Positions 1 to 40,061 of a stretch of DNA of 40,061 bases are shown one piece after another. The translations under genes and the position numbers were made by a program. The stretch is from Thermomicrobiales bacterium (lineage in GTDB: Bacteria > Chloroflexota > Chloroflexia > Thermomicrobiales > UBA6265), in contig JAGQGU010000049.1 of NCBI GenBank assembly GCA_020432165.1, positions 1 through 40,061 of the forward strand. The letters run 5' to 3'. The notes beneath the pieces are model-generated. The model saw nothing but the letters and a program-made list of their open reading frames with translations. It was not told where the DNA came from and searched no databases. How positions within the stretch are numbered: the stretch's first letter is position 1; each line of letters begins with the position of its first letter.

Positions 1-2512
1 TGTTGATCGTCTTGGAGATCGCGCCACTCAGGAAGCTCTGCGCGGCCGCCATCATGAGGATGTGCCCCATGTGATGGATGAAGCGGGTGCCCTTCTTGCC
101 GCTCTTGTTGGCGGTATCGAAGACGGCGTAATGTGCCTTGGCCAGATGCGGAGCACCTTCCACCATCTGCGTACCGCAGATGACTTCGTTCGCTTCCTCG
201 ATCTGTTGGTTGCTGAATCCCAGCGCCTTCAGCAGATTGAAGCCCGGTGCGCTTGCCTGCTCCATAGTGAAGCCCAGCTTGCCGATGGCGTCCTCGCCGA
301 GTGTCCACACATTGAAGGCGAACCCAAGCTCGAAGACACCCGGCAGCGCCGCCTCGATCCTGGCGATATCGGCGTCGTCCAGACCCTTGGCCGTGAGCGA
401 TTCACGATTGATATGCGGCGCCCCATCCAGGCTCAGCGTACCGAGCACGTAGGTGAGGATGTCCTTGCGCTGGGCATCGTTGTAGCCCAGATTGCGCAAC
501 GCGGGATCAATGCTCTGATTGGCGATCTTGAAGTAACCACCACCGGCCAGCTTCTTGAACTTGACCAGGGCGAAGTCCGGCTCCACACCGGTGGTATCGC
601 AATCCATCAGCAAGCCGATGGTGCCGGTCGGGGCGAGGAGGGTGGTCTGGGCATTGCGATAGCCATGCTTCTCGCCTTCGGCGAGGGCGCGATCCCAGGA
701 TTCCTGGGCGGCGCTCAGAATATCCTGCGGTGCACTTTCGGCATCGATCGGCATCGGCAGCACGCTCAGGCCTTCGTACTCACCCTTCGGTGCGTTGTAG
801 GCGGCGCGGCGGTGATTGCGGATTACGCGCAGCATGTGCGGTGCATTCTTCTCGTATTCCGGGAAGGCGCCCAGCACACTCGCCATCTCGGCACTGGCGG
901 CATAGCTCTCGCCGGTCATCAGGGCGGTGACAGCACCCGCATAGGCGCGGCTATCCTCGCTGTCGTACGGCAGACCGAGAATCATCAGCACGGTGCCGAG
1001 ATTGGCATAGCCGAGACCGAGTGTACGGTAGTCGAAGCTGAGCCGCGCGATCTCCTCGCTGGGGAACTGCGCCATCAGCACGGATATCTCCAGCACAATC
1101 GTCCACAGACGCGTCGCATGCTGAAAACGCTGCACATCGAAGACGCCACTCTCAACATCAACGAACTTGATCAGGTTCAGGCTGGCGAGATTGCAGGCGG
1201 TGTTATCCAGGAACATGTACTCGGAGCATGGATTGCTGGCGTTGATGCGGCCGCCTTCCGGACTCGTGTGCCATTCGTTGATGGTGCTATCGAACTGCAC
1301 ACCAGGGTCAGCGCACTGCCAGGCCGCCTCGGCAATCTTTGTCCACAGATCGCGAGCGCGGATCGTCTTGTGCACACCCCCATCGGTGCGGCGGGTGAGA
1401 TTCCATTCCTTGTCATCGCGCACGGCTTCGATGAACTCGGTGCTCATGCGCACGGAATTGTTGCTGTTCTGACCGCTCACGGTGGCATAGGCCTCGCCGT
1501 TGTAGTCGTAGTTCAGCACCAGGCCGAGCTCCATCGCGCGCATCTGCTGCTCTGGCGTGAGGTGCTTAAAGCCCTCCACCATTGCGGCAACCTTCAGCTC
1601 TTCGCGGGGCTTCCAGTCGACGAAGGTCTCGATATCCGGATGATCGGCATCGAGCACGACCATCTTGGCGGCGCGACGCGTGGTACCACCGCTCTTGATG
1701 GCACCAGCGGCGCGGTCACCTACCTTAAGGAAGCTCATCAGACCGGAACTGGAGCCACCGCCACTGAGCTTTTCGCCCTCGCCACGGATTTTGCTGAAGT
1801 TGGTACCGGTACCGGAGCCATACTTGAAGATGCGCGCTTCGCGTACCCAAAGGTCCATGATGCCGCCGGGATTGACCAGATCATCCTCGATATTCTGGAT
1901 GAAGCAGGCATGCGGCTGCGGACGCGTATATGCGTCGTTGCTCTCCTGCACCTGGGTCGGATTGGCGGGATCGACGTAGTAGTGGCCCTGCGCCGGACCA
2001 GTGATATCGTACGCCCAGGCCAGACCGGTGTTGAACCACTGCGGACTGTTGGGCGCGGCCATCTGCATGGCCATCATGTACTTGAGTTCGTCCTCGAATG
2101 CCTGGGCGTCGTCCTTGCTGGCGAAGTAGCCATTGGTCTCGCCCCAGAATCGCCAGGCACCGACGAGTCGACCGATCACCTGCCTGGCGCTGCGCTCCGG
2201 ACCAAGCTGCGGTGTGCCATCTTCATTGAAGAGTTGCTTGCCCTCGGTATCGAACTGCGGCACCCCTGCCTTGCGGAAGTACTTGGAAACCATGATATCG
2301 GTGGCTACCTGGCTCCAGGCCGCCGGAATCTCGGCATCCTTCATCTCGAAGACGATGCTGCCATCCGGATTGGTGATGCGGCTGGTGCGATACGTCCATT
2401 CGATACCATCAAACGGACCCTGGCCAGCCGTGGTGAAGACGCGCTTCACTTCCAGTCCCTTGCCTGGGCCGTTGTAGATTGCCTTTGTCTTCGCTTTGGT
2501 TGCGGTTGCCAT
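1..2512 (-). CDS. nrdJ: Class II (adenosylcobalamin-dependent) ribonucleotide reductase, 3' end beyond window
   Basis: Reduces ribonucleotides to deoxyribonucleotides using coenzyme B12 to make the thiyl radical. About 837 codons are visible and the frame is still open at base 1, so the C-terminus is missing. The active-site NPCSE motif has its cysteine at about residue 429 (thiyl position) and a second cysteine 11 residues later in TACNL (about 440). An upstream cysteine at about 203 in HACF fits the redox partner. This is the spacing known for T. maritima NrdJ. The start ATG at 2512 has AGGG about 9 nt upstream and gives a Lys/Thr-rich N-terminus (MATATKAKTKAI). The frame also stays open to an ATG at 2716, a 68-codon extension judged less likely. 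An 8-bp inverted repeat lies just upstream of the start. No cobalamin riboswitch was recognised. Confidence 0.97.
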   Translation of the reverse strand, partial: MATATKAKTKAIYNGPGKGLEVKRVFTTAGQGPFDGIEWTYRTSRITNPDGSIVFEMKDAEIPAAWSQVATDIMVSKYFRKAGVPQFDTEGKQLFNEDGTPQLGPERSARQVIGRLVGAWRFWGETNGYFASKDDAQAFEDELKYMMAMQMAAPNSPQWFNTGLAWAYDITGPAQGHYYVDPANPTQVQESNDAYTRPQPHACFIQNIEDDLVNPGGIMDLWVREARIFKYGSGTGTNFSKIRGEGEKLSGGGSSSGLMSFLKVGDRAAGAIKSGGTTRRAAKMVVLDADHPDIETFVDWKPREELKVAAMVEGFKHLTPEQQMRAMELGLVLNYDYNGEAYATVSGQNSNNSVRMSTEFIEAVRDDKEWNLTRRTDGGVHKTIRARDLWTKIAEAAWQCADPGVQFDSTINEWHTSPEGGRINASNPCSEYMFLDNTACNLASLNLIKFVDVESGVFDVQRFQHATRLWTIVLEISVLMAQFPSEEIARLSFDYRTLGLGYANLGTVLMILGLPYDSEDSRAYAGAVTALMTGESYAASAEMASVLGAFPEYEKNAPHMLRVIRNHRRAAYNAPKGEYEGLSVLPMPIDAESAPQDILSAAQESWDRALAEGEKHGYRNAQTTLLAPTGTIGLLMDCDTTGVEPDFALVKFKKLAGGGYFKIANQSIDPALRNLGYNDAQRKDILTYVLGTLSLDGAPHINRESLTAKGLDDADIARIEAALPGVFELGFAFNVWTLGEDAIGKLGFTMEQASAPGFNLLKALGFSNQQIEEANEVICGTQMVEGAPHLAKAHYAVFDTANKSGKKGTRFIHHMGHILMMAAAQSFLSGAISKTIN

Positions 2513-2993
2513 GGTGATAATCCCTGTGACCGATATGATCGCGACTGAACTCGCGATCTCCCCTTTGAGAAAACCAGAGCCGCCCATACGGCTCGGCGCT
2601 GCGAACAGCGTGCCACCAACCTGTGTGGCGATATGTACGATGCCGGCGGACAGGAGTGCCAGATCCCATGCGCAAGCGAGCAGGTAATGTAACCCGCGGG
2701 CGTAGCGTTTACGCATACGTACGGAGATAAACGGATGATACCACAAGATATAGTGGTGCTTCTTCATCGAAGCCCGATATGTGGTACCTCACCGGATTCC
2801 CATTGTGACGAGTCGGTGACTGAAATGCAAGCGAATTGTGAACATTTCCACAGGGTCACGGAGCGGGAGAGTGGATGGTTTGACTGCTTTGGAATGTTTC
2901 ACCGCAAGGGCGCGGGGAAACGGACGTACGCTATGTCCGTACGTAAACGATTGTCCATTCGCAATTGGTGACGTGGTGGCAAGAGGGACGGAA
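2513..2993. other. Intergenic region between nrdJ and a PPOX-fold gene
   Basis: This 481-base stretch holds the upstream region of nrdJ and the 3' flank of the PPOX gene at 2994-3410. It contains the hairpin at 2537-2558, a TACGTAC-containing stretch at 2714-2723, an ACCAC/GTGGT inverted repeat at about 2740-2757 and a CGGAC/GTCCG inverted repeat with ACGTACG sequences at 2921-2944. Short open frames occur but none has a ribosome-binding site and a protein-like composition that I trust. No RNA gene was recognised. Confidence 0.6.
2537..2558 (-). promoter_or_regulatory. Inverted repeat (hairpin) in the nrdJ leader
   Basis: Perfect 8-bp arms GATCGCGA / TCGCGATC separated by 6 nt lie 25 nt upstream of the nrdJ ATG, close to its ribosome-binding site. 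It could be a protein operator or an mRNA hairpin affecting translation. It does not match the NrdR-box pattern known to me. Function is inferred only from position. Confidence 0.45.
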
Positions 2994-3410
2994 TCAAGAT
3001 ACGTTGTACTCGAGGATCGCAGGTGTACCCGTGGTGACGGAGTATTGTCGGACCCATGCAGGTTGAACAGCCAAAAGTACAAGATCGGACTCAGGTTTGG
3101 AAATACCGCTGGTTGGGTTGGCGGCAAGCCATGCATCCAAGCAGGCGGCAAGATCATCTTCGACTGGAATACGGGCGTCGCCTTCAACCTGAAGAGAGGT
3201 GGTGTCGCCATCGGTGAAAACGACGGCAATCCGGGAATGCTGATGAAGATTGCGCAGCGTGCGTCCATCACTCTTGGCGCAGAAGAGGACTTCTCCAGTA
3301 TCCGTTGCGGCCATCCCAATGAGAGCAGCGGAAGGATTGCCATCCGACTGAATGGTCGCGACCACTCCGAGAGGAAAAGCATTGATAAAGGTGATGTGAT
3401 CCAGCTGCAT
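2994..3410 (-). CDS. PPOX-fold (pyridoxamine 5'-phosphate oxidase-like) flavin-binding family protein
   Basis: A 138-aa protein with the split beta-barrel pattern of the PNPOx-like FMN/F420-binding superfamily: an N-terminal strand with LGVVATI, then GNPSAALIGM, a middle VLFCAKSDGRTLRNL segment and IAVVFTDGD. Members bind FMN, F420 or heme; the ligand and reaction cannot be read from sequence. The ATG at 3410 begins MQLDHITFINAF. It is divergent from the exported protein at 3665, and the shared intergenic region carries repeated AGTATGATTT boxes that probably control one or both genes. It is unlike the three tandem PPOX genes at 31051-32584 in length and sequence. Confidence 0.8.
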   Translation of the reverse strand: MQLDHITFINAFPLGVVATIQSDGNPSAALIGMAATDTGEVLFCAKSDGRTLRNLHQHSRIAVVFTDGDTTSLQVEGDARIPVEDDLAACLDAWLAANPTSGISKPESDLVLLAVQPAWVRQYSVTTGTPAILEYNVS

Positions 3411-3462
3411 AGATCAATGGATCCTGTATCGACCACCCTGGTCGCTACCCGACGACGTACCG

Positions 3463-3524
3463 TAAGTATGATTTTCGAGACTAACGAAAACCTAAGTATG
3501 ATTTCATACCCAAAATCATACTAA
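3463..3524. promoter_or_regulatory. Operator-like cluster of AGTATGATTT boxes
   Basis: The sequence TAAGTATGATTT occurs at 3463-3474 and again at 3493-3504, exactly 30 bp apart. An inverted copy AAATCATACT at 3513-3522 pairs with the second box across 8 nt. Between the direct repeats lies a TTTTCG/CGAAAA inverted repeat (3472-3477 and 3485-3490). Box 2 also overlaps a shorter palindrome, GTATGA-TT-TCATAC (3496-3509). The three-helical-turn spacing, in a region between divergent genes, suggests binding sites for a dimeric regulator that is not encoded next to it. Confidence 0.6.
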
Positions 3525-3664
3525 CTATATTGACCTCGCCAACGGCATCTCACCCTACCAGAGAATGGGTAATTCCTGCCGATGCCCATCTCACGCGCGC
3601 CCGCGATACTGGAGTCACGAACATCTCTGGTTCGCTCGTATCTGATATCGCCAGGAAGCACATT

Positions 3665-4396
3665 ATGAACCGACGTACATTTGTCACCGCATCTGTCGCC
3701 ATTGTTGCACTGGGTTCATCTCCCGGGCGGATCGCTGCGCAAGAGACCGCACCTGTCGAAGCGACATGGGACAGTGCCAGTCAACTCTTCGGTAATGCCT
3801 GGGATCTGCTCCCGCACGCAGAGGAAGGCAAGGCGGAACTGCTGAGCACCATCATTTCGCCGGAGGGGTCATCATTCGGTTTCACGCAACTCTTCGGGTT
3901 GATTCACAACAATTCGGATAATGAAACTGGACTGACGGCACTGGGATACAACGGCGGCGATCTCCTGCCTCTATCCTCCACCTACCAATCCATCATCGCG
4001 CCGCATGGATATGCGCTGATGACTGTATCTACTACGGTCGATTTCTCCGCCGCCACCGAACCCCTCACGCTTGCCGCCACGTTCGGCACCGTTGATGAGG
4101 TGAAATCGCTCTACACATACTCTGCCAATGTGCCGCTTGGCATTGATACTGCAGAGTTCACCGATGAAGGTATCCACACCACGTTGACGAATACCACGGA
4201 GACCGATGTCGTTGAAGCGGGTATGAGTGGCCTGGTTATGTGGTTCGACGATCAGGGCATACCGATCAATGTCACTACACTTGGCAGTCTGGATGGGCTC
4301 AAGGCTGGAGCAACATATGAATCCGAGAACTACATCTTCACGGATTTCGATGTCGCTGCACCATTCCTGATCGGATACTACGGCCTCACCGGATAG
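3665..4396 (+). CDS. Tat-exported protein of unknown function
   Basis: I do not recognise the mature domain. The open frame extends upstream to 3530, but the ATG at 3665 has AGGAAG 6 nt upstream and begins a classical leader: MNRRTFVTAS, a hydrophobic stretch, then a likely cleavage site near RIAAQE. The twin arginine (RRTF) suggests Tat export. The remaining about 215 residues are acidic, rich in Thr/Ser/Gly, contain no cysteine and look like all-beta secretory material, with SSTYQSIIAPHGYALM in the middle and YENYIFTDF-like strands near the end. It diverges from the PPOX gene and precedes the substrate-binding protein by 128 nt, with a separate palindrome between them, so it is probably transcribed alone. 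Confidence 0.75.
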   Translation: MNRRTFVTASVAIVALGSSPGRIAAQETAPVEATWDSASQLFGNAWDLLPHAEEGKAELLSTIISPEGSSFGFTQLFGLIHNNSDNETGLTALGYNGGDLLPLSSTYQSIIAPHGYALMTVSTTVDFSAATEPLTLAATFGTVDEVKSLYTYSANVPLGIDTAEFTDEGIHTTLTNTTETDVVEAGMSGLVMWFDDQGIPINVTTLGSLDGLKAGATYESENYIFTDFDVAAPFLIGYYGLTG

Positions 4397-4471
4397 CATC
4401 CCCGTCTGGTCCAGGAATCGAGCTTCGATAGAATCCGTACCTTCCAACTAGGATATACTCACACCAACAGA

Positions 4472-4488
4472 CTTCACACTGTGTGAAG
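4472..4488. promoter_or_regulatory. Perfect palindrome upstream of substrate-binding protein gene
   Basis: CTTCACAC-t-GTGTGAAG is a perfect 8-1-8 palindrome 36 nt before the ATG at 4525. A TATACT hexamer at 4454-4459 could be the -10 element, placing the palindrome just after the transcription start, as expected for a repressor site. It does not resemble Fur or DtxR/IdeR boxes as I know them. Confidence 0.55.
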
Positions 4489-4524
4489 CCCATCACAATC
4501 ACTACCTAAAGGAAGAGTCACGCC

Positions 4525-5520
4525 ATGATTTCACGTCGCTCCTTCTCCAAGTCCGCTTTGGCTACGGGTGCGCTCCTCGCGGTTGCGCCGAAGTTTGCCG
4601 GTGCCCAGGCGACTCCGGAGGCCGATGCCTTCCCGGTTACCATCGAGCACGCGCTCGGTAGCACCACCATCGAATCGCAGCCTTTGCGGGTCGTTACCGT
4701 CGGTTGGTCCGCGGACGATGCCCTGGTCGCGCTCGGCACGGTGCCCGTGCAATCGCCATTGCAGTCCTATGGTGGTGACGAGAATGGCCTTCTCCCGTGG
4801 TTGACCGCTGCCATCGGCGATCGCCCGCTGCCAGCCACGCGTGATGACAGCGCCGCCCTTAATATCGAGGAGATCGTCGCAGCTGAACCCGATCTGATCT
4901 TTGCCCCATACTCCGGCATCAGCCAGGAGGAGTACGATCAGCTCTCCGCGTTTGCCCCCACTATTGCGTACCCGGAAATCGCCTGGACCAATAGCTGGCA
5001 GGGCGTTACCCGCACCGCCGGTCAGGCACTCGGCATCCCCGCCGCCGCCGAGCAACTCATCGCCGATACCGAGGCGTATGTAGCCGAGCAGGCCGCTGCA
5101 TATCCGGCAATTGCCGGGAAGTCCTTCCTCTTTGGCACGGTCTTCGATGGCTTCTCCGTCTACATTGAGGAAGATGCCCGCAGCCAGTTCCTGATGTCGT
5201 TGGGTATGGTTCCGAGCGATTTCGTGAAGAGCCTCGAGCCGGATTCCGATACCTCGTTCTATGTCTCCATCAGTCTCGAGAGCGCCAACGAACTCGTCGC
5301 CGATATCGTGCTGATGTGGTTCGGATCACAGGAGGAATACGAGGCCGCCGTAACCGAATCGCACCTCGATCTCATCCCTGGTTTCGATGAAGGGCGCTTC
5401 GTGCCCGTCGTCGGGCAGGATCTGGTGATGGCAACTTCTGCCTGGAGCACTCTCAGCATTGGCTATGCTCTGGATGCCTTCCTGCCGCTGCTGGATGCCG
5501 CTGCCCAGAACGTCGGATAG
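4525..5520 (+). CDS. Iron-siderophore-type ABC transporter substrate-binding protein (orphan)
   Basis: A 331-aa member of the FecB/FepB (Peripla_BP_2) class, binding ferric siderophore, haem or a related chelate outside the membrane. The leader begins MISRRSFSKSAL with a twin-arginine motif (Tat), followed by a hydrophobic stretch and a probable cut near FAGAQA. There is no lipobox cysteine. The family pattern is visible: RVVTVGWSADDALVALGTVP near residue 55, then ALNIEEIVAAEPDLIFAPYS near 110, and TAGQALGIPAAAEQLI near 165. An AGGAAG ribosome-binding site precedes the ATG. No permease or ATPase gene follows: the next gene is on the other strand. Its membrane partners must be encoded elsewhere. 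Confidence 0.85.
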   Translation: MISRRSFSKSALATGALLAVAPKFAGAQATPEADAFPVTIEHALGSTTIESQPLRVVTVGWSADDALVALGTVPVQSPLQSYGGDENGLLPWLTAAIGDRPLPATRDDSAALNIEEIVAAEPDLIFAPYSGISQEEYDQLSAFAPTIAYPEIAWTNSWQGVTRTAGQALGIPAAAEQLIADTEAYVAEQAAAYPAIAGKSFLFGTVFDGFSVYIEEDARSQFLMSLGMVPSDFVKSLEPDSDTSFYVSISLESANELVADIVLMWFGSQEEYEAAVTESHLDLIPGFDEGRFVPVVGQDLVMATSAWSTLSIGYALDAFLPLLDAAAQNVG

Positions 5521-5521
5521 A

Positions 5522-5546
5522 GTCAGGGAGCCATTGGCTTCCTGAC
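5522..5546 (+). terminator. Hairpin directly after the substrate-binding protein stop codon
   Basis: The arms GTCAGGGAGCC and GGCTTCCTGAC pair (one G-U) around a 3-nt loop, beginning 2 nt after the TAG stop. There is no T tract, so it may protect the mRNA 3' end or terminate together with the larger hairpin that follows. Confidence 0.5.
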
Positions 5547-5566
5547 GAAAGGTCGTTCGAAGTCTT

Positions 5567-5615
5567 GGTGGAGGGGCAGTACAAAGCGGCGAAAGCCCTT
5601 TCCTGCCCCTCCACC
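5567..5615. terminator. Long hairpin between convergent genes
   Basis: Perfect 13-bp arms GGTGGAGGGGCAG (5567-5579) and CTGCCCCTCCACC (5603-5615) enclose an inner stem with a GAAA tetraloop. The element sits between the plus-strand substrate-binding protein gene and the minus-strand HAD gene ending at 5644, where a bidirectional terminator is expected. A T/A run at 5641-5645 lies some distance away. Confidence 0.7.
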
Positions 5616-5643
5616 AGTCCAGGTGACTAACGACTCTGTCTTT

Positions 5644-6354
5644 TTAGCTTCCTGCCACCGACGCATCCATCGCGTCAGCAAATGACTTCATATCGGGGAA
5701 CTCGTAATCCGGGGTCACATCCAGCATCGGACCGCTCGCTCCTTCGCCCTCCATGCCATTGCGACGGTTGATCCATGCGGTTGTCCAACCACATGCTTTC
5801 CCGGGCACGTGATCGTGAAAGAGGCTCTGGGCGACATGTAGATGCTCGTCATGGCTGTAACCATGCTCAGCCAGCCATGTATTCAACGCCTCGAAGTTCT
5901 TCAGACTTGGCTTGTAGCTACCGATATCCTCGGCCAGCAGAACTCCGTCGAACGGATCACCCAGCTGAGCGCTACTGCCAGCAAAGCTCTGTCGATCAGT
6001 GTTGCTCAGCACAACCAATGTGCAATGTTGCTTCAATCGTGCGAGCGCATCCACAGAATCCGGGAAGGGTGGCCAGGTGCCGACGGAGTGGCCAATCGCG
6101 GTAGCCTGTTCCATGCTGATCGGTCGGCCGATTTCGTCTGCCATGGCCTTTGCGGCCTGCGCGACCACCTGGCGATAGGGTGCGGTCGGATCCTCGTGTT
6201 CAATGCGTGCCTCGTGCACCGCGTATTTACCGAGGAGCTCTTCAGGGTCGATATCGGGCGCGATCATCTGGATCTGGGCCTTGAGGCCACTGTCCCAATC
6301 GATGAGCGTGCCATAGCAATCAAAGCTCAATACCTTGAACTTACGTAGTTCCAT
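5644..6354 (-). CDS. HAD-superfamily hydrolase, haloacid dehalogenase type II-like
   Basis: A cytoplasmic 236-aa phosphatase or dehalogenase-like enzyme. Motif I is FDCYGTLIDWD (nucleophile Asp near residue 10) in the DxYGT form of the type II haloacid dehalogenase subfamily. Motif II is VVLSNTD, the motif III lysine is in SYKPSL, and the last motif is HVAQSLFHDHVPGKACG. The ATG at 6354 has GGGAGG upstream; the frame extends to 6381 but has no better start. It overlaps the 3' end of the ABM gene by 14 nt, so it is the last gene of a prs-ABM-HAD operon. Physiological substrate unknown; dehalogenation is only one possibility. Confidence 0.85.
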   Translation of the reverse strand: MELRKFKVLSFDCYGTLIDWDSGLKAQIQMIAPDIDPEELLGKYAVHEARIEHEDPTAPYRQVVAQAAKAMADEIGRPISMEQATAIGHSVGTWPPFPDSVDALARLKQHCTLVVLSNTDRQSFAGSSAQLGDPFDGVLLAEDIGSYKPSLKNFEALNTWLAEHGYSHDEHLHVAQSLFHDHVPGKACGWTTAWINRRNGMEGEGASGPMLDVTPDYEFPDMKSFADAMDASVAGS

Positions 6355-6658
6355 AGTTTCCCTCCCAGTCAATGGCCTCATAGTGTTCTACCACCGGGAA
6401 GGGATCGTAAAAGTGATGCAGAAGCGCCTTCCAGGATTGGTACTCCGCGGATCCGCGGAAACCCTCCGTGTGATCGGCTAACGTCTCCCATTCCACCAGC
6501 AGCAGGTACTGGTTCGGCACTTCAATGCATCGTTGCAGATCGTGGCGAATATAGCCATGCATACTGCTGATAATCTTTTGTGCCTGTGCAAACGCCGCCT
6601 GAAACTCCGCTTCCTGGCCCGGGATCACCGGTAGCACCGCAACTTCCAAAATACTCAT
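6341..6658 (-). CDS. Antibiotic biosynthesis monooxygenase (ABM) domain protein
   Basis: A 105-aa ferredoxin-fold protein of the ABM/quinol monooxygenase superfamily. Typical elements are the first strand ILEVAVLPVIPGQEAEFQAAF, a central GYIRHDLQRC strand, YLLLVEWETLADH and the C-terminal FYDPFPVVEHYE. The start ATG at 6658 has GGAG 7 nt upstream and lies 2 nt after the prs stop codon; an earlier start inside prs is less likely. Members range from small oxygenases to heme-degrading enzymes and EthD-like proteins, so no reaction can be assigned. Its sandwiching between prs and a HAD phosphatase implies co-expression with nucleotide or sugar-phosphate functions. Confidence 0.82.
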   Translation of the reverse strand: MSILEVAVLPVIPGQEAEFQAAFAQAQKIISSMHGYIRHDLQRCIEVPNQYLLLVEWETLADHTEGFRGSAEYQSWKALLHHFYDPFPVVEHYEAIDWEGNYGTT

Positions 6659-6660
6659 AC

Positions 6661-7608
6661 CTAGACTCCGTGGACGAAGAGTTGGCTCACGCTCTCCCCG
6701 CAATGGATATTGTGGATGGCGTTCGCCAGCAACGGCGCAATGCTGAGCACCGTCATATTTGGCAGCATCTTTTCCGGCGCCAACGGTACCGTGTTGGTGG
6801 TGACAATCTCGTCGATCAATTCACAATCGCGGAAACGTTCGATCGCTGACCCGCTGAAGAGTCCATGCGTACAGGCCACGCTGATCCGCCGTCCTCCTTG
6901 CTCTTTGATCTTTTCGACGATCTCGATCATGCTGCCGCCGGTCGCGATCTCATCGTCCAGCACAATCGCATCCTTGCCGGCGACATCGCCAACGATCATA
7001 TCGACTTTTACCTTGTCGTCCGCCATTCGCCGCTTGCTCCCCGCGGCCACGGGCAAGCCGAGCAATCCAGCGAAGTTCGTCGCCTGTTTGGCATTACCGA
7101 GATCCGGTGAGACAACCACTGCATTGCTGATATCGGTACTGCGGAAATGATCGGCAATTACATTGAGCGCATTCAGGTGATCTGTGGGAACGCTGAAAAA
7201 GCCGTGAACTTGCGGGGAGTGGAGCGCCATAGTGAGAACGCGATTCGCACCCGCAGTTTGAATCAAATCGGCAACCAGCCGACCGCCGATGCTGATACGT
7301 GGTGCATCTTTCTTGTCGCTACGAGCATAGCTGTAGTGAGGAATCACCGCGGTGATGCGGGCAGCGCTGGCACCACGGGCGGCATCCAGCATCAGCAGAA
7401 GCTCCATCGTGTTTTCCTGCACCGGTGGTACCAGGGGCTGGATGATAAAGACATCTTCCTCCCGACAATTTGCCTGGAGTTGCGTTTGCAGGCAGTCATT
7501 GCTGAAGCGCATCAACATAGCCGGGGAGAGGGGAGTATCCAGCTGTTGGCAAATCTCCTCCGCCAATGCCTGATGGGCGCTCCCTGAGAAAATCGTGATT
7601 CCGCGCAT
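6661..7608 (-). CDS. prs: Ribose-phosphate pyrophosphokinase (PRPP synthase), divergent
   Basis: Makes PRPP from ribose 5-phosphate and ATP for purine, pyrimidine, His and Trp synthesis. The 315-aa length is normal. The ATP-binding/dimer segment HYSYARSDKKDAPRISIGG and LHSPQVHGFF correspond to the usual YARQDRK and DLHAxQIQGFF. The catalytic flexible loop carries AGSKRR, and the PRPP loop is DDEIATGGS near residue 218, where most enzymes have DDMIDTGGT. The SPDLGNAKQA segment is also altered from the usual SPDVGGVxRA. It is thus a divergent paralogue or a lineage variant. The ATG at 7608 has GGAGG 5 nt upstream. It heads a tight operon with the ABM and HAD genes. Confidence 0.92.
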   Translation of the reverse strand: MRGITIFSGSAHQALAEEICQQLDTPLSPAMLMRFSNDCLQTQLQANCREEDVFIIQPLVPPVQENTMELLLMLDAARGASAARITAVIPHYSYARSDKKDAPRISIGGRLVADLIQTAGANRVLTMALHSPQVHGFFSVPTDHLNALNVIADHFRSTDISNAVVVSPDLGNAKQATNFAGLLGLPVAAGSKRRMADDKVKVDMIVGDVAGKDAIVLDDEIATGGSMIEIVEKIKEQGGRRISVACTHGLFSGSAIERFRDCELIDEIVTTNTVPLAPEKMLPNMTVLSIAPLLANAIHNIHCGESVSQLFVHGV

Positions 7609-7674
7609 GATGCCTCCGACGAATGCTTAATCAACCTTGATGATGATCGTACCGGAAATTCGTGGTGCAGCACA

Positions 7675-7704
7675 CACCCTCGCCTGGCGAACCAAACGAG
7701 GGTG
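7675..7704 (-). terminator. Hairpin downstream of the nuclease-like surface protein gene
   Basis: The arms CACCCTCG (7675-7682) and CGAGGGTG (7697-7704) with a 14-nt loop start about 17 nt beyond the stop codon of the minus-strand gene 7721-9886 and lie before prs. No clear T tract follows. Confidence 0.5.
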
Positions 7705-7720
7705 GAGCGAATCTATGCTG

Positions 7721-9886
7721 TTAGTTTCCGCAACTGCTCCAGAGCCCAGAGCCGTTATCCTTGGCGGTTTGCTGGCTGGCGTTCAGCCAACTCTCATAGC
7801 GGTTGTTCGGCGCGCTGGTATTCGCGGTTGCGGCACCTTGCTCAACCAGGGCCTGTCCCACCAATACCTGTTGGCCATCGGTGTTGGTCACCCACACGTC
7901 ACGCACCCAGATACCGCGAGCGTTTGTGTCCACATACTCGCGCTCCAGTGTTACGGTTTGGCCCTCAACCAATGCGGCATTGGCGGCGGTAGCATCAGCG
8001 GCGTAGCAGGCATCGCCGGTTGGCACATCGATACCGAGGTACTTCACGGTGATCTGTTCACCATCAACATCAACTACGATCGTCTGGCCATCAAGCACGT
8101 CCACGACCGTACCGGTCAGGGTTGCGGCCGGCGCGGTATCGGAGGCGACATCGGTCAGCGCCCCGGAATCAGCGATGCTCGTATCCAGCGGAATCTGCTG
8201 ATCACCTGCCACCAACACGAGGCTGCTCACATTGGCCGGAGCCAAGAAGGTGAGACTGAACCGATGTTCTTCGCCGGGTGCCCAGGCGGTGGAATCGGCA
8301 TTGCCATAGGCGGGATCATTACCTAGCAGGCTGTTCACCCAGGCTGTACCGGTGTCTAGTGCGATGGCGTTGCCATCAGCCAACAGGGTGAAATCGCTCA
8401 TATTGAACTGTTGATCGGCGGTACCTGTATTGGCACCGGTCAGGGTCACCACCACCCAGGTCTGCCCGATGTCATTGATCTCTGGCAGGCTCGCGAGAGA
8501 CGATCCTGTCTCAATGGCATCGACGGTGTAGCGAATACCGCCGGACTGGAACTGCTGCTCCGGCACATCACCCTCAGCGACGCTGGCCGGCTGCGAGGTC
8601 TCGACGACCTGTGTCGGGGCTGCGGTAGGAGCCTGCGTTGCTTCTTCCTGTGGTGCGGTTGGGTCCACTGTCTCTGTCGTTACCGGTTCTTCGGTAGCGA
8701 CTTCGGTCGGTTCTTCGGTTTCCTGAACAGCCGTCTCATCAGTGGGTGCTGCGGTCTCTTCGGCTTCTTCTGTTGCCGCCGGTGTGCCCACACCCTCCGT
8801 GACCGGGATATTGCTCGCTCCACCAATGCTATCGATTGGATCGCCAGCAATCACCGCCACCTTGGTGGCTTCCTGCGTCGGAGTTGGTGTTGGCTTCTCG
8901 GTCGTATCCTTCACTGCCAACAGCGTATTATCGCCACCGGCCGATACTTCCTCGGTTGGGGTTTCAGCTTCGACTTCCTGCGGCGCCAATGCCACATCCG
9001 TGCTGGTTGTCTTCTCCCAACCGATCATGCTGGCGATATTGCCCGGCAGCGCATCGCGCAGATCATCCTGATTCCAGCCACGATCCGCCGCCACATAGCC
9101 GAAACCTGAGATCAGCAGCGCGACAATTGCCAGATTCAACAGCCACATCGGCAGATGATGCTTGCGTGGTTGGTTGGTGGTTGCAGCCTCATCTCGACGT
9201 CCATTTTCGGAGATCGTATAGCCATCACTGCTGGTTCCCAGCAGGCGGGCAGCACGGCTGGTTTCGGTTGGCACCGGCCGGGGTTGAGCAATACTCGCAC
9301 CCGTGCGCCACGGCACGATATCGGCCGATGGCCTGGCAGTCTCACTTTTAACGCCAGTAGTCTCGGCTGGTGGCCAGGCCGCCTTTGGTTTATTGGAGAC
9401 TGGGGTGGACTGCTCTTTCAGGCTCGGCAACGCCACACTTGGCGACGCACCCACCGTGTTCTTCCAGCTGGGTTCGTGCATCGGTGTATCGGCATCACGC
9501 GAGGCGAAGGTGCGACCCGTCAGCACCGCTGCAATCTCGGCAGCAGCGGCTCGCCCGGCGCGCGCGCGCAACAGCATCGGTTGGGCGATCTGGCTATCAC
9601 CATTCGGACTGATATAAAGGCGGATGCCATTCTCGGTCAGGAGCTTTGGCTCCGGACGCATCCAGCCCAGTGGAAATTCCAGCGCAATCTCGCCGCCTGC
9701 AATAAGCGCCAACCGCTTGCCGGTAATGACCAATCGGGCTGGCAGATCGGAGTCCTGACCAACGATAAGGACCTGTCCCTCCCAGCGAATACGCTCGCTT
9801 TCGAGCGGCTGCCAGATTGTGAGATCGGGTCGAGGAACATCCGGAGTAGAAGTGCGATAAGCCGAACTCCAGGATTTCTGCGACAT
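7721..9886 (-). CDS. Single-pass membrane protein: cytoplasmic N-domain, TPE-rich stalk, DUF4352-like and SNase-like domains
   Basis: A 721-aa protein with no N-terminal signal. Residues 20-120 form a small beta-rich cytoplasmic domain, possibly PH-like (VLIVGQDSDLPARLVITGKR). One transmembrane helix lies at about 247-267, preceded by the basic RKHHLP, so the long C-terminal part is outside. Residues 300-440 are a Thr/Pro/Glu-rich stalk. Residues 445-565 resemble DUF4352 (TWVVVTLTGANTG, GEEHRFSLTF). Residues 588-719 resemble staphylococcal nuclease. Aligned from memory, the SNase Arg35 and Glu43 positions are Lys615 and Thr623, while Arg87 may be kept at Arg657, so catalysis is doubtful. Cys627 and Cys719 could form a disulfide. 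The ATG at 9886 has a weak ribosome-binding site (GAGGGGG about 11 nt upstream). Confidence 0.75.
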   Translation of the reverse strand: MSQKSWSSAYRTSTPDVPRPDLTIWQPLESERIRWEGQVLIVGQDSDLPARLVITGKRLALIAGGEIALEFPLGWMRPEPKLLTENGIRLYISPNGDSQIAQPMLLRARAGRAAAAEIAAVLTGRTFASRDADTPMHEPSWKNTVGASPSVALPSLKEQSTPVSNKPKAAWPPAETTGVKSETARPSADIVPWRTGASIAQPRPVPTETSRAARLLGTSSDGYTISENGRRDEAATTNQPRKHHLPMWLLNLAIVALLISGFGYVAADRGWNQDDLRDALPGNIASMIGWEKTTSTDVALAPQEVEAETPTEEVSAGGDNTLLAVKDTTEKPTPTPTQEATKVAVIAGDPIDSIGGASNIPVTEGVGTPAATEEAEETAAPTDETAVQETEEPTEVATEEPVTTETVDPTAPQEEATQAPTAAPTQVVETSQPASVAEGDVPEQQFQSGGIRYTVDAIETGSSLASLPEINDIGQTWVVVTLTGANTGTADQQFNMSDFTLLADGNAIALDTGTAWVNSLLGNDPAYGNADSTAWAPGEEHRFSLTFLAPANVSSLVLVAGDQQIPLDTSIADSGALTDVASDTAPAATLTGTVVDVLDGQTIVVDVDGEQITVKYLGIDVPTGDACYAADATAANAALVEGQTVTLEREYVDTNARGIWVRDVWVTNTDGQQVLVGQALVEQGAATANTSAPNNRYESWLNASQQTAKDNGSGLWSSCGN

Positions 9887-9926
9887 GGTTGATGAACCCC
9901 CTCGAGCGTGGAAGTAACCATCTGAA

Positions 9927-9947
9927 GGCTGGCGACCCGGGCCAGCC
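9927..9947 (-). promoter_or_regulatory. Leader hairpin and possible promoter of the surface protein gene
   Basis: GGCTGGC (9927-9933) and GCCAGCC (9941-9947) form a perfect 7-bp stem in the leader of the gene starting at 9886. Further upstream on the minus strand, TTGAGA (complement of 9982-9987) and TACATT are 17 nt apart and could form a sigma-70-type promoter. Assignment is by pattern only. Confidence 0.35.
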
Positions 9948-10010
9948 CGCCCGGCGGAAATGTATTACCGGAATGGGCCAGTCTCAAATGGTTTGGTTTG
10001 CACGTTAAGA

Positions 10011-10042
10011 TGTACGTACAGTCAGTACATCCTGTACGTACA
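10011..10042. promoter_or_regulatory. Tandem TGTACGTACA palindromes
   Basis: Two identical 10-bp perfect palindromes TGTACGTACA lie at 10011-10020 and 10033-10042, 22 bp start to start, with GTACAT between them. They lie 125 bp upstream of the surface protein gene and just past the stop codon of the PucR gene, so they probably control the former. TACGTAC sequences also occur upstream of nrdJ (2714-2723, 2921-2944). Confidence 0.5.
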
Positions 10043-10065
10043 CTCTAACACAGGGGAGGGAAAGT

Positions 10066-11514
10066 TTACACCTTCAGCATGCGATGAATGGCAATAGCGA
10101 CAAGAAGTGTCAGCCGTGTACCCGGATCGTAAAGATCCGCTGGCAGAGCACTCTCGATCTGACGCAGGCGATAGCTGAGGGTATTGCGGTGGATACCGAG
10201 TTCGTCGGCCGCATGGCTCTGCGATCCCTGCTGATCCAGATAAACGCCGAGCGTCTCCATGAGAAGCCCGCGAGGGTCATTGGTCAGTAATGGTCCCAGA
10301 TGTCGATCCCGATAGGCTCTCTGCAGATCGGACTCCCAATCGTCATAGAGCAATCCGTACACGCCCAGGGTCATGGCATCATCGAATGCCGTGGCACCGA
10401 TGGGGATGAGTCCACGATGCATCAGCTGGGCAACATATCGAGCTTGTCTTGTGGCTTCCGGGAGATCGCCAGCACTATTCATCGCGGTGCTCAGGGCTAG
10501 CCACCCTTTGCCCGGAGTGCCGAGACGGCCCTGTGCCGGAATGGTTGCCCGACTCGCGACCAACCACAATCGATGTTCGCCGAGTTCTCCGGCTTCCAGA
10601 ACATCACCCAGCTGCTGAAGTGAGCGGCGAATGGTGGCTTCTGGCATATCGTTGCTGGAGATCGCGACTCTCAGGCTCCGATCCGGTGGGACACCGGCGT
10701 TCATAGCCTTCCGGGCAATGCGTTCACGATCCGTGCCGATTGGCTCCAGGAGGAGTTCATTGAGTGCGGCGGCACGGGCGTTGCCGCGTGGTGCCATGGT
10801 CGCCGTGGAATCAAGCGCGCGTTGCAGGGCATCGCGTACATGCTGGAGAGAGAAACGCGCGAGGGCGTGCCGGGCAGGTGGTATCGGACCCAGCCAGACG
10901 GTGTAGCCGTTGCGCAAAGAGCTGCGCACCCAGGCATCGGAATTGGCGGTCGGCAGATCGCGACTGCTCGCTGTCGTGAAGAGCGATGTACTGCCGGGGG
11001 TGTGCACGGTAATCGGCAGACCCAGTGTCTGACTCAACTTGTCCACTAACTCACTGGGACGCGATCCCCGGGCACCCGCTTCCGCGATTGTCTGGTCCAG
11101 TTCCGCCACGCGTTGTAGTGCCTGGCGGCGTCCATTGGTGAGCAGCCGATTGAGATCCCGCTCGAGATCGTTATCGAAAGATGGTATCTGCAGGACTGCC
11201 ACCGCCGAGTCTGCATCAATCTCACCCCGGAAATCGGTGAGGACACCAGCAATCGATTGCGACGCCAGCTCTCGCACCAGCGCGCTGAACCCGACCCCGA
11301 TCTCCCGCACGATGCGATCCGGCAGAATGATCAGTTCACCACCGCGCAGAGTTGGTAACATTGGTTGACTGGAACGCGCAGTGACGACCCAATCGACATC
11401 AAGGGTGGTGAGCGGGTGCCAATGTGGCGATTCGGGTGAAGGTGCTATCGAGCGAATGCGTGGTTCCCATGCGATCAGATCGTAGAGCGTGATCTCGCCC
11501 GAAACTGCTTCCAC
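10066..11514 (-). CDS. PucR/CdaR-type transcriptional regulator
   Basis: About 482 aa. The C-terminus is the characteristic PucR-type helix-turn-helix (HTH_30): a leucine-rich lead-in, GVYLDQQGSQSHAADELG, HRNTLSYRLRQIESAL and a DLYDPGTRLTLLVAIAI tail. The central part (about 240-420) is GGDEF-like, as in CdaR proteins. The N-terminal 110 residues resemble the PucR sensory domain (PMLPTLRGGELIILPD, ALVRELASQSIAGVL). A TTG at 11532 could start the frame, but the GTG at 11514 has AAGGA 7 nt upstream and is chosen. It is divergent from the ECF S component at 11596, with about 80 bp between them, so it probably regulates that gene. Confidence 0.85.
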   Translation of the reverse strand: MEAVSGEITLYDLIAWEPRIRSIAPSPESPHWHPLTTLDVDWVVTARSSQPMLPTLRGGELIILPDRIVREIGVGFSALVRELASQSIAGVLTDFRGEIDADSAVAVLQIPSFDNDLERDLNRLLTNGRRQALQRVAELDQTIAEAGARGSRPSELVDKLSQTLGLPITVHTPGSTSLFTTASSRDLPTANSDAWVRSSLRNGYTVWLGPIPPARHALARFSLQHVRDALQRALDSTATMAPRGNARAAALNELLLEPIGTDRERIARKAMNAGVPPDRSLRVAISSNDMPEATIRRSLQQLGDVLEAGELGEHRLWLVASRATIPAQGRLGTPGKGWLALSTAMNSAGDLPEATRQARYVAQLMHRGLIPIGATAFDDAMTLGVYGLLYDDWESDLQRAYRDRHLGPLLTNDPRGLLMETLGVYLDQQGSQSHAADELGIHRNTLSYRLRQIESALPADLYDPGTRLTLLVAIAIHRMLKV

Positions 11515-11595
11515 GTGCGTATCCTTGGTCAAAAGGCTGCAAGGCGTACCTGCATTTTCTCATACTATCAGATCGTTTGTAGGGTGTATTTCGGC

Positions 11596-12402
11596 ATGTT
11601 GGGCGAATTGCACAATCGACGCGCATGGACTTTGGCGATCGCAACGATCGTCGGGGTTCTCGCCTTTCTCTACCCCTTTGTGCTACCTGGACTCGAGCAG
11701 GTAACGGACGATACTTCTGCCAACACCAGTGCTGCCCCGCTCCTCTTTGCCGGATTGGTTGTACTGATCTTGGCGGTGACGGTCACCAATCTCACCGAGA
11801 GCGTGGTTGGTATGAGCCGGATGATCGCGCTTCTCGGTGTGCTTGTTGCCATCGATGCCACATTGCGGTTGGTGCCCTCCATCGTCGGGGCATCGCCAAT
11901 CTTTCTTCTCATCATGCTGGTGGGCGCTGTTTTCGGACCAGCGATGGGATTCCAGATGGGTGCACTGACACTCCTGATCAGCGCATTTATCACCGGTGGT
12001 GTTGGTCCGTGGTTGCCTTTTCAGATGATCACGTGCGCGTGGGTAGGGATGACTGCAGGCTGGCTACCGCGACACACCTCAGTGCGTCGTCGGGTTGTTG
12101 ATCTCGCTATCTTCGGTGCTTTGTGGGGGTTGCTTTTCGGGGCGATCATGAACCTTTGGTTCTGGCCATTCACGGCACCTGGCGTCGATGCCGATAGCGC
12201 CCTCTACTGGCAACCGGGAATTTCCGCTGCGGAAACGTTTGCCCGGTATGTTCGTTTCTACGCGCTGACCTCGCTTGGCTTCGACCTCTTCCGTGCAATT
12301 GGCAACGTGCTGCTGGTGCTCCTGCTCGGCGCTCCCGTTATTCGCTTGTTGGAACGCTACCGCCGCCAGTTCACCTGGCAACCATGGGAAGACTGTCCAT
12401 AG
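11596..12402 (+). CDS. ECF-type transporter substrate-binding (S) component
   Basis: A 268-aa integral membrane protein with about six helices. The segment GAVFGPAMGFQMGALTLLIS followed by GVGPWLPFQM and WVGMTAGWLP is typical of S components of energy-coupling-factor vitamin transporters. The N-terminal MLGELHNRRAW includes the arginine-rich start common to them. The frame opens at 11515, but the ATG at 11596 begins the natural N-terminus; its ribosome-binding site (AGGG) is weak and distant. No EcfA ATPases or EcfT partner are nearby, so it would share a general energising module (group II). The vitamin cannot be identified. It ends convergent with the gene at 12480. Confidence 0.72.
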   Translation: MLGELHNRRAWTLAIATIVGVLAFLYPFVLPGLEQVTDDTSANTSAAPLLFAGLVVLILAVTVTNLTESVVGMSRMIALLGVLVAIDATLRLVPSIVGASPIFLLIMLVGAVFGPAMGFQMGALTLLISAFITGGVGPWLPFQMITCAWVGMTAGWLPRHTSVRRRVVDLAIFGALWGLLFGAIMNLWFWPFTAPGVDADSALYWQPGISAAETFARYVRFYALTSLGFDLFRAIGNVLLVLLLGAPVIRLLERYRRQFTWQPWEDCP

Positions 12403-12443
12403 ATGACTTTGGGCCATGGTGGAGAAGACGTTTGCGCCTGGTA

Positions 12444-12466
12444 GCACCGCATTTCATATGCGGTGC
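12444..12466. terminator. Hairpin between convergent genes
   Basis: GCACCGCAT (12444-12452) and ATGCGGTGC (12458-12466) form a perfect 9-bp stem with a 5-nt loop, midway between the ECF S component stop and the stop codon of the minus-strand gene ending at 12480. Probably bidirectional; no long T tract. Confidence 0.65.
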
Positions 12467-12479
12467 CCGGGTTCACGTA

Positions 12480-12980
12480 CTAATACATTCTGGTCCCGCC
12501 GGCCTTGCGGGTGGCATCGAACTCCGCCAATAGTTCGTCCCAATTGAGATCGCGCAACCTAATCTGTGGGGATTCATCGATGCCGACAATTGCGTGCTTT
12601 TGGTCCCAACGCCAACCCAGCCAGGCGAAGAGCGGCAGCATTGATGCGGCCACATACATGCTGAAGGTGACCAAATCCCACTGCTTGCCGCTGTTCACGA
12701 CCTCGCGCTGCAGATAGTCCCCGAAAAGCCAATAGCCGCTCATGAAGACGACACCGATCACGAACCCCACCGCCAGGCCTTTATGCGAACCGGATCCAGA
12801 TTCGTATGGATTCGGTGGCGCGGCCTGATTGGTTTGTAAATAGGTAATAAGCTCTGTGCGGGCGCGATTGGGATCAATCTCCGCCAGTCGCTGCCAGTCT
12901 GCTCTGGTGGCCACACCGCGAGCTGAGCGCTCTCGACAGATTTGGGTGAGATGATCGAGTGTTTGCGACGAGGTGGCCAT
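12480..12980 (-). CDS. Small two-helix membrane protein of unknown function
   Basis: A 166-aa protein I cannot assign to a family. The first 60 residues are soluble and helical (LTQICRERSARGVATRADW, then a NRARTELITYL helix). Two transmembrane segments follow at about 68-88 (GLAVGFVIGVVFMSGYWLFG) and about 105-125 (MYVAASMLPLFAWLGWRW). A charged C-terminal tail (IRLRDLNWDELLAEFD) ends the protein. The ATG at 12980 has AGGAG close upstream. It follows the DUF2779 nuclease gene by 21 nt and may be co-transcribed with it. Confidence 0.72.
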   Translation of the reverse strand: MATSSQTLDHLTQICRERSARGVATRADWQRLAEIDPNRARTELITYLQTNQAAPPNPYESGSGSHKGLAVGFVIGVVFMSGYWLFGDYLQREVVNSGKQWDLVTFSMYVAASMLPLFAWLGWRWDQKHAIVGIDESPQIRLRDLNWDELLAEFDATRKAGGTRMY

Positions 12981-13001
12981 GCTGCTCCTGTGGATCGTGA
13001 A

Positions 13002-14534
13002 CTAGAATGCGGCTGTGTGCAGCAGCCCGTGCAGATAGGTGCGAATGAAGTGCATGGCTATGGTGTCTTGAGCGCAGTAGATGCGTAACGCTTCCAGCAC
13101 TTCGGCACGTTCAGTGTCCGCCACTTCGCGATCAGAATCCAGCACCACCTGCATCCACCGCTCGCTGGCGGTGCTGCCATCGCCAATTGCAAGCTCCTTG
13201 TAGCTCAGGCTCGGTGCCGCCACCGGTAGCACCTGCTTCAGACTCCAACTCCCCTGAAACTCCGGATGTTGCCACCATCCGTTCTTCGCGGGTTCGGCGA
13301 GATCAATCATGCGCGCATTCACATCGTGCAGGAACTCGGCGAACCGTGGATAGCGCTCTGCCATCTCGATATTGCGTCCGTGCTCAAAGCTCTTGTTCCA
13401 AACAACCACCGAACCTGAATCACCGAGATTGGCGGCCATGTGCGTCAACAGCGCTTCCGTGGGATCAGCCGTTGCGTCCTCGGCGAGATACTCGCAGTGG
13501 ATGGGCTCATCGAATCCCGGTTCCCAATAGTGGAGGGAGTACTGAAAGAGGATTTGCTGATGCGGAGCATAGCCATCCCACGGCGGAATCGCGTTCTGAA
13601 AACTCTCGTAATCCAGATACCAGAGCGGGGATTGCAGTAATGTCAGGAACTCGGCGAGACTGTCGTGCTCCACCACCTCCGTTCTGCTCCGGGAAATGGC
13701 GACCTGTTGTTGCTGTTTCGCGCTCAGTTTGAGGTCATCGGGCCAATCGACAATCATCAGCACGCCGCGATCGAGTGCTGGCAAGAGCGCGCTCCTTTGG
13801 ATACTGGCGATGTTATAGATCGTGTCTTTGTCCGGAACCTCTGGATGGAAATAGGAGAAAAGCTCACACCGATTTGTTCGCGTCTTGCGGTGACACTCAC
13901 ATGCCGCAGCATCCCTGTCGTTCAGCAAGGTTGCCGTTGCATCTTCGATGATCACATGCAGAGCCGCTGAATTCCGTTCGACATCCTCGGTCATATCGAT
14001 TTGTGTGAAGAGCAGGTGAGGATCGATCTCGCCCGTGCGCCGAAAGGTGCGATTCAGGGCAATCAGCGAGGATTGCACCACCGGAATTCCGGCTTGCCGA
14101 AAAGCCAGCGTCTGGAACGTGATGTCATCCAGATACTTCTTCACCACTGTATTGGTGCTGCCAGGATCGGTGGAGGAGCTCTTGATCTCAATGAGATGCC
14201 AGCCACCATCGACGCGTTGCAACACATCGGCCCTGGCCAGCAGTCCCGTCTCGGCAATCGCTGTTGCCTGGAAGATCGTCTCGGCCCCATCGGCTATCAG
14301 CGTGGCGGTGCGTGCGGCGAGGTCCTCCATCTTGCCGCGTCCAGGCGTGATGCCATCGGGGAAGAGGTGACGGGCCAGTGCTTCTACGCGTTGGCCATCG
14401 CGCATTTTTCGTTGGGTGGTATCGCTTGGAGGTGAAAGGAGTTCAGGCCGATAGCGTGCATGCCAGGCGTATCCTGGACAACTTTGATACGCGAGGAACT
14501 CCGTTTTGGAGATGTATGAATGAGGTAACGACAC
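13002..14534 (-). CDS. DUF2779 protein: RecB/Cas4-like nuclease fused to RNase H-like exonuclease domain
   Basis: About 510 aa with two nuclease-type parts. The N-terminal half has the PD-(D/E)xK pattern: a LARADVLQRVDG aspartate, then HLIEIKSSS with the ExK pair. Cysteines SCPGYAW near the start and CECHRKTRTNRC in the middle could ligate an Fe-S cluster, as in Cas4/AddB relatives. The C-terminal half (DUF2779) has WYLDYESF with the DxE pair, QQILFQYSLH, WNKSFEHGR and YCAQDTIAM, as in DnaQ/RNase H-fold 3'-5' exonucleases. The GTG at 14534 has AGGA 6 nt upstream and is preferred over a TTG at 14573. DUF2779 proteins have no established role; DNA or RNA processing is inferred. Confidence 0.85.
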   Translation of the reverse strand: MSLPHSYISKTEFLAYQSCPGYAWHARYRPELLSPPSDTTQRKMRDGQRVEALARHLFPDGITPGRGKMEDLAARTATLIADGAETIFQATAIAETGLLARADVLQRVDGGWHLIEIKSSSTDPGSTNTVVKKYLDDITFQTLAFRQAGIPVVQSSLIALNRTFRRTGEIDPHLLFTQIDMTEDVERNSAALHVIIEDATATLLNDRDAAACECHRKTRTNRCELFSYFHPEVPDKDTIYNIASIQRSALLPALDRGVLMIVDWPDDLKLSAKQQQQVAISRSRTEVVEHDSLAEFLTLLQSPLWYLDYESFQNAIPPWDGYAPHQQILFQYSLHYWEPGFDEPIHCEYLAEDATADPTEALLTHMAANLGDSGSVVVWNKSFEHGRNIEMAERYPRFAEFLHDVNARMIDLAEPAKNGWWQHPEFQGSWSLKQVLPVAAPSLSYKELAIGDGSTASERWMQVVLDSDREVADTERAEVLEALRIYCAQDTIAMHFIRTYLHGLLHTAAF

Positions 14535-14603
14535 GAACGATCCTGTAACACACCAGCGCAAGTATTGGGGCAAGTATAGATGAGCCAGGAAACGTGACGA
14601 AAG

Positions 14604-15401
14604 TCAGTCAGTCTGGAGCCAGTTTATGATCTCCTGATACATCGGTAATCCATGCGGGGAAGCCGGATCACGATCGAAATCGTGATCGGTGGCATCGTAC
14701 ACGCGGTAGAAGGAGCTCTGCGGAATAACAGTCGCCAGATGTTTGGAGCAACGGAAGGGCACGTCTGGATCATAGGCCGATGCCGCCAGAAAAGTTGGCG
14801 GTAGGCGGCGGAGTACATCGTCCGGAATTGGTGTGGTGGTGGCATCGAGAACAGTTTCTGGCCAGGTACCGCGCTGTCTCAATCCGACATAGAGACTGAA
14901 TCGTGTGGTGAAGTCATCGGCATCCGGTTGGTCTGGGAGTGGGTCGACATACCCGAACGCTTGATACCATGAACTCGGCCGATGAAAATCCTTGTCCTGC
15001 ATATCGGTATAGCCATAGAGCGAGATCAGACGATCGGCGAGGTGTTCGCCTCGCATTATCGCTCGTGCCTGGAGATTCAGCGCCAGGTATGCCCCCGCTG
15101 ACCGGCCGAAGAGAATCAATCTGTCTCCGCGCAGGCCGCCATTGTCATGGAGTGAGCTGATCGTCTCTTCCAGCGCGCCCAGAATCGCTTCGGTTCGGCA
15201 TCGAGGTGCGAACGGATAGTCGAGCGCGACGATGGTGAACCCGGCATCGTTGAAGGCAGCGATGTAGGGATCGGGAAGGTCGTTTCGCGAGCCGAAGATC
15301 AGGCCACCACCATGGATATAGATCACTGTTCCACGGAGACTTGAAGTAGTCGGGAAGATGCTGATCCGCTCAGTGTATGGCTGCATCGACGGTGACGGCA
15401 C
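14604..15401 (-). CDS. Alpha/beta-hydrolase (HSL-type esterase)
   Basis: A 265-aa cytoplasmic hydrolase of the hormone-sensitive-lipase branch. The oxyanion motif is IYIHGGG near residue 30, the nucleophile elbow is FGRSAG (GxSxG) near 100, the acid is probably in ASAYDPDVPF and the histidine in ATDHDFD near 242, so the triad looks complete. The GTG at 15401 has GGAGG about 9 nt upstream and overlaps the end of the PucR gene by 32 nt; an ATG at 15386 is an alternative with no good ribosome-binding site. Overlap with the regulator of the adjacent ureide operon suggests it might act on a related ester or amide, but the substrate is unknown. Confidence 0.85.
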   Translation of the reverse strand: MPSPSMQPYTERISIFPTTSSLRGTVIYIHGGGLIFGSRNDLPDPYIAAFNDAGFTIVALDYPFAPRCRTEAILGALEETISSLHDNGGLRGDRLILFGRSAGAYLALNLQARAIMRGEHLADRLISLYGYTDMQDKDFHRPSSWYQAFGYVDPLPDQPDADDFTTRFSLYVGLRQRGTWPETVLDATTTPIPDDVLRRLPPTFLAASAYDPDVPFRCSKHLATVIPQSSFYRVYDATDHDFDRDPASPHGLPMYQEIINWLQTD

Positions 15402-17016
15402 CGGCTGTTCCCTCCAGGAATGTAAGGATTTCGAACGCCATCAGGAGCACGGATTGAGTTTGAGGATCGTGCAGATCCATCTGCAGAAGCTGACCGATGC
15501 GGTTAATGCGATATTGAACCGTTTTGGCGTGAACATGGAGTTCTCTGGCAGCTGCGGTGTGGCTGTAGTTATGTCGGAGATAAAGGCGGAGGGTATCGTA
15601 GGCATCGCGATCGTCCCGATACAGGGCCGAGAGTTCCTGGGGCACGAAAGCCACCAGATCGGAACTATCCGCCAGCACGAATAGCTTCAGCGCGCCCAGA
15701 GAATCGAAGCTGCCAATGTGAGACCATTTGCCATTCTGGCGAAAGAAGCGGGCTGTTGTTCGTGATTGCATCTCCTGCTGAGGCAGTTGATCGGCGAGTC
15801 CGACATCGCTCAGGCCCCCCACAAACTGCACCTGATCTCCCAGGAATTCCTGTTCCAGCATGCGGTCGATGCGGTTGGCCAAATTCCCTGGCATATTCGT
15901 GCTGTAGTTCAAATCGTTGCCATGCAGAATGAGCTGAACCCGATTTGGTGACAGATAAAAGAGCGAGTTGGGAAACAACCCTCGCAGGTACCGGGTGAGC
16001 AGACGAAAAATATTGGATGTGCGCAGGCTCGGTTCCAATGTTGAGAGGGATGGGAAAATGGTGAGAACCTGCGTCGGCGTATCTGCGGAGAGACCGGCTG
16101 CGCGCAGAGCTTCATCGCGGTACGAACGCTGGGCGATCATGCCGGAAAGCAGATCTCCGATGAGCGCGTTGCGATTCATTTGCTGCTGCTGACGGGAGGA
16201 GTGTTGGCGCAGAATCAATGTTTGCAACGAACGGATCAGATTCTCGATGATCACAATATCGCTGGATTCCACCTGATGATCGCGGATCTCATGGACGATC
16301 AACGTATGCTGTCGGTCATCGATACAACTGATATCGACGGATAGTACGGAATCGTTGAACGACGTGGTTTGGTCGTAATTGCAGGTGAAGCGGCGATAGG
16401 TGAAGTTCATATACTCGCTTCGGCGTATCGGTAGTGGTTGCCCCAGCTGAAGGCGCGATGCTATCTCCGGCGTCGTGGATGAGATGCGTTCGGTGGGCAT
16501 TTCCATAAGCGTGCAGTCCAGCGAAAGAAACTCCTGGAAGGTCGTCAGAATCTCGTCCAGACTGGCCAGGCTTAGGGATAGTTGGGAACTGATATTGCTC
16601 AGGCGATAGTGAAGCGCCAACTGCGCTTCGGTTTGTTCGATAACCGGTCGGAAAACATCCAGCAGAATGTCCTGGTAACTCGAGTTCATGCCGATCTCAA
16701 TGAGCGTGATCTGGCGATTCTCGCACTCATTGACGATATTTTCCGGGATGTGGTCGATCAGGCGTTGCACCTTAATCACAAGTGCCGAGATGCCGATCTC
16801 CTCCACCAATCGCAGAAATGCACCGAGATCGTCCGACTTAAGCCCTCGTAGCGCGAAGTAGCTGGAGAGCAACACCATCCCGTGTCGCCCCCATAAGTCA
16901 ATATCCAGCGCTTCCAACACATTGATGCCGGTGATGGGTGCGTAAAATTCCCTACCCTGCACCAGAACCCGAGGGGATTTCATGCTTTGGCATTGGAGCA
17001 ACTCAGCAACGTTCAT
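15370..17016 (-). CDS. pucR: PucR-type regulator, divergent from the carbamoyltransferase operon
   Basis: A 548-aa activator-type protein. Residues 1-125 match the PucR sensory domain (MNVAELLQCQSM, VLEALDIDLWGRHGMVLLS, LVIKVQRLIDHIPENIV, CENRQITLIEI). The middle is a degenerate GGDEF-like region. The C-terminus is HTH_30: TLRLYLRHNYSHTAAAREL, HVHAKTVQYRINRIGQLL, then DLHDPQTQSVLLM. B. subtilis PucR controls purine and allantoin catabolism, and this gene diverges across 177 bp from the FdrA-type operon, so it is the likely local regulator. The ATG at 17016 follows GAGGGGAAGAA. The gene name is by family, not by proven orthology. Confidence 0.87.
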   Translation of the reverse strand: MNVAELLQCQSMKSPRVLVQGREFYAPITGINVLEALDIDLWGRHGMVLLSSYFALRGLKSDDLGAFLRLVEEIGISALVIKVQRLIDHIPENIVNECENRQITLIEIGMNSSYQDILLDVFRPVIEQTEAQLALHYRLSNISSQLSLSLASLDEILTTFQEFLSLDCTLMEMPTERISSTTPEIASRLQLGQPLPIRRSEYMNFTYRRFTCNYDQTTSFNDSVLSVDISCIDDRQHTLIVHEIRDHQVESSDIVIIENLIRSLQTLILRQHSSRQQQQMNRNALIGDLLSGMIAQRSYRDEALRAAGLSADTPTQVLTIFPSLSTLEPSLRTSNIFRLLTRYLRGLFPNSLFYLSPNRVQLILHGNDLNYSTNMPGNLANRIDRMLEQEFLGDQVQFVGGLSDVGLADQLPQQEMQSRTTARFFRQNGKWSHIGSFDSLGALKLFVLADSSDLVAFVPQELSALYRDDRDAYDTLRLYLRHNYSHTAAARELHVHAKTVQYRINRIGQLLQMDLHDPQTQSVLLMAFEILTFLEGTAGAVTVDAAIH

Positions 17017-17193
17017 TTCTTCCCCTCAATAATTGCCACGCCAGGATAAAACATACCACTGCAATTGGGTCGCTGGGATAACGACTCCTGGCACGCTCCT
17101 CACCATACTACAGGTAAATGGGCGACAAGGAGATGGTGTGCTGCTGGTTTGCTCATGCGGTTTGCGGGTTCGTTGGAGGAGAGTGAGGAACGT
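17017..17193. promoter_or_regulatory. Divergent promoter region of PucR and the carbamoyltransferase operon
   Basis: This 177-bp region must hold both promoters. A 7-bp inverted repeat GCCAGGA (17040-17046) / TCCTGGC (17086-17092) spans 39 bp and could be a regulator site. A 22-codon open frame (17118-17186, beginning MGDKEMVCCWF) ends 7 nt before the first operon gene and overlaps its ribosome-binding region. It may be a leader peptide or chance. Confidence 0.45.
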
Positions 17194-20190
17194 ATGCTCA
17201 AGACGGTTATCAGACAGAACAGCTATCAGGATTCCATTAACCTGATGCTGCTAACCAATGCTCTGAATGCGCTGGATGTTGTCAATCGCGCATCGGTCAT
17301 GATGGGCACCGAGGCTAACAAAGATATCTTCAAAAGCACCGGTTTCTATACCGACGAAGTCGGAACCGCTGCACCTGCCGATATGGTGATTGTGCTTGAT
17401 GTTGAGGGTGACGATGCCCAGGCATCTGCCCTCGCCACTGTCGATAGCTTCCTGGCCGATCTTTCCTCCCGCCGCAAAAAGGGAGGCACGGTTGATGTAA
17501 CCAGTCTGGCCGCTGCGATCGAGGAACTTCCGGATGCGAATCTGGCCCTCTTCTCGATTCCGGGTGAATACGCTGCTCCGGAAATGCGCAAGGCTCTCGA
17601 AGCCGGCCTGAGCGTCTTCTCGTTTACCGATAATGTCTCGATTGAGGATGAGATCGAGCTCAAGCGCTATGCCCACGAGCATGGCCTGCTCATGATGGGA
17701 CCGGACTGTGGTACCGGCATCATCAGTGGGATTCCGTTGGCATTCACCAATGTGGTGAGGCCGGGAAATATCGGTGTTGTTGGTGCCTCGGGCACGGGTA
17801 TTCAGGAAGTTACCTGCATTATCGATGACCAGGGCGAAGGCGTTATCCACGCTATCGGTACCGGTGGTCGCGATCTCAGTTCCGATGTTGATGCCATCAC
17901 GGTCAAGGATGCCTTGATCGCGTTGGAGCATCACGATCCGACCGATGTTATCGTCCTTATCTCCAAGCCCCCGGCGCCAGCCGTTCGTGACGAGGTTGTG
18001 AATCTTCTCCACAATCTGAGCAAGCCCGTTGTCGCGATCTTCCTTGGTGAGAAGCCGGACCATCACGAGCAGAACGTCTATCTTGCCCACACACTGGAAG
18101 AAGCTGCCCTGATTGCGGTCGATCTTGCCAATGATCGCGAGGTTCAGCCGGTCTATATGCCCGCTTTGGACAATGAACTCGACGCCCGGATTGGTGAGAG
18201 CGGTACGGTGAAGGGGCTCTACTCCGGCGGCACATTGGCCAACGAAGCCGGCATGCTGATTTCCGAGGCACTCGATCTTGGTGGTGTTATTCACCACGAT
18301 GGGTATGTGCTGGATGCCAACGGCTATCAGGTAATGGATCTGGGTGACGATATGTACACCCAGGGTCGTCCTCACCCGATGATTGATCCGGAAATCCGCA
18401 TCAACATGCTGAAGGATCTCGCTGCGGATGAGACCACGCAGATCATTCTGTTGGACTGCGTGCTCGGTTACGGTGCGCATCCGGATATGGCTGGTCAACT
18501 TGCCCCGGCGATCCGTAGCGGTCTTGAATCCGCCAAAGCCGCGGGCAAGGATCTCTACATCATTGCTTCCGTGGTCGGTACCCGTCAGGATCCGCAGAAC
18601 TACGATGCTGCCGTGCGCACGCTGCGTGAGGCTGGTGCCTATGTGGAGGCCACCAATGCTCGCGCGATTCGCCTCGCGCTGAAGCTGAAGGGTGTCGATC
18701 TGGTCGAGGCCCCGAAGCAGGTTATCGAGCGTGAGGTGGAGAAGATTGATCTCCCCGCCCCGAGCGACAACGTTATGGATCTACTCACGACCAAGCCACG
18801 CGTGGTCAATATCGGTCTGGAAAGCTTCAACGAGTCCATCACCACATTTGGTGGTGCCAGTGTTCAGTACGCATGGAAGCCTGCCGCGGGAGGCAACAAG
18901 GAGCTTATTCGGCTCCTGAACGCCTTCTCCGGACGTGATGATATCGCCGCTGCCAATCAGGTCGTGGTCGATCGTATGCGCGAATCGCAACCGTTCCTGG
19001 TCGATGTGGTGCCGGCCAAGTCTGTCATTGAGATTCTGAACACGCGTACTCTGCTGCATGCTGGACCGCCCATCACCTATCCCGAGATGACGGGACCGAT
19101 GCAGGGATCCTGTGTCGGCGCGATCCTCTTCGAGGAATGGGCGAGCGACGAGGCCGAGGCCCGACGCATGCTGGAAGCCGGTGAGATTCAGTTCTGCCCC
19201 TGCCATCACGTGAATGCGGTTGGCCCAATGGGTGGTATCACCTCCGGCAACATGCCCGTTGTGGTGGTGATCAACAGAGCCGATGACAGCGTTGGTTACT
19301 GCATCATGAATGAGGGTATCGGCAAGGTCCTTCGCTTTGGTGCATATAGCGATGAGGTGGTGAATCGACTTCGCTGGATGCGCGATGTCCTCGGGCCGGT
19401 TCTGTCACAAGCGCTGCAGCAGACCGAGAACGGCATCAACCTCAATGTTCTCATCTCTCGCGCGCTCACCATGGGTGACGAATTCCACCAGCGCAACATC
19501 GCCGGGACACTCAATCTCTTCAAGGAGCTGATGCCGCTGATCGTGAAGCTTGATATCGATCAGGCGGATAAGGAGCGGGTTGTCCAGTTCCTGGCCGATA
19601 CGGATCAGTTCTTCCTGAACGTGATGATGGCTACCGGCAAGTCGATTGTCGAGTATGCCCGTAAGTATCAGGAAGGCACCGTGGTTACCACCATGACCCG
19701 CAATGGCAAGGATTTTGGTATCCGCATTGCCGGTATGGGCGACGAATGGTTCACGGCTCCGGTCAATACGCCAAACGGTCTCTACTTCAGTGGCTATTCG
19801 GAAGAGGATGCCAACCCCGATATCGGCGATAGCGCGATCACAGAAACGATCGGTGTCGGAGCCATGATCGATGTCGCCGCTCCGGCTGTCACCCGCTTCG
19901 TTGGTTCCGGTGGCGGCTACGATGATGCGCTGGCCGTCTCTGAGGAGATGGACACTATCACGATTTCCAACAATGCCAACTGGAGCGTGCCGAACTGGAA
20001 CTTCAAGGGGACACCTCTGGGAATCGATATCACCCGGGTGGTTGAGACCGGTATCACACCGCTCATCAATACCGGTATCGCACATCGCGAGGCAGGTGTT
20101 GGTCAGGTTGGAGCTGGCACCGTGCGGGCCCCGCTGGCTTGCTTCGAGAAGGCCCTGGTGGCCTACGCCAGGAAGCTCGGGTTGAGCTAA
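17194..20190 (+). CDS. fdrA: FdrA-DUF1116 fusion: probable oxamate-type carbamoyltransferase large subunits
   Basis: About 998 aa, joining two proteins that are separate in E. coli (FdrA/AllF and YlbE/AllG). Residues 1-535 are FdrA-like, with a succinyl-CoA-ligase-alpha-type fold: GPDCGTGIISG near 169, VVGASGTGIQEV near 194, then IGTGGRDL. The DUF1116 part starts near 537 (VVNIGLESFNESI), with ANQVVVDRM, LLHAGPPITYPEMTGPMQG near 620, HHVNAVGPMGGITSG near 668, NEGIGKVLRFGA and MGDEFHQRN near 759. FdrA, YlbE and YlbF together form oxamate carbamoyltransferase, which transfers the carbamoyl group of oxalurate to phosphate. The ATG at 17194 follows GAGGAACGT; the frame opens earlier without a good start. 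The next gene overlaps as TAATG. Confidence 0.9.
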   Translation: MLKTVIRQNSYQDSINLMLLTNALNALDVVNRASVMMGTEANKDIFKSTGFYTDEVGTAAPADMVIVLDVEGDDAQASALATVDSFLADLSSRRKKGGTVDVTSLAAAIEELPDANLALFSIPGEYAAPEMRKALEAGLSVFSFTDNVSIEDEIELKRYAHEHGLLMMGPDCGTGIISGIPLAFTNVVRPGNIGVVGASGTGIQEVTCIIDDQGEGVIHAIGTGGRDLSSDVDAITVKDALIALEHHDPTDVIVLISKPPAPAVRDEVVNLLHNLSKPVVAIFLGEKPDHHEQNVYLAHTLEEAALIAVDLANDREVQPVYMPALDNELDARIGESGTVKGLYSGGTLANEAGMLISEALDLGGVIHHDGYVLDANGYQVMDLGDDMYTQGRPHPMIDPEIRINMLKDLAADETTQIILLDCVLGYGAHPDMAGQLAPAIRSGLESAKAAGKDLYIIASVVGTRQDPQNYDAAVRTLREAGAYVEATNARAIRLALKLKGVDLVEAPKQVIEREVEKIDLPAPSDNVMDLLTTKPRVVNIGLESFNESITTFGGASVQYAWKPAAGGNKELIRLLNAFSGRDDIAAANQVVVDRMRESQPFLVDVVPAKSVIEILNTRTLLHAGPPITYPEMTGPMQGSCVGAILFEEWASDEAEARRMLEAGEIQFCPCHHVNAVGPMGGITSGNMPVVVVINRADDSVGYCIMNEGIGKVLRFGAYSDEVVNRLRWMRDVLGPVLSQALQQTENGINLNVLISRALTMGDEFHQRNIAGTLNLFKELMPLIVKLDIDQADKERVVQFLADTDQFFLNVMMATGKSIVEYARKYQEGTVVTTMTRNGKDFGIRIAGMGDEWFTAPVNTPNGLYFSGYSEEDANPDIGDSAITETIGVGAMIDVAAPAVTRFVGSGGGYDDALAVSEEMDTITISNNANWSVPNWNFKGTPLGIDITRVVETGITPLINTGIAHREAGVGQVGAGTVRAPLACFEKALVAYARKLGLS

Positions 20191-21047
20191 TGCATGGCGA
20201 ACCCTGGCAGGGATGGATGACCGCATCCCTGCATGACCACCTCGGAGTCCGTGCCACGGGCCATGTTCACAGCATCTTTCGACAGAGTTTCAACATCGAT
20301 GTCGATGGTCTGCTGCTGAATGTTGGTCAGCATCGCCAGCGTCTTTCACCGCTGGGCATGGCACTCGATCCCACAGAGTTTGGACCACTGTGGGAAACCG
20401 TCGCCATTGGCGATTTGGTGAGGTGGTCAGCCAGGAAGCTCGCTATCTATCCCTCCCGGGGAACACCGGTGGTGATTCCCTGGGAGCGGACGGCCACGGT
20501 GGATCACGCCGTCCCGTACGGAGCCATGAATCCTGAGATTCTGGCTGGATTTGCCGAGTCGATCCAGGCATTGTCTCTCGACACGAAGATCGGGCTGACC
20601 TGGGACGCCGATTTGCAGCGGGTCGTTGGGCAACTCCGGCGCGCTGATGCCGATGAGAGCGAGCGGCAATCTGCATTCCGCTGGCTTTTGGGGAGAGGGA
20701 AGGGGTTGACGCCTTCGGGCGATGACATCGTGGCGGGCTATGCATTCCTGTTGTGGATGTTTGGCATTGCCGTCATTGATGCCCGTTTGCGAGATGAAGC
20801 GCGGCAGCGAACGACCGCTACGAGTGCGACGTTGCTGCATATGTTGAGTTTTGGGGAAACCGGTCAGGCCCTGTTCGATGTGTGGCGAGCCGCGAACGAG
20901 GGTAGTCTGCAGAACCTCGATCACAGCCTGAAGCGTGTGTTGGAGATCGGACACACCTCGGGGGCAGACACAGTATTTGGTATCGGCCTGGGAGTCGAGC
21001 GGCTATTGGGTGCGGGGAATCGCCCAAAAGCTGGAGGAGGAGAGTAA
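20190..21047 (+). CDS. allH: DUF2877 protein, probable third carbamoyltransferase subunit (YlbF/AllH-like)
   Basis: A 285-aa protein with the DUF2877 signature GRGKGLTPSGDDIVAGY near residue 175. FSFRQSFN-like and LLLNVGQHRQRLSPLGM sequences precede it, and GADTVFGIGLGVERLL ends it. In E. coli the DUF2877 protein YlbF is needed with FdrA and YlbE for oxamate carbamoyltransferase activity. The ATG at 20190 shares one base with the upstream TAA (TAATG), which points to translational coupling and a fixed ratio to the fusion protein. The stop is 4 nt before the symporter ATG. It is acidic/neutral and cytosolic, without membrane segments. Confidence 0.88.
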   Translation: MHGEPWQGWMTASLHDHLGVRATGHVHSIFRQSFNIDVDGLLLNVGQHRQRLSPLGMALDPTEFGPLWETVAIGDLVRWSARKLAIYPSRGTPVVIPWERTATVDHAVPYGAMNPEILAGFAESIQALSLDTKIGLTWDADLQRVVGQLRRADADESERQSAFRWLLGRGKGLTPSGDDIVAGYAFLLWMFGIAVIDARLRDEARQRTTATSATLLHMLSFGETGQALFDVWRAANEGSLQNLDHSLKRVLEIGHTSGADTVFGIGLGVERLLGAGNRPKAGGGE

Positions 21048-21051
21048 AGAT

Positions 21052-22314
21052 ATGTTGCAAAAACAATCGCGAAAGCTCCCTATTGGCATGACCTCGCTGA
21101 TTATGATCGGCATGATTGCTGGCATGATCTTCGGCGTTGTTGCAGACCAAAGTTTTGAGGCGCTCGTTGTTATCGGGCAAATCTTTCTCCGCCTCATCCA
21201 GATGTCCATCATCTTGCTGGTGATGGGACAGATCATTGAGGCAGTTGGTGGAATCAAGCCAGCAGAGAGCGGCAAGATCGGTCTCAAAACGGTGACGGTT
21301 TTCCTGGTCTCGACGATGTTGGCGGCCGCTTTTGGATTATTGATCACCACCATCATTCAGCCAGGTGGCTCCATCAATCTTGAACGGATTGATCAGTCAA
21401 CCGAAGGGATCTCAGAGCAAAACCTGAAAATCGGCGATACGGTTCTCAGTTTCTTCCCGGTCAATGTCATTGGTTCGATGGCGAACGGTGTCATTGTGCA
21501 GGTTATTCTGTTCGCCATCCTTTTCGGGCTATCACTCAGCCTAGTCATTCAGGATAACGATGGCGAAGGCACCAACCTGCTCAGTCTGATCTCTTCGTTC
21601 AATAAAACCATCATGACGCTGGTGCGCCTGGTGATGAAACTGGCACCTATTGGTGTGTTTGCGCTGGTGGCCAGTTCCATTGGCGAGTATGGGATCGAGA
21701 TGATCCTGCCTCTGGCCAAGTATCTGGGAACGTTTGCCTTCGCCACGGCGCTCTTCCTTGGTATCTGGATTGTGGTTGTCTGTCTCTATGCGCGCGTGCC
21801 ACTTTTCGGACTGCTATATGGCGTGAGTCGAATGTCGACCGTGGCTCTGGCAACCACATCCTCTGCGGTGACCTTGCCGACGGAGATGGAGGATGCCGAG
21901 ACCCGGCTGGGGATCAGCAAGGAAATCAGCAGAATCGTATTGCCGTTGGGTGTGAGCCTGAACAGCAATGGTGCGGCCATGCACATGGCGATCACCATTC
22001 TCACCATCGCCCAGCTTTACGGTGTGACCTACGGGTTCAACGATTACCTCTACATCGTTGTGCTCGCCACCTTCGCATCACTCGCCAATGCCGTTGTCCC
22101 GGGTGCAGGCCTGGTATCGCTCTCGATCGTTGTCCCGCAAATGGGACTCCCTCTGGAATCCATTGCCATCTTTGCGGGTGTCGAGTGGTTTGTCGGCATG
22201 ATTCGCACGATCGCCAACGTGGATACGGATACCTTCTCTGCCATTCTCGTGGCCAAGAGTGAAGGCAAGTTGGATACCAGCGTGTACCAGCTAGCGAGGG
22301 CAGAAACCGCGTAG
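21052..22314 (+). CDS. Dicarboxylate/amino acid:cation symporter (DAACS/GltP-DctA family)
   Basis: A 420-aa transporter with about eight helices and two re-entrant loops. The family serine-rich loop is TTSSAVTLPTEMEDAE. The usual NMDGT motif reads NSNGAAMHMAI, and the last cation/substrate motif is IRTIANVDTDTF, keeping Arg, Asn and Asp. The altered NMDGT and TLP loop suggest a substrate other than glutamate or C4 dicarboxylates, perhaps oxalurate, oxamate or a related anion from the pathway around it. The ATG at 21052 follows GGAGGAGGAG and lies 4 nt after the DUF2877 stop. The direction of transport is not known. Confidence 0.88.
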   Translation: MLQKQSRKLPIGMTSLIMIGMIAGMIFGVVADQSFEALVVIGQIFLRLIQMSIILLVMGQIIEAVGGIKPAESGKIGLKTVTVFLVSTMLAAAFGLLITTIIQPGGSINLERIDQSTEGISEQNLKIGDTVLSFFPVNVIGSMANGVIVQVILFAILFGLSLSLVIQDNDGEGTNLLSLISSFNKTIMTLVRLVMKLAPIGVFALVASSIGEYGIEMILPLAKYLGTFAFATALFLGIWIVVVCLYARVPLFGLLYGVSRMSTVALATTSSAVTLPTEMEDAETRLGISKEISRIVLPLGVSLNSNGAAMHMAITILTIAQLYGVTYGFNDYLYIVVLATFASLANAVVPGAGLVSLSIVVPQMGLPLESIAIFAGVEWFVGMIRTIANVDTDTFSAILVAKSEGKLDTSVYQLARAETA

Positions 22315-22350
22315 AAATCAACGCTTTAGCGGTACACGCCATTGTCAGGA

Positions 22351-22369
22351 GTGGATGATTTCCATCCAC
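22351..22369 (+). promoter_or_regulatory. Hairpin upstream of the carbamate kinase gene
   Basis: GTGGATG (22351-22357) and CATCCAC (22363-22369) pair with a 5-nt loop, followed by CCCCGG and the AAGGAG ribosome-binding site. It may be a processing or attenuation structure inside the operon. Confidence 0.4.
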
Positions 22370-22387
22370 CCCCGGAAGGAGTTTGTC

Positions 22388-23344
22388 ATGCAATCATCTC
22401 GTATCGTCGTTGCTTTGGGTGGAAATGCATTGGGTACCACCCCGGCCACCCAGAAAGAATCGGTGAAGGCCATCGCCAATGCGACCGTTGCGTTGCTTCA
22501 GCAGGGGCACGAAGTCGTCATCGGACATGGGAACGGTCCACAGGTGGGGGCGATTAACCTCGCGTTCGATCTCGGCCACAAGGCGGTGGGCGGCATTCCC
22601 GCCATGCCATTTGCCGAATGCAATGCCATGAGCCAGGGATACATTGGGTATCACCTGCAGCAGGTCATGCAGAATGCGATCCATAAGGCAGGGTTTGATC
22701 GCTACGTGACATCTGTCATTACCCAGGTCGAGGTCGATCCGGACGATCCGGCCTTCTCCAACCCCACCAAGCCGATTGGATTGTTCTACACCCGGGAGGA
22801 AGCAAGAGCTATCGCCGCGGATCAGGGCTGGACCTTCGTTGAAGACTCTGGTCGGGGATACCGGCGTGTGGTTCCGAGCCCGCAACCGCAGAACATCGTG
22901 GAACTCGCGACCGTACGTACCTTGCTGGAGAACCGCGCTGTGGTTATCACGGTGGGTGGCGGCGGCATTCCTGTGATCGATGAGGATGGTGCGCTTACGG
23001 GCATTGATGCCGTCATCGATAAGGATGCCTCCTGCGCCAAGATCGCCAGCCAGCTCGACGCCGATGTGCTGTTGATTCTGACGGCGGTCGACAACGTCTA
23101 TATCAACTTTGGTACGCCAGAACAGCAGAAGTTGGAACATATCACCCCGGAAGAGGCGCAGTCCTATCTGGAGCAGGGGCAGTTTGGCGATGGCAGCATG
23201 AAGCCGAAGGTCGAAGCCTGCCTGCGCTTCCTGCAGGAATCACCAAACGGTCGCGCCATGATCACTTCTCTGGAGAATGTCGCCAACGCATTTACCAACG
23301 GGAGCGCGACCGTCATCTCGGCGCATGCCCCTGTTATGGCCTGA
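22388..23344 (+). CDS. arcC: Carbamate kinase
   Basis: A 318-aa enzyme that makes ATP, NH3 and CO2 from carbamoyl phosphate and ADP. The family hallmarks are all present: VVALGGNALG at the N-terminus, VIGHGNGPQVGAI near 45, VVITVGGGGIPV near 195, AVIDKDASCAKIASQL near 217, LLILTAVDNVYINF near 235 and FGDGSMKPKVEA near 275. The ATG at 22388 has GGAG 7 nt upstream; an ATG at 22355 in the hairpin is not used. No arginine deiminase or ornithine carbamoyltransferase is nearby; its carbamoyl phosphate is expected to come from the FdrA-type transferase. This matches the E. coli allantoin cluster, where a carbamate kinase (YbcF/AllK) sits beside the same genes. Confidence 0.95.
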   Translation: MQSSRIVVALGGNALGTTPATQKESVKAIANATVALLQQGHEVVIGHGNGPQVGAINLAFDLGHKAVGGIPAMPFAECNAMSQGYIGYHLQQVMQNAIHKAGFDRYVTSVITQVEVDPDDPAFSNPTKPIGLFYTREEARAIAADQGWTFVEDSGRGYRRVVPSPQPQNIVELATVRTLLENRAVVITVGGGGIPVIDEDGALTGIDAVIDKDASCAKIASQLDADVLLILTAVDNVYINFGTPEQQKLEHITPEEAQSYLEQGQFGDGSMKPKVEACLRFLQESPNGRAMITSLENVANAFTNGSATVISAHAPVMA

Positions 23345-23511
23345 GCCACCGCTGTGGGAGATCTGGGCTAACCGGAACTGGAGACCCACGGAGGTTTGGG
23401 AACGAGTTTGTGCATATGGCAGTTCGTTGGTTCCAGGCCGAACCAACATCACAGGAATTCGTGTATGGAGCCCGTTGAGGGCATTGCCAGGGGACTGGCG
23501 GAGGTAAAGAG
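23345..23511 (+). promoter_or_regulatory. Structured leader upstream of the second permease gene
   Basis: This 167-nt gap contains several nested stems. CTGTGGG (23352-23358) pairs with CCCACGG (23385-23391). GTTGGTTC (23426-23433) pairs with GAACCAAC (23440-23447) around CAGGCC. A GCCAG/CTGGC stem lies just before the GGAGG ribosome-binding site. I do not recognise a known riboswitch class. It may be a cis-regulatory RNA or an internal promoter region. Confidence 0.45.
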
Positions 23512-24765
23512 ATGGACGGTTTTCTGAGTCTTGTTCCACTTATCGTGGTACTTGTGTTGTTATTCCGGCGCGTGCATATGATTCCGGCAGCGTTGGTCGG
23601 CGCCATTTTGGCGATGATTATCGGTGGCATTAGTCTTACTACCGCGAATGCCACGCTCATGGAAACCATGCCGAAGATTCTGGGCATGGTGGTACCGGTT
23701 ATCAACTCGGCAGTGGCATTTGCCGTCTTCAATGCCGGCGGCTATACCTCCGCACTGAAGCTGATGAATCGGGGTGTGGGTGGTCGTAGCGAACTATTGG
23801 CGGTCTCCATTGTGCTCCTCCAGAGCCTCGCTACCTACATGTCTGGTATCGGTGGTGGTACCGCGGTCGTGCTGGCTCCGCTGGCATTTGCCGCCTGCGG
23901 TGCTATTCCGGAATTGATCGCGGGTATGTCGATTGCGGCAGCCGTCGCGTTCACCACCTCGCCGGCGTCCCTTGAGTCCAGCGTTTTCTCGGAAATCAGC
24001 GGTGTGGCCATTGGTGATTATGTGAACCAAATGCGTCCCTATTGGCTGCTCTTTACCGTCATTGCTATGGTTATTGCCTACCTGGGTGCAAAGAAGCGCG
24101 GCAGCCTCTTCACGAGCGATGCCCCCTCTGATGTGACCGATCCGACGGAAGATACTGCCCAGTTGGTAAAAACCACCATTCCGGCTGCGTTCCTGCTCTT
24201 CTCCGTGCTTGTTGGTCCCAAGATCAACGAAGCGCTCGATATGCCTCTCTTTGGTCCGCTGGTCTACAGCCTCGGCACCATCCTCCTCATTTGGGTCTGC
24301 ACCTCGGAGAATCTGAACAAGACGTTCGAATCGTTGGTGGATGGTTCCAGTTACATCCTCACCCGCCTCTTTGGTGTGGGGTACTTCCTTTCCTTTATCT
24401 ACATCATCGAAAAGATCGGTGCCTTTGACACCATCTCCAGCATGGCCGAGGTTGCGCCTCATTGGTTGATGATTCCTGCAGGTGTCCTGGCCGGATTCCT
24501 GATCGGTGTTCCAGCCGGTGCATACGTGGGCACCATCCTGGCACTGATTCTTCCGGTCGTCATGAATCTTGGTTTCTCGCCTCTGGCCATGGGCTTTGTC
24601 ACTATGGGTGTCGGCCTTGGTAGCCAGATGAGCTTCGTGAATATCACCATGCAGGCGCTGAGCTCCGGCTTCCAGATTCCGATCGAGAAGGTGGTTCGCG
24701 GCAATACACCATACATCGTTGGTTGCGTTACCCTGCTGCTGGGTATCTCCCTGGTCATGGCCTAA
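23512..24765 (+). CDS. Multi-pass membrane permease of the operon
   Basis: A 417-aa hydrophobic protein with about 11-12 helices, starting MDGFLSLVPLIVVLVLLF. Notable loops are YMSGIGGGTAVVLAPLAFAA near 105, AFTTSPASLESSVFSEISG near 145, and GVPAGAYVGTILALILPV near 330. The repeated re-entrant-loop-like segments (GIGGGTA, TSPAS, GVPAGAYVG) recall the ion transporter superfamily that includes CitM, GntP and DcuC, but I cannot place it in one family. The ATG at 23512 has GGAGG 5 nt upstream. Between carbamate kinase and the amidohydrolase, it probably imports the pathway substrate or exports its end product. Confidence 0.8.
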   Translation: MDGFLSLVPLIVVLVLLFRRVHMIPAALVGAILAMIIGGISLTTANATLMETMPKILGMVVPVINSAVAFAVFNAGGYTSALKLMNRGVGGRSELLAVSIVLLQSLATYMSGIGGGTAVVLAPLAFAACGAIPELIAGMSIAAAVAFTTSPASLESSVFSEISGVAIGDYVNQMRPYWLLFTVIAMVIAYLGAKKRGSLFTSDAPSDVTDPTEDTAQLVKTTIPAAFLLFSVLVGPKINEALDMPLFGPLVYSLGTILLIWVCTSENLNKTFESLVDGSSYILTRLFGVGYFLSFIYIIEKIGAFDTISSMAEVAPHWLMIPAGVLAGFLIGVPAGAYVGTILALILPVVMNLGFSPLAMGFVTMGVGLGSQMSFVNITMQALSSGFQIPIEKVVRGNTPYIVGCVTLLLGISLVMA

Positions 24766-24788
24766 CGAACCAATAGAGGAGCATTATC

Positions 24789-26015
24789 ATGGGAACACTC
24801 TTCAAAAACGTACGCTTGCAGGATGACACAGATCTGGTCGATATCCGGATTGATGGTGAGACTATCGCAGAGATTGCCAGTGGTATTGATTCGACCGGTC
24901 ACGATGTGATCGAGGGTGATGGCCGGGTCGTACTACCGGGGCTGGTGGAAGCTCATATCCATTTGGATAAGGCATTGGTGGCGGATCGCTGCCTGAATCG
25001 TAGTGGCACCGTGAAGGAAGCCATCGCGGTGACGGCTGAGCTCAAGCCAACGTTTACCAGCGAGGATGTGCGCGAGCGTGCCGAGAAGACCCTGCGCATG
25101 GAGATTCTGAACGGTGTGACGCACATGCGTACCCAATCGGAGTTCGATCCGGCGGGCGGATTCACTGGCTTCCACGATATCATGGCGCTCAAGGAGCGTT
25201 ACAAGAACTACATTGATATGCAGGTGGTTGCCTTCCCCCAGGAGGGTATCCACAAGGCTCCCGGCACCGAACAGATGATGTACGAGGCCATGGATATGGG
25301 AGCTGATATCGTTGGTGGTGTTCCGTACAACGATTTCTCCGCCAACGATCATATCGATACCGTCTTCGAGATCGCCAAGAAATACGACAAGCCGATCGAC
25401 TTCCATCAGGACTTTATGGACAATGCCGAAGGCACCTCCATTCAGTACGTGATCGACAAGACGATTGCTGAAGGATTCCAGGGCCGCGTAGCGGTGGGGC
25501 ACCTCACCAGTTTGGGTGCGTTCGAGCCGGAAGCATTGAAGCCGATAGCCGAAGGTATGGCCCAAGCCGGGATCAGCGTCTTCAGCTTGCCTGCTACCGA
25601 TCTCCATCTCGGCGGGCGCGGCGATACCCACAATGTTCGCCGGGCGCTCACGCCAATCCGCTTCCTGCGCTCACACGGTGTCAACGTCAGCCTTGCCTCC
25701 AACAACATTCGGAACGCCTTCACGCCGTATGGCAATGGTGACCTCTTCCAGATCGCACTGTTGGGTATCGCGGGTGGGCACCTTGGTGGCGCCGATGATT
25801 TGCCGCATGTGATTGATATGATCACCACCTGTCCCGCCGATGCGCTGGGATATGGTGATGCCTACGGTGTGGAAGTTGGTAAGCCGGCCGACCTGATCAT
25901 GGTGGATTCACGCAAACGAGCAGACGCCATTATCGATCTCGCGACCAAGTTGATCGTGATGAAGCGCGGCAAGGTGCTGGTGCGGACTACCAAAGAGACT
26001 GAGTGGTTCATCTAG
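24789..26015 (+). CDS. CodA/AtzC-like amidohydrolase with altered active site
   Basis: A 408-aa metal-dependent hydrolase of the cytosine deaminase/isopropylammelide hydrolase type. It has H56 and H58 in HIHLDK, MQVVAFPQEGI, H206 in FHQDFMDN, H238 in GHLTSLGA and PATDLHLGGRGD. At the position of the metal-binding Asp (D313 in CodA, D303 in AtzC, aligned from memory) it has Asn305 in SNNIRNAFTPYGNGD. At CodA Glu217 it has Phe209. It therefore is not a standard cytosine deaminase. As last gene of the carbamoyltransferase operon (24 nt after the permease, GGAG ribosome-binding site), it may open a cyclic ureide or deaminate or hydrolyse the imported substrate. Confidence 0.88.
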   Translation: MGTLFKNVRLQDDTDLVDIRIDGETIAEIASGIDSTGHDVIEGDGRVVLPGLVEAHIHLDKALVADRCLNRSGTVKEAIAVTAELKPTFTSEDVRERAEKTLRMEILNGVTHMRTQSEFDPAGGFTGFHDIMALKERYKNYIDMQVVAFPQEGIHKAPGTEQMMYEAMDMGADIVGGVPYNDFSANDHIDTVFEIAKKYDKPIDFHQDFMDNAEGTSIQYVIDKTIAEGFQGRVAVGHLTSLGAFEPEALKPIAEGMAQAGISVFSLPATDLHLGGRGDTHNVRRALTPIRFLRSHGVNVSLASNNIRNAFTPYGNGDLFQIALLGIAGGHLGGADDLPHVIDMITTCPADALGYGDAYGVEVGKPADLIMVDSRKRADAIIDLATKLIVMKRGKVLVRTTKETEWFI

Positions 26016-26039
26016 CGTAGAACGGTACGCATTTCTGGT

Positions 26040-26067
26040 GGGGGTTCCAGGGATTCCTGGGCCCCCC
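26040..26067. terminator. Terminator hairpin between the operon and corA
   Basis: GGGGGTTCCAGG and CCTGGGCCCCCC pair (one mismatch, one G-T) around a 3-nt loop. It lies 24 nt after the amidohydrolase stop and just before the corA stop on the other strand; TCTCTATTT follows on the plus strand. Probably bidirectional. Confidence 0.72.
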
Positions 26068-26070
26068 TCT

Positions 26071-27084
26071 CTATTTCAGCCACCCATTCTTCCTGAACCA
26101 GTACCACATGGCCACCGAGGTTACCGCCATGAGAATGAGTGCAAGCGGATAGCCGTAAAGCCAGCGCGTTTCTGGCATATCGAAATTCATGCCATAGACC
26201 GTGCCGATAAGCGTGGGCGCGAAGAGAATCGCCGCCCAGCTGGAGATACGCTTCACTTCATCGTTTTGGGCGAGACTTGCTTCCGTCATCGCCTTGAACT
26301 CCTCGTTTTGCTGCACACTCACCACCGCCAGATTGGTGCTGACAATGTTCTGCAGGAGTTCGCGCATTCCCGAAACATGCTCCTGTACCTGAATTGCGTG
26401 GTCCAGCACATCGCGGAAGTATTCCACCAGTTCCGGTGGAGTCTTGTATTTCTCCGCACCGGCGATGAGGGAGCTGAGGATCGTCAGGAGCGGCTTGGTG
26501 GAACGCTGGAATTCGATCACCTCACGGCTCAACTCATAGGTGCGCTGGGTGACATCCATGCTGGAGTTGAACATCTGGGTCTCGATCTCATCGATATCGT
26601 TTTCCAGGCCACGTACAACCGGACCGTAATCATCCACCACGCGGTCGACAATGGCATAGAGGATCGCTTCGGGACCGAGCGCCAGCAGCTCGGGATCGCT
26701 CTCCATACGGCGGCGGACGCGTGTGAGCTCTGATCCTTCGCCGTGACGAATGGTGATCACGAAATCTCTACCCACGAAGATATGGAGTTCCGCAAACTCG
26801 ACCTCTTCAGCGCGGTCGATATAGCGGGCCGAGCGGAGCACCACGAAGAGCACGTCGTCGTATCGCTCCACTTTCGGTCGCTGGTGGGCGGTGACACTAT
26901 CTTCCACGGCGAGTTCATGGATATCGAACTCCCGCGCGACGATACCGAACTCGGTCGGATCGGGTTTGTAGAGCCCAATCCAGCAGACACCACCAACTTC
27001 TTTGGTTTCGGCGTAGGCGGCAGTAATACCGGCGGGTTCAAGCACACGCTTGCCATCGACATAGACAGCATTATCAACAATCAC
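26071..27084 (-). CDS. corA: CorA-type magnesium/cobalt transporter
   Basis: About 337 aa. A long acidic cytoplasmic domain ends in two transmembrane helices. The signature YGMNF is present in TVYGMNFDMPE, followed by YGYPLALILMAVTSVAMWYWF and a basic tail. The long stalk helix carries RTYELSREVIEF and MRELLQNIVS. The frame reaches an ATG at 27108 with no ribosome-binding site, while GTG at 27084 has GGAGG 6 nt upstream and is preferred. It forms a pentameric channel in the inner membrane. It is downstream of the MFS gene on the same strand, with an 81-nt gap. Confidence 0.93.
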   Translation of the reverse strand: MIVDNAVYVDGKRVLEPAGITAAYAETKEVGGVCWIGLYKPDPTEFGIVAREFDIHELAVEDSVTAHQRPKVERYDDVLFVVLRSARYIDRAEEVEFAELHIFVGRDFVITIRHGEGSELTRVRRRMESDPELLALGPEAILYAIVDRVVDDYGPVVRGLENDIDEIETQMFNSSMDVTQRTYELSREVIEFQRSTKPLLTILSSLIAGAEKYKTPPELVEYFRDVLDHAIQVQEHVSGMRELLQNIVSTNLAVVSVQQNEEFKAMTEASLAQNDEVKRISSWAAILFAPTLIGTVYGMNFDMPETRWLYGYPLALILMAVTSVAMWYWFRKNGWLK

Positions 27085-27165
27085 CACCGACCTCCCTTCC
27101 CAACGCATTGAAGCATCTGGAAATGTAGGAGCGCAGAGGTGTACGTGTCAATGGAATGCCAGAGC

Positions 27166-28401
27166 CTAGTCAGCCACTGGTACGGACGCCTCGGCACGGG
27201 ATGACTTATCCAGATATCCGTGTTTCCGCAAATCCAGAACAGCTATTGCTGCACCGACCATGGTGAAGCTGAAGGCAATGGTCAGCAGCACATTGGCGGA
27301 GGCGCCGCTCATCACACCCGCCAGCGCCGCACCAACTGCGGCCATGGTCGTTTTCAGGCTGGTGCTCAGGGTGAAGACCTGGGTGCGCACATTCGGTGGA
27401 CTGAAGCGATCTCGCACCGAGAATTGTGCGGTTCCTTGCGGTCCACCCAATGCCCCGGCCATCGCATACAGAAGTAACGCGATCGGTGTACTCGTCACCA
27501 TTGTCAGCAGCATCACCGGAATAGCGGTAGCAAAGGTTACGAAGGGCAACATCACATGTGGTCGCTCAGTGCCGAATGGATGCGAGGCATAGGTGAGGGA
27601 GCCGATCAATGCGCCGATGGCCATAGTACTCAGCAATACACCAGCGTTGACCGAAAAGGTGGTATCTGCCAGCATCGTCGCCGCGATTGGCATGATGCCA
27701 CCGGATGCTGCGCCGAAGCTGGTGGCGATGACCGTCGTGCGGAGCGGGGTGATGCTGCCGATTGCCTTGAAGCCATCCACCGGTGACGGTACCGCGATGA
27801 CGGCACGATCACGTGGTTTGTCGACCTTCAGTCGCAGTACATTGAGTGCCGCCAACCCCATCAATGCGGCCAGGAGTAACAGGCTCGCAAGCGGTGTCAC
27901 CCAACCAGCAACAGCGGCGACGATCGCTGGCGCCAGAATGGCGGAGACATTGTAGGTGACCACATCCAGTGCATAGGCGCGGTGCAGCATCGGTTGGGGC
28001 ACCATCGTGCCGACCAGGCTGGAGAGTCCACCTTGCACCAATGGTCCGACTGTCCCGCCGATGGCAGCCAAAAGCAGAATGGCCCAATCCTGAATAGCGC
28101 CGATACCAAGCCCGCAAATGGCGATCATGATGCCGTTAAAGAGGAAGGTCAGTGAGTAGAGGCGGGTAGGGTTGGTACTGAGATCGGCCATGCGGCCTAC
28201 GAATGGAGCAGCGATGATATTTGGGATCAGGAACGCTGCGACCAACAAACCGCCGAGTTTGAGACCCGCGGGCGTCGCTGCCGCGGTGAGGATAAGAGCC
28301 AGCCGCAACCCTTCATTCGCGAGCCGCGCCATCACAGCTGTGGCGAAGTAGGTACTGAACGCTGGTGCCGCGCGGTGGAGATCGCGGAAGGAAGACGACA
28401 T
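27166..28401 (-). CDS. MFS-type transporter
   Basis: A 411-aa membrane protein with about 12 helices. Features of the drug-efflux MFS branch are visible: the N-terminal FSTYFATAVMARLANEG, the loop between helices 2 and 3 (FVGRMADLSTNPTRLYSL, an R-D/GR motif A variant) and the central cytoplasmic loop RLKVDKPRDRAV. The second half contains MAIGALIGSLTY and AGALGGPQGTAQFSVRDRF. The ATG at 28401 follows CAGGTTGGGATC. It is downstream of metE but separated from it by a hairpin, so it probably has its own promoter. Substrate unknown. Confidence 0.88.
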   Translation of the reverse strand: MSSSFRDLHRAAPAFSTYFATAVMARLANEGLRLALILTAAATPAGLKLGGLLVAAFLIPNIIAAPFVGRMADLSTNPTRLYSLTFLFNGIMIAICGLGIGAIQDWAILLLAAIGGTVGPLVQGGLSSLVGTMVPQPMLHRAYALDVVTYNVSAILAPAIVAAVAGWVTPLASLLLLAALMGLAALNVLRLKVDKPRDRAVIAVPSPVDGFKAIGSITPLRTTVIATSFGAASGGIMPIAATMLADTTFSVNAGVLLSTMAIGALIGSLTYASHPFGTERPHVMLPFVTFATAIPVMLLTMVTSTPIALLLYAMAGALGGPQGTAQFSVRDRFSPPNVRTQVFTLSTSLKTTMAAVGAALAGVMSGASANVLLTIAFSFTMVGAAIAVLDLRKHGYLDKSSRAEASVPVAD

Positions 28402-28427
28402 GATCCCAACCTGTAGGACGAATGGAA

Positions 28428-28459
28428 AACGAGGCGAGAGTAAACCTCATCGCCTCGTT
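28428..28459 (-). terminator. Terminator of metE
   Basis: The arms AACGAGGCG (28428-28436) and CGCCTCGTT (28451-28459) pair around 14 nt. Read on the minus strand, the stem is followed by TTTTCC, giving a short U tract. It lies between the metE stop and the MFS start. Confidence 0.72.
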
Positions 28460-28505
28460 GTGATATTCACGCCTATCAGTCTGCGGGTCAAGGGTAACCG
28501 GTTCT

Positions 28506-30797
28506 CTACCCAATCTCGCTGCGTACCTCCAATGTCGCAGCCACCATGTTTCGCAAAGCCGCGGTCGTTTCCGGTGATTTTCGGGTCTTCAGGCCGCAAT
28601 CAGGATTCACCCACACCTGCTTCACATCCAACACCGAGATAGTCTGGCGCAGATTCTCGGCGATCTCCTCCTGCGGCGGTACGCGGGGACTGTGGATATC
28701 GTAAACGCCCGGACCGACGCCTTTGTCATACCCCTCGTTGCGGAAACTCTCCAGGAGTTCGAGACCCGAGCGCGCGTTCTCGATCGAGATCACGTCCGCA
28801 TCCAGATCGCTGATTGCCTGGAAGATATCGCCGAATTCCGAATAGCACATATGCGTGTGTATCTGCGTCTCCGGCTTCACCCCGCTGGCGGTGATGCGGA
28901 AGCTTTGCACTGCCCAATCCAGGTAGTGCTGCCAGTTTTCGCGTCGGAGCGGTAGCCCTTCGCGGAGCGCTGCTTCATCGATCTGGATCATGGCGATACC
29001 GGCTTTCTCCAGATCGACCACTTCATCACGAATCGCGAGCGCGATCTGCAGGCAGGTTTCGCTGCGCGGCTGATCATCGCGCACGAAACTCCAGTTCAGG
29101 ATTGTCACCGGTCCAGTAAGCATGCCTTTCACGGGCTTCTCGCTGAGGCTCTGCGCAAAGGTAGCCCAGCGTACCGTCATTGGCTGTGGTCGGCTGACAT
29201 CGCCGAAGATCAAGGGTGGGCGCACGTAACGGCTGCCGTAGCTCTGTACCCAGCCGTAGCGAGTGAAGGCGAAACCATCCAGCTGCTCGCCAAAGTACTG
29301 CACCATGTCATTGCGCTCGGGTTCGCCATGCACAAGTACATCGATACCGAGATCTTCCTGCAATGCGATCACGTCCCTGATCTGCTGCTCCAGGAACGCT
29401 TCGTATTCCTCCTGTGAGATCTCGCCGTTGTCGAAACGCCGACGTTCCGCCCGAAGCTCCGGCACCTGAGGGAAGGAACCGATGGTCGTTGTTGGCAGCA
29501 ATGGCAGATTCAGCTTCGTCGCCTGAATCTCGGCGCGATCAGCGGCCGTGAGACCACGATCGGCATCCGCCGGAGTAATAGCACTCACGCGGGCTCGCAC
29601 GGCGGGGCTAAAGCGTCGCTCACTTGCGCGGGACAATGCCTGCACTGCATCACTCTCTGCGAGCTCTGCCGCGATGGCGTCTTCGCCATCGGTGAGTCCT
29701 TTTGCCAGCGTCGCGATTTCGGTGAGTTTCTCGTTAGCGAAGGCCAACCAGTTCTTTACGTCATCGTCGAGGTGTGTCTCGCGGGCAATGGTGATGGGTA
29801 CATGCAACAGGCTGGTGGAGGCGCCGACATGAATCTTCGCCTCAGGTGCGAAACTCTCGATTGTTTGCAACAGACTCAGACTGGTGCGCAGATCGTTCTT
29901 CCAGACATTACGACCATCGACTACGCCAGCAACGAGTGTCTTGCCGGCCGGGAAGCCATATTGTTGGATCGCATTCAGTGTTTCACCACCGCGCACGAAA
30001 TCGAAACCGAAACCATCGACCGGCACATTCACCAGTTGTGGATAGATATCGGCGACATGATCGAAATAGGTGGAGATGATGATCTTGGCGGACGCCGCCT
30101 TCTCTTTCAGGCGCGTGTACGCCGACGTGAGCGCGATGACCGTAGCTTCGTCAACACCTGTTACCAGAATCGGTTCGTCGAACTGGATCCATTGCGCTCC
30201 CTGCGCGTCTAGCTTCGCCACGACTTCTTCATAGACTGGCAGGATTGCATCGAGCAGGTTGAGGCGATCGAAGCTGTCATCATCGGCTTTACCCAGGAGC
30301 AGATAGGTGATTGGACCAACCAGCACGACCTTTGCTTCAGCACCAGCAACCTGGGCCTCGGCCAGCGCATCAAACGGTTTGCTTGAGCTGAGGTTGAAGG
30401 TGCTCTTGGGACCAAGTTCCGGCACGATGTAGTGGTAGTTCGTATCGAACCACTTCGTCATTTCCATGGCCGCGATATCGTGGTCGCCGGTGCGGCCGCG
30501 CGCCATGGCGAAGTAGGTATCGAGATCGACTTCCCCGCCGCTCCAGCCATAGCGCGCGGGTACATTGCCTAGGAGCACGCTGGTATCCAACATGTGATCG
30601 TAGAGCGAGAAATCGTTCACCGGCACAATATCGATACCGGCATTGCGTTGGGTAGAGAGATTGGTGGCGCGAATACTCGCAGCAGTCGCCTGCAGATCAG
30701 CAGCGGTGATTTTGCCGCTCCAGAACTGTTCCAGCGCCTTCTTGAGTTCGCGATTGCCACCTATCCGGGGATACCCGGATATCGTTGAGAGAGCCAT
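28506..30797 (-). CDS. metE: Cobalamin-independent methionine synthase
   Basis: A 763-aa enzyme that methylates homocysteine with 5-methyltetrahydropteroyl-triglutamate. The N-terminal GYPRIGGNRELKKALEQFW substrate site is present. The catalytic C-terminal barrel has DVLVHGEPERNDMVQYFGE, the zinc ligands HTHMC (His and Cys), a downstream Glu in SIENARS and Cys in NPDCGLKTR. Length is normal. The ATG at 30797 has GGAG 6 nt upstream. A B12-dependent MetH is also encoded at the right end of the window, so the cell has both forms. I could not recognise a SAM or cobalamin riboswitch in the 253-bp upstream region. Confidence 0.97.
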   Translation of the reverse strand: MALSTISGYPRIGGNRELKKALEQFWSGKITAADLQATAASIRATNLSTQRNAGIDIVPVNDFSLYDHMLDTSVLLGNVPARYGWSGGEVDLDTYFAMARGRTGDHDIAAMEMTKWFDTNYHYIVPELGPKSTFNLSSSKPFDALAEAQVAGAEAKVVLVGPITYLLLGKADDDSFDRLNLLDAILPVYEEVVAKLDAQGAQWIQFDEPILVTGVDEATVIALTSAYTRLKEKAASAKIIISTYFDHVADIYPQLVNVPVDGFGFDFVRGGETLNAIQQYGFPAGKTLVAGVVDGRNVWKNDLRTSLSLLQTIESFAPEAKIHVGASTSLLHVPITIARETHLDDDVKNWLAFANEKLTEIATLAKGLTDGEDAIAAELAESDAVQALSRASERRFSPAVRARVSAITPADADRGLTAADRAEIQATKLNLPLLPTTTIGSFPQVPELRAERRRFDNGEISQEEYEAFLEQQIRDVIALQEDLGIDVLVHGEPERNDMVQYFGEQLDGFAFTRYGWVQSYGSRYVRPPLIFGDVSRPQPMTVRWATFAQSLSEKPVKGMLTGPVTILNWSFVRDDQPRSETCLQIALAIRDEVVDLEKAGIAMIQIDEAALREGLPLRRENWQHYLDWAVQSFRITASGVKPETQIHTHMCYSEFGDIFQAISDLDADVISIENARSGLELLESFRNEGYDKGVGPGVYDIHSPRVPPQEEIAENLRQTISVLDVKQVWVNPDCGLKTRKSPETTAALRNMVAATLEVRSEIG

Positions 30798-30933
30798 ACA
30801 CTACTCCGTGAGCGTACCTTCCCCGCAGGGAAGTGTGTGACGGCGAACCTGCCGAGGATGACAAGTTCAATATGTAGTCCGGGGATCGGACATTGATCCC
30901 AGTCTGGCAGCATGCAAATTGACCTGTCAAGCC

Positions 30934-31007
30934 CCACATCATGTGGTGGTTTGGCGAATGGCCATGCCCCAACATATGGGCATCGCAAGAAATGAGTAGT
31001 GACTACT
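30934..31007. promoter_or_regulatory. Three palindromes between metE and the PPOX triplet
   Basis: CCACAT-c-ATGTGG (30934-30946), ATGCCC/GGGCAT (30964-30969 and 30978-30983) and AGTAGT-g-ACTACT (30995-31007) lie in a row between the divergent metE and PPOX genes. The last is 44 nt before the PPOX start at 31051. The first and last are perfect 6-1-6 palindromes. They are candidate operators; no binding protein can be named. Confidence 0.45.
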
Positions 31008-31050
31008 GGTTAGCGGACGTACTCTACCGTTGTCAGGAAAGGACTAATCA

Positions 31051-31551
31051 GTGGCAGCAAAACCGAAAACGGTCTATTCACACTCCGGAGACAAGAATCG
31101 CTACGAACTTGACTGGGAAGAAGTTGAAGGGGAGCTTGTGAACTCCCAGATGTACTGGATCACCTCGCTGCAGGACGGTATCCCACACACGGTGCCCGTC
31201 ATCGGCGTTTGGTACGAGGGGGCGCTCTATTCCTGCAACCCCCGCTCGGAGCAGAAGTACAAGAATCTGAAAGAGAACTCTGTATGCCAGGCGTTGATGG
31301 GCAGCAGTCAGCTAAATGGTGGTCTCGATGTCGCTGTCCATGGTCATGCCGAGGAAGTAGAAGACATGGGAGGACGCACGCTGTTTGCCGAGCATCTCAA
31401 CGCGAAATATCCTCCATCCTGGCAGGGATTCGACGGAGCGGAAGAGGATATGTGGGTCTATCGTGTGGTTCCCACGCATATCCGCGCATTTCATCGTGAG
31501 AATCCGCTTGCCTCCGCTCGCTTCGATTTCCCGGCTGGGAACGACGCATGA
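31051..31551 (+). CDS. PPOX-fold protein, first of three tandem copies
   Basis: A 166-aa FMN/F420-type split-barrel protein. The family pattern is MYWITSLQDGIPHTVPVIGVW, then LYSCNPRSEQKYKNLKEN (flavin phosphate-binding region) and LDVAVHGHAEEV. The start is a GTG at 31051 with AAGGA about 8 nt upstream. The C-terminus ends with HRENPLASARFDF. It is followed by two related genes with ATGA overlaps. Shared parts are xT-LxDGxxHTxP, EQK-x(3-4)-N and GVDIVLRG-like strands. Function in the cell unknown; pyridoxamine phosphate oxidation, F420-dependent reduction or heme binding are options. Confidence 0.83.
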   Translation: MAAKPKTVYSHSGDKNRYELDWEEVEGELVNSQMYWITSLQDGIPHTVPVIGVWYEGALYSCNPRSEQKYKNLKENSVCQALMGSSQLNGGLDVAVHGHAEEVEDMGGRTLFAEHLNAKYPPSWQGFDGAEEDMWVYRVVPTHIRAFHRENPLASARFDFPAGNDA

Positions 31552-32072
31552 AGGTGATCGATACAAGAATCGATTCTCGCTACAGCGGGCCGCTGTCTGT
31601 CCCTACACCGTGGGATGATTTGCTGCCGCTGCTCACCGCTACCGAGATCTACACGCTCACCACAATCCTCCCAGATGGCATGCCTCACACGGTGCCACTG
31701 ACGGGTGCTTTCGATGACCTTGGATTTCTGTTTGGGACTGGTCCCAACGAACAAAAGGTCGTCAACATCACCAACGATCCGCGCGGATCAGTACAAATCG
31801 GTAGTGCGCTCTTCGCTGAGGGTGTTGACATTGTCCTGCGGGGACGTATCGAACGCGTTACCGATCGCATCACGCTGGCGTGGTTGGCGGAGACATTTGT
31901 TACCAAATATGGCGAAGGATGGCGATTCGGAGTGGGCAGCGACTCCCTGCTTAACGCAGATGATTTGCCATGTTGGGTCTTCCGCCTCGTACCGGAGGTG
32001 GGACACGCGTTCGTCCACGGCGAACGCGGAGCGCAGACGCCATACGAATTTGCTAGTGAGGTACAACCATGA
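31548..32072 (+). CDS. PPOX-fold protein, second of three tandem copies
   Basis: A 174-aa paralogue of its two neighbours. It begins MKVIDTRIDSRYSG and has TLTTILPDGMPHTVPLTG, FGTGPNEQKVVNITNDPR, EGVDIVLRGRIERV and a C-terminal WVFRLVPEVGHAFVHGE. The ATG overlaps the stop of the first copy (ATGA, 31548-31551), pointing to translational coupling. It is closer to the third copy than to the first: both begin MK-x(5)-D-x-RYS, contain PTPW and carry the EGVDIVLRG stretch. The predicted flavin-binding residues around NEQK are kept. Confidence 0.83.
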   Translation: MKVIDTRIDSRYSGPLSVPTPWDDLLPLLTATEIYTLTTILPDGMPHTVPLTGAFDDLGFLFGTGPNEQKVVNITNDPRGSVQIGSALFAEGVDIVLRGRIERVTDRITLAWLAETFVTKYGEGWRFGVGSDSLLNADDLPCWVFRLVPEVGHAFVHGERGAQTPYEFASEVQP

Positions 32073-32584
32073 AATTAGTGAATGTCAGTGTGGATCATCG
32101 CTATAGTGTGGATGATATTGCCCCGACTCCCTGGTCCGATATCGAGCGAATCTTTGCTGATACCGAGATCTATGCGCTTACGACATTGCTTCCGGATGGA
32201 ATGGCACACACCATCCCGGTGAGTGGGTTGTGGAGTGAACGGGGATTCTTCTTTACCTCAGGTCCAACGGAGCAGAAGGTCCAGAATCTGCTCGCCAATC
32301 CGCGAGCTTCTGTGCATGTAGGGAGTTCACATTTCTTTGAGGGTGTGGATATTGTGCTGCGCGGACCGGTCGAGCGCGTCTCCGATATCGAGACGCTTAC
32401 CTGGATGCGCGATGCCTTTGTCGCGAAGTATGGGGAATTTTGGACCTTTGGCATCGGTGAGGATGCGTTCATCAACCACCATGGTTGGCCGAGCTGGTGC
32501 TTTCTGCTCACACCAACCGTTGGCTATAGCTTCACTCGCGCCGAGGCTACTGCGCAGACGAAGTACGAGTTCAGTCATCCATAG
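32069..32584 (+). CDS. PPOX-fold protein, third of three tandem copies
   Basis: A 171-aa paralogue of the preceding genes. It begins MKLVNVSVDHRYSVDD and has ALTTLLPDGMAHTIPVSGLW, TSGPTEQKVQNLLANPRASV, EGVDIVLRGPVERV and WCFLLTPTVGYSFT. The ATG overlaps the preceding stop (ATGA, 32069-32072) and has GAGG about 7 nt upstream. It is the last gene of this small operon; the next genes are on the opposite strand and end 32 nt away. Cofactor and substrate cannot be read from sequence. Confidence 0.83.
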   Translation: MKLVNVSVDHRYSVDDIAPTPWSDIERIFADTEIYALTTLLPDGMAHTIPVSGLWSERGFFFTSGPTEQKVQNLLANPRASVHVGSSHFFEGVDIVLRGPVERVSDIETLTWMRDAFVAKYGEFWTFGIGEDAFINHHGWPSWCFLLTPTVGYSFTRAEATAQTKYEFSHP

Positions 32585-32615
32585 GTGTCCTCGCCCATAT
32601 GCTCGTCGGGTGTGA

Positions 32616-33038
32616 CTACACGGTCAGCAGCTTCGCCTCGTGCAGCATTTCGGTAAACACTTCCACATCGAGATCAGCGAGCCGCCTGAAACCAATGCTC
32701 GCTGATCCGATCTTCACCTTCCCGAGGCGCTTGCCATACGACTTGCCGATATACTGACCATCTTTCACGGCATTTACGTAGATACTGATATTGGCTTTCT
32801 GCAATGCCAGGCCAACCACGAACCAGCGTACGGATTCTCCCCTGGGGCGTTGCTGCACGAGATCACCGTAGCCGATAATCGATTGCTCGGTACCACCCCA
32901 AAACACACCCTCCCACATCACTCGAGGATCGTCACAGAAGATCTTTGAGATCACCGCGTCCAGAGCCTGCATATCTGCACGCGCGGGATCCGGGAGTTCA
33001 GCCAGGAACGTATCAACATTCTGAGATGTGATCTGCAT
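32616..33038 (-). CDS. DUF1801 (YdhG-like) protein
   Basis: A 140-aa protein of the DUF1801/YdhG fold. An N-terminal helix FLAELPDPARADMQALDAVI is followed by MWEGVFWGGTEQSIIGYGD, WFVVGLALQKANISIYVNAV and a basic GKSYGKRLGKVKIGSASIGF stretch. The C-terminal helix contains DVEVFTEMLHEA. Family members have no firm function; some resemble iron-chaperone frataxin folds. It follows the DUF1905 gene by 17 nt. DUF1801 and DUF1905 domains often occur together or fused in other bacteria, so they probably work as a pair. The ATG at 33038 has AGAGGG upstream. Confidence 0.83.
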   Translation of the reverse strand: MQITSQNVDTFLAELPDPARADMQALDAVISKIFCDDPRVMWEGVFWGGTEQSIIGYGDLVQQRPRGESVRWFVVGLALQKANISIYVNAVKDGQYIGKSYGKRLGKVKIGSASIGFRRLADLDVEVFTEMLHEAKLLTV

Positions 33039-33055
33039 GGATACCCTCTGGTGAA

Positions 33056-33343
33056 CTATGTCAGTCGCCGCATCAGGTGTACTGTGACGGAATCGCCTAT
33101 CTCTTTGCCGAGTTGCTTGCGCAGCTTCGCGCTGATGGAAAGCATATGCCCTCCCGTACCGGTCACCATAAGCCCGACGTTTGAAATCGGGATGGTATCA
33201 ACCATCGCATCAACCCGCACGGCACGCTTCGTCCCAAAGAACTCCGCAGAGCCCGGCATCTCGACACACGACCATATCTCTCCCTTTACATCCACACCAA
33301 TCGGCGCTGTAAAGGCGTGATCAAGCGTTGTTGGTTCTACCAT
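33056..33343 (-). CDS. DUF1905 protein
   Basis: A 95-aa beta-rich protein with the DUF1905 pattern: EIWSCVEMPGSAEFFGTKRA, a central VDTIPISNVGLMVTGTGGHM and LSISAKLRKQLGKEIGDSV at the end. The family is a small barrel with a conserved Gly-x-Gly/His segment and unknown biochemical role, often joined to YdeI or DUF1801 modules. The ATG at 33343 has AAGGAG upstream. It lies 31 nt after the MoaD-like gene and 17 nt before the DUF1801 gene in a four-gene minus-strand run. Confidence 0.82.
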   Translation of the reverse strand: MVEPTTLDHAFTAPIGVDVKGEIWSCVEMPGSAEFFGTKRAVRVDAMVDTIPISNVGLMVTGTGGHMLSISAKLRKQLGKEIGDSVTVHLMRRLT

Positions 33344-33374
33344 TGGCGAAATACTCCTTCAATCATTGGCTTGC

Positions 33375-33671
33375 TCATCCACCCGAGATTGCGGCTACGA
33401 TCCAGAATGGTTCTTTCCCGCTGGCAACCTCGGCTGGTAGTTCTGCATCGGGATCGGCATGGGAGATGTCTTCCTCTGCCACAAAGTAACGGATCATCGG
33501 TCGTCGTTGTCGAGTCTGATTATCACGTAGCAATCCCTTCAGACGAGGATAGGTTACTTCCAACGCATCCAGAATTGCGTTTGGCGTGACGGTACCATCG
33601 ACCTGGATCACCGCTTCTTTGGGGGCATCGCTCAGTGATCCTAGCTGGCTTGGGATAATCACTCGGATCAT
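33375..33671 (-). CDS. MoaD/ThiS-family ubiquitin-like protein
   Basis: A 98-aa beta-grasp protein starting [13 protein letters not shown] and ending AAISGG. The terminal Gly-Gly is the activated end in MoaD, ThiS and other sulfur carriers. A central [20 protein letters not shown] helix and [16 protein letters not shown] fit the fold. The ATG overlaps the stop of the upstream Asp-box gene (ATGA, 33668-33671), so the two are made together. No ThiF/MoeB, MoaE or ThiG gene is close, so a standard molybdopterin or thiamine role is not supported by context. Confidence 0.85.
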
Positions 33672-34783
33672 GAGAGTGTCTGCACTTCTATGCTCAGCAC
33701 CTTCGGCAGATCGTGGACAATTGCGTTCCAGGTATCACCACTGTCTGCAGATGCATAGACCTGTCCTCCGGTTGTACCGAAGTAGATACCGCATTCCGGC
33801 AGGGTATCGATACTCATGGCATCGCGCAGAATGTTCACGTAACAGTTCTCTTGCGGTAGTCCTGCGGTGAGGGCTTCCCATTCGTTTCCACCGCTCCGAC
33901 TGCGATAGACACGTAGCTTTCCTTCTGGTGGATAGTGGTAGTAGTCGCTCAGGATCGGCACGACATAGATCGTCTCGGGCTCATGGGCGTGCACCACAAT
34001 CGGAAAGCCGAAGTCGCTTGGCAGATTGCCGCTCACCTCCGTCCAGAGTTCACCGGCACTATCGGTGCGCATCACATCCCAATGTTTCTGCATGAAGAGC
34101 GTATCTGGACGAGAAGGATGGAGTGCCAGATTGTGAACGCAATGCCCAACCTCCGCATCCTGATCCGGAATGTAGTCGGACCGCAATCCCTTGTTAATCG
34201 GCAGCCAGGTTTCGCCGCCATCGTCGGTGCGGAAGGCGCCAGCGGCAGAAATGGCGATGTAGAGTCGATCCGGATCGCGCGGATCCTGCAGAATTGTGTG
34301 TAGGCACAGACCTCCAGCACCAGGTTGCCAACTATCGCCTGTGCTGTGATTGCGAAGCGCAGGAAGCTCCTGCCAGCTCTCACCGCCGTCGATGGACTTG
34401 AACATGGCGGCATCTTCCACACCGGCGAAAATCACATTTTCATCGTGGATACTTGGCTCAAGATGCCAGATTCTTTTGAAGTCCCACGGATGTGGAGTAC
34501 CGTCGTACCATTGGTGGGTACCTGTCTCGCCATCGTAGCGAAGCTCGTTGCTGACTTGCTCCCAGGTTTGGCCGCCATCGCGGGAGCGATGAACCAGCTG
34601 TCCAAACCAGTCGTTCGGCTGACTCGCCCAAATGAGATCGGGATTCAGTGCTGATCCCTTCATGTGGTATACCTCGGCGCCAGGGAAGTGCGGACCACTG
34701 ATATCCCAATTCTCTCTGGCCTCATCCGATGTGAGGATGAATCCACCCTTGGCGGTTCCTACCAGTACACGTACACCGGTCAT
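33668..34783 (-). CDS. Asp-box (BNR) repeat beta-propeller protein, exo-alpha-sialidase-like
   Basis: A 371-aa protein with six Asp-box repeats of the S/T-x-D-x-G-x-T-W type: [45 protein letters not shown] and SADSGDTWN. This forms a six-bladed propeller like sialidases and YCF48/VPS10 proteins. There is no signal peptide; the start [17 protein letters not shown] puts it in the cytosol, so a glycosidase acting outside is unlikely. Sialidase catalytic arginines were not identifiable. The ATG at 34783 has GAGGGAGC upstream. It is translationally coupled to the MoaD/ThiS-like gene, and a shared modification or carrier function is inferred. Confidence 0.87.
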
Positions 34784-34938
34784 AGTTCAGCTCCCTCTTA
34801 AATGCATGTTTTCATTCAGCATATCGAATCTCCTTATCGGCCTGTTCTTGGATTTTGCTCTTCGTTCGCCAATTTCGGGGTACGATGATGCTCATTCGCC
34901 GTTCTGAATGAACCGATTACCGGTAAAGGAGCATTTCC
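34784..34938. promoter_or_regulatory. Divergent promoter region of the Asp-box operon and the LLM gene
   Basis: A 155-nt AT-richer region between divergent genes. A TCATTC/GAATGA inverted repeat sits near 34890-34910 and a TACGAT hexamer near 34880 could be a -10 element for the plus-strand gene. No firm promoter can be drawn. Confidence 0.35.
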
Positions 34939-35799
34939 ATGTACCCACTTCGCTTCGGATTCAAGACCGCGCAACAGCATTCGACCTGGGAAGATCTTCT
35001 CGCCGTTTGGCTGGAGGCCGAATCGCTACCCGATTTCACACATGGCTGGCTCTTCGATCATCTCAATCCGATCGATAACCCCGATGGTATCGGCGATTGC
35101 TTCGAGGGCTGGACCACGTTGGCAGCGCTCGCTGCCCACACCAAACGCATGCGCCTGGGGCTGCTCACTGGCTGCAATACCTATCGCGATCCGGCGCTTC
35201 ACGCCCAAATGGCCGCCACGGTGGATGTCATCAGCGGTGGTCGTGTGGACTTTGGCGATGGTGCTGGTTGGAATGAGTTCGAGCATCGTAGTCGCAATAT
35301 CGAGCTTCCTACACCCGGCAAGCGCCTGCGCATGCTGGACGAAGCGATGCAGATCACGAAGGCGATGTGGACACAGGAAACGGTCGACTTCGAGGGGAAG
35401 TATTACCAACTCTATGGTGCCAGGATGAGCCCGAAACCGATCCAGAAACCAGGTCCACCGATACTGATTGGTGGTAGTGGTGAGCAACTTACGCTGAAGG
35501 TGGTCGCCAAACACGCCGATATCTGGAACTACAGTGGCGGCGATCTGGAGACCTTCAAGCACAAGGTGGAAGCGCTTAAGCGACATTGCGATGATATTGG
35601 TCGCGACTTCGCCGAAATCGAACTTAGTGCCCAGCGCAAGCTGGATTTGAACGATGCGGACGGCTCAGTTCGCGAGATTCAGGCCTTTGTCGATGCGGGT
35701 GTGACCCACATGGTGCTCTACCTCGCTCCGCCCTATAAGGTTGGTGAGCTTACCGAAGCAGCCGAGCACATCCTGCCAAAGATAGAGGCCAGGGGATAG
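34939..35799 (+). CDS. LLM-class F420/FMN-dependent oxidoreductase
   Basis: A 286-aa luciferase-like TIM-barrel enzyme. It begins YPLRFGFKTAQQHSTWEDLL and has HGWLFDHLNPI, TLAALAAHTKRMRLGLLTGC, MAATVDVISGGRVDFGDGAG, KRLRMLDEAMQITKAMWT and PILIGGSGEQLTLKVVAKHA. These are the standard flavin-binding segments of F420-dependent LLM proteins in Chloroflexota and Actinobacteria. The ATG at 34939 has GGAG 8 nt upstream. The enzyme likely transfers hydride between F420 (or FMN) and an unknown organic substrate. It is alone on its strand, convergent with a vapC gene 11 nt away. Confidence 0.92.
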   Translation: MYPLRFGFKTAQQHSTWEDLLAVWLEAESLPDFTHGWLFDHLNPIDNPDGIGDCFEGWTTLAALAAHTKRMRLGLLTGCNTYRDPALHAQMAATVDVISGGRVDFGDGAGWNEFEHRSRNIELPTPGKRLRMLDEAMQITKAMWTQETVDFEGKYYQLYGARMSPKPIQKPGPPILIGGSGEQLTLKVVAKHADIWNYSGGDLETFKHKVEALKRHCDDIGRDFAEIELSAQRKLDLNDADGSVREIQAFVDAGVTHMVLYLAPPYKVGELTEAAEHILPKIEARG

Positions 35800-35810
35800 G
35801 AGGGATATCG

Positions 35811-36224
35811 CTATTCCGGTTCGATTCGCTCTACGCCAGGGTAGCGATCCATCTTCTTGTCGAAACTATAGATCTCGGATAGCCCAAGTTCAGCTGTGAG
35901 AGCCAGATGAAAGCAGTCGACAAATGACAAGGGTGATTGCTGCGTCCAAAACTCGATCGCGTTGAGCACAGCATCGCGATGATCAATCTGAATATCTGGC
36001 GGAGTCAGCATCAGGGAGAACATCTCACCTGCAGCTGCGCGATCATGTCCAAATGCTTTGGTTAGAACTCGTAATGTTTCGTCTATTGCTGTTACCGAGG
36101 TGTACGCCCGGAGCGCGCCAGCCTCAACCTCAGCGAGCAGTGCGGAGCATCGGGGAGAATGATCAGGGTGATTGTTGGTCAGATGGTAGACAAAGATATT
36201 GGTATCCAGGAATGCAGGGTTCAC
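35811..36224 (-). CDS. vapC: PIN-domain toxin (VapC type), module 1
   Basis: A 137-aa ribonuclease-type toxin. The PIN acidic residues are visible: AFLDTNIFVY (Asp near 7), SVTAIDETLRVL (Glu near 50), SFVDCFHLA (Asp near 104) and SFDKKMDRY (Asp near 121). It should cleave RNA, probably tRNA, when free of its antitoxin. The ATG overlaps the antitoxin stop by 4 nt (ATGA, 36221-36224). The last 18 residues, YSFDKKMDRYPGVERIEP, are identical to those of the second toxin at 37683 apart from one added Glu, though the DNA there differs at silent sites. Confidence 0.9.
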   Translation of the reverse strand: MNPAFLDTNIFVYHLTNNHPDHSPRCSALLAEVEAGALRAYTSVTAIDETLRVLTKAFGHDRAAAGEMFSLMLTPPDIQIDHRDAVLNAIEFWTQQSPLSFVDCFHLALTAELGLSEIYSFDKKMDRYPGVERIEPE

Positions 36225-36490
36225 CTTACGTTACCGTATTTGGCGAATGCCTCAACAAGCGCGGTTGCTTCAATGAGCTCCTCAAGTGCTTCGGGATCTA
36301 ACTGTGGATGATGCGATACGAGCGATCCTCGGGTTGTTGCCACCCAACTCTGGGGGCGCTCCAATACCAGGTGTTCACCCTCCAATTTGATGAGTAGCGT
36401 AACCCCATCCTCCATATCCAGTTGATGCTGGACACTTGTTGGGATAACCACCTGCCCCTTTGCCGATACCTTGGTGGAGTAGCTAGCCAT
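36221..36490 (-). CDS. vapB: AbrB/MazE-fold antitoxin (VapB type), module 1
   Basis: An 89-aa antitoxin with a swapped-hairpin DNA-binding N-terminus: YSTKVSAKGQVVIPTSVQHQ, LDMEDGVTLLIKLEGEHLVL. The C-terminal half (ALEELIEATALVEAFAKYG) is the helical toxin-binding tail. The ATG at 36490 follows AAGGAGG; the frame extends to 36535 but this start gives the family N-terminus. It overlaps the stop of the upstream AbrB gene by 8 nt and the vapC start by 4 nt, so all three genes are transcribed together. It probably represses its own operon at the palindromes upstream of 36683. Confidence 0.9.
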   Translation of the reverse strand: MASYSTKVSAKGQVVIPTSVQHQLDMEDGVTLLIKLEGEHLVLERPQSWVATTRGSLVSHHPQLDPEALEELIEATALVEAFAKYGNVR

Positions 36491-36683
36491 TTTCGTGATC
36501 CTCCTTCTGATGGGGGCTGAGCCGATCCTGTTCACTGTCCGTTTGTGCCTTGCTCATGGAGAGACCCTCTGGGGCCAGACTGAACACCATGACATCTCCG
36601 GTCTCGATGCCGAGCCGCTGTCGAATTTCTATCGGAATCGTGAAGCGCCCGTTCCTGCCGATTCGGACCTTATACGCCGTCAT
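36483..36683 (-). CDS. Second AbrB-fold protein heading the toxin operon
   Basis: A 66-aa AbrB/SpoVT-type DNA-binding protein: YKVRIGRNGRFTIPIEIRQR, LGIETGDVMVFSLAPEGL, then a polar tail (MSKAQTDSEQDRLSPHQ) and no toxin-binding helix. It overlaps the vapB start by 8 nt. It may be an additional operator-binding protein for the operon or the antitoxin of a lost toxin. The ATG at 36683 has GGAGGGC upstream and is 10 nt from the palindrome CATATCGATATG. Confidence 0.82.
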   Translation of the reverse strand: MTAYKVRIGRNGRFTIPIEIRQRLGIETGDVMVFSLAPEGLSMSKAQTDSEQDRLSPHQKEDHENG

Positions 36684-36693
36684 GATAGCCCTC

Positions 36694-36748
36694 CATATCG
36701 ATATGCTACCAGTATATCAAGTAGCATGGAGTGATCTAGATACTCCAT
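36694..36748. promoter_or_regulatory. Stacked palindromes between the AbrB/vapBC operon and the arsR promoter
   Basis: Three inverted repeats follow each other: CATATCGATATG (36694-36705, perfect 12 bp), ATGCTAC/GTAGCAT (36703-36709 and 36721-36727), and ATGGAGT-g-ATCTAGAT-ACTCCAT (36726-36748, one extra base). They lie before the AbrB start on the minus strand and immediately upstream of the arsR -35 element on the plus strand, so they probably serve AbrB-type autoregulation. Confidence 0.55.
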
Positions 36749-36753
36749 CATGC

Positions 36754-36806
36754 TTGACACGACACCATTCGGTGTCCTATTATCTATCCAGACACCGTTT
36801 GGTGTC
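36754..36806 (+). promoter_or_regulatory. arsR promoter with two identical operators
   Basis: TTGACA (36754-36759) and TATTAT (36778-36783) form a strong sigma-70-type promoter with an 18-nt spacer. A palindrome GACACC-N4-GGTGTC fills the spacer (36761-36776), and a second copy lies at 36791-36806, just past the expected start site. The copies are 30 bp apart, three helical turns. This is the expected layout for repression by the ArsR protein encoded next. Confidence 0.85.
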
Positions 36807-36864
36807 GAATCTATGCCGGTGCGCAACGGTGATAGATCGACCACTTTCAGCAGGAGTTTGTGTC

Positions 36865-37176
36865 ATGCGCGATGTTTACAGCGCCATTGCGGATCCCACC
36901 CGACGGGAACTCATCGGTTTGCTGGCTTCCGCGGATGAGCTCCCGCTGCACGAAATTACGCCGAAGTTCGATATGGGTCGCACGGCGATATCCAAACATC
37001 TCACGATTCTGAAAGAGGCAGGGTTGGTGAATGAGCGGAGGATGGGACGCGAAACACTCTACCGCTTTACACCTGAGCCGTTGATGGAGGTTCAACAGTG
37101 GGTGAACCACTATGAGATGTTCTGGACCGCGCGACTTGATCAACTCAAGGCATTCCTGGAAGGAACCAACTCATGA
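36865..37176 (+). CDS. ArsR-family transcriptional repressor
   Basis: A 103-aa winged-helix repressor: RDVYSAIADPTRRELIGLLA, then EITPKFDMGRTAISKHLTIL (recognition helix) and EAGLVNERRMGRETLYRFTP. The C-terminal VQQWVNHYEMFWTARLDQLK helix is typical of the ArsR subgroup paired with SRPBCC/AHSA1 proteins. No metal-binding CxC is present, so it is not an arsenic sensor. The ATG at 36865 has AGGAG 9 nt upstream. The stop overlaps the SRPBCC start (ATGA). It almost certainly binds the two GACACC-N4-GGTGTC sites in its own promoter. Confidence 0.92.
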   Translation: MRDVYSAIADPTRRELIGLLASADELPLHEITPKFDMGRTAISKHLTILKEAGLVNERRMGRETLYRFTPEPLMEVQQWVNHYEMFWTARLDQLKAFLEGTNS

Positions 37177-37592
37177 GCGAATCCGTAGTACTCGATTACG
37201 AAATCAAAACATCTATCGACAAGGTGTGGCATGCGCTGACCGACTCCGAAACAATGTCCAAATGGATGTTCTTCAAGGAAAATACCTTCAAACCAGAGCT
37301 TGGACACGACTTTGAGCTCGGCGGTGTGGAGGGATACGGTAGCACGATTCAGTGCACGATCACTGAACTCAATGAACCGCATAAGCTCAGCTATACCTGG
37401 AACGCCACTGGCGTCGATGGCCAACCCAGCACCACCGTTGTTACCTGGACCCTGGAAGCGAAAAGTGATGCGGTGACGGCGCTGCATTTGGAGCAGAGTG
37501 GCTTCCGACCAGAAGCGCGGCAGGAACTCGGCGGCGCGAAGTACGGCTGGCAGCACATGCTTGGCGAGCTGGACAAGATGCTCACAGCCTGA
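37173..37592 (+). CDS. SRPBCC (AHSA1-like) protein
   Basis: A 139-aa START/Bet v1-fold protein of the AHSA1 type: VVLDYEIKTSIDKVWHALTD, SETMSKWMF, LSYTWNATG, VTWTLEAKSDAVTALHLEQS and GWQHMLGELDKML. Such proteins bind hydrophobic ligands in a deep pocket. The ATG overlaps the arsR stop (37173-37176). ArsR-SRPBCC pairs are common in soil bacteria, and the SRPBCC protein is thought to act on or sense the inducing compound, but neither ligand nor reaction is known here. Confidence 0.9.
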   Translation: MSESVVLDYEIKTSIDKVWHALTDSETMSKWMFFKENTFKPELGHDFELGGVEGYGSTIQCTITELNEPHKLSYTWNATGVDGQPSTTVVTWTLEAKSDAVTALHLEQSGFRPEARQELGGAKYGWQHMLGELDKMLTA

Positions 37593-37607
37593 CAATCGGC
37601 TATGAAT

Positions 37608-37650
37608 GCGAAGAGGGAGGATGCTTGCATACAAGCTCCTCCCTCTTCGC
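37608..37650. terminator. Bidirectional terminator hairpin
   Basis: The arms GCGAAGAGGGAGGA (37608-37621) and TCCTCCCTCTTCGC (37637-37650) are perfect 14-bp complements. An inner GCTTG/CAAGC stem closes a CATA loop, with one bulged T. The element lies 15 nt after the SRPBCC stop and before the vapC stop on the other strand. Confidence 0.78.
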
Positions 37651-37682
37651 TTGCTCTGCATGGAGCATGCGTTGGAGACGCG

Positions 37683-38087
37683 CTACGGCTCTATCCGTTC
37701 GACTCCAGGATAGCGATCCATCTTTTTGTCGAAGCTGTAGACGTGTGTGATCCCGAGTTCATCCGCCAATGCAAGGTGGTAGAGATCGACAAAGGAAAGA
37801 CCGTTGAGTTCCAGACTCAAGCGCAGGGCCTTCATCACGGCCACTTCGTTCTCAAGTATGACCCTGGACATGCTCCCAATGTCCAGAAGCAGCCTTGTTA
37901 CAACTTCGTGAGGCATCTTCTTCTGGCGAATAAGGAGCCAGGTAATCTCCGAAAATGCGGTAACAGGCACGAAGAGTTCGATTTCTCCCTGACTGGCTTG
38001 CTGAAACAGCTTCACACAGCGTTCGGACTGATCAGGTATATCGTTCAGGAGATAGCGAGCGAGGATATTGGTATCAATCAGGTACAT
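37683..38087 (-). CDS. vapC: PIN-domain toxin (VapC type), module 2
   Basis: A 134-aa PIN ribonuclease toxin: YLIDTNILARYLLND (Asp near 5), PVTAFSEITWLLI (Glu near 48), LSFVDLYHLALADELG (Asp near 101) and YSFDKKMDRYPGVERIEP at the end, identical in protein to module 1. It overlaps the antitoxin gene by 14 nt (38074-38087). The middle differs strongly from module 1, so these are paralogues or separate acquisitions, not a fresh duplication. Confidence 0.9.
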   Translation of the reverse strand: MYLIDTNILARYLLNDIPDQSERCVKLFQQASQGEIELFVPVTAFSEITWLLIRQKKMPHEVVTRLLLDIGSMSRVILENEVAVMKALRLSLELNGLSFVDLYHLALADELGITHVYSFDKKMDRYPGVERIEP

Positions 38088-38373
38088 ACTCGCCTGACTC
38101 CTCGGCTATTTGGCGCAGAATGCGATCCTCTTTCTCCTGAGCAATCTCCGCCCAAATCTGATCGCGATCAACTACTACGGGACCATCCGTTACATATTTT
38201 GCGAGTGCGCCCGCTGTTCTGGCCACGATGTCCGCATCCTTAACCAGAACTGTTTCAGAACCCCTCCGCTCGAAATGGATGACATCTCCCTCATGAAGGT
38301 CCATATCTCTGCGTACATCCGCCGGGAGGGTAATCTGGCCTTTCTTGCGCACCCGTGTGATTTGTGTCGACAT
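38074..38373 (-). CDS. vapB: AbrB-fold antitoxin (VapB type), module 2
   Basis: A 99-aa antitoxin with the N-terminal DNA-binding hairpin STQITRVRKKGQITLPADVR, RDMDLHEGDVIHFERRGSE and a C-terminal helical toxin-binding part (IWAEIAQEKEDRILRQIAEE). The start ATG at 38373 has AAGGAG 7 nt upstream, far better than the upstream ATG at 38391. Three GTCGTACT repeats at 19-bp spacing overlap the promoter and start region and are probably its operator. It is co-transcribed with the following vapC. Confidence 0.9.
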   Translation of the reverse strand: MSTQITRVRKKGQITLPADVRRDMDLHEGDVIHFERRGSETVLVKDADIVARTAGALAKYVTDGPVVVDRDQIWAEIAQEKEDRILRQIAEESGEYVPD

Positions 38374-38419
38374 GTCGTACTCCTTGCTCATGGTCGTACT
38401 TAGTGTATCAGGTCGTACT
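38374..38419 (-). promoter_or_regulatory. Iterated GTCGTACT operator of vapBC module 2
   Basis: GTCGTACT occurs at 38374-38381, 38393-38400 and 38412-38419, each 19 bp from the last. A near copy (ATCGTACT) lies in the loop of the neighbouring hairpin. TACACT (complement of 38402-38407) could be the -10 box. Binding of the AbrB-type antitoxin here would block transcription. Confidence 0.6.
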
Positions 38420-38423
38420 AATG

Positions 38424-38464
38424 GCAGAAGGGTGTGACATCGTACTGATGTCACACCCTTCTGC
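38424..38464. terminator. Long hairpin between metH and vapBC module 2
   Basis: Perfect 18-bp arms GCAGAAGGGTGTGACATC (38424-38441) and GATGTCACACCCTTCTGC (38447-38464) with a 5-nt loop (GTACT). No T tract follows on the minus strand. It probably insulates vapBC from metH transcription. Confidence 0.65.
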
Positions 38465-38527
38465 ACTCTTAGATTCTTGGTTCTTCTGTCTACAGCGGAT
38501 TTGCTATGTGTTGTCATGTATAAGGTC

Positions 38528-38578
38528 GGTAGCAGGGGAGCTTGTCTCCCCTTGGGGCAGATAAACTGCCCCGCTACC
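38528..38578. other. Three-way-junction element downstream of metH
   Basis: A 51-nt block closed by the outer stem GGTAGC/GCTACC contains two hairpins: GGGGAG-CTTGT-CTCCCC (38535-38551) and GGGGCAG-ATAAA-CTGCCCC (38554-38572). It begins 23 nt after the metH stop. It could be a terminator, an mRNA-stabilising 3' structure or a small repeated element of the genome. Confidence 0.6.
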
Positions 38579-38601
38579 AGTCCGTGAGTGTGTCAGTACA
38601 T

Positions 38602-40061
38602 CTAGTCCGCCGCGCTCTCCGGCTGGACAGGATCGGTGAGCTTGCCACCGGCTCGTAAGAGCGCGAAGTACTTCGCATCCGGATGCGGCACCACAACTGC
38701 AGCAGTTGTCTGCTCCGGCATGAACATATACTGCTCAGTCACCTGTACGCCGATCTTGCCCATATCCAGCAGCCGATCAACGATGGGATGATGCTCCAGA
38801 TCCGGGCAACTCGGGTATCCCCAGCTGTAGCGTTTACCGGTCTCTTCACCAATGCCCAGCTCGGCACGTGTCATCTGATGCACGTATTCGGCCAAACCTT
38901 CCGCCGCGCTCACGCTGAGTCCGTGGCAGAAGTAGCTCTCGGTATAATCGCCACGAGCCTGGGCCGCTTCCGTGCGTTCGGTGGCGTGTTCGCTCATGGT
39001 CACCACCTGGAACGCGACCACATCCTTACGTCCATCGCTCACGGGCAAGAAGTAATCTGCCAGGCAGAGCCGCTCGCGGGCTGGCTGCCGGGGGAAGGTG
39101 AAGCGCTCGATCTCGACATCCTGATTCTCAGGATCGTAGATGATGAGGTCGTTTTTCTCACTGGCACAGGGGAAGTAGCCATAGCGAACCCGTGGCTCCA
39201 GCCAACCAGTTTGCTCCGCTTCCTCTTCCATGCGAGCCAGTCTCGGCAGGAACTCGTCGTTAAGCAGCTTGTCCCAATCTTCACCCTGCACACCCTTGCC
39301 GCCCCAGTGGAGTCGGAAGAGCGTTTTCGTGTCCATATGTGGCCAGATATCGCGGAGAGGAATATCGCGCAATTCCTTCACACCCCAGAATGGTGGTGTT
39401 GGTGGATCGACGATACGTGTCTCGCTGCGCGCGGTATCGTTGGCATCGGCGGTATTCATAAATGATTGCCGACTTGGTGCGTTCAGCGTTCGTTGCGCCC
39501 GCTCCAACGTGGCATTCTTCAGTTCTTCCAAACTCTCTGGCACCACGATTTTGTCCATGATGCTTAGGCCTTCGAAGGCGTCCTTGGCATAGAAGACGCC
39601 CGGCGCATATGGCGTGCCTTCCTCTGGATAGAGTGCGCGGTGTGCATAAGCCGGATTGATCGCGGCACCACCGATCATCACCGGGAATGAGTAGCCCTTG
39701 TGATGCAGTTCCTGTACGCAGAGTGGCATTTGCTTGCTCGTGCTCACCAGTAGCGCACTCAATCCGATGGCGGTGGCATTGTGCTCCACCGCCGCTTCGA
39801 TGATGGTGCTGATCGGCACCTGCTTGCCGAGATCGTGGACGGTATAGCCATTATTCGTCAGAATCGTGTTGACCAGATTCTTGCCGATATCGTGGACATC
39901 GCCGTAAACGGTCGCCAATACCACCGTGCCCTTGGTGCTTCCTTCAGCCTTTTCGAGATAGTTCTCAAGCTGGCTAACGGCTTTCTTCATGGTCTCGGCG
40001 CTCTGCAGCACAAAGGGCAGAATCAATTCGCCGGCACCGAACTTGTCGCCGACCTCCTTCA
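38602..40061 (-). CDS. metH: Cobalamin-dependent methionine synthase, C-terminal part (5' end beyond window)
   Basis: The gene enters from the right edge; about 486 codons are visible. First comes the end of the B12-cap helical domain (GAGELILPFVLQSAETM). Next is the B12-binding Rossmann domain with DVHDIGKN, whose His is the lower cobalt ligand, followed by GLSALLVSTSKQM and GGAAINPAYA. Last is the AdoMet-dependent reactivation domain with RYGYFPCASE, RQPARERLCLADYF and RYSWGYPSCPDLEHHP. The protein ends DPVQPESAAD at the TAG at 38602. With metE also in the window the cell has both methionine synthases. Confidence 0.96.
   Translation of the reverse strand, partial: KEVGDKFGAGELILPFVLQSAETMKKAVSQLENYLEKAEGSTKGTVVLATVYGDVHDIGKNLVNTILTNNGYTVHDLGKQVPISTIIEAAVEHNATAIGLSALLVSTSKQMPLCVQELHHKGYSFPVMIGGAAINPAYAHRALYPEEGTPYAPGVFYAKDAFEGLSIMDKIVVPESLEELKNATLERAQRTLNAPSRQSFMNTADANDTARSETRIVDPPTPPFWGVKELRDIPLRDIWPHMDTKTLFRLHWGGKGVQGEDWDKLLNDEFLPRLARMEEEAEQTGWLEPRVRYGYFPCASEKNDLIIYDPENQDVEIERFTFPRQPARERLCLADYFLPVSDGRKDVVAFQVVTMSEHATERTEAAQARGDYTESYFCHGLSVSAAEGLAEYVHQMTRAELGIGEETGKRYSWGYPSCPDLEHHPIVDRLLDMGKIGVQVTEQYMFMPEQTTAAVVVPHPDAKYFALLRAGGKLTDPVQPESAAD

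Follow-up and report, generated by a model that had tools for sequence, protein, structure and literature searches.

A candidate oxalurate fermentation operon with an added permease-amidohydrolase pair in a Thermomicrobiales bacterium

To our knowledge, it was not until 2024 that genes were assigned to oxamic transcarbamylase, and this solely in the context of allantoin breakdown. All three subunits of this enzyme, AllF, AllG and AllH, occur together in the DNA analysed here, a stretch of 40,061 nucleotides from a Thermomicrobiales bacterium (the window), beside genes for two transporters and an amidohydrolase-like protein. We asked which compound the enzyme would act on in this setting and what would supply it.

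Organization of the operon

The operon is real, and every gene named in a previous, sequence-only reading of the window was found where that reading had placed it. The gene for a PucR-family transcription regulator (15370-17016, minus strand; PF07905, 4e-16; PF13556, 3.9e-19) is divergent from the operon. On the plus strand follow a fused AllF (FdrA)-AllG (DUF1116) protein, carbamoyltransferase subunits 1 and 2 (17194-20190; NF004760, PF06545); AllH (DUF2877), subunit 3 (20190-21047; PF11392, 4.1e-20); a DAACS (SDF) sodium:dicarboxylate-type symporter (21052-22314; PF00375, 1.1e-97; ATG start); a carbamate kinase of the AllK/ArcC type (22388-23344; ATG at 22388 or 22355); a permease without a Pfam family (23512-24765); and a CodA-like protein of the amidohydrolase superfamily with an altered active site (24789-26015), which among solved structures is closest to cytosine deaminases and AtzC. 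The fusion lies in a single open reading frame of 1041 codons (17065-20190, plus strand) with a likely start at the ATG at 17194, and its stop overlaps the ATG of allH by one nucleotide (TAATG at 20190). Spacing ranges from this overlap up to 73 bp, in line with the overlaps and short gaps described earlier, with the exception of 167 bp between the carbamate kinase and permease genes.

The boundaries first given for the operon, 15370-26015, enclose the right genes but begin too late. An alpha/beta hydrolase gene of the Abhydrolase_3 family (14604-15401, minus strand; PF07859, 2.9e-15), which had been missed, overlaps pucR at the 3' end of the latter; since this family is a conserved companion, found beside PucR/AllFG in 59 loci, the operon extends beyond that start. 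The Ser-Asp-His residues are present in its product (GRSAG, D211, H240), and the nearest solved structures, 2qru and 3h04, are both uncharacterized. PucR is encoded near the fusion in 26 of the 27 loci of the window's clade, and a DAACS gene adjoins the fusion in 21 of them. Eight relatives have an upstream operator motif in common (GCTA..ATGACGG); because it is missing in the window and in a second Chloroflexota MAG, UBA6265, we left it unused.

The gene order is not a chance arrangement, since the order DAACS-carbamate kinase-permease-amidohydrolase recurs in UBA6265 (contig L262), with a permease and an amidohydrolase 83-88% identical to those of the window. Another contig of this MAG (L032) carries abhydrolase-PucR-FG-H-DAACS.

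The carbamoyltransferase and its probable substrate

In E. coli, oxamic transcarbamylase needs all three of AllF, AllG and AllH (PMC11326118), and the genes form a single operon with that for carbamate kinase, allFGHK (PMC11326118, PMC9843812). The window encodes the same set. The FdrA part of its fusion matches NF004760 with 672.8 bits (residues 44-620) and the AllG part matches PF06545 with 315 bits (residues 708-923), the solved relatives being 3dmy (FdrA) and 3clq (AllG family). Identity among AllH relatives is low (~22-46%), and the window's AllH keeps 18 of the 18 family-conserved columns. The carbamate kinase scores 379 bits against TIGR00746, above the cut-off of 358; in some relatives with a minimal module, no carbamate kinase was found within the stretch examined. 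These family matches support the earlier proposal of an AllFGH-type carbamoyltransferase that would feed carbamate kinase for ATP. The window differs from E. coli allFGHK in that AllF and AllG are fused and control is by PucR, not AllS/AllR; in that its operon lacks allantoin genes and its genome lacks AllB, AllD and AllE over cut-off; and in the addition of the DAACS symporter, the unnamed permease, the CodA-like protein and the alpha/beta hydrolase.

The fusion, on which the operon had been said to be built, does not distinguish it. AllF-AllG fusions of ~980-1190 aa are encoded at 72 loci, mostly in Bacillota and Coriobacteria, which rules out both an assembly artefact and the fusion as the novelty; such a protein is the rule among fused-type Lachnospiraceae, Coriobacteria and others. 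In the tree, the window fusion falls in a clade of 30 rows (97*), the sister groups of which carry AllC/D/E: Lachnospiraceae (fused), Enterococcus/Lactobacillus (split) and Photobacterium. Indeed, AllC/AllD/AllE accompany the fusion in most sister loci. The window fusion keeps 307 of 314 columns that are invariant in 40 allantoin-context fusions; in a left-out control, true allantoin-context members departed at 3-17 of the invariant columns. Since the window fusion departs at only 7, and phylogeny and residue conservation together narrow the choice, oxalurate is the best-supported substrate of AllF-AllG/AllH, and on these comparisons a likely one. The wider AllFGH family may use other N-carbamoyl acids, as its homologues also accompany ring-opening amidohydrolases (barbiturase/cyanurate-hydrolase family) and cysteine hydrolases. 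The low identity among AllH relatives and the minimal modules in which no carbamate kinase was found within the stretch examined also weigh against the oxalurate reading.

Oxalurate is a product of purine breakdown and is made by AllD. As the first reading had expected from the operon, allantoin genes are lacking: in the window's own genome, which is 98.3% complete, a genome-wide search by family brought none of AllB, AllD, AllE and urate oxidase above cut-off. The best scores were 188 bits for AllD (cut-off 496) and 168 for AllB (cut-off 358), and AllE gave no match. One gene of the M20 hydantoinase/carbamoylase family lies on another contig; it scores 410 bits with the TIGR01879 subfamily model (cut-off 204), which is not the AllC model itself. 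AllB, AllD and AllE were likewise absent over cut-off in genomes with a minimal module from Vagococcus, Companilactobacillus, Olsenella and other Anaerolineaceae. The AllFGH enzyme would here be a stand-alone, transferable fermentation module of anaerobes without an allantoin pathway.

The unnamed permease and the CodA-like protein

The permease had no match in sequence searches of Pfam, NCBIfam and the PDB, and a relationship to LctP was rejected after hhalign found nothing. Its AF2 model is of low confidence (pLDDT 56); the 24 best Foldseek hits to this model were all DASS-, TRAP- or AbgT-type chains (TM ~0.5), which would suggest a carboxylate transporter of the IT-superfamily type. Six of 26 genomes searched encode the permease, all of them with AllFG, and in all six, as in E. 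faecalis, it is adjacent to the amidohydrolase in the same order; the pair is a separate module and what makes this operon unusual.

The assignment of the last gene as a CodA/AtzC-like amidohydrolase stands as to sequence family, that of cytosine deaminase (CodA, 1K6W) and N-isopropylammelide amidohydrolase (AtzC, 2QT3), but not as to an ordinary enzyme of either kind. The HxH motif and the third metal histidine are kept (H56, H58 and H206, corresponding to CodA His61, His63 and His214), as are K61, Q151 and H238 (CodA His246) in the conserved pocket. In contrast, F209, D271 and N305/N306 occupy the positions of CodA E217, N281 and D313/D314. The changes Glu217 (the general acid/base) to Phe, Asp313 (the beta-8 metal ligand and base) to Asn and Asn281 to Asp occur in 12 of 12 members of the subclade, whereas CodA-like relatives outside it retain Glu and Asp; hence this is no normal cytosine deaminase. 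It scores below every NCBIfam cut-off listed, and since it lacks the general-base Asp and the Glu of cytosine deaminases, hydrolysis by the normal mechanism appears doubtful.

Could the protein then be no hydrolase at all? The invariant loss of E217 and D313, with N281D possibly compensating, and the retention of the His ligands would suit a role in binding or regulation, or else a metal-dependent isomerase or lyase. However, the pocket is otherwise strongly conserved (H56, H58, K61, Q151, H206, H238), which together with the operon linkage to the permease suggests a small-molecule enzyme, and we consider this alternative rather unlikely.

Our leading guess is a cyclic-ureide ring opener. A subclade member of 40% identity in Johnsonella lies beside an NCS1 nucleobase/hydantoin-type permease, another adjoins a gene of the hydantoin-racemase superfamily, and a third, in Rhizobium, is in a cluster with 8-oxoguanine deaminase. 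Parabanic acid is oxalylurea. Because parabanic acid reportedly induces oxamate transcarbamylase in a streptococcus (Tigier & Grisolia 1965), we tentatively propose that the protein forms oxalurate by opening parabanate or a similar cyclic ureide. More speculatively, it would found a new subgroup of the amidohydrolase superfamily whose metal site has been rewired (beta-8 Asp to Asn, a new Asp near beta-7), and together with the permease and AllFGHK would make up a self-contained, mobile route by which oxidised-purine rings yield ATP without passing through allantoin. The pair offers an uncharacterised carrier and an enzyme with replaced catalytic residues, with parabanate, 5-hydroxyhydantoin, oxalurate and oxamate as candidate substrates.

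The proposed pathway and related clusters

Taken as a whole, the locus is reasonably probably a PucR-controlled operon for fermentation of oxalurate or a similar ureide, with the permease-amidohydrolase pair as an add-on input. The DAACS symporter, presumably a carboxylate importer, and/or the permease would import oxalurate or exchange it for a product, both directions of transport being putative. AllF-AllG and AllH would phosphorolyse oxalurate to oxamate and carbamoyl phosphate, from which carbamate kinase would yield ATP, NH3 and CO2. In the add-on pair, the amidohydrolase would open a cyclic ureide to oxalurate, parabanic acid being the prime candidate, and the permease would move an associated carboxylate.

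Alternatively, the transferase could use a different N-carbamoyl acid (e.g. ureidomalonate, N-carbamoylaspartate or biuret/allophanate derivatives), and the amidohydrolase would produce it from barbiturate, dihydroorotate-like or triazine-derived rings. AllD is missing from the window's own genome, and DAACS transporters prefer dicarboxylates. Moreover, Enterobacter and Aminobacter plasmids pair AllFGHK homologues with a ring-opening amidohydrolase, a nucleobase symporter and an adjoining permease homologue. Aminobacter pSR8 and the Enterobacter/Citrobacter plasmids share AllF, AllG, AllH, carbamate kinase and this homologue (35-38%) with the window, but their AllF and AllG are unfused and belong to a distant clade, and an AtzD/barbiturase-family ring opener replaces the CodA-like protein. 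The distance of the plasmid AllG proteins from the window's in the tree, the near-complete retention of allantoin-context invariant residues by the window fusion and the presence of AllD in the E. faecalis set make this alternative unlikely. That the amidohydrolase acts downstream, converting oxamate to oxalate and NH3 with export of oxalate or oxamate by the permease, is very improbable: without such a step oxamate remains a dead end (PMC9843812), the pair is not always present, as would suit salvage, and the modelled permease topology resembles that of carboxylate (IT-superfamily) carriers, but the relatives CodA and AtzC act on heterocycles, and subclade members away from AllFG, with their NCS1 permease and 8-oxoguanine deaminase neighbours, fit a cyclic heterocycle better.

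The window fusion groups with Bacillota/Coriobacteria fusions, the other Chloroflexota copies being distant and almost all unfused, and of 300 other Chloroflexota genomes sampled, none has the permease. Both results speak against vertical inheritance in Chloroflexota, and horizontal transfer is favoured. A cluster in E. faecalis IDRL-9065 (NZ_CP143580, 302129-315851) shares with the window the amidohydrolase, permease, DAACS symporter, carbamate kinase, AllH, fused AllFG, divergent PucR and alpha/beta hydrolase, with 55-64% identity for the amidohydrolase, permease and fusion; it differs in gene order and in containing AllD and an MFS transporter. An 'oxalurate catabolic pathway' of S. faecalis was reported in 1986 (Vander Wauven et al.), and the genes behind it are probably a cluster of this type. 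A stand-alone AllFGH module would thereby link the streptococcal 'oxalurate pathway' of the 1960s-1980s to genes.

Operon layout and the spread of the fusion

Divergent from pucR (15370-17016, minus strand), the plus-strand operon encodes, in order, an AllF-AllG fusion, AllH, a DAACS symporter, carbamate kinase, a permease and a CodA-like amidohydrolase-superfamily protein. The AllF part of the fusion corresponds to FdrA (NF004760, 673 bits) and the AllG part to DUF1116 (PF06545, 315 bits); a Pfam search with the window permease gave no match. The junctions are tight: the fusion/AllH junction reads TAATG, DAACS follows AllH after 4 bp, carbamate kinase follows DAACS after 73 bp (ATG 22388) or 40 bp (upstream ATG 22355), and 167 bp and 23 bp precede the permease and the last gene, respectively. 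All genes listed in the sequence-only reading were correct, but it overlooked an alpha/beta hydrolase gene (Abhydrolase_3; 14604-15401, minus strand) that overlaps pucR.

Scanning genomes with the fused protein gave 202 related stretches, and the best 80 were analyzed; locus and clade counts cover related genomes, not independent events. Most of these 80 have one continuous ORF of roughly 1000 aa. The AllF-AllG fusion is thus common and is not the distinguishing basis of the operon that it had been taken to be. In a tree of 151 AllG domains, the window copy grouped with those of UBA6265, a second Chloroflexota MAG with a related operon, and other Anaerolineaceae (8 rows, support 98). The enclosing 30-row clade (97) holds Coriobacteria, Jeotgalibaca, Alkalibacterium, Vagococcus, E. 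faecalis, Propionivibrio and Clostridia. AllG proteins of other Chloroflexota, the same order included, were far from the window copy and nearly always unfused, and a search of 300 other sampled Chloroflexota genomes yielded no copy of the permease. The simplest reading is a horizontal gain of the operon from Bacillota-like anaerobes.

Among the best 80 of 202, 59 loci pair AllFG, whether fused or not, with a member of the alpha/beta hydrolase family, in allantoin and non-allantoin clusters alike; its closest solved structure, 2qru, is itself uncharacterized. Eight relatives (L033, L034, L035, L036, L037, L107, L048 and L053) share a motif, GCTA(NN)ATGACGG, in the region separating pucR from the fusion, with about 0.013 matches expected per region at up to one mismatch. 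It is possibly a PucR operator; the corresponding regions of the window and UBA6265 lack it.

Transferase substrate and allantoin genes

In E. coli, AllF, AllG and AllH are all required to convert oxalurate and phosphate to oxamate and carbamoyl phosphate (PMC11326118). AllFGH genes of the sister groups are accompanied by AllC, AllD, AllE and AllB-like genes; among the best 80 of 202, loci outside the window's clade carried AllD in 44, AllE in 46 and AllC in 41 of 53 cases. Across 314 columns invariant in 40 allantoin-context fusions, the window fusion differed in 7, mostly by mild changes. Since these true members, each left out in turn, differed in 3-17, residue conservation speaks for retained oxalurate specificity in the window enzyme, and we consider an oxalurate transferase formed by AllFG and AllH likely.

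The proposed lack of allantoin genes held for AllD, AllB and AllE across the bacterium's own genome (98.3% complete, a 105-contig draft): the best AllD and AllB scores were 188 and 168 bits against cut-offs of 496 and 358, and AllE and urate oxidase gave no match. One M20 carbamoylase-family protein was present, on a different contig. None of AllD, AllE and AllB exceeded its cut-off in genomes of Anaerolineaceae, Olsenella, Vagococcus and Companilactobacillus carrying the minimal module PucR-AllFG-AllH-DAACS. All three were present in Jeotgalibaca and an Alkalibacterium MAG (L106), and AllD, AllE and an M20 AllC-type enzyme in Propionivibrio and a Bacillota MAG (L053). The module therefore works as a cassette, whether or not allantoin genes are there to feed it; in genomes that lack them, the N-carbamoyl acid is probably imported.

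The CodA-like protein and its permease partner

The designation CodA/AtzC-like fits in that the best solved relatives of the last gene product are cytosine deaminases and AtzC. The equivalents of CodA His61, His63, His214 and His246 are kept, but Glu217 is replaced by Phe, Asp313-Asp314 by Asn-Asn and Asn281 by Asp. Glu217 and Asp313 have roles in cytosine deaminase. As both are replaced, the window protein, judged by these residues, is not a cytosine deaminase. The replacements are common to all 12 members of a subclade (support 91/94) that takes in Rhizobium, Johnsonella and other Chloroflexota proteins; CodA-like relatives outside it retain the Glu and Asp. Other subclade members adjoin an NCS1 nucleobase/hydantoin-type permease and a hydantoin-racemase-superfamily gene, neighbours that fit a ring substrate. 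Another CodA-like protein, in Chloroflexota genome G019 (L213, 5832-7148), adjoins unfused AllF/AllG and has Gly for Asp313 and Leu for Glu217, a second lineage in which the active site has changed.

Six of 26 FG-bearing genomes have the permease (own, UBA6265, Jeotgalibaca, Alkalibacterium, Coriobacteriales OH1046 and Enterococcus moraviensis), and in all six it is followed immediately, on the same strand, by the amidohydrolase gene (product at least 57% identical). A seventh case is E. faecalis, where one cluster also contains AllD, DAACS, carbamate kinase, MFS, AllH, fusion, PucR and alpha/beta hydrolase. On plasmids of Enterobacter and Aminobacter, distant permease homologues (35-38%) accompany AllF, AllG, AllH and carbamate kinase in clusters that also have "ring-opening amidohydrolase" genes. 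The predicted permease model is of low confidence (pLDDT 56); its best Foldseek matches, uniformly DASS, TRAP-M and AbgT-type carriers, would fit carboxylate transport. An LctP-family permease occurs in Lachnospiraceae allantoin/AllFG clusters (L062, 14019-15626, and about 37 other loci) and, because oxamate resembles lactate and pyruvate, may be an oxamate exporter.

Proposed pathway and related clusters

Oxalurate would be imported or formed in the cell and phosphorolysed by AllFG with AllH; carbamate kinase would then yield ATP, and oxamate would exit via one of the carboxylate carriers. Most likely, the CodA-like protein opens a cyclic ureide to supply the oxalurate. The best, if still doubtful, candidate for that ring is parabanic acid, for two reasons: ring opening converts it straight to oxalurate, and a 1965 paper, by its title in the reference list of PMC11326118, concerns a streptococcus in which parabanic acid induces oxamate transcarbamylase.

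On Aminobacter and enterobacterial plasmids, three clusters (L203, 10067-16438; L208, 3159-12084; L268) combine AllF-AllG-AllH-carbamate kinase with a ring-opening amidohydrolase of the barbiturase/cyanurate-hydrolase family, a combination suggesting that members of the transferase family have a role with other ring ureides as well. The same four genes adjoin a cysteine hydrolase and nucleobase-type permeases on an E. coli ColV plasmid (L209, 6366-14544) and in Peptoclostridium (L207, 5145-13904).
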